A stretch of DNA of 58,855 bases, taken from a virus. A program made the position numbers and the translations under genes. Positions 1-58,855 of this stretch are shown piece by piece. Below the pieces are notes generated by a model. The model saw only the letters and a list, made by a program, of their open reading frames with translations, made no database searches and had not been told where the DNA came from. The stretch's first letter is position 1; every line of letters starts with the position of its first letter. Where the stretch lies: the IMG/VR virus record IMGVR_UViG_3300034095_000928, positions 1-58,855 of that record; one strand, written 5' to 3'.

Positions 1-52
1 TTCCAGACCCTGTTGCTGATTGTGGGGGACAAGTATATTTTTTATTTGCCAT
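1..52 (-). CDS. Partial CDS, start of an unknown protein running off the left edge
   Basis: An ATG at 52-50 on the minus strand opens a frame (MANKKYTCPPQSATGSG...) that stays open to base 1. The ATG shares one base with the TAA stop of the preceding gene (TAATG), the same tight coupling seen at other joints in this cluster (for example 2173 and 4795), so it is probably the next gene of the operon. Only 17 residues are visible, so no function can be given; by position another tail or baseplate component is likely. Confidence 0.6.
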   Translation of the reverse strand, partial: MANKKYTCPPQSATGSG

Positions 53-960
53 TATTGTGTTATGTTTGTAAAGTTTTTACTAAAATCAATGTTATCACCT
101 CTATCTTGTCTAACCTCATATAATAATGAATTAAATTGGTCTCTGATTTCGTAAAGGTTATATTGTTTGTAGATATTATTGTTAGTATCATAAAGAGTGT
201 AAATACCATCATCCATTGACTTAGTTTGATTACCATATAGAGCAATTGCCAATGTTGAGAAATCATGTTCGGCCAATTCAATATCCAAAGTAATCGGGTT
301 GAAAAAGGTATTAGTTATAATTATATCTTGGTTAGGTTGACCAATATATGGTGTGGCATTTGGTTTATTTGTCGGAGCCGATGATGGTGATAACGTACAA
401 AATAACAGGTTACTATTACTGTCAGTATATCTATACCTAATAGCCTTCTGAGAAGAGTTCGTAACATTTTGTACCACGGGCTCACAGAAAAATGATGAGG
501 TAACTAATCTAAAAAAATTAGGTATCTTTGTACCATCAGAATTTAAGTATTCAATTCTAAAACCAACTAACCCTTGATTAACAAATTTATTTCGATAATT
601 AGATGGTACCTCATTTAAATTAATTACAATACCTTTAACATTTGGAAGTGCTGATAAAACACCACAATCCATTATTTTTGTTCTAATTTGTGCAGGTCTA
701 ATATATAATGTATAAATCCCAATTTTATTAAATTGGTCCGCTGGTAAAGTTAAATTATATAACCCACCCAATATCTCAACATTAGCATTACCACCTGTAT
801 TCGCATTATTAAAATACGGTTTTAGTAATGATGATGCGTCTAACTTTTTTAATACAAAGTTGTCAGTTTCATCCCTTGATGGTGTATAATTTAAAATTAT
901 TTCAACATCTTCAGGAGATACATCCGCGGGTCTTATAGTACCATAGGTTCCTGTTGCCAT
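52..960 (-). CDS. Putative virion structural protein (302 aa)
   Basis: I do not recognise the family. The protein is rich in Asn, Thr, Ile and Tyr with alternating beta-type segments, has no signal peptide or membrane segment and only two cysteines. It is second to last in an operon descending from the 1631-aa baseplate protein, so a distal baseplate, fibre or adaptor role is inferred from context only. It starts 25 bases after the stop of the 395-aa gene and its TAA overlaps the ATG of the next, edge-truncated gene. No ribosome binding site is evident, as elsewhere in this genome. Confidence 0.75.
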   Translation of the reverse strand: MATGTYGTIRPADVSPEDVEIILNYTPSRDETDNFVLKKLDASSLLKPYFNNANTGGNANVEILGGLYNLTLPADQFNKIGIYTLYIRPAQIRTKIMDCGVLSALPNVKGIVINLNEVPSNYRNKFVNQGLVGFRIEYLNSDGTKIPNFFRLVTSSFFCEPVVQNVTNSSQKAIRYRYTDSNSNLLFCTLSPSSAPTNKPNATPYIGQPNQDIIITNTFFNPITLDIELAEHDFSTLAIALYGNQTKSMDDGIYTLYDTNNNIYKQYNLYEIRDQFNSLLYEVRQDRGDNIDFSKNFTNITQ

Positions 961-985
961 TCTATTATATTATCTTTTTTTTTAT

Positions 986-2173
986 TTAATAAGTTATGAT
1001 ATTGAAAAATCCGTAACCGTAATTAACTATTTCACCAATACTCCTAACTTCATTCAATCTTTGTACTCTTTCGTAAGCACTAACTTTTCCTCTATCTATA
1101 AATACATCACTTTGTACTTCTGCATCATCAATAACATTTAATAATACTTCATTTTTTGTTAAACCCGAACAAACCAACATATCTGACGTTATTCCCGATG
1201 ATTGAACAACAAAAATTGTCGTACCATCAACATAATCATAGTAATCAATATCATTAATTGTATAGGCGGTATACGTATTACCCAAATCAGGTCCCCAAAA
1301 CGTACCTATATTACCTGAAGTACCCGTTATCGGAACACCTATTAAAAATTTCTCAGCAAATAAATTAGCCTTTTTACCGTAGACTTCCAACCCATTAACA
1401 TTTGACGTTGTATAACCCGTAATAATTATTGGTGATGATGAAACATCATATACTTCTAAATCACAATTAGAGTCACCACTAAAAATATAATCATACATTA
1501 TCGGAGTTCCCGACCAATTACCACCTGCAGGTACAAAATAAGCAGTACCATTTGGATTTGTTATTGTCACATCCGAATATGGTACCGATATTTCTTTTTT
1601 TATAATATTGTACCCCCATGGACTCATACCTGACATACTTATCGTATAGTCACCACTTGCAACGTATGTGTGGGTGTAATAATTAGGTGAAAAATTCGTT
1701 ATTGTTTCCGTTATACCATCCCCCCAATCAACTTTATAATCTGAAAATTGTAAGTAACTTAGAGATTGAATATCTGAGGTATTATAAAAATAATATTCAT
1801 AAGGATTTAATGTGGTTGAGGAAAATAAAAAATTATTCACAACATCCTTTTGTAATACCGCCCCGTCAAACGTTGAATAATATCCAATGTCGATGCAAGT
1901 TTCACTTATAAAAATAGGGATAGTTAAACCCGTTAATAATGAATTATATTGTGTCGTACCCGTATTGTAAGTACCACCCGATAATACTTCAGTCATTGAC
2001 GAATAAACAAATGTTTGACCCGTATAATTTTTTGTTACCGCACTTGTAAAAATATCACAACAAATTTCAACATCAAATTCCTCGTTATAAGAATTACCTG
2101 TATAGTCAATTAAAAATATATCACCATTAATTACTTCAGGAGATATTCTTACATTATATATTCTATCACTCAT
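986..2173 (-). CDS. Putative structural protein with a PKD-like beta-sandwich domain (395 aa)
   Basis: Around residues 145-195 is a segment of PKD-domain type: a VDWGDG motif, an aromatic-rich YYTHTY segment, then G-D-Y-T-I-S. The WGDG...YTHTY...G.YTI pattern is characteristic of PKD/immunoglobulin-like folds in surface and adhesive proteins. The rest is Gly/Thr/Tyr-rich beta sequence with several S/T-G-Y-T repeats and no membrane segment. The ATG overlaps the stop of the upstream gene by one base (TAATG), so translation is probably coupled. A fibre or baseplate-periphery protein that contacts the host surface or other tail subunits is inferred; the overall family is not recognised. Confidence 0.75.
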   Translation of the reverse strand: MSDRIYNVRISPEVINGDIFLIDYTGNSYNEEFDVEICCDIFTSAVTKNYTGQTFVYSSMTEVLSGGTYNTGTTQYNSLLTGLTIPIFISETCIDIGYYSTFDGAVLQKDVVNNFLFSSTTLNPYEYYFYNTSDIQSLSYLQFSDYKVDWGDGITETITNFSPNYYTHTYVASGDYTISMSGMSPWGYNIIKKEISVPYSDVTITNPNGTAYFVPAGGNWSGTPIMYDYIFSGDSNCDLEVYDVSSSPIIITGYTTSNVNGLEVYGKKANLFAEKFLIGVPITGTSGNIGTFWGPDLGNTYTAYTINDIDYYDYVDGTTIFVVQSSGITSDMLVCSGLTKNEVLLNVIDDAEVQSDVFIDRGKVSAYERVQRLNEVRSIGEIVNYGYGFFNIITY

Positions 2174-2991
2174 TATGGATTAACATATTCATACCATTTT
2201 ATGGGAGTACCATTCCCGATTCGACTACCTAAGTAATTATAGATTTTGTAGGTTTTATCATTATAATCCAACACAACTTTATTATAAAAAAAGTTTTCAT
2301 TGTTAAATAAAAATTTATTAGGTAACGATGATTGAGGTACCGTCATCATTCTAACATACACACCTTGTTTAGCGTCAAAAAATTTAATTGACACATAAAA
2401 TGTATCAAGATTTATTATTTTTCTTGATTTTAACCAATAATAGAAAAACCCATCCATGTTAATGGAATTTTCACCAGGTGATGTTATATAGTCAAATAAA
2501 TAATTAGGTTTTTTGATTATTACATTTTTTAAACTTATCGACATATCAACAGTTTCATATAAACCACTATATGATGGGATTATAACCGTAAAATAATTAG
2601 TTTGTTTAGTCCCGTCATTAGAATCGTAAAAATCCAATTTAAAAAATGATTTTTTAAATGGTTTAGTTAAACCATAAATTTCTTCTTTAGTAAATCCTTC
2701 ACTTATATAACTATTGGTCCAATCATTAATTGTTGACGCAGTAACGTTACTAGTTAACCCCGAATAAAAATTAAATTCGTAATTTAAAACTGTTTTATTA
2801 CCTGATTTGTATGGTGAATGAGCAAATCTAATTACCTCAAAATCGTCAGGTATTCCCGACACTATTTTAATAACCTCATCTTGATATACTTCAATACTAT
2901 CATCTCTACCCAAAAAATCCCACTGAATTTCAATAGGTATTGTTATATTTTGATTAGTACCTGGTACCGTAAATTTATATTTATTATTCAC
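2173..2991 (-). CDS. Putative virion structural protein (about 272 aa)
   Basis: Family not recognised. The sequence is beta-rich with many aromatic and Lys/Asn residues and no membrane segment. The reading frame is open up to a TTG at 3015, but the GTG at 2991 overlaps the stop of the upstream 603-aa gene by only 8 bases and fits the compact spacing of the operon better; a TTG at 3000 is a third option. Its stop shares a base with the ATG of the PKD-domain gene. It lies among large unknown tail proteins, so a baseplate or fibre role is inferred from position. Confidence 0.65.
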   Translation of the reverse strand: MNNKYKFTVPGTNQNITIPIEIQWDFLGRDDSIEVYQDEVIKIVSGIPDDFEVIRFAHSPYKSGNKTVLNYEFNFYSGLTSNVTASTINDWTNSYISEGFTKEEIYGLTKPFKKSFFKLDFYDSNDGTKQTNYFTVIIPSYSGLYETVDMSISLKNVIIKKPNYLFDYITSPGENSINMDGFFYYWLKSRKIINLDTFYVSIKFFDAKQGVYVRMMTVPQSSLPNKFLFNNENFFYNKVVLDYNDKTYKIYNYLGSRIGNGTPIKWYEYVNP

Positions 2992-4795
2992 ACTCGTCAA
3001 TTTTAGGTGCCGCAACTACGGAATTGTTTATTAACCCATAACTATAATTACTTCCTTCACCAATTAATCTGAAAATAATATCAATATAAGGATAATGTGC
3101 ATTGTTTAAAAATGGGTAATCAACACCAATATTATCATTATCAACATATCCGTAAGGGTATATATCTCTCCAACGAAATTTATTATCATTTTGTGAAAAA
3201 TACGCATAATCAGGTATACCAACCACATTCATGGGATTACCCTCCTCAACATAATCAGAATAAGCCCTAATTTTTACAGGATAAAGTGGTTTATAGTAGT
3301 AACCCTTGCAATTATCTCCAAATGGGTTTGAGTTAGGGGACACTCCAATATTAAAATAATACGGATTAAATCTAAATTTATGATACATATCCGAAATAAC
3401 TCGTTCTTCTTGACTGTAATCATTCCATTCACAATAATCCCCATCAAACACATCACCTTTAGAAGGTGCGTTAACATAAGTAAAAGGTTTACCAGGTATT
3501 CCATACGGTGTGGTATAAGAACCCATAGTAAAATTAGTATTGGAATCGGGATTAGAGTTTCTCCACCAAGTATTTGACGCAGTTGGATTAATATTCAACG
3601 GATGTGTATTGAATTCCCATCCTTGTTTTAACCCATAAAACCCTCCACCAGATTTAGTTAAACCAAATGTCCAACCAAGATACCCTTTCCATATTATTGA
3701 ATAATATAGTTCACTAATCGGTCGTTTATGATTATCAATTATAGTTGACGTATCAATATCATCACTAAATGATGAAGTGTACACAGTGCTACCATTTTTA
3801 ATAGAAATACGACTTTGTTTATTTGGTGATATATTACTACTTATAAGTTTTCTATTAGATTTAAAAATTTGTTGTTCAAATCCTGACTTACCTAAAACAA
3901 TACTATCCTCATCAGTCAATATTTTATGTTGTCTGACATAATATGTCGACATAGTTTCACCACTGTTCGTTATGTCAATTATACGTTTAAATGTACCCGT
4001 TTGATTATTAGTAAAAGTCGTACCCGTAAAACCAACATTATATATATTGAAAATATATTCATTAGTACCATAGAATGGGTCACCTAACGAGTAAACCTGA
4101 AAAGAATCTATACCATCATAATTAAAACTTAATTTAACAAATTCACCAACCGATAAACCATGAGCAACAGGACACCTAAAGGAAATTACAGGTTGAGATT
4201 GGTCACTACCTTGACTAACAACAAATGGTATTCCATCCGAGGATACCCAATTTAACCCAACATTTGCAATTTCATCAAAATATGACATTTTTTTATTATA
4301 TAAATTATCATAAACATAACTCACATAAATCGACCAATTATATGTGTAAGCACTTTTGTTAATGAAATCTAAATGCTTAATATTACCACTATCGTTAGTC
4401 GTATAACCTGAGATATCATTATCAATCCTTACAAAATCAAACTCATAAAATTGTGGAAACCCACTAAATAATACAGTCGAACCACTAGTACATATTTTAT
4501 ACGCTAACGACTTTTCATTTTCATAATATAAACTTGATTTATATGGGTAATAATTTGTGGTTCCCATATACACATTATTAAACAATAAAGACATTTTACT
4601 AATCGGTCTAAATATAGTCGACGCTTGTCTTTCATCATCATATATCTGTTGTAAATCAATACTAATATTTCTATCAAATTCAACATTTTCTTTATATGTT
4701 TGTACTAAAGGTACTTTAAACAATAAATTTAAGTCAGGAGCTGATTTATATCTCAAAGACCCTAATACAACTCTATATTCTATTCTTTCACTCAT
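2984..4795 (-). CDS. Putative baseplate or fibre structural protein (603 aa)
   Basis: Not assigned to a family. The sequence is Tyr/Asn/Ser/Gly-rich, typical of beta-structured phage tail proteins, with an aromatic-rich central part (residues about 370-450, many Trp, Gly and Tyr). No signal peptide or transmembrane segment is seen. The ATG at 4795 shares one base with the stop of the 1631-aa gene, so the two are translationally coupled. In T4 the genes after gp6 encode wedge proteins gp7 and gp8, so a wedge-periphery role is possible, but I see no residue-level similarity to support it. Confidence 0.75.
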   Translation of the reverse strand: MSERIEYRVVLGSLRYKSAPDLNLLFKVPLVQTYKENVEFDRNISIDLQQIYDDERQASTIFRPISKMSLLFNNVYMGTTNYYPYKSSLYYENEKSLAYKICTSGSTVLFSGFPQFYEFDFVRIDNDISGYTTNDSGNIKHLDFINKSAYTYNWSIYVSYVYDNLYNKKMSYFDEIANVGLNWVSSDGIPFVVSQGSDQSQPVISFRCPVAHGLSVGEFVKLSFNYDGIDSFQVYSLGDPFYGTNEYIFNIYNVGFTGTTFTNNQTGTFKRIIDITNSGETMSTYYVRQHKILTDEDSIVLGKSGFEQQIFKSNRKLISSNISPNKQSRISIKNGSTVYTSSFSDDIDTSTIIDNHKRPISELYYSIIWKGYLGWTFGLTKSGGGFYGLKQGWEFNTHPLNINPTASNTWWRNSNPDSNTNFTMGSYTTPYGIPGKPFTYVNAPSKGDVFDGDYCEWNDYSQEERVISDMYHKFRFNPYYFNIGVSPNSNPFGDNCKGYYYKPLYPVKIRAYSDYVEEGNPMNVVGIPDYAYFSQNDNKFRWRDIYPYGYVDNDNIGVDYPFLNNAHYPYIDIIFRLIGEGSNYSYGLINNSVVAAPKIDECE

Positions 4796-7700
4796 TAATA
4801 TGTAATATCATCAAAATCAAACCAAGATTCTGCAAATTTATCATAAGCAGTTTTACCTTGTTTTAATCCAAAGTAAAAATGATATGGAGCACCTACCGTA
4901 ATCGAATCAGGTGATGGTGAATTTCTATCCCAAGTGGTTATGTCAGCCGAAAGTTGTCCTGAACTATCAACCGAATAAATATACCCTTTAAAATAATTAG
5001 TTTGATTCAGGTTAGTTGTTCTAAAATATCTTGAACTTTTTTCTAATCTATCCAACTCTTGATATTTGTGTTTAAAAAATACGTTACCAGTTGCAACACC
5101 GTCAGTGTCCCAATCATTATCTTGAGTACCAAAAACATTATCTTTGAACCCATTTCTCTGTTTAATAGTCCATTGATAATACGGTACTTCTTGTGAAAAT
5201 GTCGGAATATCCTCTAACCCACAATTATCTGAAACATTACCAACACCTGTATATATAATTCTCTTAGGAGTTAAATAATCTCTCGCCTGTGTATCAGAAT
5301 TATAAAAAACACCAAAAACACTCCCTTTACCAAATTTAGTAAAAGAAAAAATCGAGTTTCCACTATAATAACCAGGTTCAAAAGGAACTATACCCATTTC
5401 AGAATTAATTGACAACATTTGAGCTAAATCACCATCAATACCTTGTTTAGGTCGACTAAAAAACGAGTTTATACCACCTATATTAGTACTATTAGCAATT
5501 CTCAACGTAATAAATAAACTAAGTATATCTTCAATACCATTATATGATGTAGGGCCAAGTTTATCCATAACGTACCCTTTATATTTATTCGATAATGAAA
5601 CCTCCTCTAAAAATTTTTGTTTTGGTCCTAAATCCATCATAGTTGTTGGAAACATTAAATTACGTTTGTTACCATTATTATTTCCCGAATCTTGACCAAC
5701 AAATTCATTACTATATGAATATGGTGCGCTTCTATAATAATAATTCCCATTAGTACTATCAAAAACCATAGTATCAACACAATATTTAGAAAACGGTTGA
5801 TTTTCATCATCAAAAAATGTTGTATTTTTGAATGGGAATGCGTATAAAGTACCATTAATCCAATTATTGGTAAACATGAATGAAAAGATTTCACGACAAA
5901 CCCCATACATAATTGTTTGTCGTTTATACCATTCAGCTAAATAAAAGAAATCCTCAAACATACTTAAAATTGGTATTCTTACGAAAACATAACAACCCCC
6001 TTCCATAATCGGTTTTTTTCCAATTAATGAGGTAAAACAGGCACTATCAGACTCTTTTATGGTCACTTGACCGTCAGGATTATCACCAACATAACAACCT
6101 AACGGAACCATCCCATCACATTGAAGACTAGCCAATACATCACTACCACCTAAATCTTCTGTAACATCATCAAAATTAGAATCAAAACTAACTTGTGATA
6201 AATCAAATGTAGTTGTCTCACCACCTCCATTTGGGCTATAAATCATTAAGTTACCGTTTTCCATCAAAACACAATTATTTCCTGAATTATTTAATTCCGA
6301 GGTTGATGAAGGTAATCTATCCGACCTCATAATAATTTGACGACCACTCGACCCCAAATTAAACACCATAGTTAAAGTTCCGTAAATTTTAGAATATAAA
6401 CTACTAGTATCATAAGGATTTGTTGCTACTGGAGATGGTGGATAATTAAATACCACTTGTAATGATAAAACTGAACCACCTTCAACTTGTTCATTAGGGA
6501 AATAACCTCTATTATTACCAGTTGTTTGTGAATTAGTACTAGGAGAATAATAATAACAACTAGACGGACCCAATTGAATATTCCATTCCTTAGCCATGTC
6601 ATTATTCAAACTAACCGCAATACCTCCTGCAGATGGTATAGTTGTCGATAGTGGAGGTGTTAATGATTGGTGTGTTTCATCTAAACTTGAGTAATATTTA
6701 GTCATTGTTGTTGTAAACGCACTAAATTGATTACCTGGTAAATATTGATAAGAATCATAAAACAATGTCTGATTAGAATAGGTATCTACCGTAGAACTAT
6801 TAGCGATTATTGCTGGTGAATTATGTTTAACATTACGTAATTTACCTTGTATTGGAATATTTAAGTTAAAATCTCCAACAACAATTGAGTTAGAATTACC
6901 AAACGATGAATGACCATATAACTTACTTAAATCATAACTACATTTTCTTTTACTAGTGTTTGGGTCAACCCCTCTAACCATAAAAACCAAACTTTGACCA
7001 CTAAAAGATTTAAAACAACTAACAGGTGAAAAATTAAAGTTATCACTACAATTTAAAAAATCACTATTAATATAAATCGAGTAAGCATAATTATTAATAA
7101 AACGAAAAGGTAATGAATTTGGTAAAGCCGTTGATGATAAAGTTAAGAAATCGTTAATTGTTTGAACCTTAATCACTTGGAAATATTCAATATCCATCGG
7201 ATAGTTCGAATATGTAACATCTTCAGTAAATGCGGTAAACGTATATAATGAATTAGGTGGTGAAATTGTACCACCATTATTAGGGTTAGCATAACTAACT
7301 TGTCTTGTAAATTGATTCACATTCGCAATTAATGTTGGTGTACCAATTGTCGACCCTGTTATTGAGTTCGTTGAATATATATTAGTTGTCGCACCCGTTA
7401 AATTAATATCCATTGATTTTGTCGGGTCAGTAAATGTGTAAATTCCACCAACTTCATATCTATCAATAAAATTTGGGTCAACAGGGACACAAATCACATT
7501 ATCTAAATGCCAAGTAGTCCCCGAATTATTCAAATTAACATCAAAAGTAACTTTAATTTGGTTTACACCACCTCCAGGTGTTACTGTTGGATTAAAGTAT
7601 TTTGCTTTAGTATTGAATAAGTTTAGTCTGTTTGATAATGTTAAACTTGAACTAAAAACGTATTTATCACCTACACCACTCAATTGATGTAATCCTTGAG

Positions 7701-9690
7701 ATTTATTACCCTTACCCGCTAAAAGTTCCGAATAAATTACAGGTTGTGAACCACAGTTATATGCCGAGGTATCATAAAATCTACTAATTACACCCGAACT
7801 TCCTAAACTCTGTTGACTAGCATTTATTGAGTTTGTAGTAGCATTAGGTGGTGGTGTTAAATCAGTCGAAGCTTGCATACCTTTTTCACAGTTTTCACAA
7901 TCAGGATAAGATAATAAACATACATGTATTCTAAATTCAGTACATAGACTAACCATCGCTTTTGCGGCATCAAATATTCCTTGTGCAGAATCTTTTATGT
8001 CTTGACCTTTACTACCCGTACCAGGTATACTATCAATAATGGCTCCAATAGCGTAAATAATTCCACCAATAACATATAAAACAACCGCAAGTATGGGAAA
8101 TAAAATACACGCTATAAGTTTTAAAACGTGAAGTACCATTAATAAGGAGAAAATTGTGGGGAAAAATAATATCATGAATATCATGTACAATGTATACAGA
8201 AAATCAGGTTGGTGTTGACCATCATTAATCGGAAATTTAACATTATCAGATTCACATGTTGTATCAGTAATAAATTTAATACCAATAAATTTTTTCTTAT
8301 TAACACCTTGTCTATATTGTGATATTAGACTTGAAACTGTATACACTTTGTTATACACCATTTCATAAAATTTATCTTTACAATCAATAGCATCAATTAT
8401 CATTTGTTGACCAAAAGTAGTAGTATCATCCCCATAATCATCCCAATTTACACTAAACGAATATGAACGCATCCTATCCGAGGCACCACCAGGAACAGGA
8501 CCACTAGACGACCAACCATACTCTCTAATGTTTGGGACCAAATAATACCCTCGTTTAACTGAGGCACTTAAAGATGGTGATTGATTCCACTTTACTTTGA
8601 ACCTGTACTTACCTTTAGTTGGGACCCCAATACTAGGGTCGGTTGATATAACTTGTTGACCAAATTCATTTGTGGTTACATAATCCAAGTTCATTGGTAC
8701 ATTTACCATCCAAACACCATTCTCATCAATAACTTGACCACCATTATCTAATTGGAAATTTTCTAATGAGGGTCTACCTTTACTATCTAAATTTATTGTT
8801 TGTCGAATAGCTTTAATTTGACCCGTTCCCGTAATTAACGAACATTGTTGACCCATTTTTCTTTTGGGTTTACATTTAGTACTAATTGATGATTCATCAA
8901 TGTCTGAAATCATAGAACCCATATAAATCGCAACAGGATTTATTCGAATATTAGCTTGTTCAGAAATATCAAAATCAGTCCTTGTTATACCAATACTACA
9001 TAATTCAGGTTCACCCCATAATGGTTCAACTTCAACATTACGAGAGAATGATAGTATCTGAGGTAATGAATTTAAGTTAGTTGAAGATTTAAAACTATTA
9101 CCATCAACCATAGAAGATGTTGCCAAACCCATTGAAATTAAATCATTAGGTGTTAATGAAAATTCACCAATATCTGACAAATCCAAATCAACAAATAATG
9201 TTTGAGGTCCTGTAGGTACACCAAATATCATAAAATCACCACTATCATTAGTCACAGTAGTATATCTATAATATTTGTCATAAACTTCTATTAATGTTGG
9301 GTCAGTTATAACATCTTCTCTATCAAAAAAAGTCCCTGTCGGAGTGTGTCCATTATATGATGGTGCATAAGGTAATAAATTATATCTATACCCATCTTCA
9401 TTTTGGTCCGTTATTACTCTATAAGGGTATATCTCGGAAATAATCGGATTATCCGCATCTTGTTCGGATAACGGTATAAATACAGAAACTCTGGCATTAG
9501 GTAACCCTAAACCATTATTCACACTAACCCTACCAATAACTACCCCATAATCCGAGCATTGTCTTGTATAGATTTGGTCTTGTAATATTTTTAATGATAA
9601 TATCTCAAGATATTCAAATTCTTGGTCAATTGTTACTTTTAATGATTTATCTACTCCAGGTGTTGTTCTTATTCTATAAGAATTTGACAT
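4795..9690 (-). CDS. Giant baseplate-associated protein with carboxypeptidase-regulatory-like domain and membrane-segment cluster (1631 aa)
   Basis: The N-terminal 30 residues are followed by a segment (about 50-175) that reads like a carboxypeptidase-regulatory/CNA-B type beta sandwich: G-R-V-S-V..G.G.P.A.V.V, then T-V-T-N-D-S-G-D-F..G-V-P-T-G. Residues about 500-560 contain three or four strongly hydrophobic stretches separated by short turns, ending in a Gly/Ile-rich segment before a soluble region containing a CxxC. The remainder is Asn/Ser/Thr-rich beta sequence. It lies directly after gp6, the slot T4 uses for wedge protein gp7, so a wedge or peripheral baseplate role is inferred. A hydrophobic cluster in the middle of a soluble virion protein is unusual. 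A TATTTATG promoter-like motif lies upstream. Confidence 0.75.
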   Translation of the reverse strand: MSNSYRIRTTPGVDKSLKVTIDQEFEYLEILSLKILQDQIYTRQCSDYGVVIGRVSVNNGLGLPNARVSVFIPLSEQDADNPIISEIYPYRVITDQNEDGYRYNLLPYAPSYNGHTPTGTFFDREDVITDPTLIEVYDKYYRYTTVTNDSGDFMIFGVPTGPQTLFVDLDLSDIGEFSLTPNDLISMGLATSSMVDGNSFKSSTNLNSLPQILSFSRNVEVEPLWGEPELCSIGITRTDFDISEQANIRINPVAIYMGSMISDIDESSISTKCKPKRKMGQQCSLITGTGQIKAIRQTINLDSKGRPSLENFQLDNGGQVIDENGVWMVNVPMNLDYVTTNEFGQQVISTDPSIGVPTKGKYRFKVKWNQSPSLSASVKRGYYLVPNIREYGWSSSGPVPGGASDRMRSYSFSVNWDDYGDDTTTFGQQMIIDAIDCKDKFYEMVYNKVYTVSSLISQYRQGVNKKKFIGIKFITDTTCESDNVKFPINDGQHQPDFLYTLYMIFMILFFPTIFSLLMVLHVLKLIACILFPILAVVLYVIGGIIYAIGAIIDSIPGTGSKGQDIKDSAQGIFDAAKAMVSLCTEFRIHVCLLSYPDCENCEKGMQASTDLTPPPNATTNSINASQQSLGSSGVISRFYDTSAYNCGSQPVIYSELLAGKGNKSQGLHQLSGVGDKYVFSSSLTLSNRLNLFNTKAKYFNPTVTPGGGVNQIKVTFDVNLNNSGTTWHLDNVICVPVDPNFIDRYEVGGIYTFTDPTKSMDINLTGATTNIYSTNSITGSTIGTPTLIANVNQFTRQVSYANPNNGGTISPPNSLYTFTAFTEDVTYSNYPMDIEYFQVIKVQTINDFLTLSSTALPNSLPFRFINNYAYSIYINSDFLNCSDNFNFSPVSCFKSFSGQSLVFMVRGVDPNTSKRKCSYDLSKLYGHSSFGNSNSIVVGDFNLNIPIQGKLRNVKHNSPAIIANSSTVDTYSNQTLFYDSYQYLPGNQFSAFTTTMTKYYSSLDETHQSLTPPLSTTIPSAGGIAVSLNNDMAKEWNIQLGPSSCYYYSPSTNSQTTGNNRGYFPNEQVEGGSVLSLQVVFNYPPSPVATNPYDTSSLYSKIYGTLTMVFNLGSSGRQIIMRSDRLPSSTSELNNSGNNCVLMENGNLMIYSPNGGGETTTFDLSQVSFDSNFDDVTEDLGGSDVLASLQCDGMVPLGCYVGDNPDGQVTIKESDSACFTSLIGKKPIMEGGCYVFVRIPILSMFEDFFYLAEWYKRQTIMYGVCREIFSFMFTNNWINGTLYAFPFKNTTFFDDENQPFSKYCVDTMVFDSTNGNYYYRSAPYSYSNEFVGQDSGNNNGNKRNLMFPTTMMDLGPKQKFLEEVSLSNKYKGYVMDKLGPTSYNGIEDILSLFITLRIANSTNIGGINSFFSRPKQGIDGDLAQMLSINSEMGIVPFEPGYYSGNSIFSFTKFGKGSVFGVFYNSDTQARDYLTPKRIIYTGVGNVSDNCGLEDIPTFSQEVPYYQWTIKQRNGFKDNVFGTQDNDWDTDGVATGNVFFKHKYQELDRLEKSSRYFRTTNLNQTNYFKGYIYSVDSSGQLSADITTWDRNSPSPDSITVGAPYHFYFGLKQGKTAYDKFAESWFDFDDITY

Positions 9691-9703
9691 AATATTCTTT
9701 TTA

Positions 9704-9711
9704 CATAAATA
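9704..9711 (-). promoter_or_regulatory. Late-promoter-like motif for the 1631-aa gene
   Basis: TATTTATG on the minus strand, 13 bases before the ATG at 9690. It differs at one position from the TATTTATA repeated upstream of many structural genes in this window and has the same spacing. Confidence 0.45.
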
Positions 9712-9760
9712 GTTTATATACTATTTTTAAAAATAGATGATTATGAATAAAAATAAATTA

Positions 9761-11599
9761 TCAACTGAAATTAACTGTTGATAGATTTTTAACCCTTACA
9801 TTAATATCTTTGTTAGAATATCTAATTTGGTAAGTTTGATTTGGTTCCGCGAATATAGTATCGTCAACCAACTCAATCTCTTTTGTTTCATTATCAACAT
9901 ATCTTTGTGATGTTTGAGACGATGAATATTGACCACCAACTTTATTAAATACTTTAATATCCGATAATGATATTACTCCATTCTGACTTTGTATTTGTCG
10001 TCTAATTTCCGATAAATTAACATTCTGACCCATTTGTCGATTAGACGGTTCAAAGTATGTTGAAACTAAAGTAATGATTTGTGAAATAACCGCCCCTTGT
10101 GTTTGACTACTATCCAATACAACATCAATATTTAATCCCAAATCAATCACATTTGCGGATTCTATTGAGATATAATCGTTTATCATCCTATAGTTTGATA
10201 GATAGTTAGCAATATTACTTTTTAACGTATTAGAAACAACCTCACTCAATGTTCCCGATTCATCGTAAGCCAATATTTGTATTTTGATTTTGTTATTTTC
10301 TTCAGTGATAGCAACTTTAGCAGGTGCCCCAAATTGAGATGGCATTGTTCTAATAATTGAATCGTAGTCGTTTACTGTTACCGCCCTTTTTTGTGCCGCA
10401 AAGTTAAATGAAACCAAATTTCGAACTTCTTCCATAGTAGGGAAATTAGCCCCACCAATTGCCGCAGTTACGTTAGTACAACCAAGTGAATTAACCACAG
10501 TTGTATTAATTGATTGTGATGGACCATTAACAAAGAATGATACGGTTCCAATTTGAGAAATAACGTTAACACCAACATTAGTTCCTGTACCACCACCAAC
10601 TCTATACTGTACAAACAACGTAGAATTACCTTTTAATGTACTACCTAACGCCAAGTTATTAGAATACTTGTATAAATCCAATTTAAACCCATTTCTAGCA
10701 AATTCTCTTAACTGTTCGTCAGCAGATTGACTACCACCACCAAATGTCATTTTTAAGAAACCTTCAGGTGTGAATTCTGAAATAAACTTATCACTTGTTG
10801 CAATATATTTACCAACTTTAATACCTGGTTTATCGGATACTTTTGTTGGGTCCTCAATGAAAACTCTATCCTCAGCTAACGCACTTACCTCATACCATCT
10901 ATTTTCTAATCCCAAAAACTCTTGTGCCGACGGTACATTAGTATATTGTGTACCATCCTTCAATAAAAGACTAGTAATACCTAACACATTTTTATCAGGT
11001 AAAAACATTTCATAAAAAGGTTTAACATCATTGGCAGTTATAACTTTTTTGAATACCTTTGTAAGACCATTAACAACTGTTTCTCTTTTAACAATAGTGT
11101 AATTAAGTAATTTGTTATTAGAATCAAAATTAGGGATTTTTTTTCTGTTAGGGTACCCATCAGCATTAGTTGGGGATGTAAAATCAATATCATAAACCGT
11201 TTCAAAACTTTGTCCCGCACCATTCACCTGAGAACCACGTCTCAATATACCACAATATCTTAAATCCTCCTTATCACCAAACGCAGGAACTGTAATTGAA
11301 AAATCAACTAAAGCAACCGAAGGTCTTTGACCTGGTATCTTCAATCCATAAGTTCTAGCAATATTAAATATTGAAGAAGGTTGTTGAGCGTATTGTAACA
11401 CTGTTTCCTGAATACTTCTATCAATATTAAATTGTAAGTTATCGGTAACCGCAGCATTTAAATCTAATAATACGGAGAATACCGACGCATCATTAAAGTT
11501 ATCAACTAAATCAGGATAATACGTTTTAGTGAAGTTTATTAATTCAGTTCTTATTGATTGAAAATCTCTAGTCGTATAAGATATTTTTTTATTAGCCAT
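9761..11599 (-). CDS. gp6: Baseplate wedge subunit, T4 gp6-like
   Basis: Gp6 dimers form the continuous ring of wedges that holds the T4 baseplate together around the hub. The N-terminus (YTTRDFQSIRTELINF, then YYPDLVDNFNDASVFSVLLD and an LQFNIDRSIQE segment) is the typical opening of gp6/gpJ-type wedge proteins. The C-terminal half, with a P-SQFGAPAKV segment and later an LSEIRRQIQSQNGV segment, also fits. The length of 612 aa is close to the T4 protein (660 aa). It follows gp25 by 6 bases in the same order as in other T4-type baseplate operons. Identification is by sequence pattern plus synteny. Confidence 0.9.
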   Translation of the reverse strand: MANKKISYTTRDFQSIRTELINFTKTYYPDLVDNFNDASVFSVLLDLNAAVTDNLQFNIDRSIQETVLQYAQQPSSIFNIARTYGLKIPGQRPSVALVDFSITVPAFGDKEDLRYCGILRRGSQVNGAGQSFETVYDIDFTSPTNADGYPNRKKIPNFDSNNKLLNYTIVKRETVVNGLTKVFKKVITANDVKPFYEMFLPDKNVLGITSLLLKDGTQYTNVPSAQEFLGLENRWYEVSALAEDRVFIEDPTKVSDKPGIKVGKYIATSDKFISEFTPEGFLKMTFGGGSQSADEQLREFARNGFKLDLYKYSNNLALGSTLKGNSTLFVQYRVGGGTGTNVGVNVISQIGTVSFFVNGPSQSINTTVVNSLGCTNVTAAIGGANFPTMEEVRNLVSFNFAAQKRAVTVNDYDSIIRTMPSQFGAPAKVAITEENNKIKIQILAYDESGTLSEVVSNTLKSNIANYLSNYRMINDYISIESANVIDLGLNIDVVLDSSQTQGAVISQIITLVSTYFEPSNRQMGQNVNLSEIRRQIQSQNGVISLSDIKVFNKVGGQYSSSQTSQRYVDNETKEIELVDDTIFAEPNQTYQIRYSNKDINVRVKNLSTVNFS

Positions 11600-11605
11600 A
11601 ATTTT

Positions 11606-12061
11606 TTATATATTAATAATTACAAAGTCACTTGGGTTAAATGCGTCATTAGTTACGACATAATCAATCCTAACTTTAGCGGTATGTTCTTTTTCGGAAA
11701 TTCCTGGTACTCTAAATACTCTTTCATCCCCATCTACATAAGTACCTTTATCTTCCTCACCATCAGATGCTGCTTTGACACTAATACTTGTTATTTTAAG
11801 ATTTGGTAAATATTCATCAACAGAATCTCTAATTTCGGATTCTATTTCTGAAAATGTTGGACCATCAAGTGGTTCAAAAATATATTCATATAATCTTGTA
11901 CCAAAATCAGGTAAATAATACCTTGTCCCCTTTCTTGTTAATAAAAGGTGAATCAAACTACTTCTAATCTCTTCTTCATTCGTTTGAGATAAATCTAAAT
12001 ATTTACCGTCAAAAGAATCTCTAAAAGGGAAGTTAATACCGTATGTATTTCCATTTGCCAT
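11606..12061 (-). CDS. gp25: Baseplate wedge subunit, T4 gp25-like (GPW/gp25 family)
   Basis: A small sheath-like initiator that sits in the wedge and nucleates sheath assembly. The sequence shows the gp25/gpW pattern: an S-LIHLLLTRKGTRYYLPDFGTRL core, where the R-G-x-R-x-x-P-x-F-G-x-x-L motif is family-defining, then Y-I-F-E-P, and a C-terminal beta segment with ITSISVKA. At 151 aa it is slightly longer than T4 gp25 (132 aa). It is first in a two-gene unit with gp6. A terminator for the nrd transcript lies upstream and late-promoter motifs lie between. Confidence 0.92.
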   Translation of the reverse strand: MANGNTYGINFPFRDSFDGKYLDLSQTNEEEIRSSLIHLLLTRKGTRYYLPDFGTRLYEYIFEPLDGPTFSEIESEIRDSVDEYLPNLKITSISVKAASDGEEDKGTYVDGDERVFRVPGISEKEHTAKVRIDYVVTNDAFNPSDFVIINI

Positions 12062-12065
12062 ATTA

Positions 12066-12099
12066 TATAAATATAATGTTATAATATTTCCAATAAATA
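12066..12099 (-). promoter_or_regulatory. Late-promoter-like region for gp25-gp6
   Basis: Two motif copies face gp25: TATTTATT (12099-12092) and TATTTATA (12073-12066). The first leaves a leader of about 30 bases. The second is so close to the ATG (4 bases) that it would give an essentially leaderless transcript. The region follows immediately after the nrdA terminator, as expected where a late unit begins. Confidence 0.5.
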
Positions 12100-12110
12100 G
12101 ATATAAAATA

Positions 12111-12139
12111 AAAAACTCTCGACAGTGTCGAGAGTTTTT
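12111..12139 (-). terminator. Rho-independent terminator after nrdA
   Basis: A perfect inverted repeat ACTCTCGAC/GTCGAGAGT with a 3-base loop is flanked by A and T runs, so it could work on both strands. It lies 16 bases beyond the nrdA stop and closes the uvsX-to-nrdA transcript. Confidence 0.9.
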
Positions 12140-12154
12140 AAAACTTAAATTATC

Positions 12155-14572
12155 CTATGATGAACAACCAAAACATTCAAATTCCGAATCACTTGGTTTT
12201 TCAGGTATCACGTCGACTTTAGGTTTTTCATTAGTAACAGGTCTTTCTTTTCTTGAGATATCCACTGCTAAGTGTTTCGCTCCTGTTGAAATCGCTTTAG
12301 TTCTAATGTAATAACTTAAAGTTTTCAATCCTTTATCCCATCCGTGAAAGTGTGATGAGGTTATTTTTGATAATGTTGGATTATTCATATAGATATTCAT
12401 TGATTGTGATTGGTCGATGAAAGGGGCTCTCTCAGCCGCCATATCAATCAATTCTCTTTGTGAAATCTCCCAAATTGTTTTGTATTTGTTAATTAAATGT
12501 TCAATACGTGTAACTTTTTTATTGTAATTTTTATCCTCAACATCAAGGTAATGATTGAAGTTAATATTTTGAATTGACCCCTCATTTAAGATGATATCAT
12601 TTTTCAAATCTTCACACCAAACACCAATTTTTTCAAAATCTTGAATTAAATACTTGTTAACAATTAAAATCTCACCTCCAACTACACGTCTGTTAAATAA
12701 CGCTGAGTGAGCTGGTTCAGTCATTTCAAATGACCCCGTTATCTTAGCTGAAGATGCCACAGGCATCTGAGCCGTGAATAATGAGTTACAAATACCGTGT
12801 TTCATCACACTATCTTTTAATGAATACCAATCCCACATTCCTGATAAATCATCTTCAGATAACCCCCACATATCAAATTGGAACACACCTTTCGACATTG
12901 GAGAACCTTCAAAGTAACCATATGGTTGATATTTCCCTTCAACACATAATTGATTACTCTCAGTAATTGATGCGAAATAAATTGTTTCGAAAATTTCTTT
13001 ATTTAATTTTCTTGCCTCATCAGATGTGAAAACATAATCCATTAAATAAAACACGTCAGCTAATCCTTGAACACCAATAGCAATTGCTCTTTGTTCTAAA
13101 CCACCTTTAAGTCCTTTCTGAGTTGAATAACTATTGATGTTAATAACCTTGTTTAATGTTCTTGTAACTTTTCTAACCTCATCAAATAATAATTTGAAGT
13201 CGAATTTACCGTCAATAATAAAGTTTTTCAACACCATAGATGATAATGTACATATGGCCGTCGTTTCTTCATCAGTGTATTGGAATATCTCAGCACATAA
13301 GTTAGATTGGTGAATAACTCCAATGTTTTGGTGGTTAGTTTTCTTATTAGCGTTATCTTTAGAACATAAATAAGGAACACCTGTTTCAATTTGAGACTCC
13401 AAAATTTTTGTCCAAACCTCAGTAGCACTTACTTTTTTACCTAATCCTAATTCAACTGCTTTTGCATAAGTTTGTTCATACTCATCACCATAAGACTCTT
13501 GTAATGGTTTTAGACCCGCTTTCTTAATATCATTAGGACAGAACAAATACCAATCACCACCGTTTCTAACCGCGTGCATGAAGTTATCAGGAATCCACAA
13601 TGCCGTGAACAAATCTCTCGCTCTTAACTCATCTTTACCTGTATTCTTTTTGATATCCAATAAATCGAAAATATCTTTATGCCAAGGTTCGATATAGATT
13701 GCCGCACTACCAGGTCTTCTTCCTTGTTGATTAAAGAATCTTAACCCTTCATTAACAATTTTTAAGTATTTTAATAAACCACCCGCGAATCCACCTGAAC
13801 TTGTTATACGACTTTCTTTACTACGTAAGTTAGACATACATAAACCAATACCTGCAGCATCAGAAGAATAAGTTGAGATATCACTGAATGTGTTTAATAA
13901 CCCTTGTCTTGAATCCGAATCATTATAATGTAACACACAAGACGCTAACTGAGGGATTAATGTTCCTGAGTTAATCATAATTGGGGTTGCTTTAGAGATT
14001 CTTTGTTCTGATAAAGATTTGTAGTAGTCCATAGCCTCCTCATATGATTCAGTAACCCACAAAGCGATTCTCATATACATATGTTGGGGTCTTTCGATAA
14101 CTTTACCGTTAGGTAATTTCAACAAGTACATTTCTTGTAATGCTTTCCAAGCGAAAAAGTCAAAGTTATAATCATTTTCGTGATTAATAACAGAATCAAT
14201 ATTACTTGGTCCATATTCCTCAATTATACTAACCAATTTATCGTGAACGACACCTTCAGTATGTAAAACTTTAATAGTCTCAGAAAAACTATCCAAGGTA
14301 TCTTTATGATACGCTGAGATAGCAACTGATGACGCCAATCTTGAGTAGTCGTGATGACTACCAGTGTACGATGACGCAATTTCATATACTAATTTATCCA
14401 ATTCTTTAGTAGTAATATAACCTTCAGTTGGTACTGAAGTTATTACTTTAATGAAAATCTCATCAAAGTTAACATTAAGCCCTTTGGACGCTTTTTTAAC
14501 TCTGTTGTAAATTTTTTGAGGATTAAATGATTGTTTCTCCCCGTTTCTTTTTTTAATTTTTAATGACATCAT
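12155..14572 (-). CDS. nrdA: Ribonucleoside-diphosphate reductase, class Ia alpha subunit
   Basis: Reduces ribonucleoside diphosphates to deoxy forms together with NrdB, supplying dNTPs for phage replication. An ATP-cone lies at residues about 3-90 (KKRNGEKQSFNPQKIYNRV). The catalytic cysteines are visible in LASCVLHY (redox partner), the NLCAEIFQ motif (thiyl radical cysteine with the neighbouring Asn and Glu) and AICTLSS (second redox cysteine). The C-terminus ends in CFGCSS, the swinging CxxC that is re-reduced by thioredoxin or glutaredoxin. The length of 805 aa is normal. It lies 18 bases after nrdB at the end of the replication operon. The start could be either of two adjacent ATGs. Confidence 0.97.
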   Translation of the reverse strand: MMSLKIKKRNGEKQSFNPQKIYNRVKKASKGLNVNFDEIFIKVITSVPTEGYITTKELDKLVYEIASSYTGSHHDYSRLASSVAISAYHKDTLDSFSETIKVLHTEGVVHDKLVSIIEEYGPSNIDSVINHENDYNFDFFAWKALQEMYLLKLPNGKVIERPQHMYMRIALWVTESYEEAMDYYKSLSEQRISKATPIMINSGTLIPQLASCVLHYNDSDSRQGLLNTFSDISTYSSDAAGIGLCMSNLRSKESRITSSGGFAGGLLKYLKIVNEGLRFFNQQGRRPGSAAIYIEPWHKDIFDLLDIKKNTGKDELRARDLFTALWIPDNFMHAVRNGGDWYLFCPNDIKKAGLKPLQESYGDEYEQTYAKAVELGLGKKVSATEVWTKILESQIETGVPYLCSKDNANKKTNHQNIGVIHQSNLCAEIFQYTDEETTAICTLSSMVLKNFIIDGKFDFKLLFDEVRKVTRTLNKVININSYSTQKGLKGGLEQRAIAIGVQGLADVFYLMDYVFTSDEARKLNKEIFETIYFASITESNQLCVEGKYQPYGYFEGSPMSKGVFQFDMWGLSEDDLSGMWDWYSLKDSVMKHGICNSLFTAQMPVASSAKITGSFEMTEPAHSALFNRRVVGGEILIVNKYLIQDFEKIGVWCEDLKNDIILNEGSIQNINFNHYLDVEDKNYNKKVTRIEHLINKYKTIWEISQRELIDMAAERAPFIDQSQSMNIYMNNPTLSKITSSHFHGWDKGLKTLSYYIRTKAISTGAKHLAVDISRKERPVTNEKPKVDVIPEKPSDSEFECFGCSS

Positions 14573-14590
14573 ATCAATTATAATATTTTA

Positions 14591-15538
14591 TTAAAACTCG
14601 TCAGTGAACGTAATTGTTTCATTCAATTTAGCCTTTTGGTATTCAAGGGTTCTATTTTCAAAGAAGTTACCTTTAGTTTCAACCGCAATCTGTTCCATGA
14701 ACTTGAAAGGTTGGTCGACATTAAATTCTTTACTACAACCTAACTTGTACAATAGACCATCAACCACAAATTCTAAATATTGTTTCATTAAATTAGAATT
14801 CATTCCAATTAAAGAAACAGGTAGTGATTCGGTTATAAATTCTTTTTCAATTTCCAATGCTGAAAGTAAGATTTCTTTAATACGTTTTTCACTTGGTTTG
14901 TCCTCAATATGGTTGTTCAATAAGTGAATAGCGAAGTCACAGTGAAGATTTTCGTCTTTGAAAATCAATGCGTTAGCGTCACATAAACCTTGCATAATCC
15001 CTCTTGATTTCAACCAAAATATTGAACAGAATGAACCAGAAAAAAATATCCCTTCCACCGCTGCAAATGCTATCAATCGTTCTTGAAAAGATGCGTTCTC
15101 AATCCAATCTAAAGCCCATTTTGCTTTCTTTTGAACTGCTTCTAATCTGTCAATTGCGTGAAAACAATCATCTTTTTCCTTAGAGTCTGTGATATAAGTA
15201 TCAATCAATAAAGAATAAGTTAATGAGTGTTCGTTCTCCATCGCAATTTGAAAACCATAGAAGAATTTAGCCTCAGGATATTGAACCTCTCTTGAGAAGT
15301 TCTCAGCAATGTTTTCATTAACAATACCATCAGATGCCGCAAAAAACGCTAAGATATTTTTGATAAAATATTTTTCATTATCTGATAAATTTTCCCAATC
15401 TCTAATGTCATCACTCAAATCAAATTCTTCAGCCGTCCAAAACGCCGCTTTGTGGTCTTTGTAAAATTGCCAAATATCATGGTATTGTATTGGGAATACC
15501 ACAAATCTGTCAGGGTTTGGTTTTAAAATATTTTCCAT
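14591..15538 (-). CDS. nrdB: Ribonucleoside-diphosphate reductase, class Ia beta subunit
   Basis: Carries the diiron-tyrosyl radical cofactor for NrdA. Iron-ligand motifs are visible: FDLSDDI near residue 42, DGIVNENI, then E101-x2-H104 with the radical tyrosine four residues later (Y108), EGIFF, and [10 protein letters not shown] near the end of the core. The frame is open to 15583, but that extension reads through the 3' end of the helicase gene; the ATG at 15538 is one base after the helicase stop (TAATATG) and gives the normal [12 protein letters not shown] start (315 aa). The C-terminus ends ITFTDEF, an acidic-aromatic tail of the type that docks NrdB on NrdA. Confidence 0.96.
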
Positions 15539-15539
15539 A

Positions 15540-16958
15540 TTACTCAGGTTTTTCTTTGTTATCTTTGTTATCTTTGTTATCATTACTTTTTTGATTCAAT
15601 TTACGTTTCTCCATCAAATCTTTAATTCTCTGTCTATTTTGTTCTTCTTTTTGTTCTTCAAGACCTAAGAATGTAACTGATGACTCTGTATCAATTTCTA
15701 ACATTCCGTTATCAAATTTACAGTTCTCAAACACAACCCCATCATCACCGATACGAGACTTAGTAATCGCAATAGTTGCTAATTTCATCTCTTTTTGTTG
15801 TAAAGTTTTAGCAACTGAGATAATAACGTGACCTACTTGTGCTTTCTTAATCGAACCACCCATTTGGTCAGTAGTAACAACCTCAGATGAGATTGAACTT
15901 CTATTACCTTGAGTTGCGGTCCAACCAACTAAATCAAGTTCGTGACACATAGCCTCAAATGACCTCATCACAGACCCCTCAGATTTCCATTCATCACTAT
16001 GTTGTCTATCAGGTATAACACAGTCAATGTAATCCAAAAGAACCATATCAACTTTATTACCATCAGCAATCATTTTTCTGATTTGGTTTTTTATTTGGAA
16101 CATTGATATTGTATCAGACGGTAATTTCGTTAGGATTAATTGGTTCTCCATTTTTTCCTTGATTTCCTTAACCGCAATCATAACTTCATCCTTTTTAGTT
16201 GATAAATCATCAGGGTGAACTTTTGTCCACAAAGTTATGTGTTTTCTTTGGATAATCTTAGGATTATCTTCAAAAAATATTTGAAGGACATTATAACCTA
16301 AATTAAATGCGTTATTCGCGATTTTAGTTAATAACGTAGATTTACCCACACCTGTCGGTGCCAAAACAACACCAATTTCACCTTTAGCTAAACCACCCTT
16401 TAATAATCGGTCAATACCTGGTATTCCCATTGGTATAGGATGTCTATAATCCTCATTTAAAACAGAATCTAAGTCAGAAAACACGTCTGACATACCACTT
16501 TCTCTTTGACCTACTTGTAAAGCCTCTCTAACTAATTGTTCAACTTTATCATAGTTTTCGAACTCACCACCATCTATGATTTTTTGTGCTTTGTTCATCA
16601 CTTTTTGAAGTTCTTGTTGTTTACAAAACTTCATTGCTTTATCCTGAACAAAGTCCCCACCTTCAATAGGTGACTCTTTAATTTTTTTAATGGTATCAAT
16701 AACCATTTTTGACGCCAATTCTTGTTGTAGTTCAGATTTTGTAATCTGTTCTAACGTATCATACGTTGGTGTATGCTCGTATTTAACGTAGTACTCTTTA
16801 ATCATCTGCATGATTAATTTAAAGTACTTGTTTTCAAAGTAATTCACCTCTATTACGTCAATAATAGACCTTGCAAATTCCTTATCAACAATAATTTGGT
16901 TTAATAACTGTAGTTGAAAACTACTTCCTAAATAATCAAAATTTTTCTTAGAACTCAT
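15540..16958 (-). CDS. Replicative DNA helicase, DnaB/T4 gp41 type
   Basis: Hexameric 5'-3' helicase that would unwind the fork ahead of the phage polymerase. An N-terminal helical domain (to about residue 150) is followed by a RecA-like core with Walker [10 protein letters not shown] near residue 200, Walker B MVLLDYID, and a TATQGNRSS segment fitting DnaB motif H3/H4. The length of 472 aa matches T4 gp41 (475 aa). The C-terminus is a Lys/Asn/Asp tail with a short repeat of NKDNKDNKE type. It is followed by nrdB after one base. No separate primase is recognised in this window. Confidence 0.93.
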
Positions 16959-16979
16959 ATGTTTTTATATTGTATTAAT

Positions 16980-16987
16980 CATAAATA
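16980..16987 (-). promoter_or_regulatory. Possible internal promoter motif before the helicase gene
   Basis: TATTTATG on the minus strand, 21 bases before the helicase ATG, in the 29-base gap after the unknown 150-aa gene. It resembles the late motif, but the gene is expected early, so it may be chance in AT-rich DNA. Confidence 0.25.
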
Positions 16988-17440
16988 TTAAACCTCAAGT
17001 GGAATTCCAAGATATTCGTAAGTTAAATTTTTAGATGAAAAAATGTCAGTCAAAGACATAAGTAAGTTTTTTAGGTGTGGGCGTACGTCCACAGTGTATC
17101 TTATCTTCGGAGGGTATATTTTAGCATCAAACTCTCTATGACAAATTGTCACGTCTCCCTCTTTAATATAGACACTAAAAGACTCAGGTCCATCAGTATA
17201 TGATGTATCAAGTACTGAAGGGTTGTTCATAATTTCATACATGTTATCCAACATATATGTTGCAGATTTCATCTTTAATTCTCGTTCCAAATCATTCTTG
17301 AAATCTTTAATTAGATTATACAAATCTATCGAGCCTTTCGCTTTCGGATTATAATCTTTAATATTAAAAAGTCTTTGAACGATAATGTTGTTATTCACTT
17401 TCATTAAAAATTCCAATTTTGTTGCCGTTTGTTCTTTCAT
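16988..17440 (-). CDS. Unknown protein in the replication operon (150 aa)
   Basis: No family recognised. It is mixed alpha/beta, predicted soluble, with a helical N-terminal half (LIKDFKNDLERELKMK) and a C-terminal strand-rich part. It has a single cysteine and no obvious catalytic motif. It sits between RNase H (4-base gap upstream) and the replicative helicase, so a replication-accessory role such as a helicase loader (T4 gp59 position) or a small fork protein is conceivable. That is inferred from neighbourhood only; at 150 aa it is shorter than T4 gp59 (217 aa). Confidence 0.75.
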   Translation of the reverse strand: MKEQTATKLEFLMKVNNNIIVQRLFNIKDYNPKAKGSIDLYNLIKDFKNDLERELKMKSATYMLDNMYEIMNNPSVLDTSYTDGPESFSVYIKEGDVTICHREFDAKIYPPKIRYTVDVRPHLKNLLMSLTDIFSSKNLTYEYLGIPLEV

Positions 17441-17444
17441 ACTT

Positions 17445-18443
17445 TTAATTTTTAAACTTTCTTTTTTCTTTTCTTGCTAATTTTAAATAGGGTGTCAAGA
17501 ATTTCACCCATTCATTATCTCTCTTAGGTAGGTATTTGAATAAACCATCTTCCATCATCATTTTCATCAGATTCTTGTACCCCCTACCTTCAGGGTCTAA
17601 AGTTTCTGAGTAATAAAGTTCTACAATTTCTTTTCCATCATCATTAATTAAAGGGTTCGACAAATCAACTATTTTTTCATTAATAACAAAAAATTCATCA
17701 CCAAATATACCATTTTTTGTTTTACCACTTAATAAATTTTTAAGTGCCGAGTTTTCTTTATCTTCTTTTAACATACCCTCAGCTCTTGTTAAAATATCGG
17801 AAACAGATACCACTTTTTCAAGTATCTCAGGAAATAATTTGATAAATGTTTTTTCACCTAAGTAATATATACCGTCAATATTATCTGACTTATCACCCGA
17901 TAGTATTTTATAGGTTGTAACGTTCTGATGAGGTATCTCAATGTTGTCAATTTTGATTTTATCCCCATTCTTATAGACTTTCTTCTGTGATGGTGAATAG
18001 ACACTCACTTTATCAGAGATAAGTTGTGTAAGGTCTTTATCATCAGAAAAAATAACTTTAGTTTCAGTTTCGGAAATATGACAATAATGAGCAATTAAAT
18101 CATCGGCTTCATTATTAGGAATATCAATTTGTCTAACAAATGTTTCCTCTAAATATTGTTTGATTCGTTGTCTTTGTTGGTGATAAGATTCTTCGTTAAA
18201 GTTCTTGTAAACTCTACGGTTTTCTTTGTATTGAGGGTATATTAGTTTTCGAGATGAGGAATTATCTTCCCCATCCCAAAATACTACTACTTTATCAAAA
18301 TTATGTTCTTCAATAAATTTTCTAATGGTGTTTAAAAAGTGCCAAATTCCACCCACATGTCGTCCTTCATGGTAAAATTCTTTTACACCATGAAATCCAA
18401 TTTTAAATAAATTATTCCCGTCAATTAATAGGGTTTTTGTCAT
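17445..18443 (-). CDS. 5'-3' exonuclease / flap endonuclease, T4 RNase H-like
   Basis: Removes RNA primers and 5' flaps during lagging-strand synthesis. It opens with LLIDGNNLFKIGFHG, the metal-binding Asp of the PIN/FEN fold, then VVVFWDGEDNSSSR, NEADDLIAHY (acidic pair), FSDDKDLTQLI (conserved SDDKD) and TTYKILSGDKSDNI, the helix-hairpin-helix entry typical of FEN enzymes. The length of 332 aa is close to T4 RNase H (305 aa). It lies between uvsX and the unknown 150-aa gene in a minus-strand operon. Confidence 0.93.
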   Translation of the reverse strand: MTKTLLIDGNNLFKIGFHGVKEFYHEGRHVGGIWHFLNTIRKFIEEHNFDKVVVFWDGEDNSSSRKLIYPQYKENRRVYKNFNEESYHQQRQRIKQYLEETFVRQIDIPNNEADDLIAHYCHISETETKVIFSDDKDLTQLISDKVSVYSPSQKKVYKNGDKIKIDNIEIPHQNVTTYKILSGDKSDNIDGIYYLGEKTFIKLFPEILEKVVSVSDILTRAEGMLKEDKENSALKNLLSGKTKNGIFGDEFFVINEKIVDLSNPLINDDGKEIVELYYSETLDPEGRGYKNLMKMMMEDGLFKYLPKRDNEWVKFLTPYLKLARKEKRKFKN

Positions 18444-18468
18444 TTTTTACCATTAAATGGTTCTACAA

Positions 18469-19473
18469 TCAATCTTCGAATTCTTCTTCCGCTTCAGTAG
18501 ATGCAAAAATTTCACTCAGTTTGAAGTCACCTTCACCACCTAATTTTTGATTCCAATATTCGGAAAATTCTTTTTTGTACTTGTCAATCTCGGTTTTATC
18601 GTCTTTGATATAACCTTGAGGAACTGCCAATATTTTACCATCTTTATATGATAACCCATTAACGTGGTTCTTCAATATTGAAATTTTTGTTCTCGTTGCG
18701 TAAACAACCGTTCTATTATTTTTAGTCGCGGTAATGTGATTAATACCCGCTTTCTTTTGATTACCAAATAAGAATACTAATGACGATGCTAACCATATAG
18801 CTTCACCACCTTTAGCCTTAATCTCAGGTTGTCCAAAAGGATTATCAGGTAATTCTACCCAAGGTTGATTAATAACCACCATACTCGCCCAATAAGGAAC
18901 ATCTTCTTTTTTAGTTTTAGATATTCTCGCTGAAATACCCATACCAATTTTATCGGCAAAAGTTGCTGCGTTATGTTGTTTACCACCTTTACCATCAAAT
19001 GTCATCTTACAAGGTATTGAACCCACAGAATCCCATAAAAAGATAATGTTAAAAGGAATTTCACCTTTATCTTGAGCATCTAAAATATTATTGATAAATT
19101 CCGTTGCTTGTTCAATGTAATCAAAACTATCATTGAAGATAAAATGACCGTCCCATTCTCCATCAGAGTTTTGTTCAGCCTGAAGTCCTAATTCAACCGC
19201 ATGTTCCCAATTCCATTTTCTTTCAGTAATAATGAATACAGGTAAGTCACCTTGTTTTTGTGCGTTCGCCGCGGCCAAAATCATTGCAGTTGTTTTAGAT
19301 GAGTTTGAGTGCCCTAAAAACATACTGATGTGTCCTTTACTTGGCCCTGGTATCCCACACGCTTCAGTAAACGCCTCACCACAATTGTAAAAACTCTCAG
19401 GTTTGTATTTTGTCTTAGTAGAATACTTTTCTTTAATAGTGTCTAATGATATTTCTTTTTTCTTAATTGCCAT
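18469..19473 (-). CDS. uvsX: RecA-like recombinase, T4 UvsX-like
   Basis: Strand-exchange protein for recombination-dependent replication and repair. Walker A is G54-H-S-N-S-S-K60-T61, with Ser in place of the usual Gly before Lys, a form also found in T4 UvsX (GPSKSFKS). FIITERKWNWEHAVELG supplies the catalytic Glu region, IIFLWDSVGSI is Walker B, and the N-QPWVELPDNPFGQPEIKAKGG segment covers the L1/L2 DNA-binding area. The C-terminus is acidic (EAEEEFED). The length of 334 aa is near T4 UvsX (391 aa). It is first in the operon that ends at nrdA, immediately behind the gp32 terminator. Confidence 0.93.
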   Translation of the reverse strand: MAIKKKEISLDTIKEKYSTKTKYKPESFYNCGEAFTEACGIPGPSKGHISMFLGHSNSSKTTAMILAAANAQKQGDLPVFIITERKWNWEHAVELGLQAEQNSDGEWDGHFIFNDSFDYIEQATEFINNILDAQDKGEIPFNIIFLWDSVGSIPCKMTFDGKGGKQHNAATFADKIGMGISARISKTKKEDVPYWASMVVINQPWVELPDNPFGQPEIKAKGGEAIWLASSLVFLFGNQKKAGINHITATKNNRTVVYATRTKISILKNHVNGLSYKDGKILAVPQGYIKDDKTEIDKYKKEFSEYWNQKLGGEGDFKLSEIFASTEAEEEFED

Positions 19474-19501
19474 AAATAAATGTATTAATAAATTTTAAAA
19501 A

Positions 19502-19527
19502 GATAAACCCCAAATATGGGGTTTATC
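19502..19527 (-). terminator. Rho-independent terminator after gp32
   Basis: Inverted repeat GATAAACCCC/GGGGTTTATC with a 6-base loop, followed on the minus strand by CTTTTT. It lies 15 bases past the gp32 stop, isolating abundant gp32 mRNA from uvsX or allowing partial read-through. Confidence 0.9.
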
Positions 19528-19541
19528 ATGAAATAATTCAA

Positions 19542-20408
19542 TTAGAATGGTAAGTCTTCTTCAGGTTCGTCATTCACTTGAGAATCAACTAAAACTTCAG
19601 TCGTAACTTTAGTTTTTGACGCTCCACCGAATGTTTCTTCAGATGTGTCAGTATCACCGTAAGTGTACTTACCTAAAACAGTGTCCCATTTTGGTGTTTG
19701 ACCATTAGCAATAGCTTCTAAGTACTCAACAGGTTTTTTAGAATAAACGTCTCTCCAAGTTAATGAGTTATTAACCCACTCATTAGCAACGTCTTTATCC
19801 TCATGAACAGGTGCTGGGTCATCGTACATAACTGTTTGGATAACAGTATACTCTTTTCCTTTAGGTGTCTTAGCCTTAGTTAATTCAAGGATAATGTCTC
19901 TACCGTTTTCAGGGTCAGTGATATCACCTTTAGCTCTCCAAATAGGAATGATTTTGTCTAACACACCTTCATTTTTGTAGTTGTGTTTAAAACGCCAAAA
20001 CTTAACACCATCTTCAGGTCTGTCTCTGTCGATAACTTTAATGATATAAAATTTACGGGCTCTGTAATCACCTGCTAATTTTTTATCACTCTCTTTACCT
20101 GTTGACATCAACTCATCGTAAACTTCTGTTAGTGGGGAACGCTCATTGTCGTTTTTTCCTGGGTCGTACAATTTAAGGTATTGTCCGTCAACTTGAATTT
20201 CATGGAACCAAGCTTCAACGAATGGTGAACCACCATCAGTAGCTGGTAAAATTCTCAGTCTTTTTTGACCTTGTTTTTCATTTTTTTCTAAGATAGCTGC
20301 GAAGTATCTTTTCATTCTGTCTTCTTGAGACATTTTTGGGGTAAAGTTACCCGTTTGTTGTGCTTTCTCGTACTGAGATAACACCGCGTCTAAACTGTTT
20401 GTCGCCAT
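19542..20408 (-). CDS. gp32: Single-stranded DNA-binding protein, T4 gp32-like
   Basis: Coats ssDNA at the fork and organises recombination proteins. The N-terminal basic/helical segment, the KRLRILPATDGGSPFVEAWFHEI core, the RARKFYIIKVIDR and VKFWRFKHNYKNEGVLDKI segments and an acidic C-terminal region match gp32-type proteins of T4-like phages; 288 aa against 301 in T4. There is no cysteine at all, so the T4 zinc site is absent. The protein ends EPEEDLPF, resembling the acidic DDDIPF tail of bacterial SSB that recruits partner enzymes. It is a single-gene unit with its own sigma70-like promoter and flanking terminators, fitting high early expression. Confidence 0.92.
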   Translation of the reverse strand: MATNSLDAVLSQYEKAQQTGNFTPKMSQEDRMKRYFAAILEKNEKQGQKRLRILPATDGGSPFVEAWFHEIQVDGQYLKLYDPGKNDNERSPLTEVYDELMSTGKESDKKLAGDYRARKFYIIKVIDRDRPEDGVKFWRFKHNYKNEGVLDKIIPIWRAKGDITDPENGRDIILELTKAKTPKGKEYTVIQTVMYDDPAPVHEDKDVANEWVNNSLTWRDVYSKKPVEYLEAIANGQTPKWDTVLGKYTYGDTDTSEETFGGASKTKVTTEVLVDSQVNDEPEEDLPF

Positions 20409-20434
20409 ATATGTTAATTTAAATTGTTTACTAA

Positions 20435-20463
20435 ATTATAATCTAAAAATTCTTGTCAGTCAA
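20435..20463 (-). promoter_or_regulatory. Sigma70-like promoter of gp32
   Basis: On the minus strand, TTGACT (20463-20458), a 17-base spacer, then TATAAT (20440-20435), 26 bases before the ATG. This is a near-consensus sigma70 promoter and does not contain the TATTTATA late motif. Confidence 0.75.
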
Positions 20464-20474
20464 TTATGTCAGTT

Positions 20475-20507
20475 AAAAAAAACGAGCCTAAACTCGTTTT
20501 TTTTTTT
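20475..20507 (-). terminator. Rho-independent terminator after the Pro-rich protein gene
   Basis: AAAACGAG/CTCGTTTT stem with a 6-base loop and long A and T runs on both sides. On the minus strand it ends the 74-aa/236-aa gene unit just ahead of the gp32 promoter, and it partly covers the stop codon of the 236-aa gene. Confidence 0.85.
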
Positions 20508-21216
20508 ATTGTATTCTTTTAAAGTTATCAGGTTCCTTACTATTCTCAAAATCTCTAAAAGATTTTTTTACATCACTTGGTGTGTAATCTTCAACATCGT
20601 CTTGAGTTAAAATATACTCTTCTTTTCCCTGTTTTTCAAATTTTTCTTGATTATCATCGAAATAATCACTTAATTTCTGATTGAAAGGTCCTGAATCTAA
20701 ACTTCTTAGTTCCATTTTTTCTTCAGGTGATTTTGTTCTGTATTTCTCAATTTTTGCTTCTAAACTATTAAGTTTATCTACAATACTATCCATATCACCC
20801 AATCTTTCTTCAAGACTTGTTAATTGACCAAATAATTGTTCGAAATATTCTTCTTGTTTTTTCTCAACATTTTTTTGAGATTTAACTAAGTCAGTTATTT
20901 CAAGTTCTTTATTATCTTTTCCTTTATCGTCAAGTTTCTCAACATCAGGGTCAGATGTAATATCAATTGGTTCTGCAATTGGGTCTCCACCCATAGCATC
21001 AGGAGCCGCTGGTGGAACCGCTCCCATAGCGTCAGGTGAGGGTAACGCTCCCGCATCAGGCGGAATTGCTCCCGCATCAGGTGGTGGAGGTAATGCTCCC
21101 TCATCAGGTGGTGGGGGTAATGCTCCCGCGTCTTGTTCTGTAATATATCTATTAATTGAGTTATATCTTTTTAACTCATTTAAAATTTTAACATCTATTT
21201 TCATGCTCTTATCCAT
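20506..21216 (-). CDS. Pro/Ala/Gly-rich protein with coiled coil, possible internal virion protein (236 aa)
   Basis: A basic N-terminus (MKIDVKILNELKRYNSINRY) is followed by ITEQ and then a low-complexity region (about residues 30-75) built of repeated DAGALPPPP/DAGAIPP units. A charged region and a predicted coiled coil follow (about 100-165: QKNVEKKQEEYFEQLFGQL, then DSIVDKLNSLEAKIEKY). The N-terminal helix ending in I-x-E resembles the capsid-targeting peptides that the T4 prohead protease removes, so packaging inside the head or a scaffold-like role is possible. It overlaps the 74-aa gene by 8 bases; an alternative ATG at 21204 would remove the overlap. No enzymatic motif is seen. Confidence 0.8.
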   Translation of the reverse strand: MDKSMKIDVKILNELKRYNSINRYITEQDAGALPPPPDEGALPPPPDAGAIPPDAGALPSPDAMGAVPPAAPDAMGGDPIAEPIDITSDPDVEKLDDKGKDNKELEITDLVKSQKNVEKKQEEYFEQLFGQLTSLEERLGDMDSIVDKLNSLEAKIEKYRTKSPEEKMELRSLDSGPFNQKLSDYFDDNQEKFEKQGKEEYILTQDDVEDYTPSDVKKSFRDFENSKEPDNFKRIQ

Positions 21217-21433
21217 TTAATAATTGTTTAACTCCGTTATGTGTTTCAACCTGAACTCGTCTGTTTCTATTGATGGTGTTATCAACTCTCTCAATTAAAC
21301 CATCTCTCATTCTAATTGTGTAACAATCACCAGTATCTAAATCACAAACTTGTTTAGTACCGTCACCCATATCTTTTTCTGTAGTTTTAGTATTCTTACC
21401 TAAGTAATTATCTAATATTAGTTTAGTATTCAT
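21209..21433 (-). CDS. Small unknown protein (74 aa)
   Basis: Not recognised. It is soluble and charged, with one pair of cysteines (V-C-D-L-D-T-G-D-C) that could form a disulphide or bind metal. It starts behind a TATTTATA motif and is coupled by an 8-base overlap to the Pro-rich 236-aa gene, so the two are probably co-expressed late proteins. Confidence 0.7.
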   Translation of the reverse strand: MNTKLILDNYLGKNTKTTEKDMGDGTKQVCDLDTGDCYTIRMRDGLIERVDNTINRNRRVQVETHNGVKQLLNG

Positions 21434-21447
21434 AATATATCTTTCTA

Positions 21448-21455
21448 TATAAATA
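21448..21455 (-). promoter_or_regulatory. Late-promoter motif for the 74-aa/236-aa unit
   Basis: TATTTATA on the minus strand, 14 bases before the ATG at 21433, in the 32-base gap after the giant hub gene. Confidence 0.6.
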
Positions 21456-21465
21456 TCGTCATTTT

Positions 21466-24400
21466 TTAATTAATCGCATTATATACGTCAATTGATTTTT
21501 TTACCTTATCTTCTAAGTTTTTCAACTTAGTTTTATCATAACTATTATACACACTCATATCTTTCATCATAGGCCCCTTAATTGTTAAGTTATTAATAAT
21601 TAAAAATTTTGCAATAGAGGATGCCGTCACCTCAACACTACCCATTCTTGATTTCCATCTACCAACAATAAATTTCAAATGATTATACAAGTCATTGAAT
21701 ACCGCATAGGGTAATATTGTACTATCATTCGCCGATGTCAAACAAAAAAATTGTTTATTACCTATAAAGTAAGTTTCTGAAGAACCCCAAGCACCATCAG
21801 ATAATGTTACACCACCGTAGTTACTTTCATACGCAGTCATTTTAATATCACCATTGGCCGATTCAACATATAAGGCCGCGAATACGACATACTGTAATAC
21901 ACTTCCATCAACACCATCCGATATTAAAACATTTTTAAGTTCATTTTTAACTTTAGAGAATGTTGAGTTATTCACGGTAGGGGTAATATCATGGAATTCA
22001 TCATATGGTGCAACTGGTTTACATGTTTGTGGTTGTGTCAATTCTTTATCACCACCACTAATCGCTTGTATTTTCTCTTGTTGTGATTTAGCAGTTCCAT
22101 CAGCGTTTTTACTTTCCTTTTCTTTAGCCTCTTTATCCTTTTTATTATTCTCAATAATACTTTTCAATAAGTTATTTTTCAATGTTTGGATATATCCATC
22201 AATCTTAGGTAAAGATGCCGTAGGTTGTCTAATACCTGTAATAATGGTTTCAAATGAACCTTGGGTAATTGAATGACTAACTGTTTGAATCATATATGGA
22301 CCATTAAACATTGGTACATATCTTAAATTGAAATACATCGTCGGTTGTATTAACGCATTACCCATCATAGATACTGTACAGGTATAACTTCTATTCTTAT
22401 ATAAATTATACAAAGATAAACTTTGTGAACTACCACCTCTATTACCTGCTTGATTTGCCATTTGGTTAATCACCTCCAAAGATTCCACTGTTGATGAACT
22501 ATTTTTTTGGTCAACCATAAACCCATAAAACATAGATTGATTTTGAGGCCCAATATCAACATTAAATCCAACAACCTTGTTAGACTTATCCCAATCTTTT
22601 TTACCGACTTGGTTTTCCACTAATGGATTATCAACACGTCTTAAATCAAACGCATCATTTCTGTATCTATAGTCAACGTTTTCTTTTAAATCCAATTGTT
22701 CAGATGGTTTACCCGCATAATAACAAACCATTTTAGGTCCCGATTCTCTATAATCAACATCCATAAATGTACCAAATAATGTATTTGCAAATTCTAAAGT
22801 ACCTTCAGGTTTTGGTTTTGGGTTTTTACTAACGTCTTGTACATTATAAAAATTCACATATGACGGTAAATTATGTACAACAAAATTGTTTTCCTGTAAT
22901 ATAGTTTGTACGAAAGATAACATACTAACTTTAGGGGAATCCAACACGTTTTGTAATCTATTTTTTAATTTATATACGTCAACTAAAACTTTCTCCCCAA
23001 TATTTCTACTAGCTCTATCCAATAACAATATATCTTCAAACAATGTTTTAACTTTAAAGTCATTACCCGATATCCACTTGTCATTTAATGATTTAAACGA
23101 CTCCCAAAGTTCAATTTTTGATTGAGGTCCTTCCAAATCAGATACTACTTGATTCTCAGGACTATTATTAACATTAGGTAATTTTTTATTTAAAGTTATC
23201 ATGATATTATCAAAAACTTTATCTAAAAAATAATCTGTCTGTGTTAAATAATCAGTCATTGACTGTAAAAACTTAGTGTTATTAAAGGTACTATCCTTTA
23301 ATTTATTAGTCGCATAAATTTTAATTAATGGCGCCAAATCTTTAATATTACTAATTTCAAATGAAACATTGTTATCAATAAAAAAGTCGGTAATATATGA
23401 ACCATTATCATCATATTTTAATTTATCAATATTTGAGAAACCCACATAAGTTTCAAGGGCTTTCCATTCATTAGGATAATTAGTTATTGATGTTACCAAA
23501 TTTGTATTTGGTGGTAATGCGTTTGGTGTTACAATACTATAATCACCATATTTGTATTGGTCTACAATATTTAAAAACGAAAATGTGTAAAAAAGTTTTT
23601 TATTGTAATTAGTTGGGTTACCAAATTTAATAATCTTTTTAGAATTCATAAATTCAATAATTGTATTATTAAGATTTTCAACTTGTTTTAATTGTATATT
23701 TTCAATTAAATTTGTACTATTTGTACCAGTAGTTTTAGGGATTTTAGCTAAAGTTCTCATCATACTTTGGAAGTTGTGTGTAGGGTCCCCTTCCAAAGTA
23801 TCGTAAATTGTTTTCGAATAATTTAAAAACTCTTGTTCAAGAATATCTAATACGTCTTTTTCAAAGACACTAAACATTTCACTAATATCGTCATAACCAT
23901 TACTATCACCATTTATCGAAAAATTTTCTTGTGAAGATGTTAATCCTGTAAAAATTTCTTTTAAATATTGAGATGGTGTTGGTTTAATTAATTTATCAAC
24001 ATCAAAATATCCATAATTAGGTGCAGCCCAAAATGTTCTAACTGAACCATTAAAAACCGCGGTATTACCCGTTACTTCAATTTTTTGTTCATTACCATTA
24101 AAACATTCTTGATATGTTTGATTAATTATAGAACCCTCAGAAGGCATCAAATAGAAACTAGTATCATCTAAAGTTTTAACATATATTGACCAAGGTATTA
24201 CTTTTAAATTTTTAGTATCCGCAGTACTAGTATTAAGTAAGTTAGTTGATTGATTAATTATAGCCCCATCAACGTAATTTAGAGTTAAACCTGACGCTAT
24301 ACCATATTGTATATCAGTTGACGTATATCCCGTATACAACATAAACCCTTGATAAAATACGTTAAAATCATTAAGTGTTTTAGGGTAAAATCCAACGTTT

Positions 24401-27400
24401 ATTAATGATGAGGTATCAGTAAGGCCAGGTCCCATACTAATGGTTGTGTTTTTTTCCAATATAATATCAACATTACCACCACCAATTGTCAATGAGTATA
24501 CTGTAGTTAATCCACTTGCAACAGGGTCATAATTTCCCGCATAATCAAAACTTTTCCAAGAATTATCTAAGATATCATTTCCCGTTTCAATATAGTTTTT
24601 ATATCTATGCCAAATTGACCCATATTTTAATATCCAAGCATATGGTACTCTATGAATAGCCCCAAATTTTTTCATAGTAGCAAAAATATAATCTAAATCA
24701 GTAGTAGAACCACCTGTATTTTTGGTTTTATATTTCTCCCTTAATGTCGCCAAAGGTAAACTATTTAAAAACAAATAAGCGGCCTCTTTATATGGGTATA
24801 AGTCAGAATTTCTAAAATTATCCACACCATTTTGGATTGCATTAACAAAATAAGGTGTGTTCATCATTGATACCGTTTGATTAGTATTAACATTCCCACT
24901 GTAATTTACGTATTTTAAATTACCTTCAGTAAAAAACTGTTTTTCACTAGTTCTATCAGAATAATAATTTTTAACATCATTACTTTTAATACCATCCGAA
25001 CTTTTTAAGAAATTACTAAAAGGTAAACAAACTGTTTTATCATCATCACCACTTTTAAAGTTAGTAATTATTTTTTTACTTTTATTAAAGTTCAATACCT
25101 TGGTTGTATTAAACGCCACACTAGTATTTGCGATGGTTACACCATTTGCAAGATTTCCTTGTTCCCAATTTAAATCCGTAAATGGATATGTTTCAGTAAA
25201 TGTCACAGAATTAGATGTTGTGGATGCTGATATATAATTAGTAATTACAGGTTCAGTTTCTAATGAGATTGTTATATCTTTACCCGAAATTTCCGACATA
25301 ATTTCAAATTGAGAATCATTAACATAGTTCTTTAAATAAACCGTATTGAATATCCCTCTAATATAGTTCTGCCAACTTAAACCAACTCCGTCATTTGATA
25401 TATGTTTTAATGTTGGTATAATATTTCTCGAATTTAACGCATAATCTTTTAGTTTTAAAATTAAAAATGGATTACTATTAGATAATGATTTCAAGACATT
25501 GTTACTTTCAACGTCAGCAACAACTTGAGCAATACTATCAATTTCACCCGTACCATAAACTCTACTTAATCGAGTATAATAAGTATAAATTAATAATCTT
25601 TCATATAATTCGTAGATAAATTTTACCTCTTCTTTATTACCAAAAATCTCATTACTTGCAGGATATTCTATAGAATTTAATGTTATTCTTTGTGTTTGGG
25701 TTTCACCATTATTACCCGCCGTAGGGTCTGATGGTGGTGTTGTTCGTTCAACAAATCCTTTTATAAATTCCTCAACAAATTCAATTTCTGGCCACACATC
25801 AAATAAAAAACCTTTAGTTTTACTAACCACTTTAGAATCACCAGGATACTGTATTTCATATTTTTCATGACCATCTTCACCCGATGTCGAAACAATGTAT
25901 TGTGGCCAAGGATAAACAGGTATATCACTACTCACATTAACATCTTTAGTATCAGGACTAGCGTTAGAAACATCTTTATCAAAGATAGCATCTTTTCTAA
26001 TCTTATCATCCCTAACATTCCAAGCCTTAGTATGTACCTCATCTAATAGACGTAAAAACGCTTCACCATTAGCAAAAATAACGGCTAACACATTTCGAAT
26101 GTTAGGTGTAAACCCAATACCATTAGTTTTACTTACCAATAATTTTGATAATGACTCTGTTAAAGCGGTCTCAATCTCTTCACGGATTACTTTTAAGTCT
26201 TTAGACATTTTACCCGTTAAATCCATAAAAGAATTAGAACCCTCAAATTTAAACCATTCAGTTGGTAATATTTTAACATTATTAATGTTAACCTCATTTG
26301 TAACATTAAAAATACCAGCCTCTTTTAGTTCATTTTGAAAATTCTTAATATCATCAGGTGATGGGTCAACTTTAACTTTTTTAACTTGTCTATATGTCGG
26401 AACATAATCAATTTCTGACGGTGTTATTGTTGCCGTAAAAATATTTTCAGTTATTCGGTTTTCAACTTGACATGTTTTACGGTTACCATCAATAGTATAC
26501 CCACCATTTATTCCAACAGTTTTATTTTTATTTAATAAGTCATTATACTCACCCAACTTACCAAATAATTCAGTTTTAGCGTTTTTTCGACTTTGTTCAT
26601 CTGACAATTCTTTTTTAAAAGTATAAACTTTAGTTCCATCCTTTTTAATTAAGAAATTGGTTCTATCCATATATTTATCAAACCAAGACCCTTTTCCATC
26701 CGATAAATATAAGAATATTTCTTTCTCATATTCATTCAAAGTACTCTGATAAGTATCAATATCGGTTATTGGGTCTAAATTAGCTTTAGTAAAAGAATCT
26801 AAAGTATTTTTAATAAAGTTTTCAATGTTATCCCTCATTTGTACAATAGTTAACTCAGGAAAATCGTCAGGAATTAATCCTTTTGATTTATATTCATTGT
26901 ACATTTCTTTCACTTTCTGATAACCTTTCTCAACAATAGCATTATCAACGTTTGAAAAATTACTAGGTCCACCTTGTTGGGTTTGGACTTTTAATCTTGA
27001 TTTATACATATGAGGTGTTGCAATAAGATACCCCATACTTATCTCACCTAAAATAGTATATTTGTAAGTATAAAAATTTAAACTAATTTTAAAATTCCCA
27101 TCACCTGAATCATATCGAGATGAAAAACTTTGTAACATTAACGCTAATTTAACCGCTTTACCATAATAACCTTTAATAGTTAAATGGAATAATGGATAAG
27201 GTAAATTGAAGAATGCCGCGTATGGTGAATTATCCCCCGCTTCAAATAACGCACGACCTTTAACGTCCTCTAATTGAATGTCTACTCGTGGCATAAATGA
27301 AAGGTCCTGATTAATACTAATACTTGTCATACCTAACAATCCATTGTCAGTTGCTCCTATATCACCATTAGATTTAGTTGTTTGTTTGATATACCAATCT

Positions 27401-27762
27401 TCTTTGTTTTTAGGATTAAAAATTTGTTTTTGTGTTGGTTGGTTAATACCTTTACCATCTAAAGAACTTTGTCCCGTTATTTCATTTGTATAGGCATTAT
27501 CTAATAATCCTTTACCTCCAGGATTAAGAAAATTAATTGATGCCAATGAAACTGTTTGGATAGCGTCACCATTTGCCGACCCTACCGATAATTTAGTTCT
27601 CGGTAATACTCTACACTCTAAGTTAGCATACATTACCAAGTTTTCTTGTTTTACATATCGTTCTTTTACATTACCATCTAAATCAACCACTTTATTGGGG
27701 TCAACAATTGTGATATTATTGTAATCAAATTCTACTAAAATATTTTCTATTTTATCTGCCAT
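21466..27762 (-). CDS. Giant baseplate hub protein with C-terminal glycosidase-like domain (2098 aa)
   Basis: The N-terminal part contains VDIQLEDVKGRALFE, then FFNLPYPLFHLTIKGYYGKAVKLALML and an FSSRYDSGDGNF segment, resembling hub domains that build the central tail channel. Near residues 1790-1850 the pattern MGNALIQPTMYFNLRYVPMF-NGPYMIQTVSHSITQGSFETIITGIRQP matches the end of gp27/late-control-D type hub folds. After a Lys-rich linker with CKPVAPYDE, residues about 1955-2050 (FAALYVESANGDIK, then YESNYGGV, YAVFNDLYNHLKFIVGRW) resemble glucosaminidase/tail-lysozyme domains, with a candidate catalytic Glu in VESANG. T4 carries this activity in the separate protein gp5. It overlaps the gp53-like gene by 11 bases. 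Confidence 0.75.
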   Translation of the reverse strand: MADKIENILVEFDYNNITIVDPNKVVDLDGNVKERYVKQENLVMYANLECRVLPRTKLSVGSANGDAIQTVSLASINFLNPGGKGLLDNAYTNEITGQSSLDGKGINQPTQKQIFNPKNKEDWYIKQTTKSNGDIGATDNGLLGMTSISINQDLSFMPRVDIQLEDVKGRALFEAGDNSPYAAFFNLPYPLFHLTIKGYYGKAVKLALMLQSFSSRYDSGDGNFKISLNFYTYKYTILGEISMGYLIATPHMYKSRLKVQTQQGGPSNFSNVDNAIVEKGYQKVKEMYNEYKSKGLIPDDFPELTIVQMRDNIENFIKNTLDSFTKANLDPITDIDTYQSTLNEYEKEIFLYLSDGKGSWFDKYMDRTNFLIKKDGTKVYTFKKELSDEQSRKNAKTELFGKLGEYNDLLNKNKTVGINGGYTIDGNRKTCQVENRITENIFTATITPSEIDYVPTYRQVKKVKVDPSPDDIKNFQNELKEAGIFNVTNEVNINNVKILPTEWFKFEGSNSFMDLTGKMSKDLKVIREEIETALTESLSKLLVSKTNGIGFTPNIRNVLAVIFANGEAFLRLLDEVHTKAWNVRDDKIRKDAIFDKDVSNASPDTKDVNVSSDIPVYPWPQYIVSTSGEDGHEKYEIQYPGDSKVVSKTKGFLFDVWPEIEFVEEFIKGFVERTTPPSDPTAGNNGETQTQRITLNSIEYPASNEIFGNKEEVKFIYELYERLLIYTYYTRLSRVYGTGEIDSIAQVVADVESNNVLKSLSNSNPFLILKLKDYALNSRNIIPTLKHISNDGVGLSWQNYIRGIFNTVYLKNYVNDSQFEIMSEISGKDITISLETEPVITNYISASTTSNSVTFTETYPFTDLNWEQGNLANGVTIANTSVAFNTTKVLNFNKSKKIITNFKSGDDDKTVCLPFSNFLKSSDGIKSNDVKNYYSDRTSEKQFFTEGNLKYVNYSGNVNTNQTVSMMNTPYFVNAIQNGVDNFRNSDLYPYKEAAYLFLNSLPLATLREKYKTKNTGGSTTDLDYIFATMKKFGAIHRVPYAWILKYGSIWHRYKNYIETGNDILDNSWKSFDYAGNYDPVASGLTTVYSLTIGGGNVDIILEKNTTISMGPGLTDTSSLINVGFYPKTLNDFNVFYQGFMLYTGYTSTDIQYGIASGLTLNYVDGAIINQSTNLLNTSTADTKNLKVIPWSIYVKTLDDTSFYLMPSEGSIINQTYQECFNGNEQKIEVTGNTAVFNGSVRTFWAAPNYGYFDVDKLIKPTPSQYLKEIFTGLTSSQENFSINGDSNGYDDISEMFSVFEKDVLDILEQEFLNYSKTIYDTLEGDPTHNFQSMMRTLAKIPKTTGTNSTNLIENIQLKQVENLNNTIIEFMNSKKIIKFGNPTNYNKKLFYTFSFLNIVDQYKYGDYSIVTPNALPPNTNLVTSITNYPNEWKALETYVGFSNIDKLKYDDNGSYITDFFIDNNVSFEISNIKDLAPLIKIYATNKLKDSTFNNTKFLQSMTDYLTQTDYFLDKVFDNIMITLNKKLPNVNNSPENQVVSDLEGPQSKIELWESFKSLNDKWISGNDFKVKTLFEDILLLDRASRNIGEKVLVDVYKLKNRLQNVLDSPKVSMLSFVQTILQENNFVVHNLPSYVNFYNVQDVSKNPKPKPEGTLEFANTLFGTFMDVDYRESGPKMVCYYAGKPSEQLDLKENVDYRYRNDAFDLRRVDNPLVENQVGKKDWDKSNKVVGFNVDIGPQNQSMFYGFMVDQKNSSSTVESLEVINQMANQAGNRGGSSQSLSLYNLYKNRSYTCTVSMMGNALIQPTMYFNLRYVPMFNGPYMIQTVSHSITQGSFETIITGIRQPTASLPKIDGYIQTLKNNLLKSIIENNKKDKEAKEKESKNADGTAKSQQEKIQAISGGDKELTQPQTCKPVAPYDEFHDITPTVNNSTFSKVKNELKNVLISDGVDGSVLQYVVFAALYVESANGDIKMTAYESNYGGVTLSDGAWGSSETYFIGNKQFFCLTSANDSTILPYAVFNDLYNHLKFIVGRWKSRMGSVEVTASSIAKFLIINNLTIKGPMMKDMSVYNSYDKTKLKNLEDKVKKSIDVYNAIN

Positions 27763-28078
27763 AATATAAGAAGTGGTTATCTAATGCGTTTTTATAATCT
27801 TGTAAAGAAGCTACTAAAGGAACTGGAATTGTCAAGATTGAACCATCAGGAATATTCCATTCCAATCCTCCGTACATGGGATTAGCAATTAAAATTAACC
27901 ACCCAAAGTATGGGGAACCATAATATTGTTGTGATAAAATATCTAATCTTGATTGTCCAACCTTGTAAATATATCGTTTATCACTAGTTTTAGTTGGTAA
28001 TGTAATATACGGAACAACCGTTTGTTCACCATTTAAAACAAAATTGTTATATCTGTTATAATATTGTCTTCCAGCCAT
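27752..28078 (-). CDS. gp53: Baseplate wedge protein with LysM-like domain, T4 gp53-like
   Basis: At 108 aa it is close to a single LysM-type domain: YKVGQSRLDILSQQYYGSPYFGWLILIANPM, then IPDGSILTIPV. This is the gp53 C-terminal signature, in which LysM motifs help lock the wedges around the hub. The N-terminus (RQYYNRYNNF) also fits. It is shorter than T4 gp53 (196 aa). It is translationally coupled on both sides: its ATG shares a base with the stop of the 1600-aa gene and its 3' end overlaps the hub gene by 11 bases. Confidence 0.85.
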   Translation of the reverse strand: MAGRQYYNRYNNFVLNGEQTVVPYITLPTKTSDKRYIYKVGQSRLDILSQQYYGSPYFGWLILIANPMYGGLEWNIPDGSILTIPVPLVASLQDYKNALDNHFLYYGR

Positions 28079-31000
28079 TATATCGTTATTTTACCATCAA
28101 AAGTTGATAATACTGTAGCATCGGAACCATAATTAGTTGTACCATAAATATTTTTAAGGGTCTGTTCTTGAACTTCGTTATTTGTGTCGTCTTTAATTGT
28201 ATTATAATCCATTCTTCTAACTTTACCTTTAGGATACATAACTTCACTAATACCCGTAGTATATTTAGTATATTCTTTATCTTTCTTAAAATCACTAATA
28301 AGTTTTTCCTCTTTCTTTAATTCTTTAAGATAATCGTCAGATAATTTATCACAAATTTTATTAAAATATTTTTTAATTTTTTTGTTTACATCATTAGTTA
28401 AAGGACCTGAAATAACAAAATCTTTAAAACCTTGTAATTTACTACTATCGGTTAAAACTCTTGCCATCACCATAAAAAACAGTACATTACTAATATCAGT
28501 TAATGGTTTAAATGGTTCACCATCACCAATATTAAAGTCTTCAATTATTAACTTTTTAGTTTTTAATAATTTATAAAAATCCTCTAAACTTTTTGGTAAT
28601 TTGTCGTAATCAGTTTCAAATTCAATAAACGTATTAGCGGCAATACTTGTACTACTAACATCACCTTGTTTTGTCGAACCACTAAGATTATATACTTCAG
28701 GTGTTAACCCATCTTTAATTATACCATCAGTTTTAGTTTTTACTAAATTAAGTTGTCTTATCAAACCTAATAATTCATTTTGTTGTGACACCATATCACC
28801 AATAATAGTTGATAATCCTGAATTATAATCACTAACCATGTTATTCACATATTGTTCCATGTTTTGTCTCAACAAAGTCATACCAACAGTTCCATCATCA
28901 ATATTTTTATCGTCCAAAATATATCCAATTATTGGATTAACATTACCAACTTTAATAAATGTAATTACTTTTTCAAACAATGTTTTAGTTTGTTCAGTTA
29001 TATCGGGTTTACCATAAATTATGTTAGTTCTATTTACGACCCCAATAGTACCATCCGTATATTGACGAGTACCAATATTATTCATCATTTGTAAAGTACC
29101 ATAGTTATATTGTAAAACCACTTTTTCCATTTGATTTGGAATATTAGTATAATACTTAGTGGACACATCTAATAAACTATCCATAACTTTACCATACAGA
29201 ATTTCTCCCGTATCACCAATAGTTGCTGGTGTTGTTTTAATTTCACCAATTGGTGTTCCACCTTTATTCGGTTGCTGATTATTAACCGTTTCATTTTTAC
29301 CGTTACTTGAATTTGCAACAATAGAGTCAAATATTTTTTTATCTAAGGCCGAAGTATCTTCAGTTGCCGTAGCTCTTTCGTCATAAATCTCAGTATTCGC
29401 ATAATAATTGAAAGACAACGCGTTCTGTAATTGGTCAACAGGTCCTTTTAACCCCATACCACCAATTATGTTAAAACCTAAACTAACCTCAACTATCATT
29501 GGTTGAACTCCAATACCTTCAGGGTTCATATCAAATAATAATGGGTCATATGTGAAACTAAGATTATTAGGTATAATTTTAGTATGATAGAAATCACCAA
29601 TCCTAAGTACTAAGACAGGTGCTGAACCAAATGATGTATTTGTCGCATCATTATAAACAGGTTTCCCATCAGGACCAATAACAGGAATCGTATCACCAGG
29701 TCTAACACATTGATTTAAAAATGTTATACGAGAATTTAACCCTTCAGGTGTCATTGAGTGAAACGCTGGATTGAAGTACTTAATTTTTTCTTTAAATGAA
29801 CTATAAATCATCGGGTCATTTTCTTTAATCATGTCAAAATAATCACATTCTGACAATAAAGCCCTTAACACTTTTTTACTTAACCCTTCTTTAAAAGTTT
29901 TACTAACATCCTTAGTTGGTTGTGGTTTTAATGGTGTTATTTTATTCTCAATAGTTTCAGGTTTTTCAATAACAGGAGGTGGTGGTGGTGGCATAGGTTC
30001 CGCAGTTATATTTTTGATATTAACACGTCTACAAGCCATCGCACTTAACGCATATTTTTGAGATACCGCATTACTAACACCTGTACTCCCTGATATATCA
30101 ATATGACAATCTATAGATTCACCTGAACCCCCATCACCTTTTGGTACTATCACGGTTTCAATTTCACCTTTAGCAGTTGCTGAAACAACTTTAAATTGTT
30201 CTTTACCAGCAACCATAAATTCACCTAAATTAGCCTCACCTATTTTTGTCGTTTTAAAAAATTCTTTAACAGAACTAATTCTTCGTTCTGATAATGATTT
30301 ATTATAATCAACTGAAGCAACGGCCGATGCCGAACCAACCATAGTTATAGTAATACTTTTTAATGTTTTACTTTTAAGTAAATTATAGGCCTCAACAATA
30401 AAACCATCAGTTTTTGTAATTGTTTCATAATTCCATTTAATTAAATTAAAAAAGGCATCCGTATTACGATTGATGTTACCTTCATCAAATGTTACTTTTG
30501 ATTTATTATAATAGTTATCAATATTACTATCACTAGTATATACGTCATAAGTTCCTTTATAATTAGTTCCCGATGTTTTAGGTATATCATTTTCAAAGTA
30601 AAAAGAAAAATCTTTATACTTATTTTCAAATTCTTTTGCCGCGGTATCCGAAGTTGTTGATGTCTTTTGTGGGTCACCTGTACTAGCGGCATTACCACCT
30701 GTACTCGTATTTTGGGCTGGTATCGACTGTTTTAACGTTGATAATTCTTCAGGTGTTAATCTTGGGTTGTTTAATGCGTTTTGTATTTGTTCTAATTCGG
30801 AAACAGGTACTTTGTTATATTTTAGAGCTAAAGTATATAAATCAAATTTAGCACAACCCGCAAAAAACGATTCAATAATAGAATTAGTTCGTTCTGAACT
30901 AGCATCCTTTAATTGGTGATTCACAATTAAATTCAAAACCGATGGGTGGTCAACTACTATTTTCCAAGATAAACTACCCGTTCTACTCGTATCTTTATAA

Positions 31001-32880
31001 GTATAAATTGGTTCAGGTCTACCGATAAAACTAGTTGGATTCCAATTCGCCTGACTTGAATCATTAAACTTAATGTCATACGGTGGAAACCACATAACAC
31101 GTCCACCATTTGGACCTCTTTCACATACAGGCAAATCACTTACTCGGAACCCATCACGTCCTGAAGTTCTCCAAGCTAAATTCTCAATTGAGAACATATA
31201 TTTTTTAGCGTAACCCCCAGCATCATTCCAACCCGTTCCAGCAACAATATTTGATGACCCAGGATTCTTTAACGGAGCAATATTAAGGTTAAACGTATTA
31301 TCTAATACAGAATTATTAAATTGTCGACCTGAAGTAGTAATACCATCAGTTTTTTGTAAATCGGAGTAAGTATAATACGGTGTATCTTTAGCAAATACTC
31401 GACAATATTCAACCCCCGCCTCAGCACCTGTCGTATTATCTGTATATGATACAACTTGAGAACCTTTAGTCATTTCTTTATAACCATCATTAAACACTTT
31501 GGAAACTTGATTAATTGCGTTACCAACATGTTTTAATCTATTTGGACCCGTAACGTTATCCGCAGAATTAATTAATTTTTGAGTATTATCAAGTATTGAA
31601 TCATTTTTTAATTTTAAATTAGTCGATTCATTGCTTTGATATTTAGAACTAATAATATTAAATTCTTCATCAACACCACCTGTTCCACCACCAACTGTTG
31701 GACGAAATCCAGCATTACCTTTATACTTTGGTGATGTCCAAACAAAATTACCATCAATACTTTTACCATCACCATTTAAACCAAAATTTAAAGTACTAAT
31801 GTTACCCTCATATAATTTAGAAATCTCATCAGGACCATAAACAGGTGCCAATACTTGTTTACCACTAGAGTTAACAGGAATTTGATTTGCTGGTGAAGTA
31901 ATTTGAGATGGGTCTGAATTTGGACTACCGATATAAAAACTACTTGTTACCGTACCATTAGGATTTATAGCATTAGCAATACTATTAACTAATCCGACAA
32001 CCGCACCTATAGGTCCACCAATTTCTGAGTCATAATTAGGTGAATATTTATTATAATATAAATTGGCAAATAAAGCCGACTTTTGACCATTACCCGTATT
32101 AGCTAAAAATATTTGTGAAGGGTTTCTTTTTAAATTTAAAATAGGTCCAAGTAATCCTCCCGTTAAATCATTAACGGTACTTAAAGCTCCCGAAGTTTGT
32201 GACGTTGGTAAACTATTATTAGTATTTTCTTCAAAATAATCACCAGGGATAAATGAAACGGGCCAATAAGCCCCCGCAAGTCTTGTGGCGAAATCCGCCG
32301 CCGCGATTATAGGATTTTCAGGAATTGTTATCTTCCAATTTCTATAAATTAATGGTTGTTGTCCTGTGGCGATTAAGGCAGCTTGAAATGGGTCTTGTAA
32401 TGAACTTAAATTAACAACACCAACAGTACTTTGGTATATTTCAAAATTTATTCTATCTTCAAACGCTTTCTTTAAAAAAGTCGCACCTAATTTAGCTAGA
32501 TAAGAATCTTGAGATAATGAACCATCAGAACCTGTTGGATTATTATTAAGTAATATTGAATATGGTGTATATTTTGACGGTAAAAAACTTTCTAAGTATG
32601 GACCTTGATTTGGTGCGTTATTTAACACCTGAAAATCATACATACTTAAATTGTACCCACCGTTAGGACCAAAACCATTAATAACATAATAATTAGTCGG
32701 AGACAAAATATTAAGATTATTAGGGGAATCAATTACACTAAAATTACTTAAACTTGTTTCATAATTAATAGCACCACTTGGTGGACTATAAGTACCTGTA
32801 ACACTATAGGGACTTAAATTTTTTACAATTAAAGTATTTCTAAAACTTGTCGTAGATGCAAATGATAATGGACTTGGCAT
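28078..32880 (-). CDS. Large baseplate/tail-tube-associated protein with OmpA-like domain (1600 aa)
   Basis: Several segments look like tube or hub domains: WRTSGRDGFRVSDLP and YTYKDTSRTGSLSWKIVVDH (about 555-640), and PNNLSFTYDPLLFDMNPEGI followed by a GLKGPVDQLQNALS segment (about 1105-1150), the latter like tube-initiator proteins. Residues about 815-960 read like an OmpA C-terminal domain: ITITMVGSAS, then DYNKSLSERRISSVKEFF, then a second half ending YALSAMACRRVNIKNI. The Asp of the OmpA G-x-T-D segment is not conserved, so peptidoglycan binding is uncertain. A PPPPPP linker follows. The position before gp53 and the hub gene, and after the tape measure, suits a T4 gp48/gp54-like role fused to extra domains. 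A late motif lies upstream. Confidence 0.75.
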   Translation of the reverse strand: MPSPLSFASTTSFRNTLIVKNLSPYSVTGTYSPPSGAINYETSLSNFSVIDSPNNLNILSPTNYYVINGFGPNGGYNLSMYDFQVLNNAPNQGPYLESFLPSKYTPYSILLNNNPTGSDGSLSQDSYLAKLGATFLKKAFEDRINFEIYQSTVGVVNLSSLQDPFQAALIATGQQPLIYRNWKITIPENPIIAAADFATRLAGAYWPVSFIPGDYFEENTNNSLPTSQTSGALSTVNDLTGGLLGPILNLKRNPSQIFLANTGNGQKSALFANLYYNKYSPNYDSEIGGPIGAVVGLVNSIANAINPNGTVTSSFYIGSPNSDPSQITSPANQIPVNSSGKQVLAPVYGPDEISKLYEGNISTLNFGLNGDGKSIDGNFVWTSPKYKGNAGFRPTVGGGTGGVDEEFNIISSKYQSNESTNLKLKNDSILDNTQKLINSADNVTGPNRLKHVGNAINQVSKVFNDGYKEMTKGSQVVSYTDNTTGAEAGVEYCRVFAKDTPYYTYSDLQKTDGITTSGRQFNNSVLDNTFNLNIAPLKNPGSSNIVAGTGWNDAGGYAKKYMFSIENLAWRTSGRDGFRVSDLPVCERGPNGGRVMWFPPYDIKFNDSSQANWNPTSFIGRPEPIYTYKDTSRTGSLSWKIVVDHPSVLNLIVNHQLKDASSERTNSIIESFFAGCAKFDLYTLALKYNKVPVSELEQIQNALNNPRLTPEELSTLKQSIPAQNTSTGGNAASTGDPQKTSTTSDTAAKEFENKYKDFSFYFENDIPKTSGTNYKGTYDVYTSDSNIDNYYNKSKVTFDEGNINRNTDAFFNLIKWNYETITKTDGFIVEAYNLLKSKTLKSITITMVGSASAVASVDYNKSLSERRISSVKEFFKTTKIGEANLGEFMVAGKEQFKVVSATAKGEIETVIVPKGDGGSGESIDCHIDISGSTGVSNAVSQKYALSAMACRRVNIKNITAEPMPPPPPPVIEKPETIENKITPLKPQPTKDVSKTFKEGLSKKVLRALLSECDYFDMIKENDPMIYSSFKEKIKYFNPAFHSMTPEGLNSRITFLNQCVRPGDTIPVIGPDGKPVYNDATNTSFGSAPVLVLRIGDFYHTKIIPNNLSFTYDPLLFDMNPEGIGVQPMIVEVSLGFNIIGGMGLKGPVDQLQNALSFNYYANTEIYDERATATEDTSALDKKIFDSIVANSSNGKNETVNNQQPNKGGTPIGEIKTTPATIGDTGEILYGKVMDSLLDVSTKYYTNIPNQMEKVVLQYNYGTLQMMNNIGTRQYTDGTIGVVNRTNIIYGKPDITEQTKTLFEKVITFIKVGNVNPIIGYILDDKNIDDGTVGMTLLRQNMEQYVNNMVSDYNSGLSTIIGDMVSQQNELLGLIRQLNLVKTKTDGIIKDGLTPEVYNLSGSTKQGDVSSTSIAANTFIEFETDYDKLPKSLEDFYKLLKTKKLIIEDFNIGDGEPFKPLTDISNVLFFMVMARVLTDSSKLQGFKDFVISGPLTNDVNKKIKKYFNKICDKLSDDYLKELKKEEKLISDFKKDKEYTKYTTGISEVMYPKGKVRRMDYNTIKDDTNNEVQEQTLKNIYGTTNYGSDATVLSTFDGKITI

Positions 32881-32894
32881 TTTTATTATTTTAA

Positions 32895-32902
32895 TATAAA
32901 TA
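32895..32902 (-). promoter_or_regulatory. Late-promoter motif for the 1600-aa/gp53/hub operon
   Basis: TATTTATA on the minus strand, 14 bases before the ATG at 32880. A small AACTGTTT/AAACAGTT hairpin (32911-32928) overlaps the preceding tape-measure stop codon. Confidence 0.65.
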
Positions 32903-32918
32903 GATTATCGAACTGTTT

Positions 32919-34811
32919 TTAAACAGTTAATCCGTTGTTAGTTAACGTTTCTTTTAATTTTTTACTTAACGCTTGTAATGTATCAGTTTTATTTAATACT
33001 TCCATTACTTTAGTTTCAGAAAGATTCCCACCATCAATCTTGATTGATAATGTAATATCGTGAGTATTTTTATTTTCATTTACCGTACCATTTGATTGTG
33101 AATTCATAGGTTGATTCAACATATTTAATTTCTCCAAAAATTCAGGACCTTTGGTCATTGCGAATATCGAATCTTGAGGTAATGTTTTAACAGTTTTTCC
33201 AGGCATTTTTATCATATCATCAACTTTTTCAATAGCATGTGTACTCTGAGGTTGAACATCTATTTTTGCGTTGTCAGTCACACCATCTTTTTTAATCGTT
33301 GAAAAATTAAACGTATCAGTTATTATTGTATTAAGATTTTGAAATGTTTTGGTAAATGCACCATCAACATATTCCCCAAAACCTTTCATTGTTGTAGTTA
33401 ACGCATCAAAATTAAGTTTACCACCTTTAAATGATTCCGCTAAACCACCAGTTGTTAGATTTAATTGTTCTCTAAGTTGAGTTGTAGTAGTACCCGCGTT
33501 TTTATCATCAAACGCATCCGCCAATTTTTGTGAACCTTCTTTAGCACCTTTTAATACTTTACTTGTCGCTTTAGCTCCCGCAAATGCGTATTGTGTTTTA
33601 CTTTCGATTGTTTTTAAACTTGCCGCCATCGCAGTTGAAACACTTAATTGGTCTTTAGCTAACTCAGTAATGTCTTTAGGTTTTTGTGATTCAAAAAACG
33701 ATTTTCTTTCATCCTCACCCATACTACTAATTGACTGCATAGCTTCTTCCATATTTAAAGACTTACCATCAAGTGTCATTTTGTACTCACCACCAGCACT
33801 CATTTCAGACATGTTAGCTATCATTGTTTTTTCTTCTTCAGTGAAATTTCCTGAAAAACGAATCTTAGACATTTTATCACCAAGTTCCGCACTACTTAAC
33901 GCCATCTTCGCTAAACTTCCTTGTGTCATACCTAATGCCGATTCAACCTCCATCATTTGACGTTTAGCCCCTGGCATAATTTCAAATTGACCTTTTTCAT
34001 TTAAAGTCGTAAATTGTTTTGACATTTCAACAATTTGATTTTGTAATTCAGCTGGGTCATTTTGAGCTAAATCCATTAAACGAAGTGGGTCTAATAAATC
34101 TGACTGTGCAACACCTAATCTTTGTAATGATGCCGCCATCTCAATCGCTGATTCAGGATTGAATGCTTTATCAATTGTATTTCCAATATCACGAATATTA
34201 ATCCTCATATTAACCGCCTGAGCCGCCATTTTAGCAAGACCATCCACACCCCCTTGAAATGTGTATTTATTCATCAGGTCAAGATTTTGAGCGACTTGAC
34301 CACCTACTTTTTCAGCACTCACCCCAATTTCTCGAGCCCTATCCATGATTTTTTGAACTTGACTAGTTGATTGATATAAAGAAATACCAACGTCTTTAAG
34401 TCCTGTAATTAATGAGTCAGATTGACCAGGTAATACTTGTTGAATAGCAAATAAATCTTTATATGATTCTGTTGTAAGAACTAAATTTCTACCAACACTT
34501 TCAGAAACATTCTTTTGTATTTCAAGAATATTTTCAAAACCACCACCTAATTTAGTAACCTCAACAACGGCATCAGACATACTGATTTTTAAGTTGTCAA
34601 TTTGGGCTCTACCTTGACCAAATTTTTTAATGACTTCAGATGTTTTATCATCAACATCAATAATAACATTCATGATTTTAGTAGGGTCGATAGCGTCCTT
34701 AAACGCTTGACCTAATTTTTGACCTATATCAGTAAGACCTTCACTAATTTTTTTCGTTGTGTTATTAACACCGTCACCAACACCGTCATTAGTTTGAAAA
34801 AAGAAACCCAT
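32919..34811 (-). CDS. Tail length tape measure protein
   Basis: Sets tail length and passes through the tube during DNA ejection. The sequence is almost entirely helical with long amphipathic stretches (IGQKLGQAFKDAID, then KIMDRAREIGVSAEKVGGQV), Met/Ala/Gln-rich segments and Gly-containing loops, typical of tape measures. Its 630 aa is close to T4 gp29 (590 aa). It lies directly between gp26 and the baseplate hub genes, the expected neighbourhood, and forms a single-gene unit between a hairpin terminator with late promoter and the promoter of the next operon. Confidence 0.85.
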   Translation of the reverse strand: MGFFFQTNDGVGDGVNNTTKKISEGLTDIGQKLGQAFKDAIDPTKIMNVIIDVDDKTSEVIKKFGQGRAQIDNLKISMSDAVVEVTKLGGGFENILEIQKNVSESVGRNLVLTTESYKDLFAIQQVLPGQSDSLITGLKDVGISLYQSTSQVQKIMDRAREIGVSAEKVGGQVAQNLDLMNKYTFQGGVDGLAKMAAQAVNMRINIRDIGNTIDKAFNPESAIEMAASLQRLGVAQSDLLDPLRLMDLAQNDPAELQNQIVEMSKQFTTLNEKGQFEIMPGAKRQMMEVESALGMTQGSLAKMALSSAELGDKMSKIRFSGNFTEEEKTMIANMSEMSAGGEYKMTLDGKSLNMEEAMQSISSMGEDERKSFFESQKPKDITELAKDQLSVSTAMAASLKTIESKTQYAFAGAKATSKVLKGAKEGSQKLADAFDDKNAGTTTTQLREQLNLTTGGLAESFKGGKLNFDALTTTMKGFGEYVDGAFTKTFQNLNTIITDTFNFSTIKKDGVTDNAKIDVQPQSTHAIEKVDDMIKMPGKTVKTLPQDSIFAMTKGPEFLEKLNMLNQPMNSQSNGTVNENKNTHDITLSIKIDGGNLSETKVMEVLNKTDTLQALSKKLKETLTNNGLTV

Positions 34812-34831
34812 ATTAATTTAAATTGTTATAA

Positions 34832-34839
34832 TATAAATA
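34832..34839 (-). promoter_or_regulatory. Late-promoter motif for the tape measure gene
   Basis: TATTTATA on the minus strand, 20 bases before the ATG at 34811. Its first bases are part of the distal arm of the preceding terminator hairpin. Confidence 0.65.
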
Positions 34840-34874
34840 CACCAAAGAATATTTTACTAATCCTTTGGTGTATT
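34836..34874 (-). terminator. Terminator at the end of the gp26 frameshift extension
   Basis: A 12-bp stem AATACACCAAAG/CTTTGGTGTATT with a 15-base loop. The proximal arm on the minus strand encodes the last residues of the 61-codon frame and that frame's TAG lies in the loop; the distal arm runs into the tape measure promoter. Confidence 0.75.
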
Positions 34875-35039
34875 GTCTTCGATGATTTTATCTATCAAAT
34901 ATTTCCTAATATAGGTTGGGATATTTAAATAGTCAGTATACGACATCCTTAAAAATCTCGCTAAGATATAGAACTCATCTATTAAATATTTTACGTAATC
35001 AGAAGAAAGGGCGAAAAAACTCAGCCCCAAAGGATACAT
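34857..35039 (-). CDS. Overlapping small frame, possible +1 frameshift extension of gp26
   Basis: This frame overlaps the last 41 bases of the gp26-like gene in the +1 frame and continues 142 bases beyond its stop. After the overlap it reads YVKYLIDEFYILARFLRMS, then YTDYLNIPTYIRKYLIDKI, a helical segment like the small C-terminal parts of tail assembly chaperones. The gp26 3' end contains TTT TTT CGC: a tRNA-Phe slipping +1 from TTT to TTC would enter this frame at GCC. The frame runs exactly to a hairpin terminator. Alternatively it could be started independently at the ATG at 35039, but there is no promoter or visible ribosome binding site. Confidence 0.55.
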   Translation of the reverse strand: MYPLGLSFFALSSDYVKYLIDEFYILARFLRMSYTDYLNIPTYIRKYLIDKIIEDNTPKD

Positions 35040-35757
35040 CAAATGTTACCTTTTCTCCAGACGGGGCTATTACTTCCCTCTTTAAATCTAAAGAAGGTTG
35101 ATTATTGTTAATAAAATTTCGGATATGTTTAGAATCCATAATAGGTAATGTATCAATAAATTTTGAAATATACCCTCTGTCATTATTTCCATTAACAGAT
35201 ATAATTAATTTATTTAATCTCCAAGTAATTTTTGGGGGAATTAATCCAACAGGATATTCTTCCGCTTGTCTATCTAATTCAACTATTTCATTAAATGTTA
35301 ATGGTCTTAATTGAACGGTCATTTCAGTTTTAGGTAATGTTGTTGTATATAAACCATTTTCATCAGGTTTATGTTCAGTTTGTTTAATATTTAACGACTC
35401 CAAATATTCTGTGTGTGGAAAATATTTATTAGTCGAGGGGTCTAATAATTGAACACTATATTCAGAACCAAATGATGTGTTTCTTAAAAAGATTAAGATA
35501 GCTTCAACATCACCTTCTAAAAGTTCATCAGGTCTTAAATCAGGTTCATATATTTTATTTCTCAATAACCCAATTACAATATTTTCTTTTGAATTTCGAT
35601 TAGAATTCAATAAGTAATTTTCATCGTTCGCAGTTAAATAACCAACTTTAACCGATTTTTTCTTTGATTTATAAAAAATACCACCACTAGGTAATGTTAC
35701 CACATCATGTGGTAAGTTAAAATTTTCTTGTCCAGCTTGCATTAAACTTTGTTCCAT
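34999..35757 (-). CDS. gp26: T4 gp26-like baseplate hub / tail assembly protein
   Basis: Resembles the T4 gp26 baseplate family: LPSGGIFYKSKKKSVKVGYLTANDENYLL near the N-terminus, then a DELLEGDVEAILIFLRNTSFGSEY segment, and a later LTFNEIVELDRQAEEYPVG segment. In T4 these proteins help assemble the central hub and do not abound in the mature virion. The length is 252 aa against 208 in T4 gp26. It lies between tail tube and tape measure, where chaperone-type genes are found in many tailed phages. The gene ends at TGA; a second frame continues (see 34857-35039). A variant late motif TATTTAAA is 15 bases upstream. Confidence 0.82.
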   Translation of the reverse strand: MEQSLMQAGQENFNLPHDVVTLPSGGIFYKSKKKSVKVGYLTANDENYLLNSNRNSKENIVIGLLRNKIYEPDLRPDELLEGDVEAILIFLRNTSFGSEYSVQLLDPSTNKYFPHTEYLESLNIKQTEHKPDENGLYTTTLPKTEMTVQLRPLTFNEIVELDRQAEEYPVGLIPPKITWRLNKLIISVNGNNDRGYISKFIDTLPIMDSKHIRNFINNNQPSLDLKREVIAPSGEKVTFDVSFGAEFFRPFF

Positions 35758-35772
35758 ATAAATTACTTTTAT

Positions 35773-35780
35773 TTTAAATA
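35773..35780 (-). promoter_or_regulatory. Variant late-promoter motif for gp26
   Basis: TATTTAAA on the minus strand, 15 bases before the ATG at 35757, located after the tail tube terminator. It has the same spacing as the full motif but two mismatches at its 3' end. Confidence 0.4.
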
Positions 35781-35810
35781 TAATTGGTAACTTGTTTTAA
35801 TAAACACAAA

Positions 35811-35840
35811 AAAATCCACGCAAACCAAATTACGTGGATT
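35811..35840 (-). terminator. Rho-independent terminator after the tail tube gene
   Basis: AATCCACG/CGTGGATT stem with a 12-base loop, followed on the minus strand by TTTTTT. It begins 22 bases beyond the tail tube stop. Confidence 0.88.
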
Positions 35841-35861
35841 ATTAAATTTAATATTTTTATC

Positions 35862-36350
35862 TTAGTATATTAAGACACATCTATCAGGACGTAGAGTTGC
35901 ATTAATCTCTGCAACACCATCTGTACTATATCCTAAAGAACCAAAGTCAACATCAGATAACCAAGCACCTTGAAGTAACCATTTTTCAACAACAACTCCT
36001 GTTGGGTCTAACATTTCTAAGTAAACGTCTTTTTTATAACCTGCAGCATATCCCATACGACCTGTAACAGACTCAGCACATAAACGTACCCACTCCATTA
36101 ACGCTTGAGACGCTGAAGGTCCAATCGGGTCACGGAATTTAACACTGATTGTTCCCCAAGTAAATCTACCCGCAACATAAGTTGATGTATTTAAAAATTG
36201 GATTTCAGTTGCCGCAATAGTTAATTTAGGTCTAGCAGTTGATTCAACGAACCATTCATTAATACCTAGTGAAGAATCAAACCTTAATATAAACCTATTT
36301 TGTCTTTTTGGTTCATAAGGAAGCGGCATTTTCATTAGTAAATCAGCCAT
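35862..36350 (-). CDS. gp19: Tail tube protein, T4 gp19-like
   Basis: Forms the hexameric rings of the inner tail tube. The pattern PYEPKRQNRFILRFDSSLGINEWFVESTARP, then VSVKFRDPIGPSASQALMEWVRL-type segments and a C-terminal LSDVDFGSLGYSTDGVAEINATLRPDRCVL, is a clear gp19 signature. The length of 162 aa equals that of T4 gp19 (163 aa). It is a stand-alone gene with a strong late motif (36386-36393) and its own terminator, in keeping with the high copy number of the product. Confidence 0.95.
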   Translation of the reverse strand: MADLLMKMPLPYEPKRQNRFILRFDSSLGINEWFVESTARPKLTIAATEIQFLNTSTYVAGRFTWGTISVKFRDPIGPSASQALMEWVRLCAESVTGRMGYAAGYKKDVYLEMLDPTGVVVEKWLLQGAWLSDVDFGSLGYSTDGVAEINATLRPDRCVLIY

Positions 36351-36385
36351 ATTTATTTATTTTAATTTTTGTTTATGTTTTTATT

Positions 36386-36393
36386 TATAAATA
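36386..36393 (-). promoter_or_regulatory. Late-promoter motif for the tail tube gene
   Basis: TATTTATA on the minus strand, 35 bases upstream of the ATG, with A-rich leader. The site sits in a palindromic TATTTATAAATA, so a motif copy also faces the plus strand. The rest of the 164-base gap 36351-36514 is AT-rich without further recognisable signals. Confidence 0.6.
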
Positions 36394-36514
36394 TCCCTTG
36401 AATAATTTTTCTATTTACTTCCAGAATTTAAAAAATTATTATTCTAGTATAAAAATTAGTTCTAGTTTATTATTTTAATATTATTTTATTTATTAACTTT
36501 ATTTAATAAATATA

Positions 36515-37336
36515 TTAATAAGGCTTTTTAGTTCCTCCATGCGTTGAAATTGTTTTAATTATATTTTCTGGGTCATCCCCAAAATGTGATTTTACCTTAT
36601 CAAGATTTCTTAAATCGTCATCCGAAAACCCTATTTGAGGTACAAAATTATTACTAATTTCATTTTTAAGAAATGCTTTCTTTTTTAAGAATTTTGACAT
36701 TTCTTTAATATAATTAACAAATTCTGTTAATGCGTCAATCTTACCTTGTTCAGGATTAGTAGCTGAACCACTTCCATAAGTTACAGGATAAAATTTACAT
36801 AAATCAAGATATTCCTCAATCATTTCTTTTTTTGACATATCACCATATCCCGCTAAATCACGATATTTTTCTAAATTTTTAACTAATTCATTTGAATTAA
36901 TACCTTTATGATTACTAGCTATAAAATTATAAACACTATCTTTAATTACTGAAGGTGTATGTCCTCTAGCGGTAACTATTGAAAATATTGACCCATTATT
37001 GATTGCCTCAACAAAATCAGGCCATGCTGGACCTAACTTCGCTAACATTGAATCAATCACAAAGTTTTTATCACCTTCTGTTGTGAAATATCTGAAAGGA
37101 TTTGATGCAAAACCAACAATAGTATGTCCATCATACTCAAAAGGTTCCTTACTGTCTAAATTACCTCTATAATGAGCAAAATCTTCTGTACTCATCGGTA
37201 CTTCATTTCCGTTTTCATCTTTTAAAATGATTTTGGTTGGCATTTCTAAAATATTATCATCCCAATCGAATGCGTAGTATTTCATATCAGGTGTACCTGT
37301 ATCGTCAAAACCTTCACGTAATCTTTTTCTATTCAT
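36515..37336 (-). CDS. HAD-superfamily phosphatase-like protein between tail tube and sheath
   Basis: Motif I is FDWDDNILEMPT (nucleophile D24 and acid D26). IVTARGHTP supplies the motif II Thr in the form common in phosphatases of the polynucleotide 3'-phosphatase/NIF type. A Lys-rich stretch follows, and GFSDDDLRNLDKV gives the motif IV metal-binding acids. The substrate is unknown. A location between tube and sheath genes and a late motif upstream indicate late expression. The N-terminus MNRKRLRE-GFDD contains L-x-E-G, the type of site cleaved by T4-like prohead proteases, so packaging into the head is possible. It could also be a nucleotide or DNA-end phosphatase; I cannot distinguish. 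Confidence 0.85.
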   Translation of the reverse strand: MNRKRLREGFDDTGTPDMKYYAFDWDDNILEMPTKIILKDENGNEVPMSTEDFAHYRGNLDSKEPFEYDGHTIVGFASNPFRYFTTEGDKNFVIDSMLAKLGPAWPDFVEAINNGSIFSIVTARGHTPSVIKDSVYNFIASNHKGINSNELVKNLEKYRDLAGYGDMSKKEMIEEYLDLCKFYPVTYGSGSATNPEQGKIDALTEFVNYIKEMSKFLKKKAFLKNEISNNFVPQIGFSDDDLRNLDKVKSHFGDDPENIIKTISTHGGTKKPY

Positions 37337-37352
37337 TTTATTTTCTTTTTAA

Positions 37353-37360
37353 TATAAATA
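37353..37360 (-). promoter_or_regulatory. Late-promoter motif for the HAD phosphatase gene
   Basis: TATTTATA on the minus strand, 16 bases before the ATG at 37336. Its first bases belong to the distal arm of the sheath terminator (GGCTTATTTATA). Confidence 0.65.
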
Positions 37361-37389
37361 AGCCGACACTTAAAAAAATGTCGGCTTAT
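37358..37389 (-). terminator. Rho-independent terminator after the tail sheath gene
   Basis: ATAAGCCGACA/TGTCGGCTTAT stem of 11 bp with a 10-base loop. On the minus strand the T run is in the loop and the distal arm leads straight into the late promoter of the next gene. Confidence 0.85.
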
Positions 37390-37400
37390 ATTACTTCTTA

Positions 37401-40400
37401 TTAAATATTCTCAAACGATGCTCCCGTCGGTGTAATATAGAATGTTATATCTATAAATTCTAACGACTTAGTTGGTTTAATGTAGATTTTACCTGTCATT
37501 TGGTTTCTATCTAAATCCGCAGTGTCTGAAGAAACTGTTACACGGAAATCGTATAAACCTCTATCTCTTCGGATAGCGTCCAATATTGGATTCACCGCAT
37601 TTAAGAAATCTTGTCTTACTTTATCATCGTTTTGTTCGAATAACAATCTCACCGAAACCGCTGAAATCAATTTACGAGCTTGTAATAACAATCTTCTTAC
37701 GTTTATTCTGTCAAGCGCTGACTCTTTAATTTGAAGAGTTTTATTACCCCAAATTACCGTACCAACATCTGAGAAGGTTGCGATTGGGTTAATTCTTCCT
37801 TTGTAAAGAACGTCTCTATCTTCTTGAGTCAGTTTCTTACGTGCTTTGATAGCACTAACTATACCTCTTGTGTAACCCGCAGCCGCGAACCAAGGGAACG
37901 CTACGTTATCGGTTAACGCTAAGTTTTTAGTTACTTCACCTGTTGGTGGTAAGTAGATTTGTGTATTATTAACAGTATCTCTTACTAAAATCCATGGGTA
38001 ATAAGTAGCCGTGTAGTTAGAGTCAACTCCCGCAGTTTCTAAATTATCTACCGCCTCTTGTGGTAAAATCATATCAATTGGGTCACCTAATGATGGTGTA
38101 AACAAGTTATAATCAGGTGTTGTTGTAATATAAACAGAATCCGCTCTATCAAACTCAATCATTTCGACTGCACTTCCAACCAAGTCTGAGTTATTTACAT
38201 AATCAATACCAGGTGTTACAAATACGTTGATGTTAACCGCTTCAGGATTAGAGAATGTTTGAATCCCTAATAAGTAAGCGTAGTAGTCAGTATTTGCGTA
38301 ATCAACTCTGTTTTGACCAACAGTAATTTGTTTAAATGCACCCCAACCTGTTGCCGTAGGATATTTTAATGTTGGACAAGAACCTTTTAAGTAACCTGTT
38401 CTACCTAACACATATCTGTCAGAGTTTGTTCTATATTCTCTATAGATATCCCATCCGTCAAACCCTCCACTAACTAAGAAAGAGAATTTTCTAGCATATA
38501 ATCTGTAGTATGGGTTATTTTCATCGTCAGGGTCTGAACTAAATTCTGCATCACCACAAACGAATTCAGGAGTACCACTTGTTGAAAACGCGTTTGGTAT
38601 TGTTATAACGATAGCGTTTTTATCCATATGGAATCCTTTAGTTCTATAAGACCATTCAGGACCTGTAACCGCATCACATACTGATGTGCTTGGTATTTGT
38701 TTACCTTTATATTGGTAGAAATCTGTGTCAATACCAACAGTATCTGAGATACCTAAGTAAGTTCTTCTAATATTGTCACCAGAACTTCTTGAAACTGCGT
38801 TCGCACCTGTTGATAAACCAAATGGTGGGTCAAAAACAACTTCACCTGGAAAATCGTATTTAGATTTAATTAATGGGAATGGTGAACGACTTCCAGCGTA
38901 TTCTCTTGTTGTGAATCCTTTGAATCCACATGGTAATGCGTCAATCGGTGCGTCTTCATTAAGTTCAATCATTAAATATTTTGAATTCAATTGGTATTCA
39001 CCATCAGATGTTCCAACTTTTTTACCAATGTAATTGTTATCATTTGGGTTCATATTACAGTTAGTGAATTTCTCAATAACTACAGGGTTATTATCAGTAT
39101 CGAAGAAATCTCTAACTAATACGTCAAATGTTCCGTTGTTAAATGAGATATTCGAGATAGAAATTTTTACTTCTGTATTAGCGTCTTCACCATCAGAAAT
39201 TGTAACAAATTTAAATAAGTCAAATACTTTAGAACCTCTCAACTCAGAAACAACCCATGGGGATACTGGTGATTGGTATTTCTCTAAATAGAAACCGATT
39301 GAACTATTACTTTCACTTCTTGCGGAATCTAATGCGTTTAATTCACAACTTAAACCTCTAACATAACCTTTTCTATATGCGTTAATTAATAAAGTTGCGT
39401 ATGACTCCTCAACAAATAATGGAATAGATTCTCTGTCTTTACCAAAATTCGATTTACCAAAAACTTTACTAATGTATTTTGAATCTGAAGTAGATAATGA
39501 AGTCTCGAAGAATAAATTAGTTCCGTCCGCTTTAGTAACATTTAAACCAAACGTTGAGAATGGGTTTTTAGTAACACCTGAATAACCACCTGTACATACC
39601 ATACCAACATCTGTTAAACCTGATACTTCATAAACCGCACCATTGTCACTACCATAAGTTGCTAAACCTCTTGAACGCATTGTTGCGATAACTAAATCAT
39701 CGTAATCAGTGTACGCAGTTCCTGAGTAAACATAAACTCTACCCACTAAAGTACCTGTATAACAATGAACAGGTTTTGCGGTTGTAGTAGTTGTAGTTGT
39801 TGTTGGAACAGGTGTAACACATGGATTTGTTGTTGTTGTAGTTGTTGTTGGATTAATTATTGTTGTTGTAGTTGTAACAGGTATTAATGATAAAGTTGTA
39901 ACAAATGACCAAAAAGAATAACCTGTATAAGACCCACTACCGATATTATCAAATAATGCGTAGTACCAAGAATCATTTTGAGGTGCCGTGTAAACCGCAC
40001 TTAACGAATCAATACCGTCAACATCAAATACGTTAGTTGAACCAGTGAATGCTGATAAAGTAACATAGTCAGAATGAGGTATAGTACCATAATAATTAAT
40101 TGAACTTAATTCTGTTGTTGGTTCATTTAATATATTAAAAATTTGTAGTTTAATATCAGTATTTAATGTTGAAATACTATTATCAAAATTTTCATACGGT
40201 AAATTAAGTTTAGATGCAATTTCATCAGGAAATTGTGTTGGGTCTAAGAACGTGATACCGTCAATACTATTATTACATCCTGAGAAATCAATTGCAAAAT
40301 CAATCGTTTTGAAATCGACACATTCTGTAACACAATCAACTGTTGTTGCACTTTCACAAAAGAAATCAACTGTTGTTTTATCAACGTTTGCTTTGGTTGT

Positions 40401-40730
40401 TATAGACCATGAAGGTCCCGCGTCGTACCCCGATAATCCTAATATTCTAGTAACGAACAATTGATTAGATTGTTGTAAATAAGATTTCGCAATGTAAGAC
40501 GCTTCATACTTAGGGATTTGTGTATTCACAAATTTTTCAGGAGATGTTCCCCCAAAGTAAGATGTAAACTCATCAAAGTTAGTGATAAAAATAGGTTCGA
40601 AAGCTGGACCTTTTAAAGTTTCACCTACGATACCTAATGTAGTAACACCAACACTTTGAGCTACAAAACTCAAATCGACCTCGGATGTGTAAACCCCAGG
40701 TGATACGAATACTTTACTGTTTGTCGCCAT
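37401..40730 (-). CDS. gp18: Tail sheath protein, T4 gp18-like, with poly-Thr insertion
   Basis: Contractile sheath subunit. It starts VFVSPGVYTSEVDLSFVAQSVGVTTLGIVGETLKGPAF, the canonical sheath N-terminus. The C-terminal third has the conserved core: NPIATFSDVGTVIWGNKTLQ, then an NVRRLLLQARKLI segment, LFEQNDDKVRQDFLNAVNPIL and a YDFRVTVSSDTADLDRNQM segment. The length of 1109 aa is far above T4 gp18 (659 aa); the excess lies in a large insertion. At about residues 283-320 this insertion carries runs of 5 to 8 threonines broken by NP/CVTPVP, like a mucin-type stalk. The insertion domains would project from the sheath surface. Confidence 0.95.
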   Translation of the reverse strand: MATNSKVFVSPGVYTSEVDLSFVAQSVGVTTLGIVGETLKGPAFEPIFITNFDEFTSYFGGTSPEKFVNTQIPKYEASYIAKSYLQQSNQLFVTRILGLSGYDAGPSWSITTKANVDKTTVDFFCESATTVDCVTECVDFKTIDFAIDFSGCNNSIDGITFLDPTQFPDEIASKLNLPYENFDNSISTLNTDIKLQIFNILNEPTTELSSINYYGTIPHSDYVTLSAFTGSTNVFDVDGIDSLSAVYTAPQNDSWYYALFDNIGSGSYTGYSFWSFVTTLSLIPVTTTTTIINPTTTTTTTNPCVTPVPTTTTTTTTAKPVHCYTGTLVGRVYVYSGTAYTDYDDLVIATMRSRGLATYGSDNGAVYEVSGLTDVGMVCTGGYSGVTKNPFSTFGLNVTKADGTNLFFETSLSTSDSKYISKVFGKSNFGKDRESIPLFVEESYATLLINAYRKGYVRGLSCELNALDSARSESNSSIGFYLEKYQSPVSPWVVSELRGSKVFDLFKFVTISDGEDANTEVKISISNISFNNGTFDVLVRDFFDTDNNPVVIEKFTNCNMNPNDNNYIGKKVGTSDGEYQLNSKYLMIELNEDAPIDALPCGFKGFTTREYAGSRSPFPLIKSKYDFPGEVVFDPPFGLSTGANAVSRSSGDNIRRTYLGISDTVGIDTDFYQYKGKQIPSTSVCDAVTGPEWSYRTKGFHMDKNAIVITIPNAFSTSGTPEFVCGDAEFSSDPDDENNPYYRLYARKFSFLVSGGFDGWDIYREYRTNSDRYVLGRTGYLKGSCPTLKYPTATGWGAFKQITVGQNRVDYANTDYYAYLLGIQTFSNPEAVNINVFVTPGIDYVNNSDLVGSAVEMIEFDRADSVYITTTPDYNLFTPSLGDPIDMILPQEAVDNLETAGVDSNYTATYYPWILVRDTVNNTQIYLPPTGEVTKNLALTDNVAFPWFAAAGYTRGIVSAIKARKKLTQEDRDVLYKGRINPIATFSDVGTVIWGNKTLQIKESALDRINVRRLLLQARKLISAVSVRLLFEQNDDKVRQDFLNAVNPILDAIRRDRGLYDFRVTVSSDTADLDRNQMTGKIYIKPTKSLEFIDITFYITPTGASFENI
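39777..39880 (-). repeat. Low-complexity Thr-codon repeat inside the sheath gene
   Basis: Imperfect runs of ACA/ACT/ACC codons (plus-strand gttgtagttgtt pattern) encode three poly-Thr tracts of 5-8 residues. The same type of run occurs in the 222-aa protein at 52583-53251. Confidence 0.8.
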
Positions 40731-40768
40731 TATTTTTTGGTTTTTTTATTTGTTTAATTTATTTTATT

Positions 40769-40776
40769 GATAAATA
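40769..40776 (-). promoter_or_regulatory. Late-promoter-like motif for the tail sheath gene
   Basis: TATTTATC on the minus strand, preceded by GAA, 38 bases before the sheath ATG and just after the gp15 terminator. It has one mismatch to TATTTATA. Confidence 0.5.
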
Positions 40777-40788
40777 TTCTGAAAAAAA

Positions 40789-40807
40789 CCAAAGTGCTTT
40801 ACTTTGT
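40789..40807 (-). terminator. Terminator after the gp15 operon
   Basis: CAAAGT/ACTTTG stem with a 5-base loop, followed on the minus strand by GGTTTTTTT. Minus transcription from gp15 must run antisense through the small plus-strand regulator gene to reach it. Confidence 0.65.
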
Positions 40808-40813
40808 AGGAAG

Positions 40814-40821
40814 TATTTATA
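40814..40821 (+). promoter_or_regulatory. Late-promoter motif facing the small plus-strand regulator
   Basis: TATTTATA on the plus strand, 34 bases before the ATG at 40856, with an 18-bp palindrome between motif and gene. Confidence 0.5.
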
Positions 40822-40826
40822 AATTA

Positions 40827-40850
40827 GGTAGAATATATTCTGCCTTTTTT
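40827..40850 (+). promoter_or_regulatory. 18-bp near-perfect palindrome followed by T6: operator or attenuator
   Basis: GGTAGAATATATTCTGCC (40827-40844) is a dyad with a single mismatched pair position, placed between the TATTTATA motif and the ribbon-helix-helix gene. As DNA it could be an autoregulatory operator, since such regulators bind short palindromes. As RNA it folds into a 7-bp stem with a TATA loop followed by six T residues, resembling a leader terminator. The sequence alone cannot decide between the two. Confidence 0.55.
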
Positions 40851-40855
40851 CTACT

Positions 40856-41020
40856 ATGGAAAATGAAGGGAAAGAGATAAAAAATTTAAAGATTTCGAAA
40901 GAGGCACACGATGTCCTAAAGAAGTATTGTGAGAAACGTGGTATTAAAATTTACAGGTTTCTTGAAAAGTTAATAATGGATAAGTGTAAAGATTCTAAAG
41001 ATATCTATGGGGAGAATTAA
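40856..41020 (+). CDS. Small ribbon-helix-helix-type DNA-binding protein (54 aa)
   Basis: An ATG frame of 54 codons reading MENEGKEIKNLKISKEAHDV... The segment NLKISKEAHDVLKKYCEKRG (beta strand with alternating residues, then helix), followed by IKIYRFLEKLIMDKC (second helix), fits the Arc/MetJ/CopG ribbon-helix-helix pattern: a transcriptional repressor or modulator binding DNA as a dimer. It is the only plus-strand gene between the minus-strand sheath and gp15 genes; its TAA overlaps the gp15 stop codon tail to tail. A late motif and palindrome lie upstream, suggesting autoregulation. The coding potential is supported by the conserved pattern, though the gene is short. Confidence 0.7.
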   Translation: MENEGKEIKNLKISKEAHDVLKKYCEKRGIKIYRFLEKLIMDKCKDSKDIYGEN

Positions 41021-42054
41021 AGTAGTGTACTATTTAACTCAATAATACCTTCCTTAGTATCGTCGTATTTAACAACTTCAATTCGTAATCTATCACCTGT
41101 GTTTATTTGTATTACAGATAAATCACTACCGTAATAATCATCATTAATATAAACATCAAATGAGTCTATATTTGAAAGATTACCGATATTAATATCCACT
41201 CTATAATTAAATAATTCAGTTAATATATTATTACCAACAACAAATAATGCGTTAGTTGATAAACTATCAGGGTTTGTATTTTCGTGTTTAGCTTTTTTAC
41301 TTTTATTAGTCGATATCTCTAATACTTGTAATACCCTCGATATACCAGGTGACACCTCAAACTCATCTTCATCAATTAAAAACCCTAACATTGTGAATTC
41401 ATAACTTTGAACATAATACTTTCTTTTTTCGATATCATTAACCGACTCGTCAGTAATACCATTCATTATTATTGGAATGTAATGACCTTTTATATTGGTA
41501 TAAGCTTGTCTTGATGAAAATTTCTCTAAAACAATTTGATTAAATTTATTTAATTCCCTCATTCTATTACAAACAATCTTAACTTGGAATGTTATATCTA
41601 CAGGAACAGGTTGTGGTATTTTATAAATGTCCAGACCATTTCTTTGTCCATCCCAAGTAGGTACTTGAGCGTAAAAAAAATGTTTTCGGTTTGGTATTGT
41701 ATAAACAGTTGACGGGTTTGTCCCGTATTTAACTTCAGGAACTCTAACAATTGTGATAAATGGGGGTTCTACGTTTTTGTCGATATTTTGAATATCCCAA
41801 GTTTGGGCAAACTGAGCCCAATTTTGTGTGGTTATTAAAATATCAATCATGGGGATTATTTTACCTGAAACAATAGTTTTCAAATCTGTTTTAACAAATT
41901 CTATCATACCACCATCCAAATCGGCATGAAGTATTGATTTAGGAAGGTAAGTACCGTCTCTATTAATTTTTTCAAGTAACTCCTCTCTTCTCGGATACCC
42001 AACTTTCTCATCCGTTAATGGGATATGTTTCTTTATTTTTTTAGGTAACGCCAT
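41017..42054 (-). CDS. gp15: Tail terminator / sheath stabiliser, T4 gp15-like
   Basis: Gp15 caps the contracted or extended tail and joins it to the neck. The central part, P-VPVDITFQVKIVCNRMRELNKF, then NQIVLEKFSSRQAYTNIKGHY and IPIIMNG, then RKYYVQSYEFTMLGFLIDEDE, parallels the T4 gp15 pattern (P-I-x-Y-x-L-x-I-x-x-R...IVEQILPYF...RRRIEWSLTFEVNGW). At 345 aa it is longer than T4 gp15 (272 aa), with an N-terminal basic extension and a C-terminal beta domain after a K-rich linker. It directly follows the zinc-ribbon gene without a gap. It is the last gene of the neck operon before the sheath gene, consistent with T4 order. Confidence 0.75.
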   Translation of the reverse strand: MALPKKIKKHIPLTDEKVGYPRREELLEKINRDGTYLPKSILHADLDGGMIEFVKTDLKTIVSGKIIPMIDILITTQNWAQFAQTWDIQNIDKNVEPPFITIVRVPEVKYGTNPSTVYTIPNRKHFFYAQVPTWDGQRNGLDIYKIPQPVPVDITFQVKIVCNRMRELNKFNQIVLEKFSSRQAYTNIKGHYIPIIMNGITDESVNDIEKRKYYVQSYEFTMLGFLIDEDEFEVSPGISRVLQVLEISTNKSKKAKHENTNPDSLSTNALFVVGNNILTELFNYRVDINIGNLSNIDSFDVYINDDYYGSDLSVIQINTGDRLRIEVVKYDDTKEGIIELNSTLL

Positions 42055-42213
42055 TTATTTTTTTTCATTATTATGTCTACATTTATGACAAATATACGGG
42101 TCATCACCACCCTCGTCTAAACTCCAATTCCAATTACATTTATCACAAAAAACTTCGTTATCAATAACATGTTCAATTAGTTTTAGTTGTTCTTCAGTTA
42201 TAATCAGTTTCAT
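42055..42213 (-). CDS. Small zinc-ribbon protein (52 aa)
   Basis: A short gene with ATG at 42213 overlapping the upstream TGA (ATGA) and TAA at 42057-42055, immediately before the gp15 ATG. The protein begins MKLIITEEQLKLIEHVIDNE and then has F-C-D-K-C followed 16 residues later by I-C-H-K-C, two CxxC knuckles that would bind one zinc ion; an aromatic NWNW segment lies between. The tight overlaps and the four-cysteine pattern argue that it is a real gene. Function is unknown: a virion-joining or regulatory protein in the neck operon. The ITE near the N-terminus resembles T4-like prohead protease sites. Confidence 0.75.
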   Translation of the reverse strand: MKLIITEEQLKLIEHVIDNEVFCDKCNWNWSLDEGGDDPYICHKCRHNNEKK

Positions 42214-42725
42214 AATCCTTTAAATTCATTTGGTCCAACAGGTGATGCCATAATGGTTCTATAAAATGGTTTATAACCACCATAAGTATGTTTATTATCA
42301 GAAACAACACGACCATCATTATTTACGGTATAGTATCTAACTAATGATTCAGTTTCATAATAACCAAGGTAATCTCCGTACTCAATATCAATACCCAATT
42401 CATCCAATTGTTTTTGATAAACGGAAACACGAATGTTACCAGGTTCAAATTGTTCAATTTTAGAAGTGGCAACATTTTTATTTTCGGGGGCCATAATTTG
42501 AATATACGCTTTAAATTCTATTGGTGGTAAAAACTTAATACCATCACTAACGGTTTCACCATAAACATTGTCGGTTATGGTTTTTTGTTTGTCAATTCTA
42601 TATAACACCACTGTAAAGTTTAAGTCACCATGTAACCATTCTTCACCCATAGATATATCTAAGTCGAAATCTTCCGCACCGAAAAATTTACCTAATCTTG
42701 TTATTGGAACTTTATTATTTGACAT
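42210..42725 (-). CDS. Putative neck / head-tail connector protein, possibly T4 gp14-like
   Basis: 171 aa, soluble, strand-rich. The region LYRIDKQKTITDNVYGETVSDGIKFLPPIEFKAYIQI, then KIEQFEPGNIRVSVYQKQLDELGIDIEYGDYL is reminiscent of gp14-type neck proteins: a Y-G-E motif, an I-E-F strand, then a V-S-x-x-x-x strand and later D-Y-L-x-Y. It is shorter than T4 gp14 (256 aa). The context (operon with gp15, divergent from a cluster with gp13) supports a neck role. Assignment is tentative. Confidence 0.6.
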   Translation of the reverse strand: MSNNKVPITRLGKFFGAEDFDLDISMGEEWLHGDLNFTVVLYRIDKQKTITDNVYGETVSDGIKFLPPIEFKAYIQIMAPENKNVATSKIEQFEPGNIRVSVYQKQLDELGIDIEYGDYLGYYETESLVRYYTVNNDGRVVSDNKHTYGGYKPFYRTIMASPVGPNEFKGL

Positions 42726-42728
42726 ATT

Positions 42729-42736
42729 GATAAATA
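42729..42736 (-). promoter_or_regulatory. Late-promoter-like motif for the neck operon
   Basis: TATTTATC on the minus strand only 3 bases before the ATG at 42725, so any transcript would be nearly leaderless. It lies in a 49-base divergent intergenic region with the SNF2 gene. Confidence 0.4.
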
Positions 42737-42752
42737 TCTTAATTATGATTAT

Positions 42753-42760
42753 TATTTATT
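42753..42760 (+). promoter_or_regulatory. Late-promoter-like motif for the SNF2 helicase gene
   Basis: TATTTATT on the plus strand, 14 bases before the TTG start at 42775; the spacing matches that at the SOD and gp13 genes and supports the choice of TTG. Confidence 0.5.
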
Positions 42761-42774
42761 AATATAATATAGTT

Positions 42775-44544
42775 TTGGAAAATAACGAAATAAAACTTAA
42801 TTTTGAAGTAATTGAAAGGAAAGCTCTTAATATATTGGAAGAATATAATGGTGCTAACAATTTTTTAATTAATTTAAAACAAAAATTCTTAACCAATAAG
42901 AATTTTGTTCCTACACGTTCACAATCAGATTACGTAATATCATACTCAGAAGTAACACCAAAAGTTGCTAAGAAATGGGTCGAAATCGACCCCTATTTTG
43001 CTAAGAAAATTTCTGATGAAAAATTGTATACAACTGTACCTAAAGAAATTTGGGTTGAGAAATTATTAGTTGAGAAAGATAAGGCTTACCATATTTGGGG
43101 TAAAGTATTTTCGGGTGAAACATTACACGACTTTTGGATGCCTAAGGGTGCGTTGATTAAAACACATACAACTGAAAAAGTGATAATTGATTATTCTAAG
43201 TACAGTAATAGACCACCATTAGAACATCAAAAAGAGGCGATTGAGAAATTAGTTGGTACGAGACGTTTTATTTTGGCTGATGATATGGGACTTGGTAAAA
43301 CCACAAGTACAATTATTGCTGCGTTAGAAACGGGGGTTAAAAAGATTTTAATAATTTGTCCTGCGTCTTTGAAAATAAACTGGATGAGGGAGATTGAGAA
43401 CTATACTGACAGAAGTATTTTCATTGCCGAGAATAAAAAATTCTCATTGGAACACGACTTTGTAATTGTTAACTATGATATTCTAAAAAACTTTCACGAA
43501 TTAAAAGGTAAGACAGATTCGTTAATCACTCAATTAAATCCTGAGTTGATTATTATTGATGAGGCTCATTATATCCAAAATGGACAAGCCCAAAGAACTA
43601 AATTGGTTAATCATTTTGTACTAAAAACAAAATATCTTTGGTTGTTGACGGGAACACCAATGACTTCAAGACCAATGAATTACTTTAATTTGTTAAATTT
43701 AATTGAAAGTCCTGTGGCTCAAAATTGGATGGCTTACGCTATTAGATATTGTCAAGGGTATCAATTTAACGCAGGTAAAAGAAAAGTTTGGAATGTTTCA
43801 GGGGCATCTAATTTGGAAGAATTGAGAGATAGAACATCAAGACAAGTTTTGAGACGATTAAAAACTGATGTATTAGATTTACCTGATAAAATTATTACAC
43901 CTGTTTACCTAAAACTTAAATCAAAAGAGTACGAAGCCATGATGGGGGAGTATTACAATTGGTATGAAAATAAAAAAGAAGAATCTTCATCATTAACAAT
44001 ACAATTTAGTAAGTTGATGAAGGTTAGACAAATAATTGCTGAAGAAAAAATAAATACAACTATAGAGTTAGCACAAAATATTATTGACCAAGATAAAAAA
44101 GTAATCATCTTCACAAATTTTACCGACACATTACAAAAAATATATCAACATTTTGGGAAAGATGCCGTTTATTTAGATGGTTCTTGTAGTAAACCTCATC
44201 GCCAACATGCGGTTGACCAATTCCAAGAGAACAATAAAATTAAAGTGTTTGTGGGGAATTTAAAAGCTGCGGGTGTCGGTATTACTCTCACCGCTGGTGA
44301 GGCTTGTATAATGAATGACTTATCATTTGTTCCATCGGACCACCAACAGGCTGAAGATAGAGCATACAGGTTCGGTCAAAAAAATTCAGTGTCCATTTAT
44401 TACCCAATATTTGAAAACTCTATCGAAGGTGCTATATACGATATTTTATCAAATAAGAAGAATATTATCGACACTGTTATGGGTGATAACATAGACCGTG
44501 GTGATATTGTTCAAGAAATAATGAATCGTATACTCATTAAGTGA
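42775..44544 (+). CDS. SNF2/SWI2-family helicase-like ATPase
   Basis: Superfamily 2 dsDNA translocase. Motif I is L-A-D-D-M-G-L-G-K-T (167-176), motif Ia ILIICPASLKINWMREI, motif II D262-E-A-H, motif III WLLTGTPM, motif IV/V VIIFTNFTD and KVFVGNLKAAGVGITLTAGE, and motif VI QAEDRAYRFGQ. These are hallmarks of SNF2 (SMARCAL1/HepA-like) proteins. SMARCAL1-type enzymes anneal and reverse forks; T4 uses the SF2 helicase UvsW (587 aa) for such work, and this 589-aa protein may take that place. The start is TTG, since no ATG precedes the conserved part and a stop lies just upstream. It is the first gene of the plus-strand block, behind a late-type motif. Confidence 0.92.
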   Translation: MENNEIKLNFEVIERKALNILEEYNGANNFLINLKQKFLTNKNFVPTRSQSDYVISYSEVTPKVAKKWVEIDPYFAKKISDEKLYTTVPKEIWVEKLLVEKDKAYHIWGKVFSGETLHDFWMPKGALIKTHTTEKVIIDYSKYSNRPPLEHQKEAIEKLVGTRRFILADDMGLGKTTSTIIAALETGVKKILIICPASLKINWMREIENYTDRSIFIAENKKFSLEHDFVIVNYDILKNFHELKGKTDSLITQLNPELIIIDEAHYIQNGQAQRTKLVNHFVLKTKYLWLLTGTPMTSRPMNYFNLLNLIESPVAQNWMAYAIRYCQGYQFNAGKRKVWNVSGASNLEELRDRTSRQVLRRLKTDVLDLPDKIITPVYLKLKSKEYEAMMGEYYNWYENKKEESSSLTIQFSKLMKVRQIIAEEKINTTIELAQNIIDQDKKVIIFTNFTDTLQKIYQHFGKDAVYLDGSCSKPHRQHAVDQFQENNKIKVFVGNLKAAGVGITLTAGEACIMNDLSFVPSDHQQAEDRAYRFGQKNSVSIYYPIFENSIEGAIYDILSNKKNIIDTVMGDNIDRGDIVQEIMNRILIK

Positions 44545-44562
44545 TATTTTAGTATTTCAGCT

Positions 44563-44570
44563 TATTTATA
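44563..44570 (+). promoter_or_regulatory. Late-promoter motif for the SOD-nuclease gene
   Basis: TATTTATA on the plus strand, 16 bases before the ATG at 44587, in the 42-base gap after the SNF2 stop. Confidence 0.65.
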
Positions 44571-44586
44571 GTATTATAATAAGATT

Positions 44587-46116
44587 ATGAAAACATTAGA
44601 AGATAAAGTCAAAGTACTGACTGAAAATATTAAAAAAGAAGACGCCAAACGAACTTTACTTAGTGAAGCTAAAAAAATCGGTATAGAAAAATTACCATAT
44701 TCTTACTCTGCCTTGAAAAATTTCATTGATTCGGAAACAATGGATTTTCACTACAACAAACATTATAAAGGATATGTTAAAAAATTAAACGACGCATTAT
44801 CTAAGAAAGATTATGGTGATGTTGAACTTGAGGAGATAATTAAACGTATTGGTAAGTACAACAAAACAATACGAAATAATGCGGGTGGTGCTTTTAACCA
44901 CGCGTTGTTTTGGAAAATGTTATCCCCAAAAGAACAAGAATGTAGTGGACCAATTTTAAGGAAAATTAATAGTTCATTTGGTAGTTTAAAAGAATTTAAA
45001 AATAAATTTGAGGAGGTTGCTAAAAATAGATTTGGTTCAGGATGGGTTTGGTTAGTCTTAACTAAACGTAACACTTTAAAAATAATCTCAACACCAAATC
45101 AAGATAACCCATTAATGAATGTTATTCGAAATGGTGGTTATCCATTACTTGGTTTAGATTTGTGGGAACATTCTTATTATTTAAAGTATCGTAACAAGAG
45201 AGATGAATACATCCATAATTTTTGGAAATGTGTTAATTGGGAATTTGTTAATGAATTACTTAAAATGAAAACTAAAACAACTATTAACGAAAATTTTAAA
45301 TTGAAACGAATTATTAATGAAGGTGTGTCTGAAAGATGTAGTCGAGGTGAAGTTCAATTATATCGAAATTTATTTAACACCAATAAGTTTGTGAAGAATA
45401 TTTACAGATACGGTGTTGAGAAAATTTTAAGTGAAGTTTTTCCCGATAATTATTATGAAAAAGACGCTTATGGACCAAATCAAATGTTAGGAATATATGA
45501 TTTTGAACAAAAAGGTAGGTCGGTGATAAATAAAATGAATACAAATTATGAAGTCTTTTGTGTTTTATTAAACGACATTAATATCGTTATGGAAAAATTG
45601 GGTAAACCTAAAATTACTTTTAAAAATAAATCCGTAGGTGAACAAATTAATGAAGCGAAAAGATTAATTAGTGTAGCTAATGAATTTAAAACAAGGATTT
45701 TTTCATTATCATCAGGGACTTTTGAAAATATTATGGTCACACTTGGTAGTACTAACTCACTTGGCGAATTAACTGAGATAAAAGTTGTTGAGATTCTTAA
45801 AAAAGAATACGGTGATAAAAATGTTGAAAAAATTGGTGAACTTGGTAATACTGTTGATGCGATTGACGGTATTGACTGTGAAGTTAAAATTGGTGATGAA
45901 ATTAAAACCGCACAAATTAAACCATATAAGTCCTATGATTTAGTTGATGGGTTTTATAAAATGTTAGATACTGGTCAAGTTAATCCGTATAAAACGGATT
46001 GGTTAATTTTTTCTAAAAATAATAAAGACGCTATGATATTTGATAATAACGGTATTAAGATAGTTAAAGGTAATTATTTAATACCTGAAATTAATCTTAT
46101 TAAACATATTTATTAG
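44587..46116 (+). CDS. Mn-superoxide dismutase fused to a PD-(D/E)XK nuclease-like domain (509 aa)
   Basis: Residues about 35-228 are a complete Mn/Fe superoxide dismutase. Metal ligands are H55, H105, D191 and H195 (motifs DFHYNKHYKGYV, NNAGGAFNHALFW, GLDLWEHSYYLKY), with gateway H59 and Y63. GG at 100-101 and Q172 in STPNQDNPLM indicate the Mn type. A helical linker (230-375) leads to residues 385-500 of PD-(D/E)XK type: helix with E394/E397, D424, D427 and D430 in VDAIDGIDCEV, then Q443-I-K445. The fusion is uninterrupted. LLSE-A at 27/28 and INE-G at 245/246 match the (L/I)xE-(A/G) consensus of T4-type prohead proteases, flanking the SOD. A late motif and the position before gp13 suggest a packaged virion protein. 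Confidence 0.88.
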   Translation: MKTLEDKVKVLTENIKKEDAKRTLLSEAKKIGIEKLPYSYSALKNFIDSETMDFHYNKHYKGYVKKLNDALSKKDYGDVELEEIIKRIGKYNKTIRNNAGGAFNHALFWKMLSPKEQECSGPILRKINSSFGSLKEFKNKFEEVAKNRFGSGWVWLVLTKRNTLKIISTPNQDNPLMNVIRNGGYPLLGLDLWEHSYYLKYRNKRDEYIHNFWKCVNWEFVNELLKMKTKTTINENFKLKRIINEGVSERCSRGEVQLYRNLFNTNKFVKNIYRYGVEKILSEVFPDNYYEKDAYGPNQMLGIYDFEQKGRSVINKMNTNYEVFCVLLNDINIVMEKLGKPKITFKNKSVGEQINEAKRLISVANEFKTRIFSLSSGTFENIMVTLGSTNSLGELTEIKVVEILKKEYGDKNVEKIGELGNTVDAIDGIDCEVKIGDEIKTAQIKPYKSYDLVDGFYKMLDTGQVNPYKTDWLIFSKNNKDAMIFDNNGIKIVKGNYLIPEINLIKHIY

Positions 46117-46146
46117 TCTTAGAAGTAAAATACAACATAAGCTAAA

Positions 46147-46154
46147 TATTTATA
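46147..46154 (+). promoter_or_regulatory. Late-promoter motif for the gp13 neck gene
   Basis: TATTTATA on the plus strand, 14 bases before the ATG at 46169; the A-rich leader has no Shine-Dalgarno sequence. Confidence 0.65.
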
Positions 46155-46168
46155 TATAAAATATAATT

Positions 46169-47293
46169 ATGTCAGTAATCCCCGAACCAGAAAGAAGTTC
46201 CCTATATAAGAAAATAAGACATATATTGGGAGCACCTGTTCGTTCAGTCGAATTAGATGATGAACAGATGGACACATTATTGGAATTTTCAATTGATGAC
46301 TATTCCGAACAAGTACAAAATTTTTTAATCGAGTCACAATGGCCTTCTTTATACAATCTTAATCTTGACACACAATCATTATCAAGAGCGTTCATTTCTA
46401 AAAGTTTAGATTTTGAAAATCGTTATACTTACGCATACTCCAAAATAGTTGGGTTACAAGCGGGAGGTGATTGGGAACTTAAAAAAGATTATATTCAGTT
46501 AAAAGACAATCAACAAAGTTATGAAGTACCTGCGGACAGAGAGATTAATGAATTGTTGTGGTTTACACCGTCAGAATTAAATAATACAATGTTTGACCCT
46601 TGGTCTTTCGGAGCACTTGGTGCTGGTGGTGGTCTTGGTGGTGCGGGTGGTTTAGCACAAATGGGTATGTCAGGTTCTTACCTTATGGCTCCCGCTTTTG
46701 ATATGTTATTAAGAATGCAAGAAATCAATATACAAAGAAGAATTATTGGTGGTGATTTAACATATACAATTACGGCATTACCAGGCGGTAAAAAATCTTT
46801 AAATTTAATGAACACTCCTGGTGGTAAATTTGATTTTGGTAATGCTAATTTGATGAGAGGTAAAGTTTGGTATCACTATTATGATACATCACAAGGTGGT
46901 AGAGATAAATGTTTAGCTGATAATCCTGACATTATTAAATTACCATCGGACGTACCATTCAATAAAATGTCTTGGACCGAATTGAATAATCCTGCTCAAG
47001 TTTGGGTAAGACGTTGGTTTGTTGCTTCCTGTAAAGAAACGTTATCTAAAGTTCGTGGGAAATATAGTGGTAATTTAAAAACACCTGATTCAGAATTAAC
47101 AATGGACTACCAATCTTTGGCTACCGAAGCTAAAGATGAAAAAACAAAATTAATTGATGAATTAACGGGAGCTGAAGGACGACTAACAAGATTAAAACCT
47201 GATAAAGTAATGGAACGTGAGGCACTACTAGCTGAAAATTTAAATAAACAATTGAAGTACCGAGCAATGCCGAGACAAATATACGTAATTTAA
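46169..47293 (+). CDS. gp13: Neck protein, T4 gp13-like
   Basis: Forms the neck ring on the portal to which the tail attaches. The N-terminus (RHILGAPVRSVELDDEQMDTLLEFSIDDYSE) and especially the C-terminal half are characteristic: KMSWTELNNPAQVWVRRWFVASCKETLSKVRGKYSGNLKTPDSELTMD, then SLATEAKDEKTKLIDEL. The length is 374 aa against 309 in T4; the extra length includes a Gly-rich loop (residues about 149-165, GALGAGGGLGGAGG). It lies on the plus strand, opposite to gp14/gp15 and the tail genes. Confidence 0.88.
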   Translation: MSVIPEPERSSLYKKIRHILGAPVRSVELDDEQMDTLLEFSIDDYSEQVQNFLIESQWPSLYNLNLDTQSLSRAFISKSLDFENRYTYAYSKIVGLQAGGDWELKKDYIQLKDNQQSYEVPADREINELLWFTPSELNNTMFDPWSFGALGAGGGLGGAGGLAQMGMSGSYLMAPAFDMLLRMQEINIQRRIIGGDLTYTITALPGGKKSLNLMNTPGGKFDFGNANLMRGKVWYHYYDTSQGGRDKCLADNPDIIKLPSDVPFNKMSWTELNNPAQVWVRRWFVASCKETLSKVRGKYSGNLKTPDSELTMDYQSLATEAKDEKTKLIDELTGAEGRLTRLKPDKVMEREALLAENLNKQLKYRAMPRQIYVI

Positions 47294-47295
47294 TT

Positions 47296-47643
47296 ATGAG
47301 AAAACTAATTAATAAAAGAACTATTGGACATAAATATTATATGTCAACTGACCCAATTAATGATGGGGAACATATTAAATTTGTGGAAACTTCTGAGTAT
47401 AGAACAAAAGGTGAATCACTAATAATTGTTAGAAATACACCAGCATCTAAAATTGTATTAGATTCAACAACTACTACATACATTAAAATAAAAGCGTTAA
47501 CTAATGTTATTATCATACCATTTATTGGTAAAATTGATGAGGAATATGATGAAATATTAATTAATAAAGGTGCATGTGTTGAGTTTTATAATGTGGAAGG
47601 TAATTGGTATATATTATCCTCGGATGGAATAAAGTTAGAATAA
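47296..47643 (+). CDS. Small beta-rich protein downstream of gp13 (115 aa)
   Basis: Unrecognised. It has alternating hydrophobic strands (ESLIIVRNTPASKIVLDS, then KALTNVIIIPFIGKID) and ends GACVEFYNVEGNWYILSSDG, a pattern like small decoration or fibre-head beta domains in phage virions. It starts 2 bases after gp13 and ends at a bidirectional terminator, so it is co-transcribed with the neck protein and probably a structural or decoration protein. No cysteine pair, signal or membrane segment. Confidence 0.7.
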   Translation: MRKLINKRTIGHKYYMSTDPINDGEHIKFVETSEYRTKGESLIIVRNTPASKIVLDSTTTTYIKIKALTNVIIIPFIGKIDEEYDEILINKGACVEFYNVEGNWYILSSDGIKLE

Positions 47644-47644
47644 A

Positions 47645-47672
47645 AAAAAGAGGGATTTAGGTCCCTCTTTTT
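47645..47672. terminator. Bidirectional terminator between the neck operon and DNA polymerase
   Basis: AGAGGGA/TCCCTCT stem with a 6-base loop, preceded by eight A and followed by five T, lying between two convergent genes. It should stop both the plus-strand neck transcript and the minus-strand polymerase transcript. Confidence 0.9.
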
Positions 47673-47674
47673 AA

Positions 47675-50485
47675 TTATAAGAATACTTCATACCCTTCAC
47701 TCGCCAAATCATAAATATAATTTGGGTCAATCCCCACTTTATTCCAAAACTCTAACTCTTGGTCTGTTACTGTTAACAAGTCCTCAATAGTATCTTGGTC
47801 TTCAGGTCTAAATGGAATCCCGTTAATTAATTCACATTGGTCAGTTGTAAAGAACCCTCTATCTTCAGGGTCAGTAACTAATAAATTATCTCTAACCTCA
47901 TCTTTAAAAACAATTAATAAAGGTTCGATTCGTTTATTGAATGTTGCAATTGCTCTTGGTACATTATACTCACCTTTCATATCAGGGTTTTCTTCGATAA
48001 CCTTTGGGTCCAATCTATAACTATTAATTTGAATCATGGATGTTACCGATTCGTCAGGGTGTTTCCCATAAGATTCAAAATGATAATCTAATTGGTCTTG
48101 AGACCATCCCCTTTTCAGTTTAGTTACTTTCTGAACATCACCCTGAGACGCTTTAGTTCCATTATTAACATAAAAGATTACGTCACCTAAATTAACATTT
48201 AACTTATCCTTCATAACCAATTCCATATGTGCCATTCTTGACATTGCACCACCCGATTTTGTTTTTTGAGTGGTTCTTGTCATGTAGTCTTTAATAGACA
48301 ATTTGACTTTGGCTCTTTGAGCGATTTGCATCAATGGGATATTTAGATTAAAGATTATTGAGATGTATTCGTAATACCACTCAACAAATTCTTTACCTTG
48401 TCCCTCTAACAAATAGTTAACACCTTTATCCAAGAACTTTTCAATATACAAGGGTAATTTTTTAGATTTAATAGTATTACCTGTTAATTTAACTTTCCCT
48501 TTATGTTCCATAGTTGCGTAGTTCTTTCTCGCTAAGTTGATACAAGATTTCCATGTACCGTCACAATCAAGACCCATCGCACCTCTCATAAACAAATCGT
48601 TAAACTCGGCAACATCGGCATCATAACCTGTATATTCTTTACCCTCTTTAACTAACCAATTAAGACCTTTACCAACATATCTTCTATCATCAACACCACC
48701 TTCAGGTAATGAGAAGTTCATACCATCGGTATCACATACTAGTGGAGTGTAATCACGGTTCATGAAGAATCTTAACATCTGACGTAAATATTGTCGACCT
48801 GTACAAGTAATCTGTTCACCTTTGTTCATATCACCCCAAGCAAATACTTGTGGTGCGGATAAAGCCCCAAATAATGAGTTGATGAAAATCTTAATCGGTA
48901 ATTGTTTACGGTCAAATTTAAGGGAAGTCTTTTTATCCTTACTTTCCCATTCTTTCGCCAAGTTCTTGTACATAATACGAGAGTTACGGAAATAGGCTAA
49001 CATCCCTTTCATCGCCCCCATAACGTCACACTCAGGAAACACATCGTGAACTAACTGAATAGAGGGGTATAGTGAAGAGTAATCAAGTTTTAGTACATCT
49101 TTTGAATAACCTGTTTTTAATAGTCTTGATAAACCACCAACAAATGCTCCTTTATCTTGTTTCTCAGGAATTGCTAATTTGTGTTTATAAGACCAAGCCA
49201 ACATAATCATTTTCCATAATGTTGCGGTGCCCATTGTTGAAATACGTTCATAAGTAGTTGGTACTAAGGACGCTAATAGAAACGTTCCTTGGTTGAATTC
49301 ATCATCCACCAATAACGTTTCCTCAAGGTCATCGTCAAGATAACGCTCAACTAAATCATCACCTGTTGTTTTAATGTACACTTTATCGTGTTTCTCACAA
49401 ACGGAATCAATCTTTGAGTCTAACCCAACTTTTTTGTAGTTACCGTTCTCAATGTTTAACCAATATTCTTCTTTTTTTGCATAGAATGGTCCAATATCTA
49501 AGTGGTCAATGTATACACGGTCTTTAGCCTCACCATCAATATATTTGGTGATGTATTTCAAACCTGCGGACTTAATACTTGAGTTAATAGCTTGAGCTCG
49601 ACGAACAGAGTGAATAATATCTACAATGTTATAACCCCACATACCAACTTGGTTGTATCTCTCCACCTCATTAGCTAGTTTTAATAAGTTCTCAGACTGT
49701 TTTATATTAGATTTAGGGTTTAGGGTACGGCATATCTTTTTAATGTCTAAATTCAACATTTTACATCTTTCGAATATCCAAACCCAGTCGAAGTTTGCGG
49801 AATTGTAACCACCAATAATAGTTGGTTTAACCTCATCAATAATTCTAAAGAATTCTACAAGACCTCTACGTTCTTCATCTTCATTAGAACACTCAATTAC
49901 TCGTTGTAGACCTTTATTTGTTTTAATCCCAATCATGAATATACGACCGTCTTTAGGTTCCAAAGCGGTCGTCTCAAGGTCAAATACAAGTCTCGTGATG
50001 TCATTGTACTCATCAAAACCTTTGAATAATCTTTTTTCTCTTGAGATGAGGTATTGTTCTACAGGAGGTAAGATAAGAACCTTACCTTTAGTTATTTCTC
50101 CCCAAGGGTCGAGTCCACCATCACGGAAGAATTGAATTAATGAACGATAACCTTTTAATGATTTAACCATATATTTTAAACCAAACTCTAAACGGTCATT
50201 AACAACTCCGTCATCATGGCTTGTTCGTAATTTCTCAATCATAATTCCATGCTTAGACATTCCTTCTTTTTGAAGTGCCTTAGATGATTGGTAGAAATTT
50301 AAACCACGTAAATCTCCCACCCAAGCAAACGCGGTAAATGTATCTTTTTGGATTGTTTTTCCTTTCCCTGGCTCTTCTTTTATTTTATAGACTGAATCTG
50401 ATACATAATCAAATTCTATGGCCACGATGTGTTCTTCAGGGTCATTCCCTTCTAAGAACGACTTAATTTCTTCTTCGTTTATCAT
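47675..50485 (-). CDS. DNA polymerase, family B
   Basis: Replicative polymerase with proofreading. Exo I is VFDLETTALEP (D169, E171), Exo II GYNSANFDW and Exo III GYNIVDII. Polymerase motif A is LDYSSLYPSI (about 467-476), motif B IKIFINSLFG (about 535-545) and motif C LVCDTDGMNF (about 583), where DTDG replaces the DTDS of T4 gp43 and recalls archaeal family B enzymes. KNYATMEHKGKVK and TGNTIKSKKLP lie in the KxY and thumb region. The length of 936 aa is similar to T4 gp43 (898 aa). A sigma70-like promoter lies upstream with a leader of about 55 bases, leaving room for translational control. Confidence 0.95.
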   Translation of the reverse strand: MINEEEIKSFLEGNDPEEHIVAIEFDYVSDSVYKIKEEPGKGKTIQKDTFTAFAWVGDLRGLNFYQSSKALQKEGMSKHGIMIEKLRTSHDDGVVNDRLEFGLKYMVKSLKGYRSLIQFFRDGGLDPWGEITKGKVLILPPVEQYLISREKRLFKGFDEYNDITRLVFDLETTALEPKDGRIFMIGIKTNKGLQRVIECSNEDEERRGLVEFFRIIDEVKPTIIGGYNSANFDWVWIFERCKMLNLDIKKICRTLNPKSNIKQSENLLKLANEVERYNQVGMWGYNIVDIIHSVRRAQAINSSIKSAGLKYITKYIDGEAKDRVYIDHLDIGPFYAKKEEYWLNIENGNYKKVGLDSKIDSVCEKHDKVYIKTTGDDLVERYLDDDLEETLLVDDEFNQGTFLLASLVPTTYERISTMGTATLWKMIMLAWSYKHKLAIPEKQDKGAFVGGLSRLLKTGYSKDVLKLDYSSLYPSIQLVHDVFPECDVMGAMKGMLAYFRNSRIMYKNLAKEWESKDKKTSLKFDRKQLPIKIFINSLFGALSAPQVFAWGDMNKGEQITCTGRQYLRQMLRFFMNRDYTPLVCDTDGMNFSLPEGGVDDRRYVGKGLNWLVKEGKEYTGYDADVAEFNDLFMRGAMGLDCDGTWKSCINLARKNYATMEHKGKVKLTGNTIKSKKLPLYIEKFLDKGVNYLLEGQGKEFVEWYYEYISIIFNLNIPLMQIAQRAKVKLSIKDYMTRTTQKTKSGGAMSRMAHMELVMKDKLNVNLGDVIFYVNNGTKASQGDVQKVTKLKRGWSQDQLDYHFESYGKHPDESVTSMIQINSYRLDPKVIEENPDMKGEYNVPRAIATFNKRIEPLLIVFKDEVRDNLLVTDPEDRGFFTTDQCELINGIPFRPEDQDTIEDLLTVTDQELEFWNKVGIDPNYIYDLASEGYEVFL

Positions 50486-50545
50486 ATCACTTATTTTAAT
50501 GGTTCATTAGCTGCCGTTAAAAACGACATTTACCTTACATCAATA

Positions 50546-50574
50546 AGTATATTAGTAAATTTGTTTTTTGTCAA
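50546..50574 (-). promoter_or_regulatory. Sigma70-like promoter of DNA polymerase
   Basis: On the minus strand, TTGACA (50574-50569), a 17-base spacer, then TATACT (50551-50546), 61 bases before the ATG. Lacks the late motif, as expected for an early gene. Confidence 0.7.
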
Positions 50575-50577
50575 ATA

Positions 50578-50611
50578 AAAAAAGAGGGTTTTTGTGACCC
50601 CCTTTTTTTTT
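50578..50611 (-). terminator. Terminator after the Asn-rich solenoid gene
   Basis: AGGGGGT/ACCCTCT imperfect 7-bp stem flanked by A and T tracts, 16 bases past the stop of the 639-aa gene and immediately before the polymerase promoter. Confidence 0.8.
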
Positions 50612-50626
50612 ATCTTAAAAAATAAT

Positions 50627-52546
50627 TTAACTTGCCACATCTGTAATTAACAGTGTATCAGTTGAGTCGTAATATGATAGTCTAGGTTGAGCATCACTTC
50701 TTAAAAATATAGTACAATTATAGTTAGCGTATACGTGAGTTGATAAACTAAAATTTACAGAATTTAAACCAAATTTAACTTCGTTTAATTGGAAATCATT
50801 ACCTATTGTGTTAGAGTAAAAATTGTCAGTAATATTATTATTATAAAAATATTCACCAATATTATTATTATAAAAATAATTACCTATTTTATTACCTTGA
50901 CTAACACTATTACCAAAACCAAAATCATTATTAATGAGATTAGAATAGAAATAATTTCTAATTTCATTATATGAGAAGTAATTAGCGATATTATTAGAAT
51001 AGAAATCATTACCTATCTCATTATATTGAAAATTACCAGAAATAACATTACTATAAAAACTATCCCCTATTCTATTTTTAGAGAAATTGTATGAGCCAAT
51101 AGTTAAATTGGTCCCGATAGTATTATTTTCAAAAACGTGTTCAATAGTATTTTCGTAGAAATTTGAATATACGGTATTACCATTATATCCGTTACCAATT
51201 AAATTACGATTATAAGTTGAGTAACTTTCATTATTATTATACCCATTACCAATATCATTATTATAGAAATCGTTATAGATTTTATTATCATTAAATTGGT
51301 TTCCTATTTCATTATTTTGAAAATCTCCATTAGTCCAAACATTATTGTTAAAGTCGTTCCCAATATTATTTCTATAAAAAGAACCACCAATTAGGATATT
51401 AAAATCAAAATCACTACCAATTCGATTATTATTAAAATTAGAGGTGATATAGTTGTTATTAAAATTTTCCCCAATTATATTACCGTCAAAATCATCATTC
51501 GTTGAGTTATTATAAAATCCATCACCAATTTGATTATTATCACAATCATCATTAAATGTGTTATTATAAGAACCGTTACCGATGGTGTTGTTTCTAAATG
51601 AACCTTCTAATAATACATTATTTGCCTGTAAAAAATCCCCAGTACCAAATTCTAAATGTAAATTAGAATAGTTACCAATATAGTTATTAACCGCCCCACC
51701 ATCATCAATAGCGTCACCAAATGTTGTGTATTCGTAAACTTGATTTTGGTTTATGTTAGGTTGGTAATAACTCATTATACCATCATTATTTCCAAAATAA
51801 TAAGGTGAATCTGTAGTTTCATTTATTGTTACACCTGATATAATTGCTATAGAATCACTCTCAACTGATATAACTTCAAAAAATGAAGGATTTAAATTTC
51901 GTACTGAAACAATTGACCCCGTTGTAAAAGTTGAATTAAATGTTGTGCCCGTGTTACCATATAACACGGCAGTTGTTCCTGTTAAACCACTTATCCCAAC
52001 AAGACCACTTAATGGACTATCTTCGTCATATGAATATCCGTTATATCTTTTAAATAAAATACTTCTGTTATCATAGTCAGTTCTATTATTAAAGTTATCA
52101 ATTCTTTCAGTGATTCTACCTTTTGCAGGACTACTAGTTACTTCAGTTGTATTCCAAGTTATGTCGTATGTTATTTTATCATTAGGGTATAATGTTGAAT
52201 ATACGGTAGGAGAAAATCCTGTTGTAGATATTGCCAATAATAAAATTGGCTCTGTTGTTCCTGTTTTATAGTTACCCGTTGTTATTGGGGTTTTAGTATT
52301 ATCATAATTTGGTTGGTCGTAACACGTTTGGAAGTCAGTCATTAAGTAATAACTTCCAGCGGTTAGTGTTCCACCTGTGGCGAATGAATATAACTCATCG
52401 TAAGTACCTTCGTTATAGTTTGAATTAGTGAACGCAGAATATGATATATGGTATGTATCACCACTCAATTCTACGGGAAATAATGTATCCGTTGTTACTC
52501 CCGAAAGATATGTTAATTCCCCAATTGTTTTTCCTGTTAGTGCCAT
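50627..52546 (-). CDS. Asn-rich beta-solenoid tail fibre/spike-like protein (639 aa)
   Basis: The N-terminal half (to about 315) starts GKTIGELTYLSGVTTDTLFPVEL, like fibre proteins that attach to a baseplate. The C-terminal half (about residues 315-590) consists of dozens of short repeats of the form N-N-x-I-G-x-x-F-x/Y-N-N, each about 10-11 residues, with stacked Asn, Ile and aromatic positions. This is a pattern of a right-handed or pentapeptide-like beta-solenoid. Such solenoids form rigid shafts or receptor-binding spikes. The last 45 residues are non-repetitive and could be a cap. It has its own late motif and terminator and follows the Thr-repeat gene. Confidence 0.8.
   Translation of the reverse strand: MALTGKTIGELTYLSGVTTDTLFPVELSGDTYHISYSAFTNSNYNEGTYDELYSFATGGTLTAGSYYLMTDFQTCYDQPNYDNTKTPITTGNYKTGTTEPILLLAISTTGFSPTVYSTLYPNDKITYDITWNTTEVTSSPAKGRITERIDNFNNRTDYDNRSILFKRYNGYSYDEDSPLSGLVGISGLTGTTAVLYGNTGTTFNSTFTTGSIVSVRNLNPSFFEVISVESDSIAIISGVTINETTDSPYYFGNNDGIMSYYQPNINQNQVYEYTTFGDAIDDGGAVNNYIGNYSNLHLEFGTGDFLQANNVLLEGSFRNNTIGNGSYNNTFNDDCDNNQIGDGFYNNSTNDDFDGNIIGENFNNNYITSNFNNNRIGSDFDFNILIGGSFYRNNIGNDFNNNVWTNGDFQNNEIGNQFNDNKIYNDFYNNDIGNGYNNNESYSTYNRNLIGNGYNGNTVYSNFYENTIEHVFENNTIGTNLTIGSYNFSKNRIGDSFYSNVISGNFQYNEIGNDFYSNNIANYFSYNEIRNYFYSNLINNDFGFGNSVSQGNKIGNYFYNNNIGEYFYNNNITDNFYSNTIGNDFQLNEVKFGLNSVNFSLSTHVYANYNCTIFLRSDAQPRLSYYDSTDTLLITDVAS
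50770..51600 (-). repeat. Degenerate short tandem repeats encoding the solenoid
   Basis: AT-rich imperfect repeats of about 30-33 bases (plus-strand themes such as attattattataaaaat) encode the NNxIGxxFYNN units. Repeat identity is higher at protein than at DNA level, indicating old duplication under selection. Confidence 0.75.
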
Positions 52547-52562
52547 AATTTGTTTTTTATTT

Positions 52563-52570
52563 TATAAATA
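52563..52570 (-). promoter_or_regulatory. Late-promoter motif for the solenoid fibre gene
   Basis: TATTTATA on the minus strand, 16 bases before the ATG at 52546. Confidence 0.65.
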
Positions 52571-52582
52571 TTATATAGATTA

Positions 52583-53251
52583 TTAAAATTGTAAGTATTC
52601 ATTATCACCAATTATTATATAATCGCCCCCCTCAGTTATTATAGGGTTAATTAATACATCAACAGGTGGTGTTGTACTTGTTGTAGTTGTTACGGGATTG
52701 TATGTGGTAGTTGTTGTTACGGGATTGTATGTGGTAGTTGTTGTTACGGGATTGTATGTGGTAGTTGTTGTTACGGGCGGACATGGTGGGCACGTTGGAC
52801 ATGGGGTAGTTGTTGTAGTTGTGGTATAAGGACCATTAACACAACAAGGGAATTCAGATGTATAACAACTTTCATACGGTAATTCATCACTAATAAATGA
52901 TTCTTGAACATTGATAAATAATGTTTCTCTTATTGGTAGAATTAAAACCCCATCGTCAGACCTTAGCATAAATTGACCTTCATATCGGCCAACTCTGTTA
53001 GTGTCTTTATTAGTAAATTGATAATAGATATAATATTCGGGTTGGGCATTTGGGTCCTCAAAAAGTTTTTCCACAAATCCTGCTGGTCGTGTACTTATTT
53101 TTGGGATGCCTGTTTCAACATCAACCATAGAAAAGAAGATTGCCGACAACTCAATGTTTTTCATAAAGTTATCGTAATCACTTCTACCGTCTTTAACGAC
53201 TTGTAATTTTAAAACAGGTAATGTTGCGTTTTTTTTAATGAAAAACTCCAT
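52583..53251 (-). CDS. Adaptor-like structural protein with mucin-like Thr repeats (222 aa)
   Basis: The N-terminal 120 residues (FFIKKNATLPVLKLQVV at the start, then IELSAIFFSMVDVETGIPKI, an RVGRYEGQFMLRSDDGV segment, and LPIRETLFINV) resemble the N-terminal domain of baseplate upper proteins (BppU-like), which attach fibres to baseplates. A Cys-rich knot (ESCYTSEFPCC, then CPTCPPCPP) follows. The tail then has three copies of the nonapeptide TTTTTYNPV in poly-Thr sequence, and a short conserved end (GGDYIIIGDNEYLQF). The Thr/Pro repeats look like an O-glycosylated stalk. It lies between the glycosyltransferase operon and the solenoid fibre gene, with its own late motif. Confidence 0.8.
   Translation of the reverse strand: MEFFIKKNATLPVLKLQVVKDGRSDYDNFMKNIELSAIFFSMVDVETGIPKISTRPAGFVEKLFEDPNAQPEYYIYYQFTNKDTNRVGRYEGQFMLRSDDGVLILPIRETLFINVQESFISDELPYESCYTSEFPCCVNGPYTTTTTTTPCPTCPPCPPVTTTTTYNPVTTTTTYNPVTTTTTYNPVTTTTSTTPPVDVLINPIITEGGDYIIIGDNEYLQF
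52689..52776 (-). repeat. 27-bp tandem repeat, three full copies and a partial
   Basis: Copies begin at 52689, 52716 and 52743, with a partial fourth at 52770, and appear identical by eye. Each encodes one TTTTTYNPV unit. The near-identity of the copies suggests recent expansion or contraction by slippage or recombination. Confidence 0.92.
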
Positions 53252-53264
53252 TTATTATTTTTAC

Positions 53265-53272
53265 TATAAATA
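53265..53272 (-). promoter_or_regulatory. Late-promoter motif for the Thr-repeat protein gene
   Basis: TATTTATA on the minus strand, 13 bases before the ATG at 53251. No terminator is seen between this gene and the upstream glycosyltransferase operon. Confidence 0.65.
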
Positions 53273-53290
53273 CTTTATAATATAAAATAA

Positions 53291-54982
53291 TTAACTTTCT
53301 TTTCTTAAATCTCTAGAATAATGGTCAAAACGATTATGTTCAGTTGGTGTTAATAATAATAACCCACCATTGATTTTACCTTTTTTAGTTTCTTGGAAAA
53401 TGTGACTCATCCACGTTTGTTCATAAGGGTGGGCCCATGTTGTTTCTAAAAACATTTTTCTACTACCTTCTTTTGATACTACTTGAGGCCAATTACAATA
53501 ATAAACATCACCTGTCACATAAGGAACACCGTCAAAAATACTAACACTTTCATACTTAGTTTTTGGTGCGTTTTCTGAAGTACCATTTTGTGGTAATTCT
53601 TTATTATTAGGCCAATATTCTTCTCTAACAACTTGAGGAACATTATACCAACTCCATTGAATTGAATTGTCACCAAAAAATTCACTGAAGTTTAATTTAA
53701 GAAAATCAAATTTTTCTTTTTGGATAATTGACAAACTTTTTCTAAATAAGTTAGGAACGAATCTATTGAAACCATTTCGACATGTTTCACCTTCTTTTGG
53801 AAAGAAGAACATATCATCCTCAAAGAAATACATGTAATCCATATCAGACTTTTCAAAATGTTCTGCAATCCATTGTCTCCCACCACAAATACCTAAATTT
53901 TCCTTTTTAATGTGTTCAAAACCATATTCACTACAAAGTTCGGAATAGATAGGGGTTGTTGATAAATCAGTTGAATTATCCAATAATATTTTTCTTGGTT
54001 TTTTAATAAAATCCTCGTCATAAGATAACATTGAATCAATTAAAGTTTTTAATTGATTCGGACTATTGAATCCTATCACATACAGACCAACATTATCTTT
54101 TGATGGTGGTGTAAATGATACGGGCTCAGACAGTTTAATTTCTTCTTGTTTTGGAATTAATTTACCATCTTTTAAATCCTCAAAGAATTTACCAATTAAA
54201 CCATTATACTCGATATCAAAATGTGATACTTTGTCAGAATGTTTATATGTGATAATTGAAAAAATACTTTCTTCGGTACCCATTAATGAATTAGATAATG
54301 TATCAGTCAATAATGAATAGTAGATTCCGTTAATTTCTTCGATAGTATTTTTAGGCCCACCAAAGAACCCTCCTCTAGCAACTAATTTAACCTCGTTATT
54401 AGCGTACTTATTTAATTCAGGTAAATTAAAACCATGAATTTCTGTCGCACCCTCATATGGGAATGTTATAAATGAAAATTTATCAACATAATTATGTAAC
54501 TTATCTAAAACTTTGTCGTGAGTGAAATAACCAGGGTGTACAGTATTTGTAATACCCGCGTCTAACCAAAACAAATATTCAGTATCGAACTTATCCATAA
54601 TACGAGCATCGTTCAGTAAGAACATTTTACTCATAACTAATGGATTATAGTACGGTAGTTTTGCTTGTGTTGAATCTTTAATCCAACCTGTTTGTTTTAA
54701 CCAATTCTCACTATTTCTAATACTTTGTATTAAATCATAATAATCGTTATTCCTAAACCAATCTAAATTTCTTAATATAAATTGAGTATTAGTATTACTT
54801 CTACGTTCTGAGACAAATTTTTGGAGATTTTCGTCACCAAAAATAATCATATTCTCATCAATCTTTAGAAGTTCATTAAATTTTGTTAAATAATGGTCCA
54901 TAGACCTAGCCCAATCATTAGATAATTGGTCTCTACCAATATCCCATAAACCTGTTACTATTGTTACTTTATTTGAACTCAT
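53291..54982 (-). CDS. Two-domain glycosyltransferase-like protein (HtrL/YibB-like plus GT-A domain, 563 aa)
   Basis: The N-terminal domain (about 1-270) begins VTIVTGLWDIGR and contains YYNPLVMSKMFLLNDARIMDKFDTEYLFWLDAGITNTVHPGYF, the pattern of the HtrL/YibB family found in lipopolysaccharide and capsule loci. The C-terminal domain (about 295-563) resembles a GT-A/family 2 transferase: VGLYVIGFNSPNQLKTLIDSML, then NLGICGGRQWIAEHF and YMYFFEDDMFF, with the metal-binding acidic triplet. It is the last gene of a sugar-modification operon reading into the Thr-repeat fibre gene. Sugar donor and acceptor are not known; virion glycosylation is inferred from context. Confidence 0.82.
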   Translation of the reverse strand: MSSNKVTIVTGLWDIGRDQLSNDWARSMDHYLTKFNELLKIDENMIIFGDENLQKFVSERRSNTNTQFILRNLDWFRNNDYYDLIQSIRNSENWLKQTGWIKDSTQAKLPYYNPLVMSKMFLLNDARIMDKFDTEYLFWLDAGITNTVHPGYFTHDKVLDKLHNYVDKFSFITFPYEGATEIHGFNLPELNKYANNEVKLVARGGFFGGPKNTIEEINGIYYSLLTDTLSNSLMGTEESIFSIITYKHSDKVSHFDIEYNGLIGKFFEDLKDGKLIPKQEEIKLSEPVSFTPPSKDNVGLYVIGFNSPNQLKTLIDSMLSYDEDFIKKPRKILLDNSTDLSTTPIYSELCSEYGFEHIKKENLGICGGRQWIAEHFEKSDMDYMYFFEDDMFFFPKEGETCRNGFNRFVPNLFRKSLSIIQKEKFDFLKLNFSEFFGDNSIQWSWYNVPQVVREEYWPNNKELPQNGTSENAPKTKYESVSIFDGVPYVTGDVYYCNWPQVVSKEGSRKMFLETTWAHPYEQTWMSHIFQETKKGKINGGLLLLTPTEHNRFDHYSRDLRKES

Positions 54983-54987
54983 ATTAA

Positions 54988-55686
54988 TTATTTTTCTTTT
55001 ATTTTACAAACCCACGCAACTTTAGTAAACACATCTTGTAGGTAATCATATAGATTATTTTCAACACATTTTGAGTAAATGTCGGAGTTTTGTATTTCTA
55101 GCCAATTCCAAAATTTACCTTTAATTTCCGTTTCAAATTTTTCATTATCATAACAATAATCATGAGCCATAATAATATCCCCAACCTTTAAAAGTGGTGA
55201 TATTAAATTAAATTCATTTTTTTTAACCCCACCATCACATAGAACTAAAGTACAACCATCTTGTTGGATAAAGTCAGATAACTCATTTTTAATATTTTCC
55301 GAAATAAATTCCGTATAATCACCTGAAAATAAATTCTCAACTTTAACCACAATATTTAATTTGTCAGACTCAACTTGAGGGGTTAAATAAATTGGTGGGT
55401 TAACATCGTAAGTGATTAAATCTGAACTGTGTAAATTGTTATTATCTAATAAATCTCTAATTATTAACGTAAGTCCTCCAGCAAATGTCCCAATTTCTAA
55501 AACACGTTTAGGTTTATTTTGTGAAATCAATTTATCAAAGGGATAAACTATATTTGGGTTCTGTTCTACTGATAGACCATTATAAGATAAATGACTAATA
55601 CTACCGTCCCTTATAACTGAATTAAAGTAATCATTTTCAAAACAATTTTGTCCTGAACAACTCATTTTATTTTTCACATTTTCCAT
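54988..55686 (-). CDS. SAM-dependent methyltransferase-like protein (232 aa)
   Basis: A class I methyltransferase fold is indicated by RVLEIGTFAGGLTLIIRDLL (motif I with G-x-F-A-G-G), LITYDVNPP, an acidic LVLCDGGVKKNEF strand and GDIIMAHDY. This resembles CmcI/cephalosporin hydroxylase-type and sugar methyltransferases. The frame is open to 55713, but the ATG at 55686 starts 4 bases after the upstream stop and gives a natural N-terminus (MENVKNKMSCSG). Cysteines at SCSGQNC near the start are unusual. It would modify a sugar or protein made by its operon neighbours. Confidence 0.82.
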   Translation of the reverse strand: MENVKNKMSCSGQNCFENDYFNSVIRDGSISHLSYNGLSVEQNPNIVYPFDKLISQNKPKRVLEIGTFAGGLTLIIRDLLDNNNLHSSDLITYDVNPPIYLTPQVESDKLNIVVKVENLFSGDYTEFISENIKNELSDFIQQDGCTLVLCDGGVKKNEFNLISPLLKVGDIIMAHDYCYDNEKFETEIKGKFWNWLEIQNSDIYSKCVENNLYDYLQDVFTKVAWVCKIKEK

Positions 55687-55690
55687 ATTA

Positions 55691-56638
55691 TTATTGTATA
55701 ATACCACAATCATTTAAAAATGATTCTAGTTGTTTTATTTGGTTTATTGGTAAACAATTATTCTCATACCATTTTCGGGCATTGTTGATAATATCAATAT
55801 AATCATCATTACTATTAATGTAATTAATTTTATCAGTAATTTTTTCCATAATATAATTATGTTCTGACGAATTGTATAACTTACTTCTAATATCGTCATC
55901 CAAAAGAGTGATGTAATGAACATCATCAATTAGTGGGTCATTTGTTTTTATACTTAATGGTTCTCTTAAACATAAAATACCAAGTCCAAAATATTCTAAA
56001 TCTCGGTAACAAATTTTTGCTGCACCATTTAAACTTATCCCAAATTTATATTTAGTGATTTCATTAAAATAATTGGTCTTATTTAGGTAATCGGTTGGAT
56101 TTGATTTGTCTTTAAATAAAAATAATTTATTAGTTGATAATAAATTTCGATATGCGTCTCGTTCACCATAACATAATCCATTAAAATAAATATTGTTTAA
56201 TCTATCAGGATAATTTCTATTGTCCTCAATACGTTGAACATCACTTAAATTTTCTAAAATATAGAATGATGGTATAATATTATATTTTGTTGAGTATCTT
56301 GAAATAATATCATCAGTTAAATTTGATGTACATGAGAAGGCCACTACATCAAAGTTTAGAATTCCACTACTATCGTCCATCATCGCGGGAGCGTAGTCGG
56401 ATAAACTATGAATGAATGTTTTATTAGTTTCTTTATTTGTGACGATTAAATTATAAATACTAAAAATAGAGGTTGAGGATGATATATCACAATTATCAAA
56501 TCGTTGAGACAATTCAGAAATTGGGGTGTATATTACATCATCACCATATTTTGAAACTAAATGTTCATAAAATAAGTGATAAATTTCCCCAACGTACCAA
56601 TCATGTTGGTAACGATTAAAAGAAACTTCAATAGTCAT
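55691..56638 (-). CDS. Putative GT-B type glycosyltransferase (315 aa)
   Basis: The C-terminal half contains YKFGISLNGAAKICYRDLEYFGLGILCLREPLSI, where an E in a sugar-nucleotide site helix is followed by a loop, resembling exostosin-like and CgeB-like transferases. The N-terminal half ends a strand with FDVVAFSCTSNL. No membrane segment. It overlaps the gene upstream by 11 bases. The substrate is unknown. The family call is by pattern only. Confidence 0.65.
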   Translation of the reverse strand: MTIEVSFNRYQHDWYVGEIYHLFYEHLVSKYGDDVIYTPISELSQRFDNCDISSSTSIFSIYNLIVTNKETNKTFIHSLSDYAPAMMDDSSGILNFDVVAFSCTSNLTDDIISRYSTKYNIIPSFYILENLSDVQRIEDNRNYPDRLNNIYFNGLCYGERDAYRNLLSTNKLFLFKDKSNPTDYLNKTNYFNEITKYKFGISLNGAAKICYRDLEYFGLGILCLREPLSIKTNDPLIDDVHYITLLDDDIRSKLYNSSEHNYIMEKITDKINYINSNDDYIDIINNARKWYENNCLPINQIKQLESFLNDCGIIQ

Positions 56639-57482
56639 AACAAGGTATTATTTGTACATTATTTATTTTACTAAAAATTAAAAAATTTGAAGTTCGACTC
56701 CATTCTGAAATATGTGTTATATTTAATGAATCAGATAAAGTTAACATATCAAAAATTGTAAATTTAGTTCTCTCAAATAATTCATTTTGAGACATTACAG
56801 GTTTTTTGCCCGTCCAATGGTTCCCTATTTCATTCTCATATGGTATATCGTATGATATTATTTTACCATCACCTAATTCTTTTATTTTATCTTTAAGTTT
56901 AGAACTATTTGAACACACAAAAATTTTATCATTATTCACTATTAATTCACTAATTAATTTTTCATATTTTAGATATAATTTGGAATCATCAATGTAGTCG
57001 TAAGTCCTGAAATAGATTGAATTAAATGGTGTATTTAAATCATATTTAGTTTTAATGTTACGATATTCTTCGTAAATATTTTGATTAAATAATTTAATAT
57101 CTTTAGGTGTTTTACTTTCTTGATATGGATATATGGATAACAATCCATATTTGAAGTTCTCAGGGTCGCTAATAAATAAGTCCCACCAATGTTGACCTGG
57201 TGATGCACTACCTAATGTGTAAACTCTAGTTAAATCTTCATGAACAATTTGACTTATAGGTGTATCAACAATTGTAACCTTTGAAAAATGGTTAAAAACC
57301 TTTTCATTAAATAAATCAAAAAAATTTTCGTTATATAAATAAACGTTATTTCTTATGTTTAAAATTAACTCAATATCGTATCCATTTTTTTTTAGTGTTT
57401 CGGCGGTTTCAAGGTATTCATATACCGCCACAATACAATCACCTAAACCTGATGAAAAATTATGTTGTATTAATGCTCTCAT
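56628..57482 (-). CDS. Putative fucosyltransferase/NodZ-like glycosyltransferase (284 aa)
   Basis: The N-terminal SSGLGDCIVAVYEYLETAETLKKNGYDIEL is like the GLGN/GxGD phosphate-binding loop of GT11/GT23 enzymes. The C-terminal pattern KIFVCSNSSKLKDKIKELG, then DMLTLSDSLNITHISEWSRTSNFLIF parallels the donor-binding end of NodZ-type enzymes (D-S/N-S...D-x-x-x-L-S-x-S/D...S-x-F). Part of the glyco operon; 11-base overlap with the next gene. Confidence 0.6.
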   Translation of the reverse strand: MRALIQHNFSSGLGDCIVAVYEYLETAETLKKNGYDIELILNIRNNVYLYNENFFDLFNEKVFNHFSKVTIVDTPISQIVHEDLTRVYTLGSASPGQHWWDLFISDPENFKYGLLSIYPYQESKTPKDIKLFNQNIYEEYRNIKTKYDLNTPFNSIYFRTYDYIDDSKLYLKYEKLISELIVNNDKIFVCSNSSKLKDKIKELGDGKIISYDIPYENEIGNHWTGKKPVMSQNELFERTKFTIFDMLTLSDSLNITHISEWSRTSNFLIFSKINNVQIIPCYDY

Positions 57483-57494
57483 GTTAATTGGTTT

Positions 57495-58025
57495 TTATTT
57501 TATAGCTTCGACATTTAAACTCATTAATTTCCCATTTTCTTTATCCATATGTGGTATATAGGCTTGTGAGAAATCGTCAATATTTGAATGTTCAGTTTTT
57601 CTCCAATCAAAGTAATTAACTTCTTTAAAATTAATCGAGATTAAATCTTTTTTTAATGAGTTGAAATCCCATATGTAATAATGGAAATTTTCTTTGTAAG
57701 TTTGACCACCATATAGGAACCCCATTAATTTTGATAAATCTTTGGTCTCATTATAATGTTCGTTAACTGATTGGAAATTAGGTACGGATATTCGTAACAC
57801 ACCACCTTCTTTTAAAATTTCAAACCATCGTTTTAACACATTAAGATATTCATGTCGACCAAAATGTTCTAATACGTGACAAGCGTAGATTACGTCAACA
57901 CTATTGTTGGGTATTTTATTTAACTTGTAAATATCGTCAATAATGTCAGGATTAACGTCAGGTCTAATATCAATATTTACATACCCTTCAATTTTTTTCA
58001 ACCCACAACCTAAATGTAATTTCAT
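57495..58025 (-). CDS. Class I SAM-dependent methyltransferase (176 aa)
   Basis: Short Methyltransf_11-type enzyme: LHLGCGLKKIEGYVNIDIRPD (motif I E/D-x-G-C-G-x-x followed by the acidic strand 2), then SVDVIYACHVLEHFGRHEYLNVL (motif post-II with the characteristic V-L-E-H), ILKEGGVLRISVPNF (motif III). Proteins of this kind modify sugars or lipids in polysaccharide loci. It follows the edge gene by 20 bases and precedes the NodZ-like gene by 12 bases. Confidence 0.9.
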   Translation of the reverse strand: MKLHLGCGLKKIEGYVNIDIRPDVNPDIIDDIYKLNKIPNNSVDVIYACHVLEHFGRHEYLNVLKRWFEILKEGGVLRISVPNFQSVNEHYNETKDLSKLMGFLYGGQTYKENFHYYIWDFNSLKKDLISINFKEVNYFDWRKTEHSNIDDFSQAYIPHMDKENGKLMSLNVEAIK

Positions 58026-58045
58026 ATTTAATTTTTTTTCTTATT

Positions 58046-58855
58046 TTATTTTATTAAGTTTTCATTATCAAAAAAACTATAAACGTTATCAAAATTCCCT
58101 CTTATCATTGGGACAACCATTGATAGATTACCAGGGTACAGGATGACATGTTTACATTTTGATGCGATAATAACTAATGACAATAATCTTTGTAAATATT
58201 CTACCTTACTCATTTTATATTTCTCATAAAATGTTGTATCACTAACTGAGTTAAGTTTAACGTGAAAACCTTTTAAATCCTCGGAAAATGGTAATTCATC
58301 TAATATGTTAATACTGATTTTACTGTTGAATTCGTTAAAGACAGTGATATCGTCGGTCTGTAATATAATTTTGTTATTTTCTAAATTATTGTCGTTAATT
58401 ATTTTTAAGTAAGTATCCACTGATGGTACATCATTCTCCACAACCTTATCAGTTTTTCTAGCCCAAATAAATACGGTATTATCAAAGTCGATTTTATATT
58501 TTTCTAATATGTTTGTGTATACTTTTTTAGTATCATCAGATAATGAAAAATAAGTTTTAATAACCCGATTAATTATGTCAAAATTTATGTGGTGTTTTTC
58601 TCTACCTAAACCTAAATGACTTGGTTCTTGATATCTTAAAGTATGTTTAAAAACATTATCTGAAATATCACTTAAATTAATCTTTTCATGGTTAATTTTA
58701 AATAACTTCGTATAGAAATCTAATGTATCATCATATTCGGTTAACGTTAATGAAATATTTTCAGGGGTTAAACCCATATAAATGTATGTCAGTATCCCAT
58801 ATGAACATACACACAAATTTGAAAATAAACCAGCATGTCTATTTAGATAATATGT
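58046..58855 (-). CDS. Partial glycosyltransferase-like protein, 5' end beyond the right edge
   Basis: The frame remains open to the window edge without an upstream stop. The residues before the TTG at 58816 (LNRHAGLFSNL) read as coding and resemble the GLxxN loop of GT11/NodZ-like enzymes, so the start is outside. The visible 269 residues include ILQTDDITVFNEFNSKISI (donor-binding D-D/S strand) and YLQRLLSLVIIASKCKHVILYPGNLSMVV, the NodZ-like C-terminal pattern. It is probably the first visible gene of the operon. Confidence 0.65.
   Translation of the reverse strand, partial: TYYLNRHAGLFSNLCVCSYGILTYIYMGLTPENISLTLTEYDDTLDFYTKLFKINHEKINLSDISDNVFKHTLRYQEPSHLGLGREKHHINFDIINRVIKTYFSLSDDTKKVYTNILEKYKIDFDNTVFIWARKTDKVVENDVPSVDTYLKIINDNNLENNKIILQTDDITVFNEFNSKISINILDELPFSEDLKGFHVKLNSVSDTTFYEKYKMSKVEYLQRLLSLVIIASKCKHVILYPGNLSMVVPMIRGNFDNVYSFFDNENLIK

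Follow-up and report, generated by a model that had tools for sequence, protein, structure and literature searches.

A probable head-cargo polyprotein joining a superoxide dismutase to a predicted nuclease in an uncultured phage

A gene in the viral window analysed here (the whole stretch of DNA under study, 58 855 nucleotides) encodes in a single chain a short leader, a superoxide dismutase (SOD) and a predicted nuclease, with prohead-protease-type sites at the joins. We consider it likely that this chain belongs to a jumbo myovirus infecting freshwater Bacteroidetes and serves it as head cargo, a polyprotein that is cut by an S77 protease and probably ejected with the DNA. This reading is drawn from the identities of the domains, the position of the sites at the joins, the loss and swapping of modules among relatives, and the protease and capsid motif found in these relatives.

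What we infer of packaging, cleavage, ejection and enzyme roles can be put as a series of steps. The 509-residue polyprotein would be synthesized late. Its N-terminal leader would bring it into the prohead, where a T4-type (S77) prohead protease would remove that leader by cutting after E27; a cut after E235 and/or E245 would free the SOD from the nuclease. Both enzymes would remain in the head and most likely be ejected with the DNA; the SOD would keep superoxide from harming the infection, and the PD-(D/E)xK nuclease would act on DNA, be it that of the host, that of a competitor or replication intermediates. The features concerned are these:

42775-44544, + strand: SNF2-type helicase, conserved upstream neighbour (Pfam 4e-32; phrog_62, 2e-110)
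44563-44570, + strand: late-type upstream motif TATTTATA, an 8-mer 33-fold enriched upstream of genes
44587-46116, + strand: SOD–nuclease fusion gene, one ORF with an ATG start, 509 aa, no internal stop
44587-44667, + strand: leader, residues 1–27, ending in site 1 (LLSE27/A28)
44659-44667, + strand: site 1, L25-S26-E27/A28, [L/I]xE preceding the SOD (48/48 non-redundant relatives)
44686-45255, + strand: Fe/Mn superoxide dismutase module, residues 34–223 (Pfam; PDB 6gsc; Foldseek 1e-15)
45283-45291, + strand: site 2a, I233-N-E235/N236, E235 in 40/40
45313-45321, + strand: site 2b, I243-N-E245/G246, E245 in 39/40
45322-46113, + strand: PD-(D/E)xK-like nuclease module nucA, residues 246–509, putative catalytic E397, D430, Q443 and K445
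46169-47293, + strand: neck (head-tail adaptor Ad2), conserved downstream neighbour (phrog_211, 4e-10)

The fused gene, its setting and its two enzyme domains

The preliminary description had reported a single frame joining an SOD to a nuclease-like C-terminus, and had asked for a survey of related phage genomes. Both the fusion and its sites recur across relatives: the full-length architecture was found in 80/80 kept IMG/VR loci in a first search, a count that is a lower bound (at least 80 loci). Since the same architecture stands in all of these loci, a sequencing error merging two genes was ruled out, and the fusion is genuine. Bacteroidota loci with long matches, considered as cellular copies of the fusion, turned out to be tandem SOD genes instead. 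Relative to locus L095, the SOD and the nuclease are under purifying selection (dN/dS of 0.08 and 0.19, respectively), which is not the case for the leader (dN/dS of 1.12).

A late motif and a position ahead of the neck gene had also been described, and both are borne out. Indeed, TATTTATA lies at most 60 nt upstream of 9 of the 38 window genes, against 0.27 expected, and is possibly a late-promoter element of this phage group, while the gene that follows the fusion was matched to head-tail adaptor Ad2. The order SNF2 helicase, fusion, neck, small gene and opposite-strand DNA polymerase is kept in the relatives examined. In locus L102 (3483-5852), the SNF2 helicase is apparently interrupted by an intein-like sequence (beginning GKCEPKNNKVFTPNGRKKIGDLKVGDNV), and in the window the DNA polymerase gene adjoins a gene (50627-52546) for a 639-aa protein with short Asn/Ile-rich repeats. 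Relatives carry a bS21 gene near the protease gene (on the opposite strand to it in contigs G010 and G017), and this groups them with a known clade, the bS21 phages whose hosts are freshwater Bacteroidetes (PMC9723584). This placement agrees with the closest cellular SODs, which are mostly from Bacteroidota.

The complete MnSOD announced in the preliminary description is present. Both Pfam domains were detected (Sod_Fe_N at residues 34–113, 1.5e-23; Sod_Fe_C at 121–223, 4.5e-39), and the best solved relative is the MnSOD of Sphingobacterium (6gsc, E=5e-58). Alignment to this structure gives H55, H105, D191 and H195 as metal ligands, H59/Y63 as gateway residues and Q172 as the Mn-type second-sphere Gln, all of them invariant in 23 relatives. 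On these sequence grounds, the module is an Fe/Mn superoxide dismutase with predicted activity. The SOD part of the full-length model is poor, with a thin alignment behind it, so that the fold search serves as a check only.

For residues 246–509, comparison with Pfam, PHROGs and PDB sequences brought up nothing convincing; a marginal PADLOC match was obtained (E=0.004), and the domain was absent from cultured phages at E<5. Structure prediction and fold search, the checks proposed for the PD-(D/E)XK-like C-terminus, both favour a nuclease. A nucA model built from 40 relatives (pLDDT 89.7, pTM 0.79) retrieved with Foldseek a PDB list led by I-Ssp6803I (the best match, E=0.012), NhoI and archaeal Hjc resolvases, and the 27 leading matches were all PD-(D/E)xK enzymes (probability 0.3–1.0, mostly above 0.7). 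As the E-values are modest, the assignment rests on the unanimity of this list together with the motif: next to the core fold, the putative catalytic D430, Q443-x-K445 (the QxK variant) and the helix Glu E397 are invariant in 40 aligned rows (E397 also in a set of 23). It is thus well supported that the modelled domain folds like PD-(D/E)xK nucleases, and we predict that it is a nuclease.

Sites at the joins and the exchange of modules

Two sites had been noted previously, LLSE-A at residues 27/28 and INE-G at 245/246. Both exist, and a third, I233-N-E235/N236, had been overlooked. Among 40 non-redundant fusions, M1 and E27 alone are invariant in the leader, and position 25 is L or I; E235 and E245 usually have L or I two positions before them, and the remainder of the linker varies. 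Site 1 reads [LI]xE in 48/48 non-redundant SOD proteins of all architectures. Counted per 100 aa, [LI]xE[AGSMQTN] reaches 8.7 at junction 1 and 4.5 at junction 2, versus 0.33 in the cargo and 0.02 in the SOD. The relatives are kin by descent, so these site counts are not independent trials, and the argument rests on the contrast with neighbouring variable positions. Site 2b is missing from one fusion (L169). Site 1 is followed by Met in 36/40 relatives and by Ala in the window protein; this Met may be the ancestral start codon of the SOD, which would fit an intact SOD gene having been inserted after a leader. Taken together, the sequences give good support to the view that the (L/I)xE sites are functional separators between modules.

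The same locus shows what happens at these sites when modules disappear. A nuclease-only search returned 76 proteins, of which 32 lack an SOD and are built as leader-[LI]xE-nuclease. Leader, site and nuclease are clearly kept in 13/14 SOD-less proteins, the site of L148 being degenerate, and in an SOD-less genome the leader was recovered as a separate match by profile search (E=6e-5). On the nuclease tree, branches with good support require the SOD state to have changed three times independently. L163 still has the leader and site 1, then some nine residues from the beginning of the SOD, followed by site 2b and the nuclease; by its sequence this protein is a deletion scar holding both sites.

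Modules are also exchanged. At the same genomic place, L340 encodes SOD-nucB-nucB (873 aa) and L347 and L349 encode zincin-SOD-nucB; according to profile comparison with nucA (E=3.5e-10), nucB is its distant relative. Other sets at this locus are zincin-SOD-nucC and zincin-SOD-moduleK, where nucC is suspected, from its motif, to be a nuclease. An N-terminal HExxH module occurs in ten non-redundant relatives and is absent from the window protein; it was also seen as a separate 129-aa gene (G010, 3295-3684; 60% identical to L347). Among the architectures that end with the SOD, no site follows it in three non-redundant proteins (L376, L394 and L417), and an LxE persists behind it in L374 and in the L353/L355 type.

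Some modules stand alone as well. ModuleK is found in neighbouring genes (67–71% identical) with the leader MKIIISENQYKLIKE, and nucB occurs as MKITISEGQYKILSE-nucB (30–34% identical; L303 4104-5060, the same as L260 1204-2160), a gene sitting between the prohead protease and scaffold genes in the head cluster of G017. The leaders of both are short and end in IKE or LSE, and alignment by eye places LNE/S of the polyprotein with IKE/N of the moduleK leader. In L373 (3086-6567), four moduleK-type genes with MKIII-like leaders flank a moduleK-bearing SOD polyprotein. The logic of a polyprotein, whose modules are lost or swapped while the sites stay, is well supported by these sequence comparisons.

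Prohead protease, leaders and the competing readings

The sites had been assigned to the consensus of T4-type prohead proteases, and the genes of relatives agree with this. A T4-type S77 prohead protease (PF03420) was identified in five long relatives (G010, G013, G015, G016 and G017), and their capsid protein carries FLINE/A or HLINE/A near its N-terminus. T4 gp23 has such a motif at its maturation cut. The 58.9-kb record contains neither protease nor capsid genes, both of which are present in the longer relatives. What would be expected of head cargo is found in two places: the N-terminal propeptide ending in L/I-X-E, the motif of T4 gp21 (PMC9026906), in the protein itself, and the S77 protease and capsid motif in relatives.

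Across the whole proteomes of two contigs, [LI]xE[AGSMQT] is 2.7-fold enriched in residues 3–32 (p=3e-13 and 7e-13), and [LI]xD is not enriched there. In two 322-kb relatives, many proteins whose bodies are mostly unrelated begin with such recurring leaders. Dozens of leader-sharing proteins, many of the leaders ending in (L/I)xE, were observed in G010 (the contig of L057; loci L262-L278) and G017 (L297-L313), with the patterns MK[IL][IVL]ITES/ENQY..L.E, MKK.IRLTESDL..[IL]VKR.I.E and MNLQENI.RI..MM; these are candidate head-targeting leaders. A ferritin (Pfam 2e-17) in G010 (51272-51871; L264 13275-13871) has an N-terminal extension ending in VIVE-S and is perhaps another oxidative-stress cargo.

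Three other explanations were weighed. The one that survives best, although we hold it to be unlikely, shares the packaging and cutting and differs in the role of the SOD, which would work within the particle and not in the next host, guarding the packaged genome during its extracellular phase from superoxide made in sunlit, oxic freshwater. The same sites and leader, the rank of the SOD as the most conserved module (dN/dS 0.08) and the freshwater origin of the relatives (bS21 clade, PMC9723584) are consistent with it. However, part of the clade has dispensed with the SOD yet retained the rest, and the partner nucleases and the zincin make sense in the host, not in the particle.

Rather improbable is an ordinary bifunctional enzyme, made in the cell during infection, that joins an auxiliary metabolic SOD to a nuclease; LxE would then reflect linker composition and nothing would be packaged. 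Unlinked SOD genes are indeed known from phages (Pseudomonas Callisto, Vibrio 2.275.O), but the sites cluster at the joins and are invariant within fast-changing sequence, the downstream sites are gone in three lineages where the SOD comes last, and the motif is enriched near N-termini proteome-wide while [LI]xD is not. Very improbable, finally, is a polyvalent protein (Iyer et al. 2017) whose cleavage would fall to a zincin, either its own or a different one of the phage, and not to the prohead protease: a metallopeptidase is usual in such proteins (PMC5512222) and the HExxH module is N-terminal in the ten relatives mentioned, but the window protein and most relatives keep the same sites without a zincin, and the motif is the one seen for the capsid protein and for T4 gp21.

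The reading that we favour is thus that of a polyprotein serving as head cargo, which the prohead protease cuts and which is probably delivered with the DNA. The capsid-targeted polyprotein of the preliminary description gains from the nuclease fold, the sites as separators, the protease of relatives, the late-type motif and the loss and swapping of modules; packaging and ejection stay at the level of a likely proposal, and the actions that it suggested, against a host oxidative burst and on host or rival DNA, are hypothetical. Several points speak against the favoured reading. The record itself lacks the protease. A nuclease stored beside packaged DNA must be held inactive. Site 1 is followed in most relatives by Met, unlike the capsid site, which has Ala after the Glu. 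Lastly, the LxE persisting after the SOD in L353/L355 and L374, the missing site 2b of L169 and the degenerate site of L148 fit less well with sites acting as separators.

A broader idea, to which we give slightly less than an even chance, is that the prohead protease could be a general processor of cargo and the polyprotein cassette a platform for delivering effectors with interchangeable payloads. The dozens of unrelated proteins with short leaders ending in (L/I)xE, and the exchange of SOD, zincin and nuclease between sites at one locus, would point in this direction.

Relation to known systems

Jumbo phages of the Pseudomonas PA5oct/Callisto group and Vibrio phage 2.275.O likewise encode members of the SOD family. 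These stand-alone SODs differ in being 182–189 aa long, about 28% identical and not fused to a nuclease. The entry A0A6J5L953 (501 aa, uncultured Caudovirales phage, annotated as superoxide dismutase) is closer, with a TM of 0.93 and 36% identity over the whole nuclease domain; this structural match suggests that UniProt probably contains the same fusion already, named as an SOD and nothing else. No description of its nuclease part or sites was found in the literature searched (open-licence papers).

Polyvalent proteins (PMC5512222) share disparate enzymatic domains, late-gene neighbours, domain swapping and, in sister architectures, a zincin. The window protein has at least two disparate enzymatic domains near virion genes and lacks a metallopeptidase of its own; in contrast to polyvalent proteins, prohead-protease-type sites separate the modules, instead of or besides a metallopeptidase. 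Superoxide is absent from the text of the survey of these proteins (Iyer et al. 2017, PMC5512222).

In the open-licence literature searched, no enzyme chain with prohead-protease-type sites and exchangeable modules was found. Each building block has a precedent, be it in phage SODs, in polyvalent proteins or in the internal proteins of T4 with their propeptides; as far as these papers show, the combination is new. It makes the SOD and the nuclease candidates for effectors ejected by uncultured jumbo phages of Bacteroidetes, supplies exact candidate cut sites for testing, and suggests a sequence rule (leader plus L/I-x-E) that could list head cargo from genomes alone.

A close parallel is that of T4, where IPI–III and Alt have in common with the window protein a short N-terminal propeptide and an L/I-X-E site, and whose S77 protease and Gp23-like capsid protein have counterparts in relatives of the window phage. 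The likeness to the T4 internal-protein leader that had been put forward holds for its shortness and its ending in the motif, and does not extend to any demonstrated sequence similarity. Unlike the T4 internal proteins, the present system, known from genes alone, has several enzymes per chain, a site at the joins, and an SOD and a nuclease as cargo. If this reading is correct, a tailed phage would pack several enzymes as one precursor, freed in the head by the maturation protease, in parallel to retroviruses and their polyproteins.
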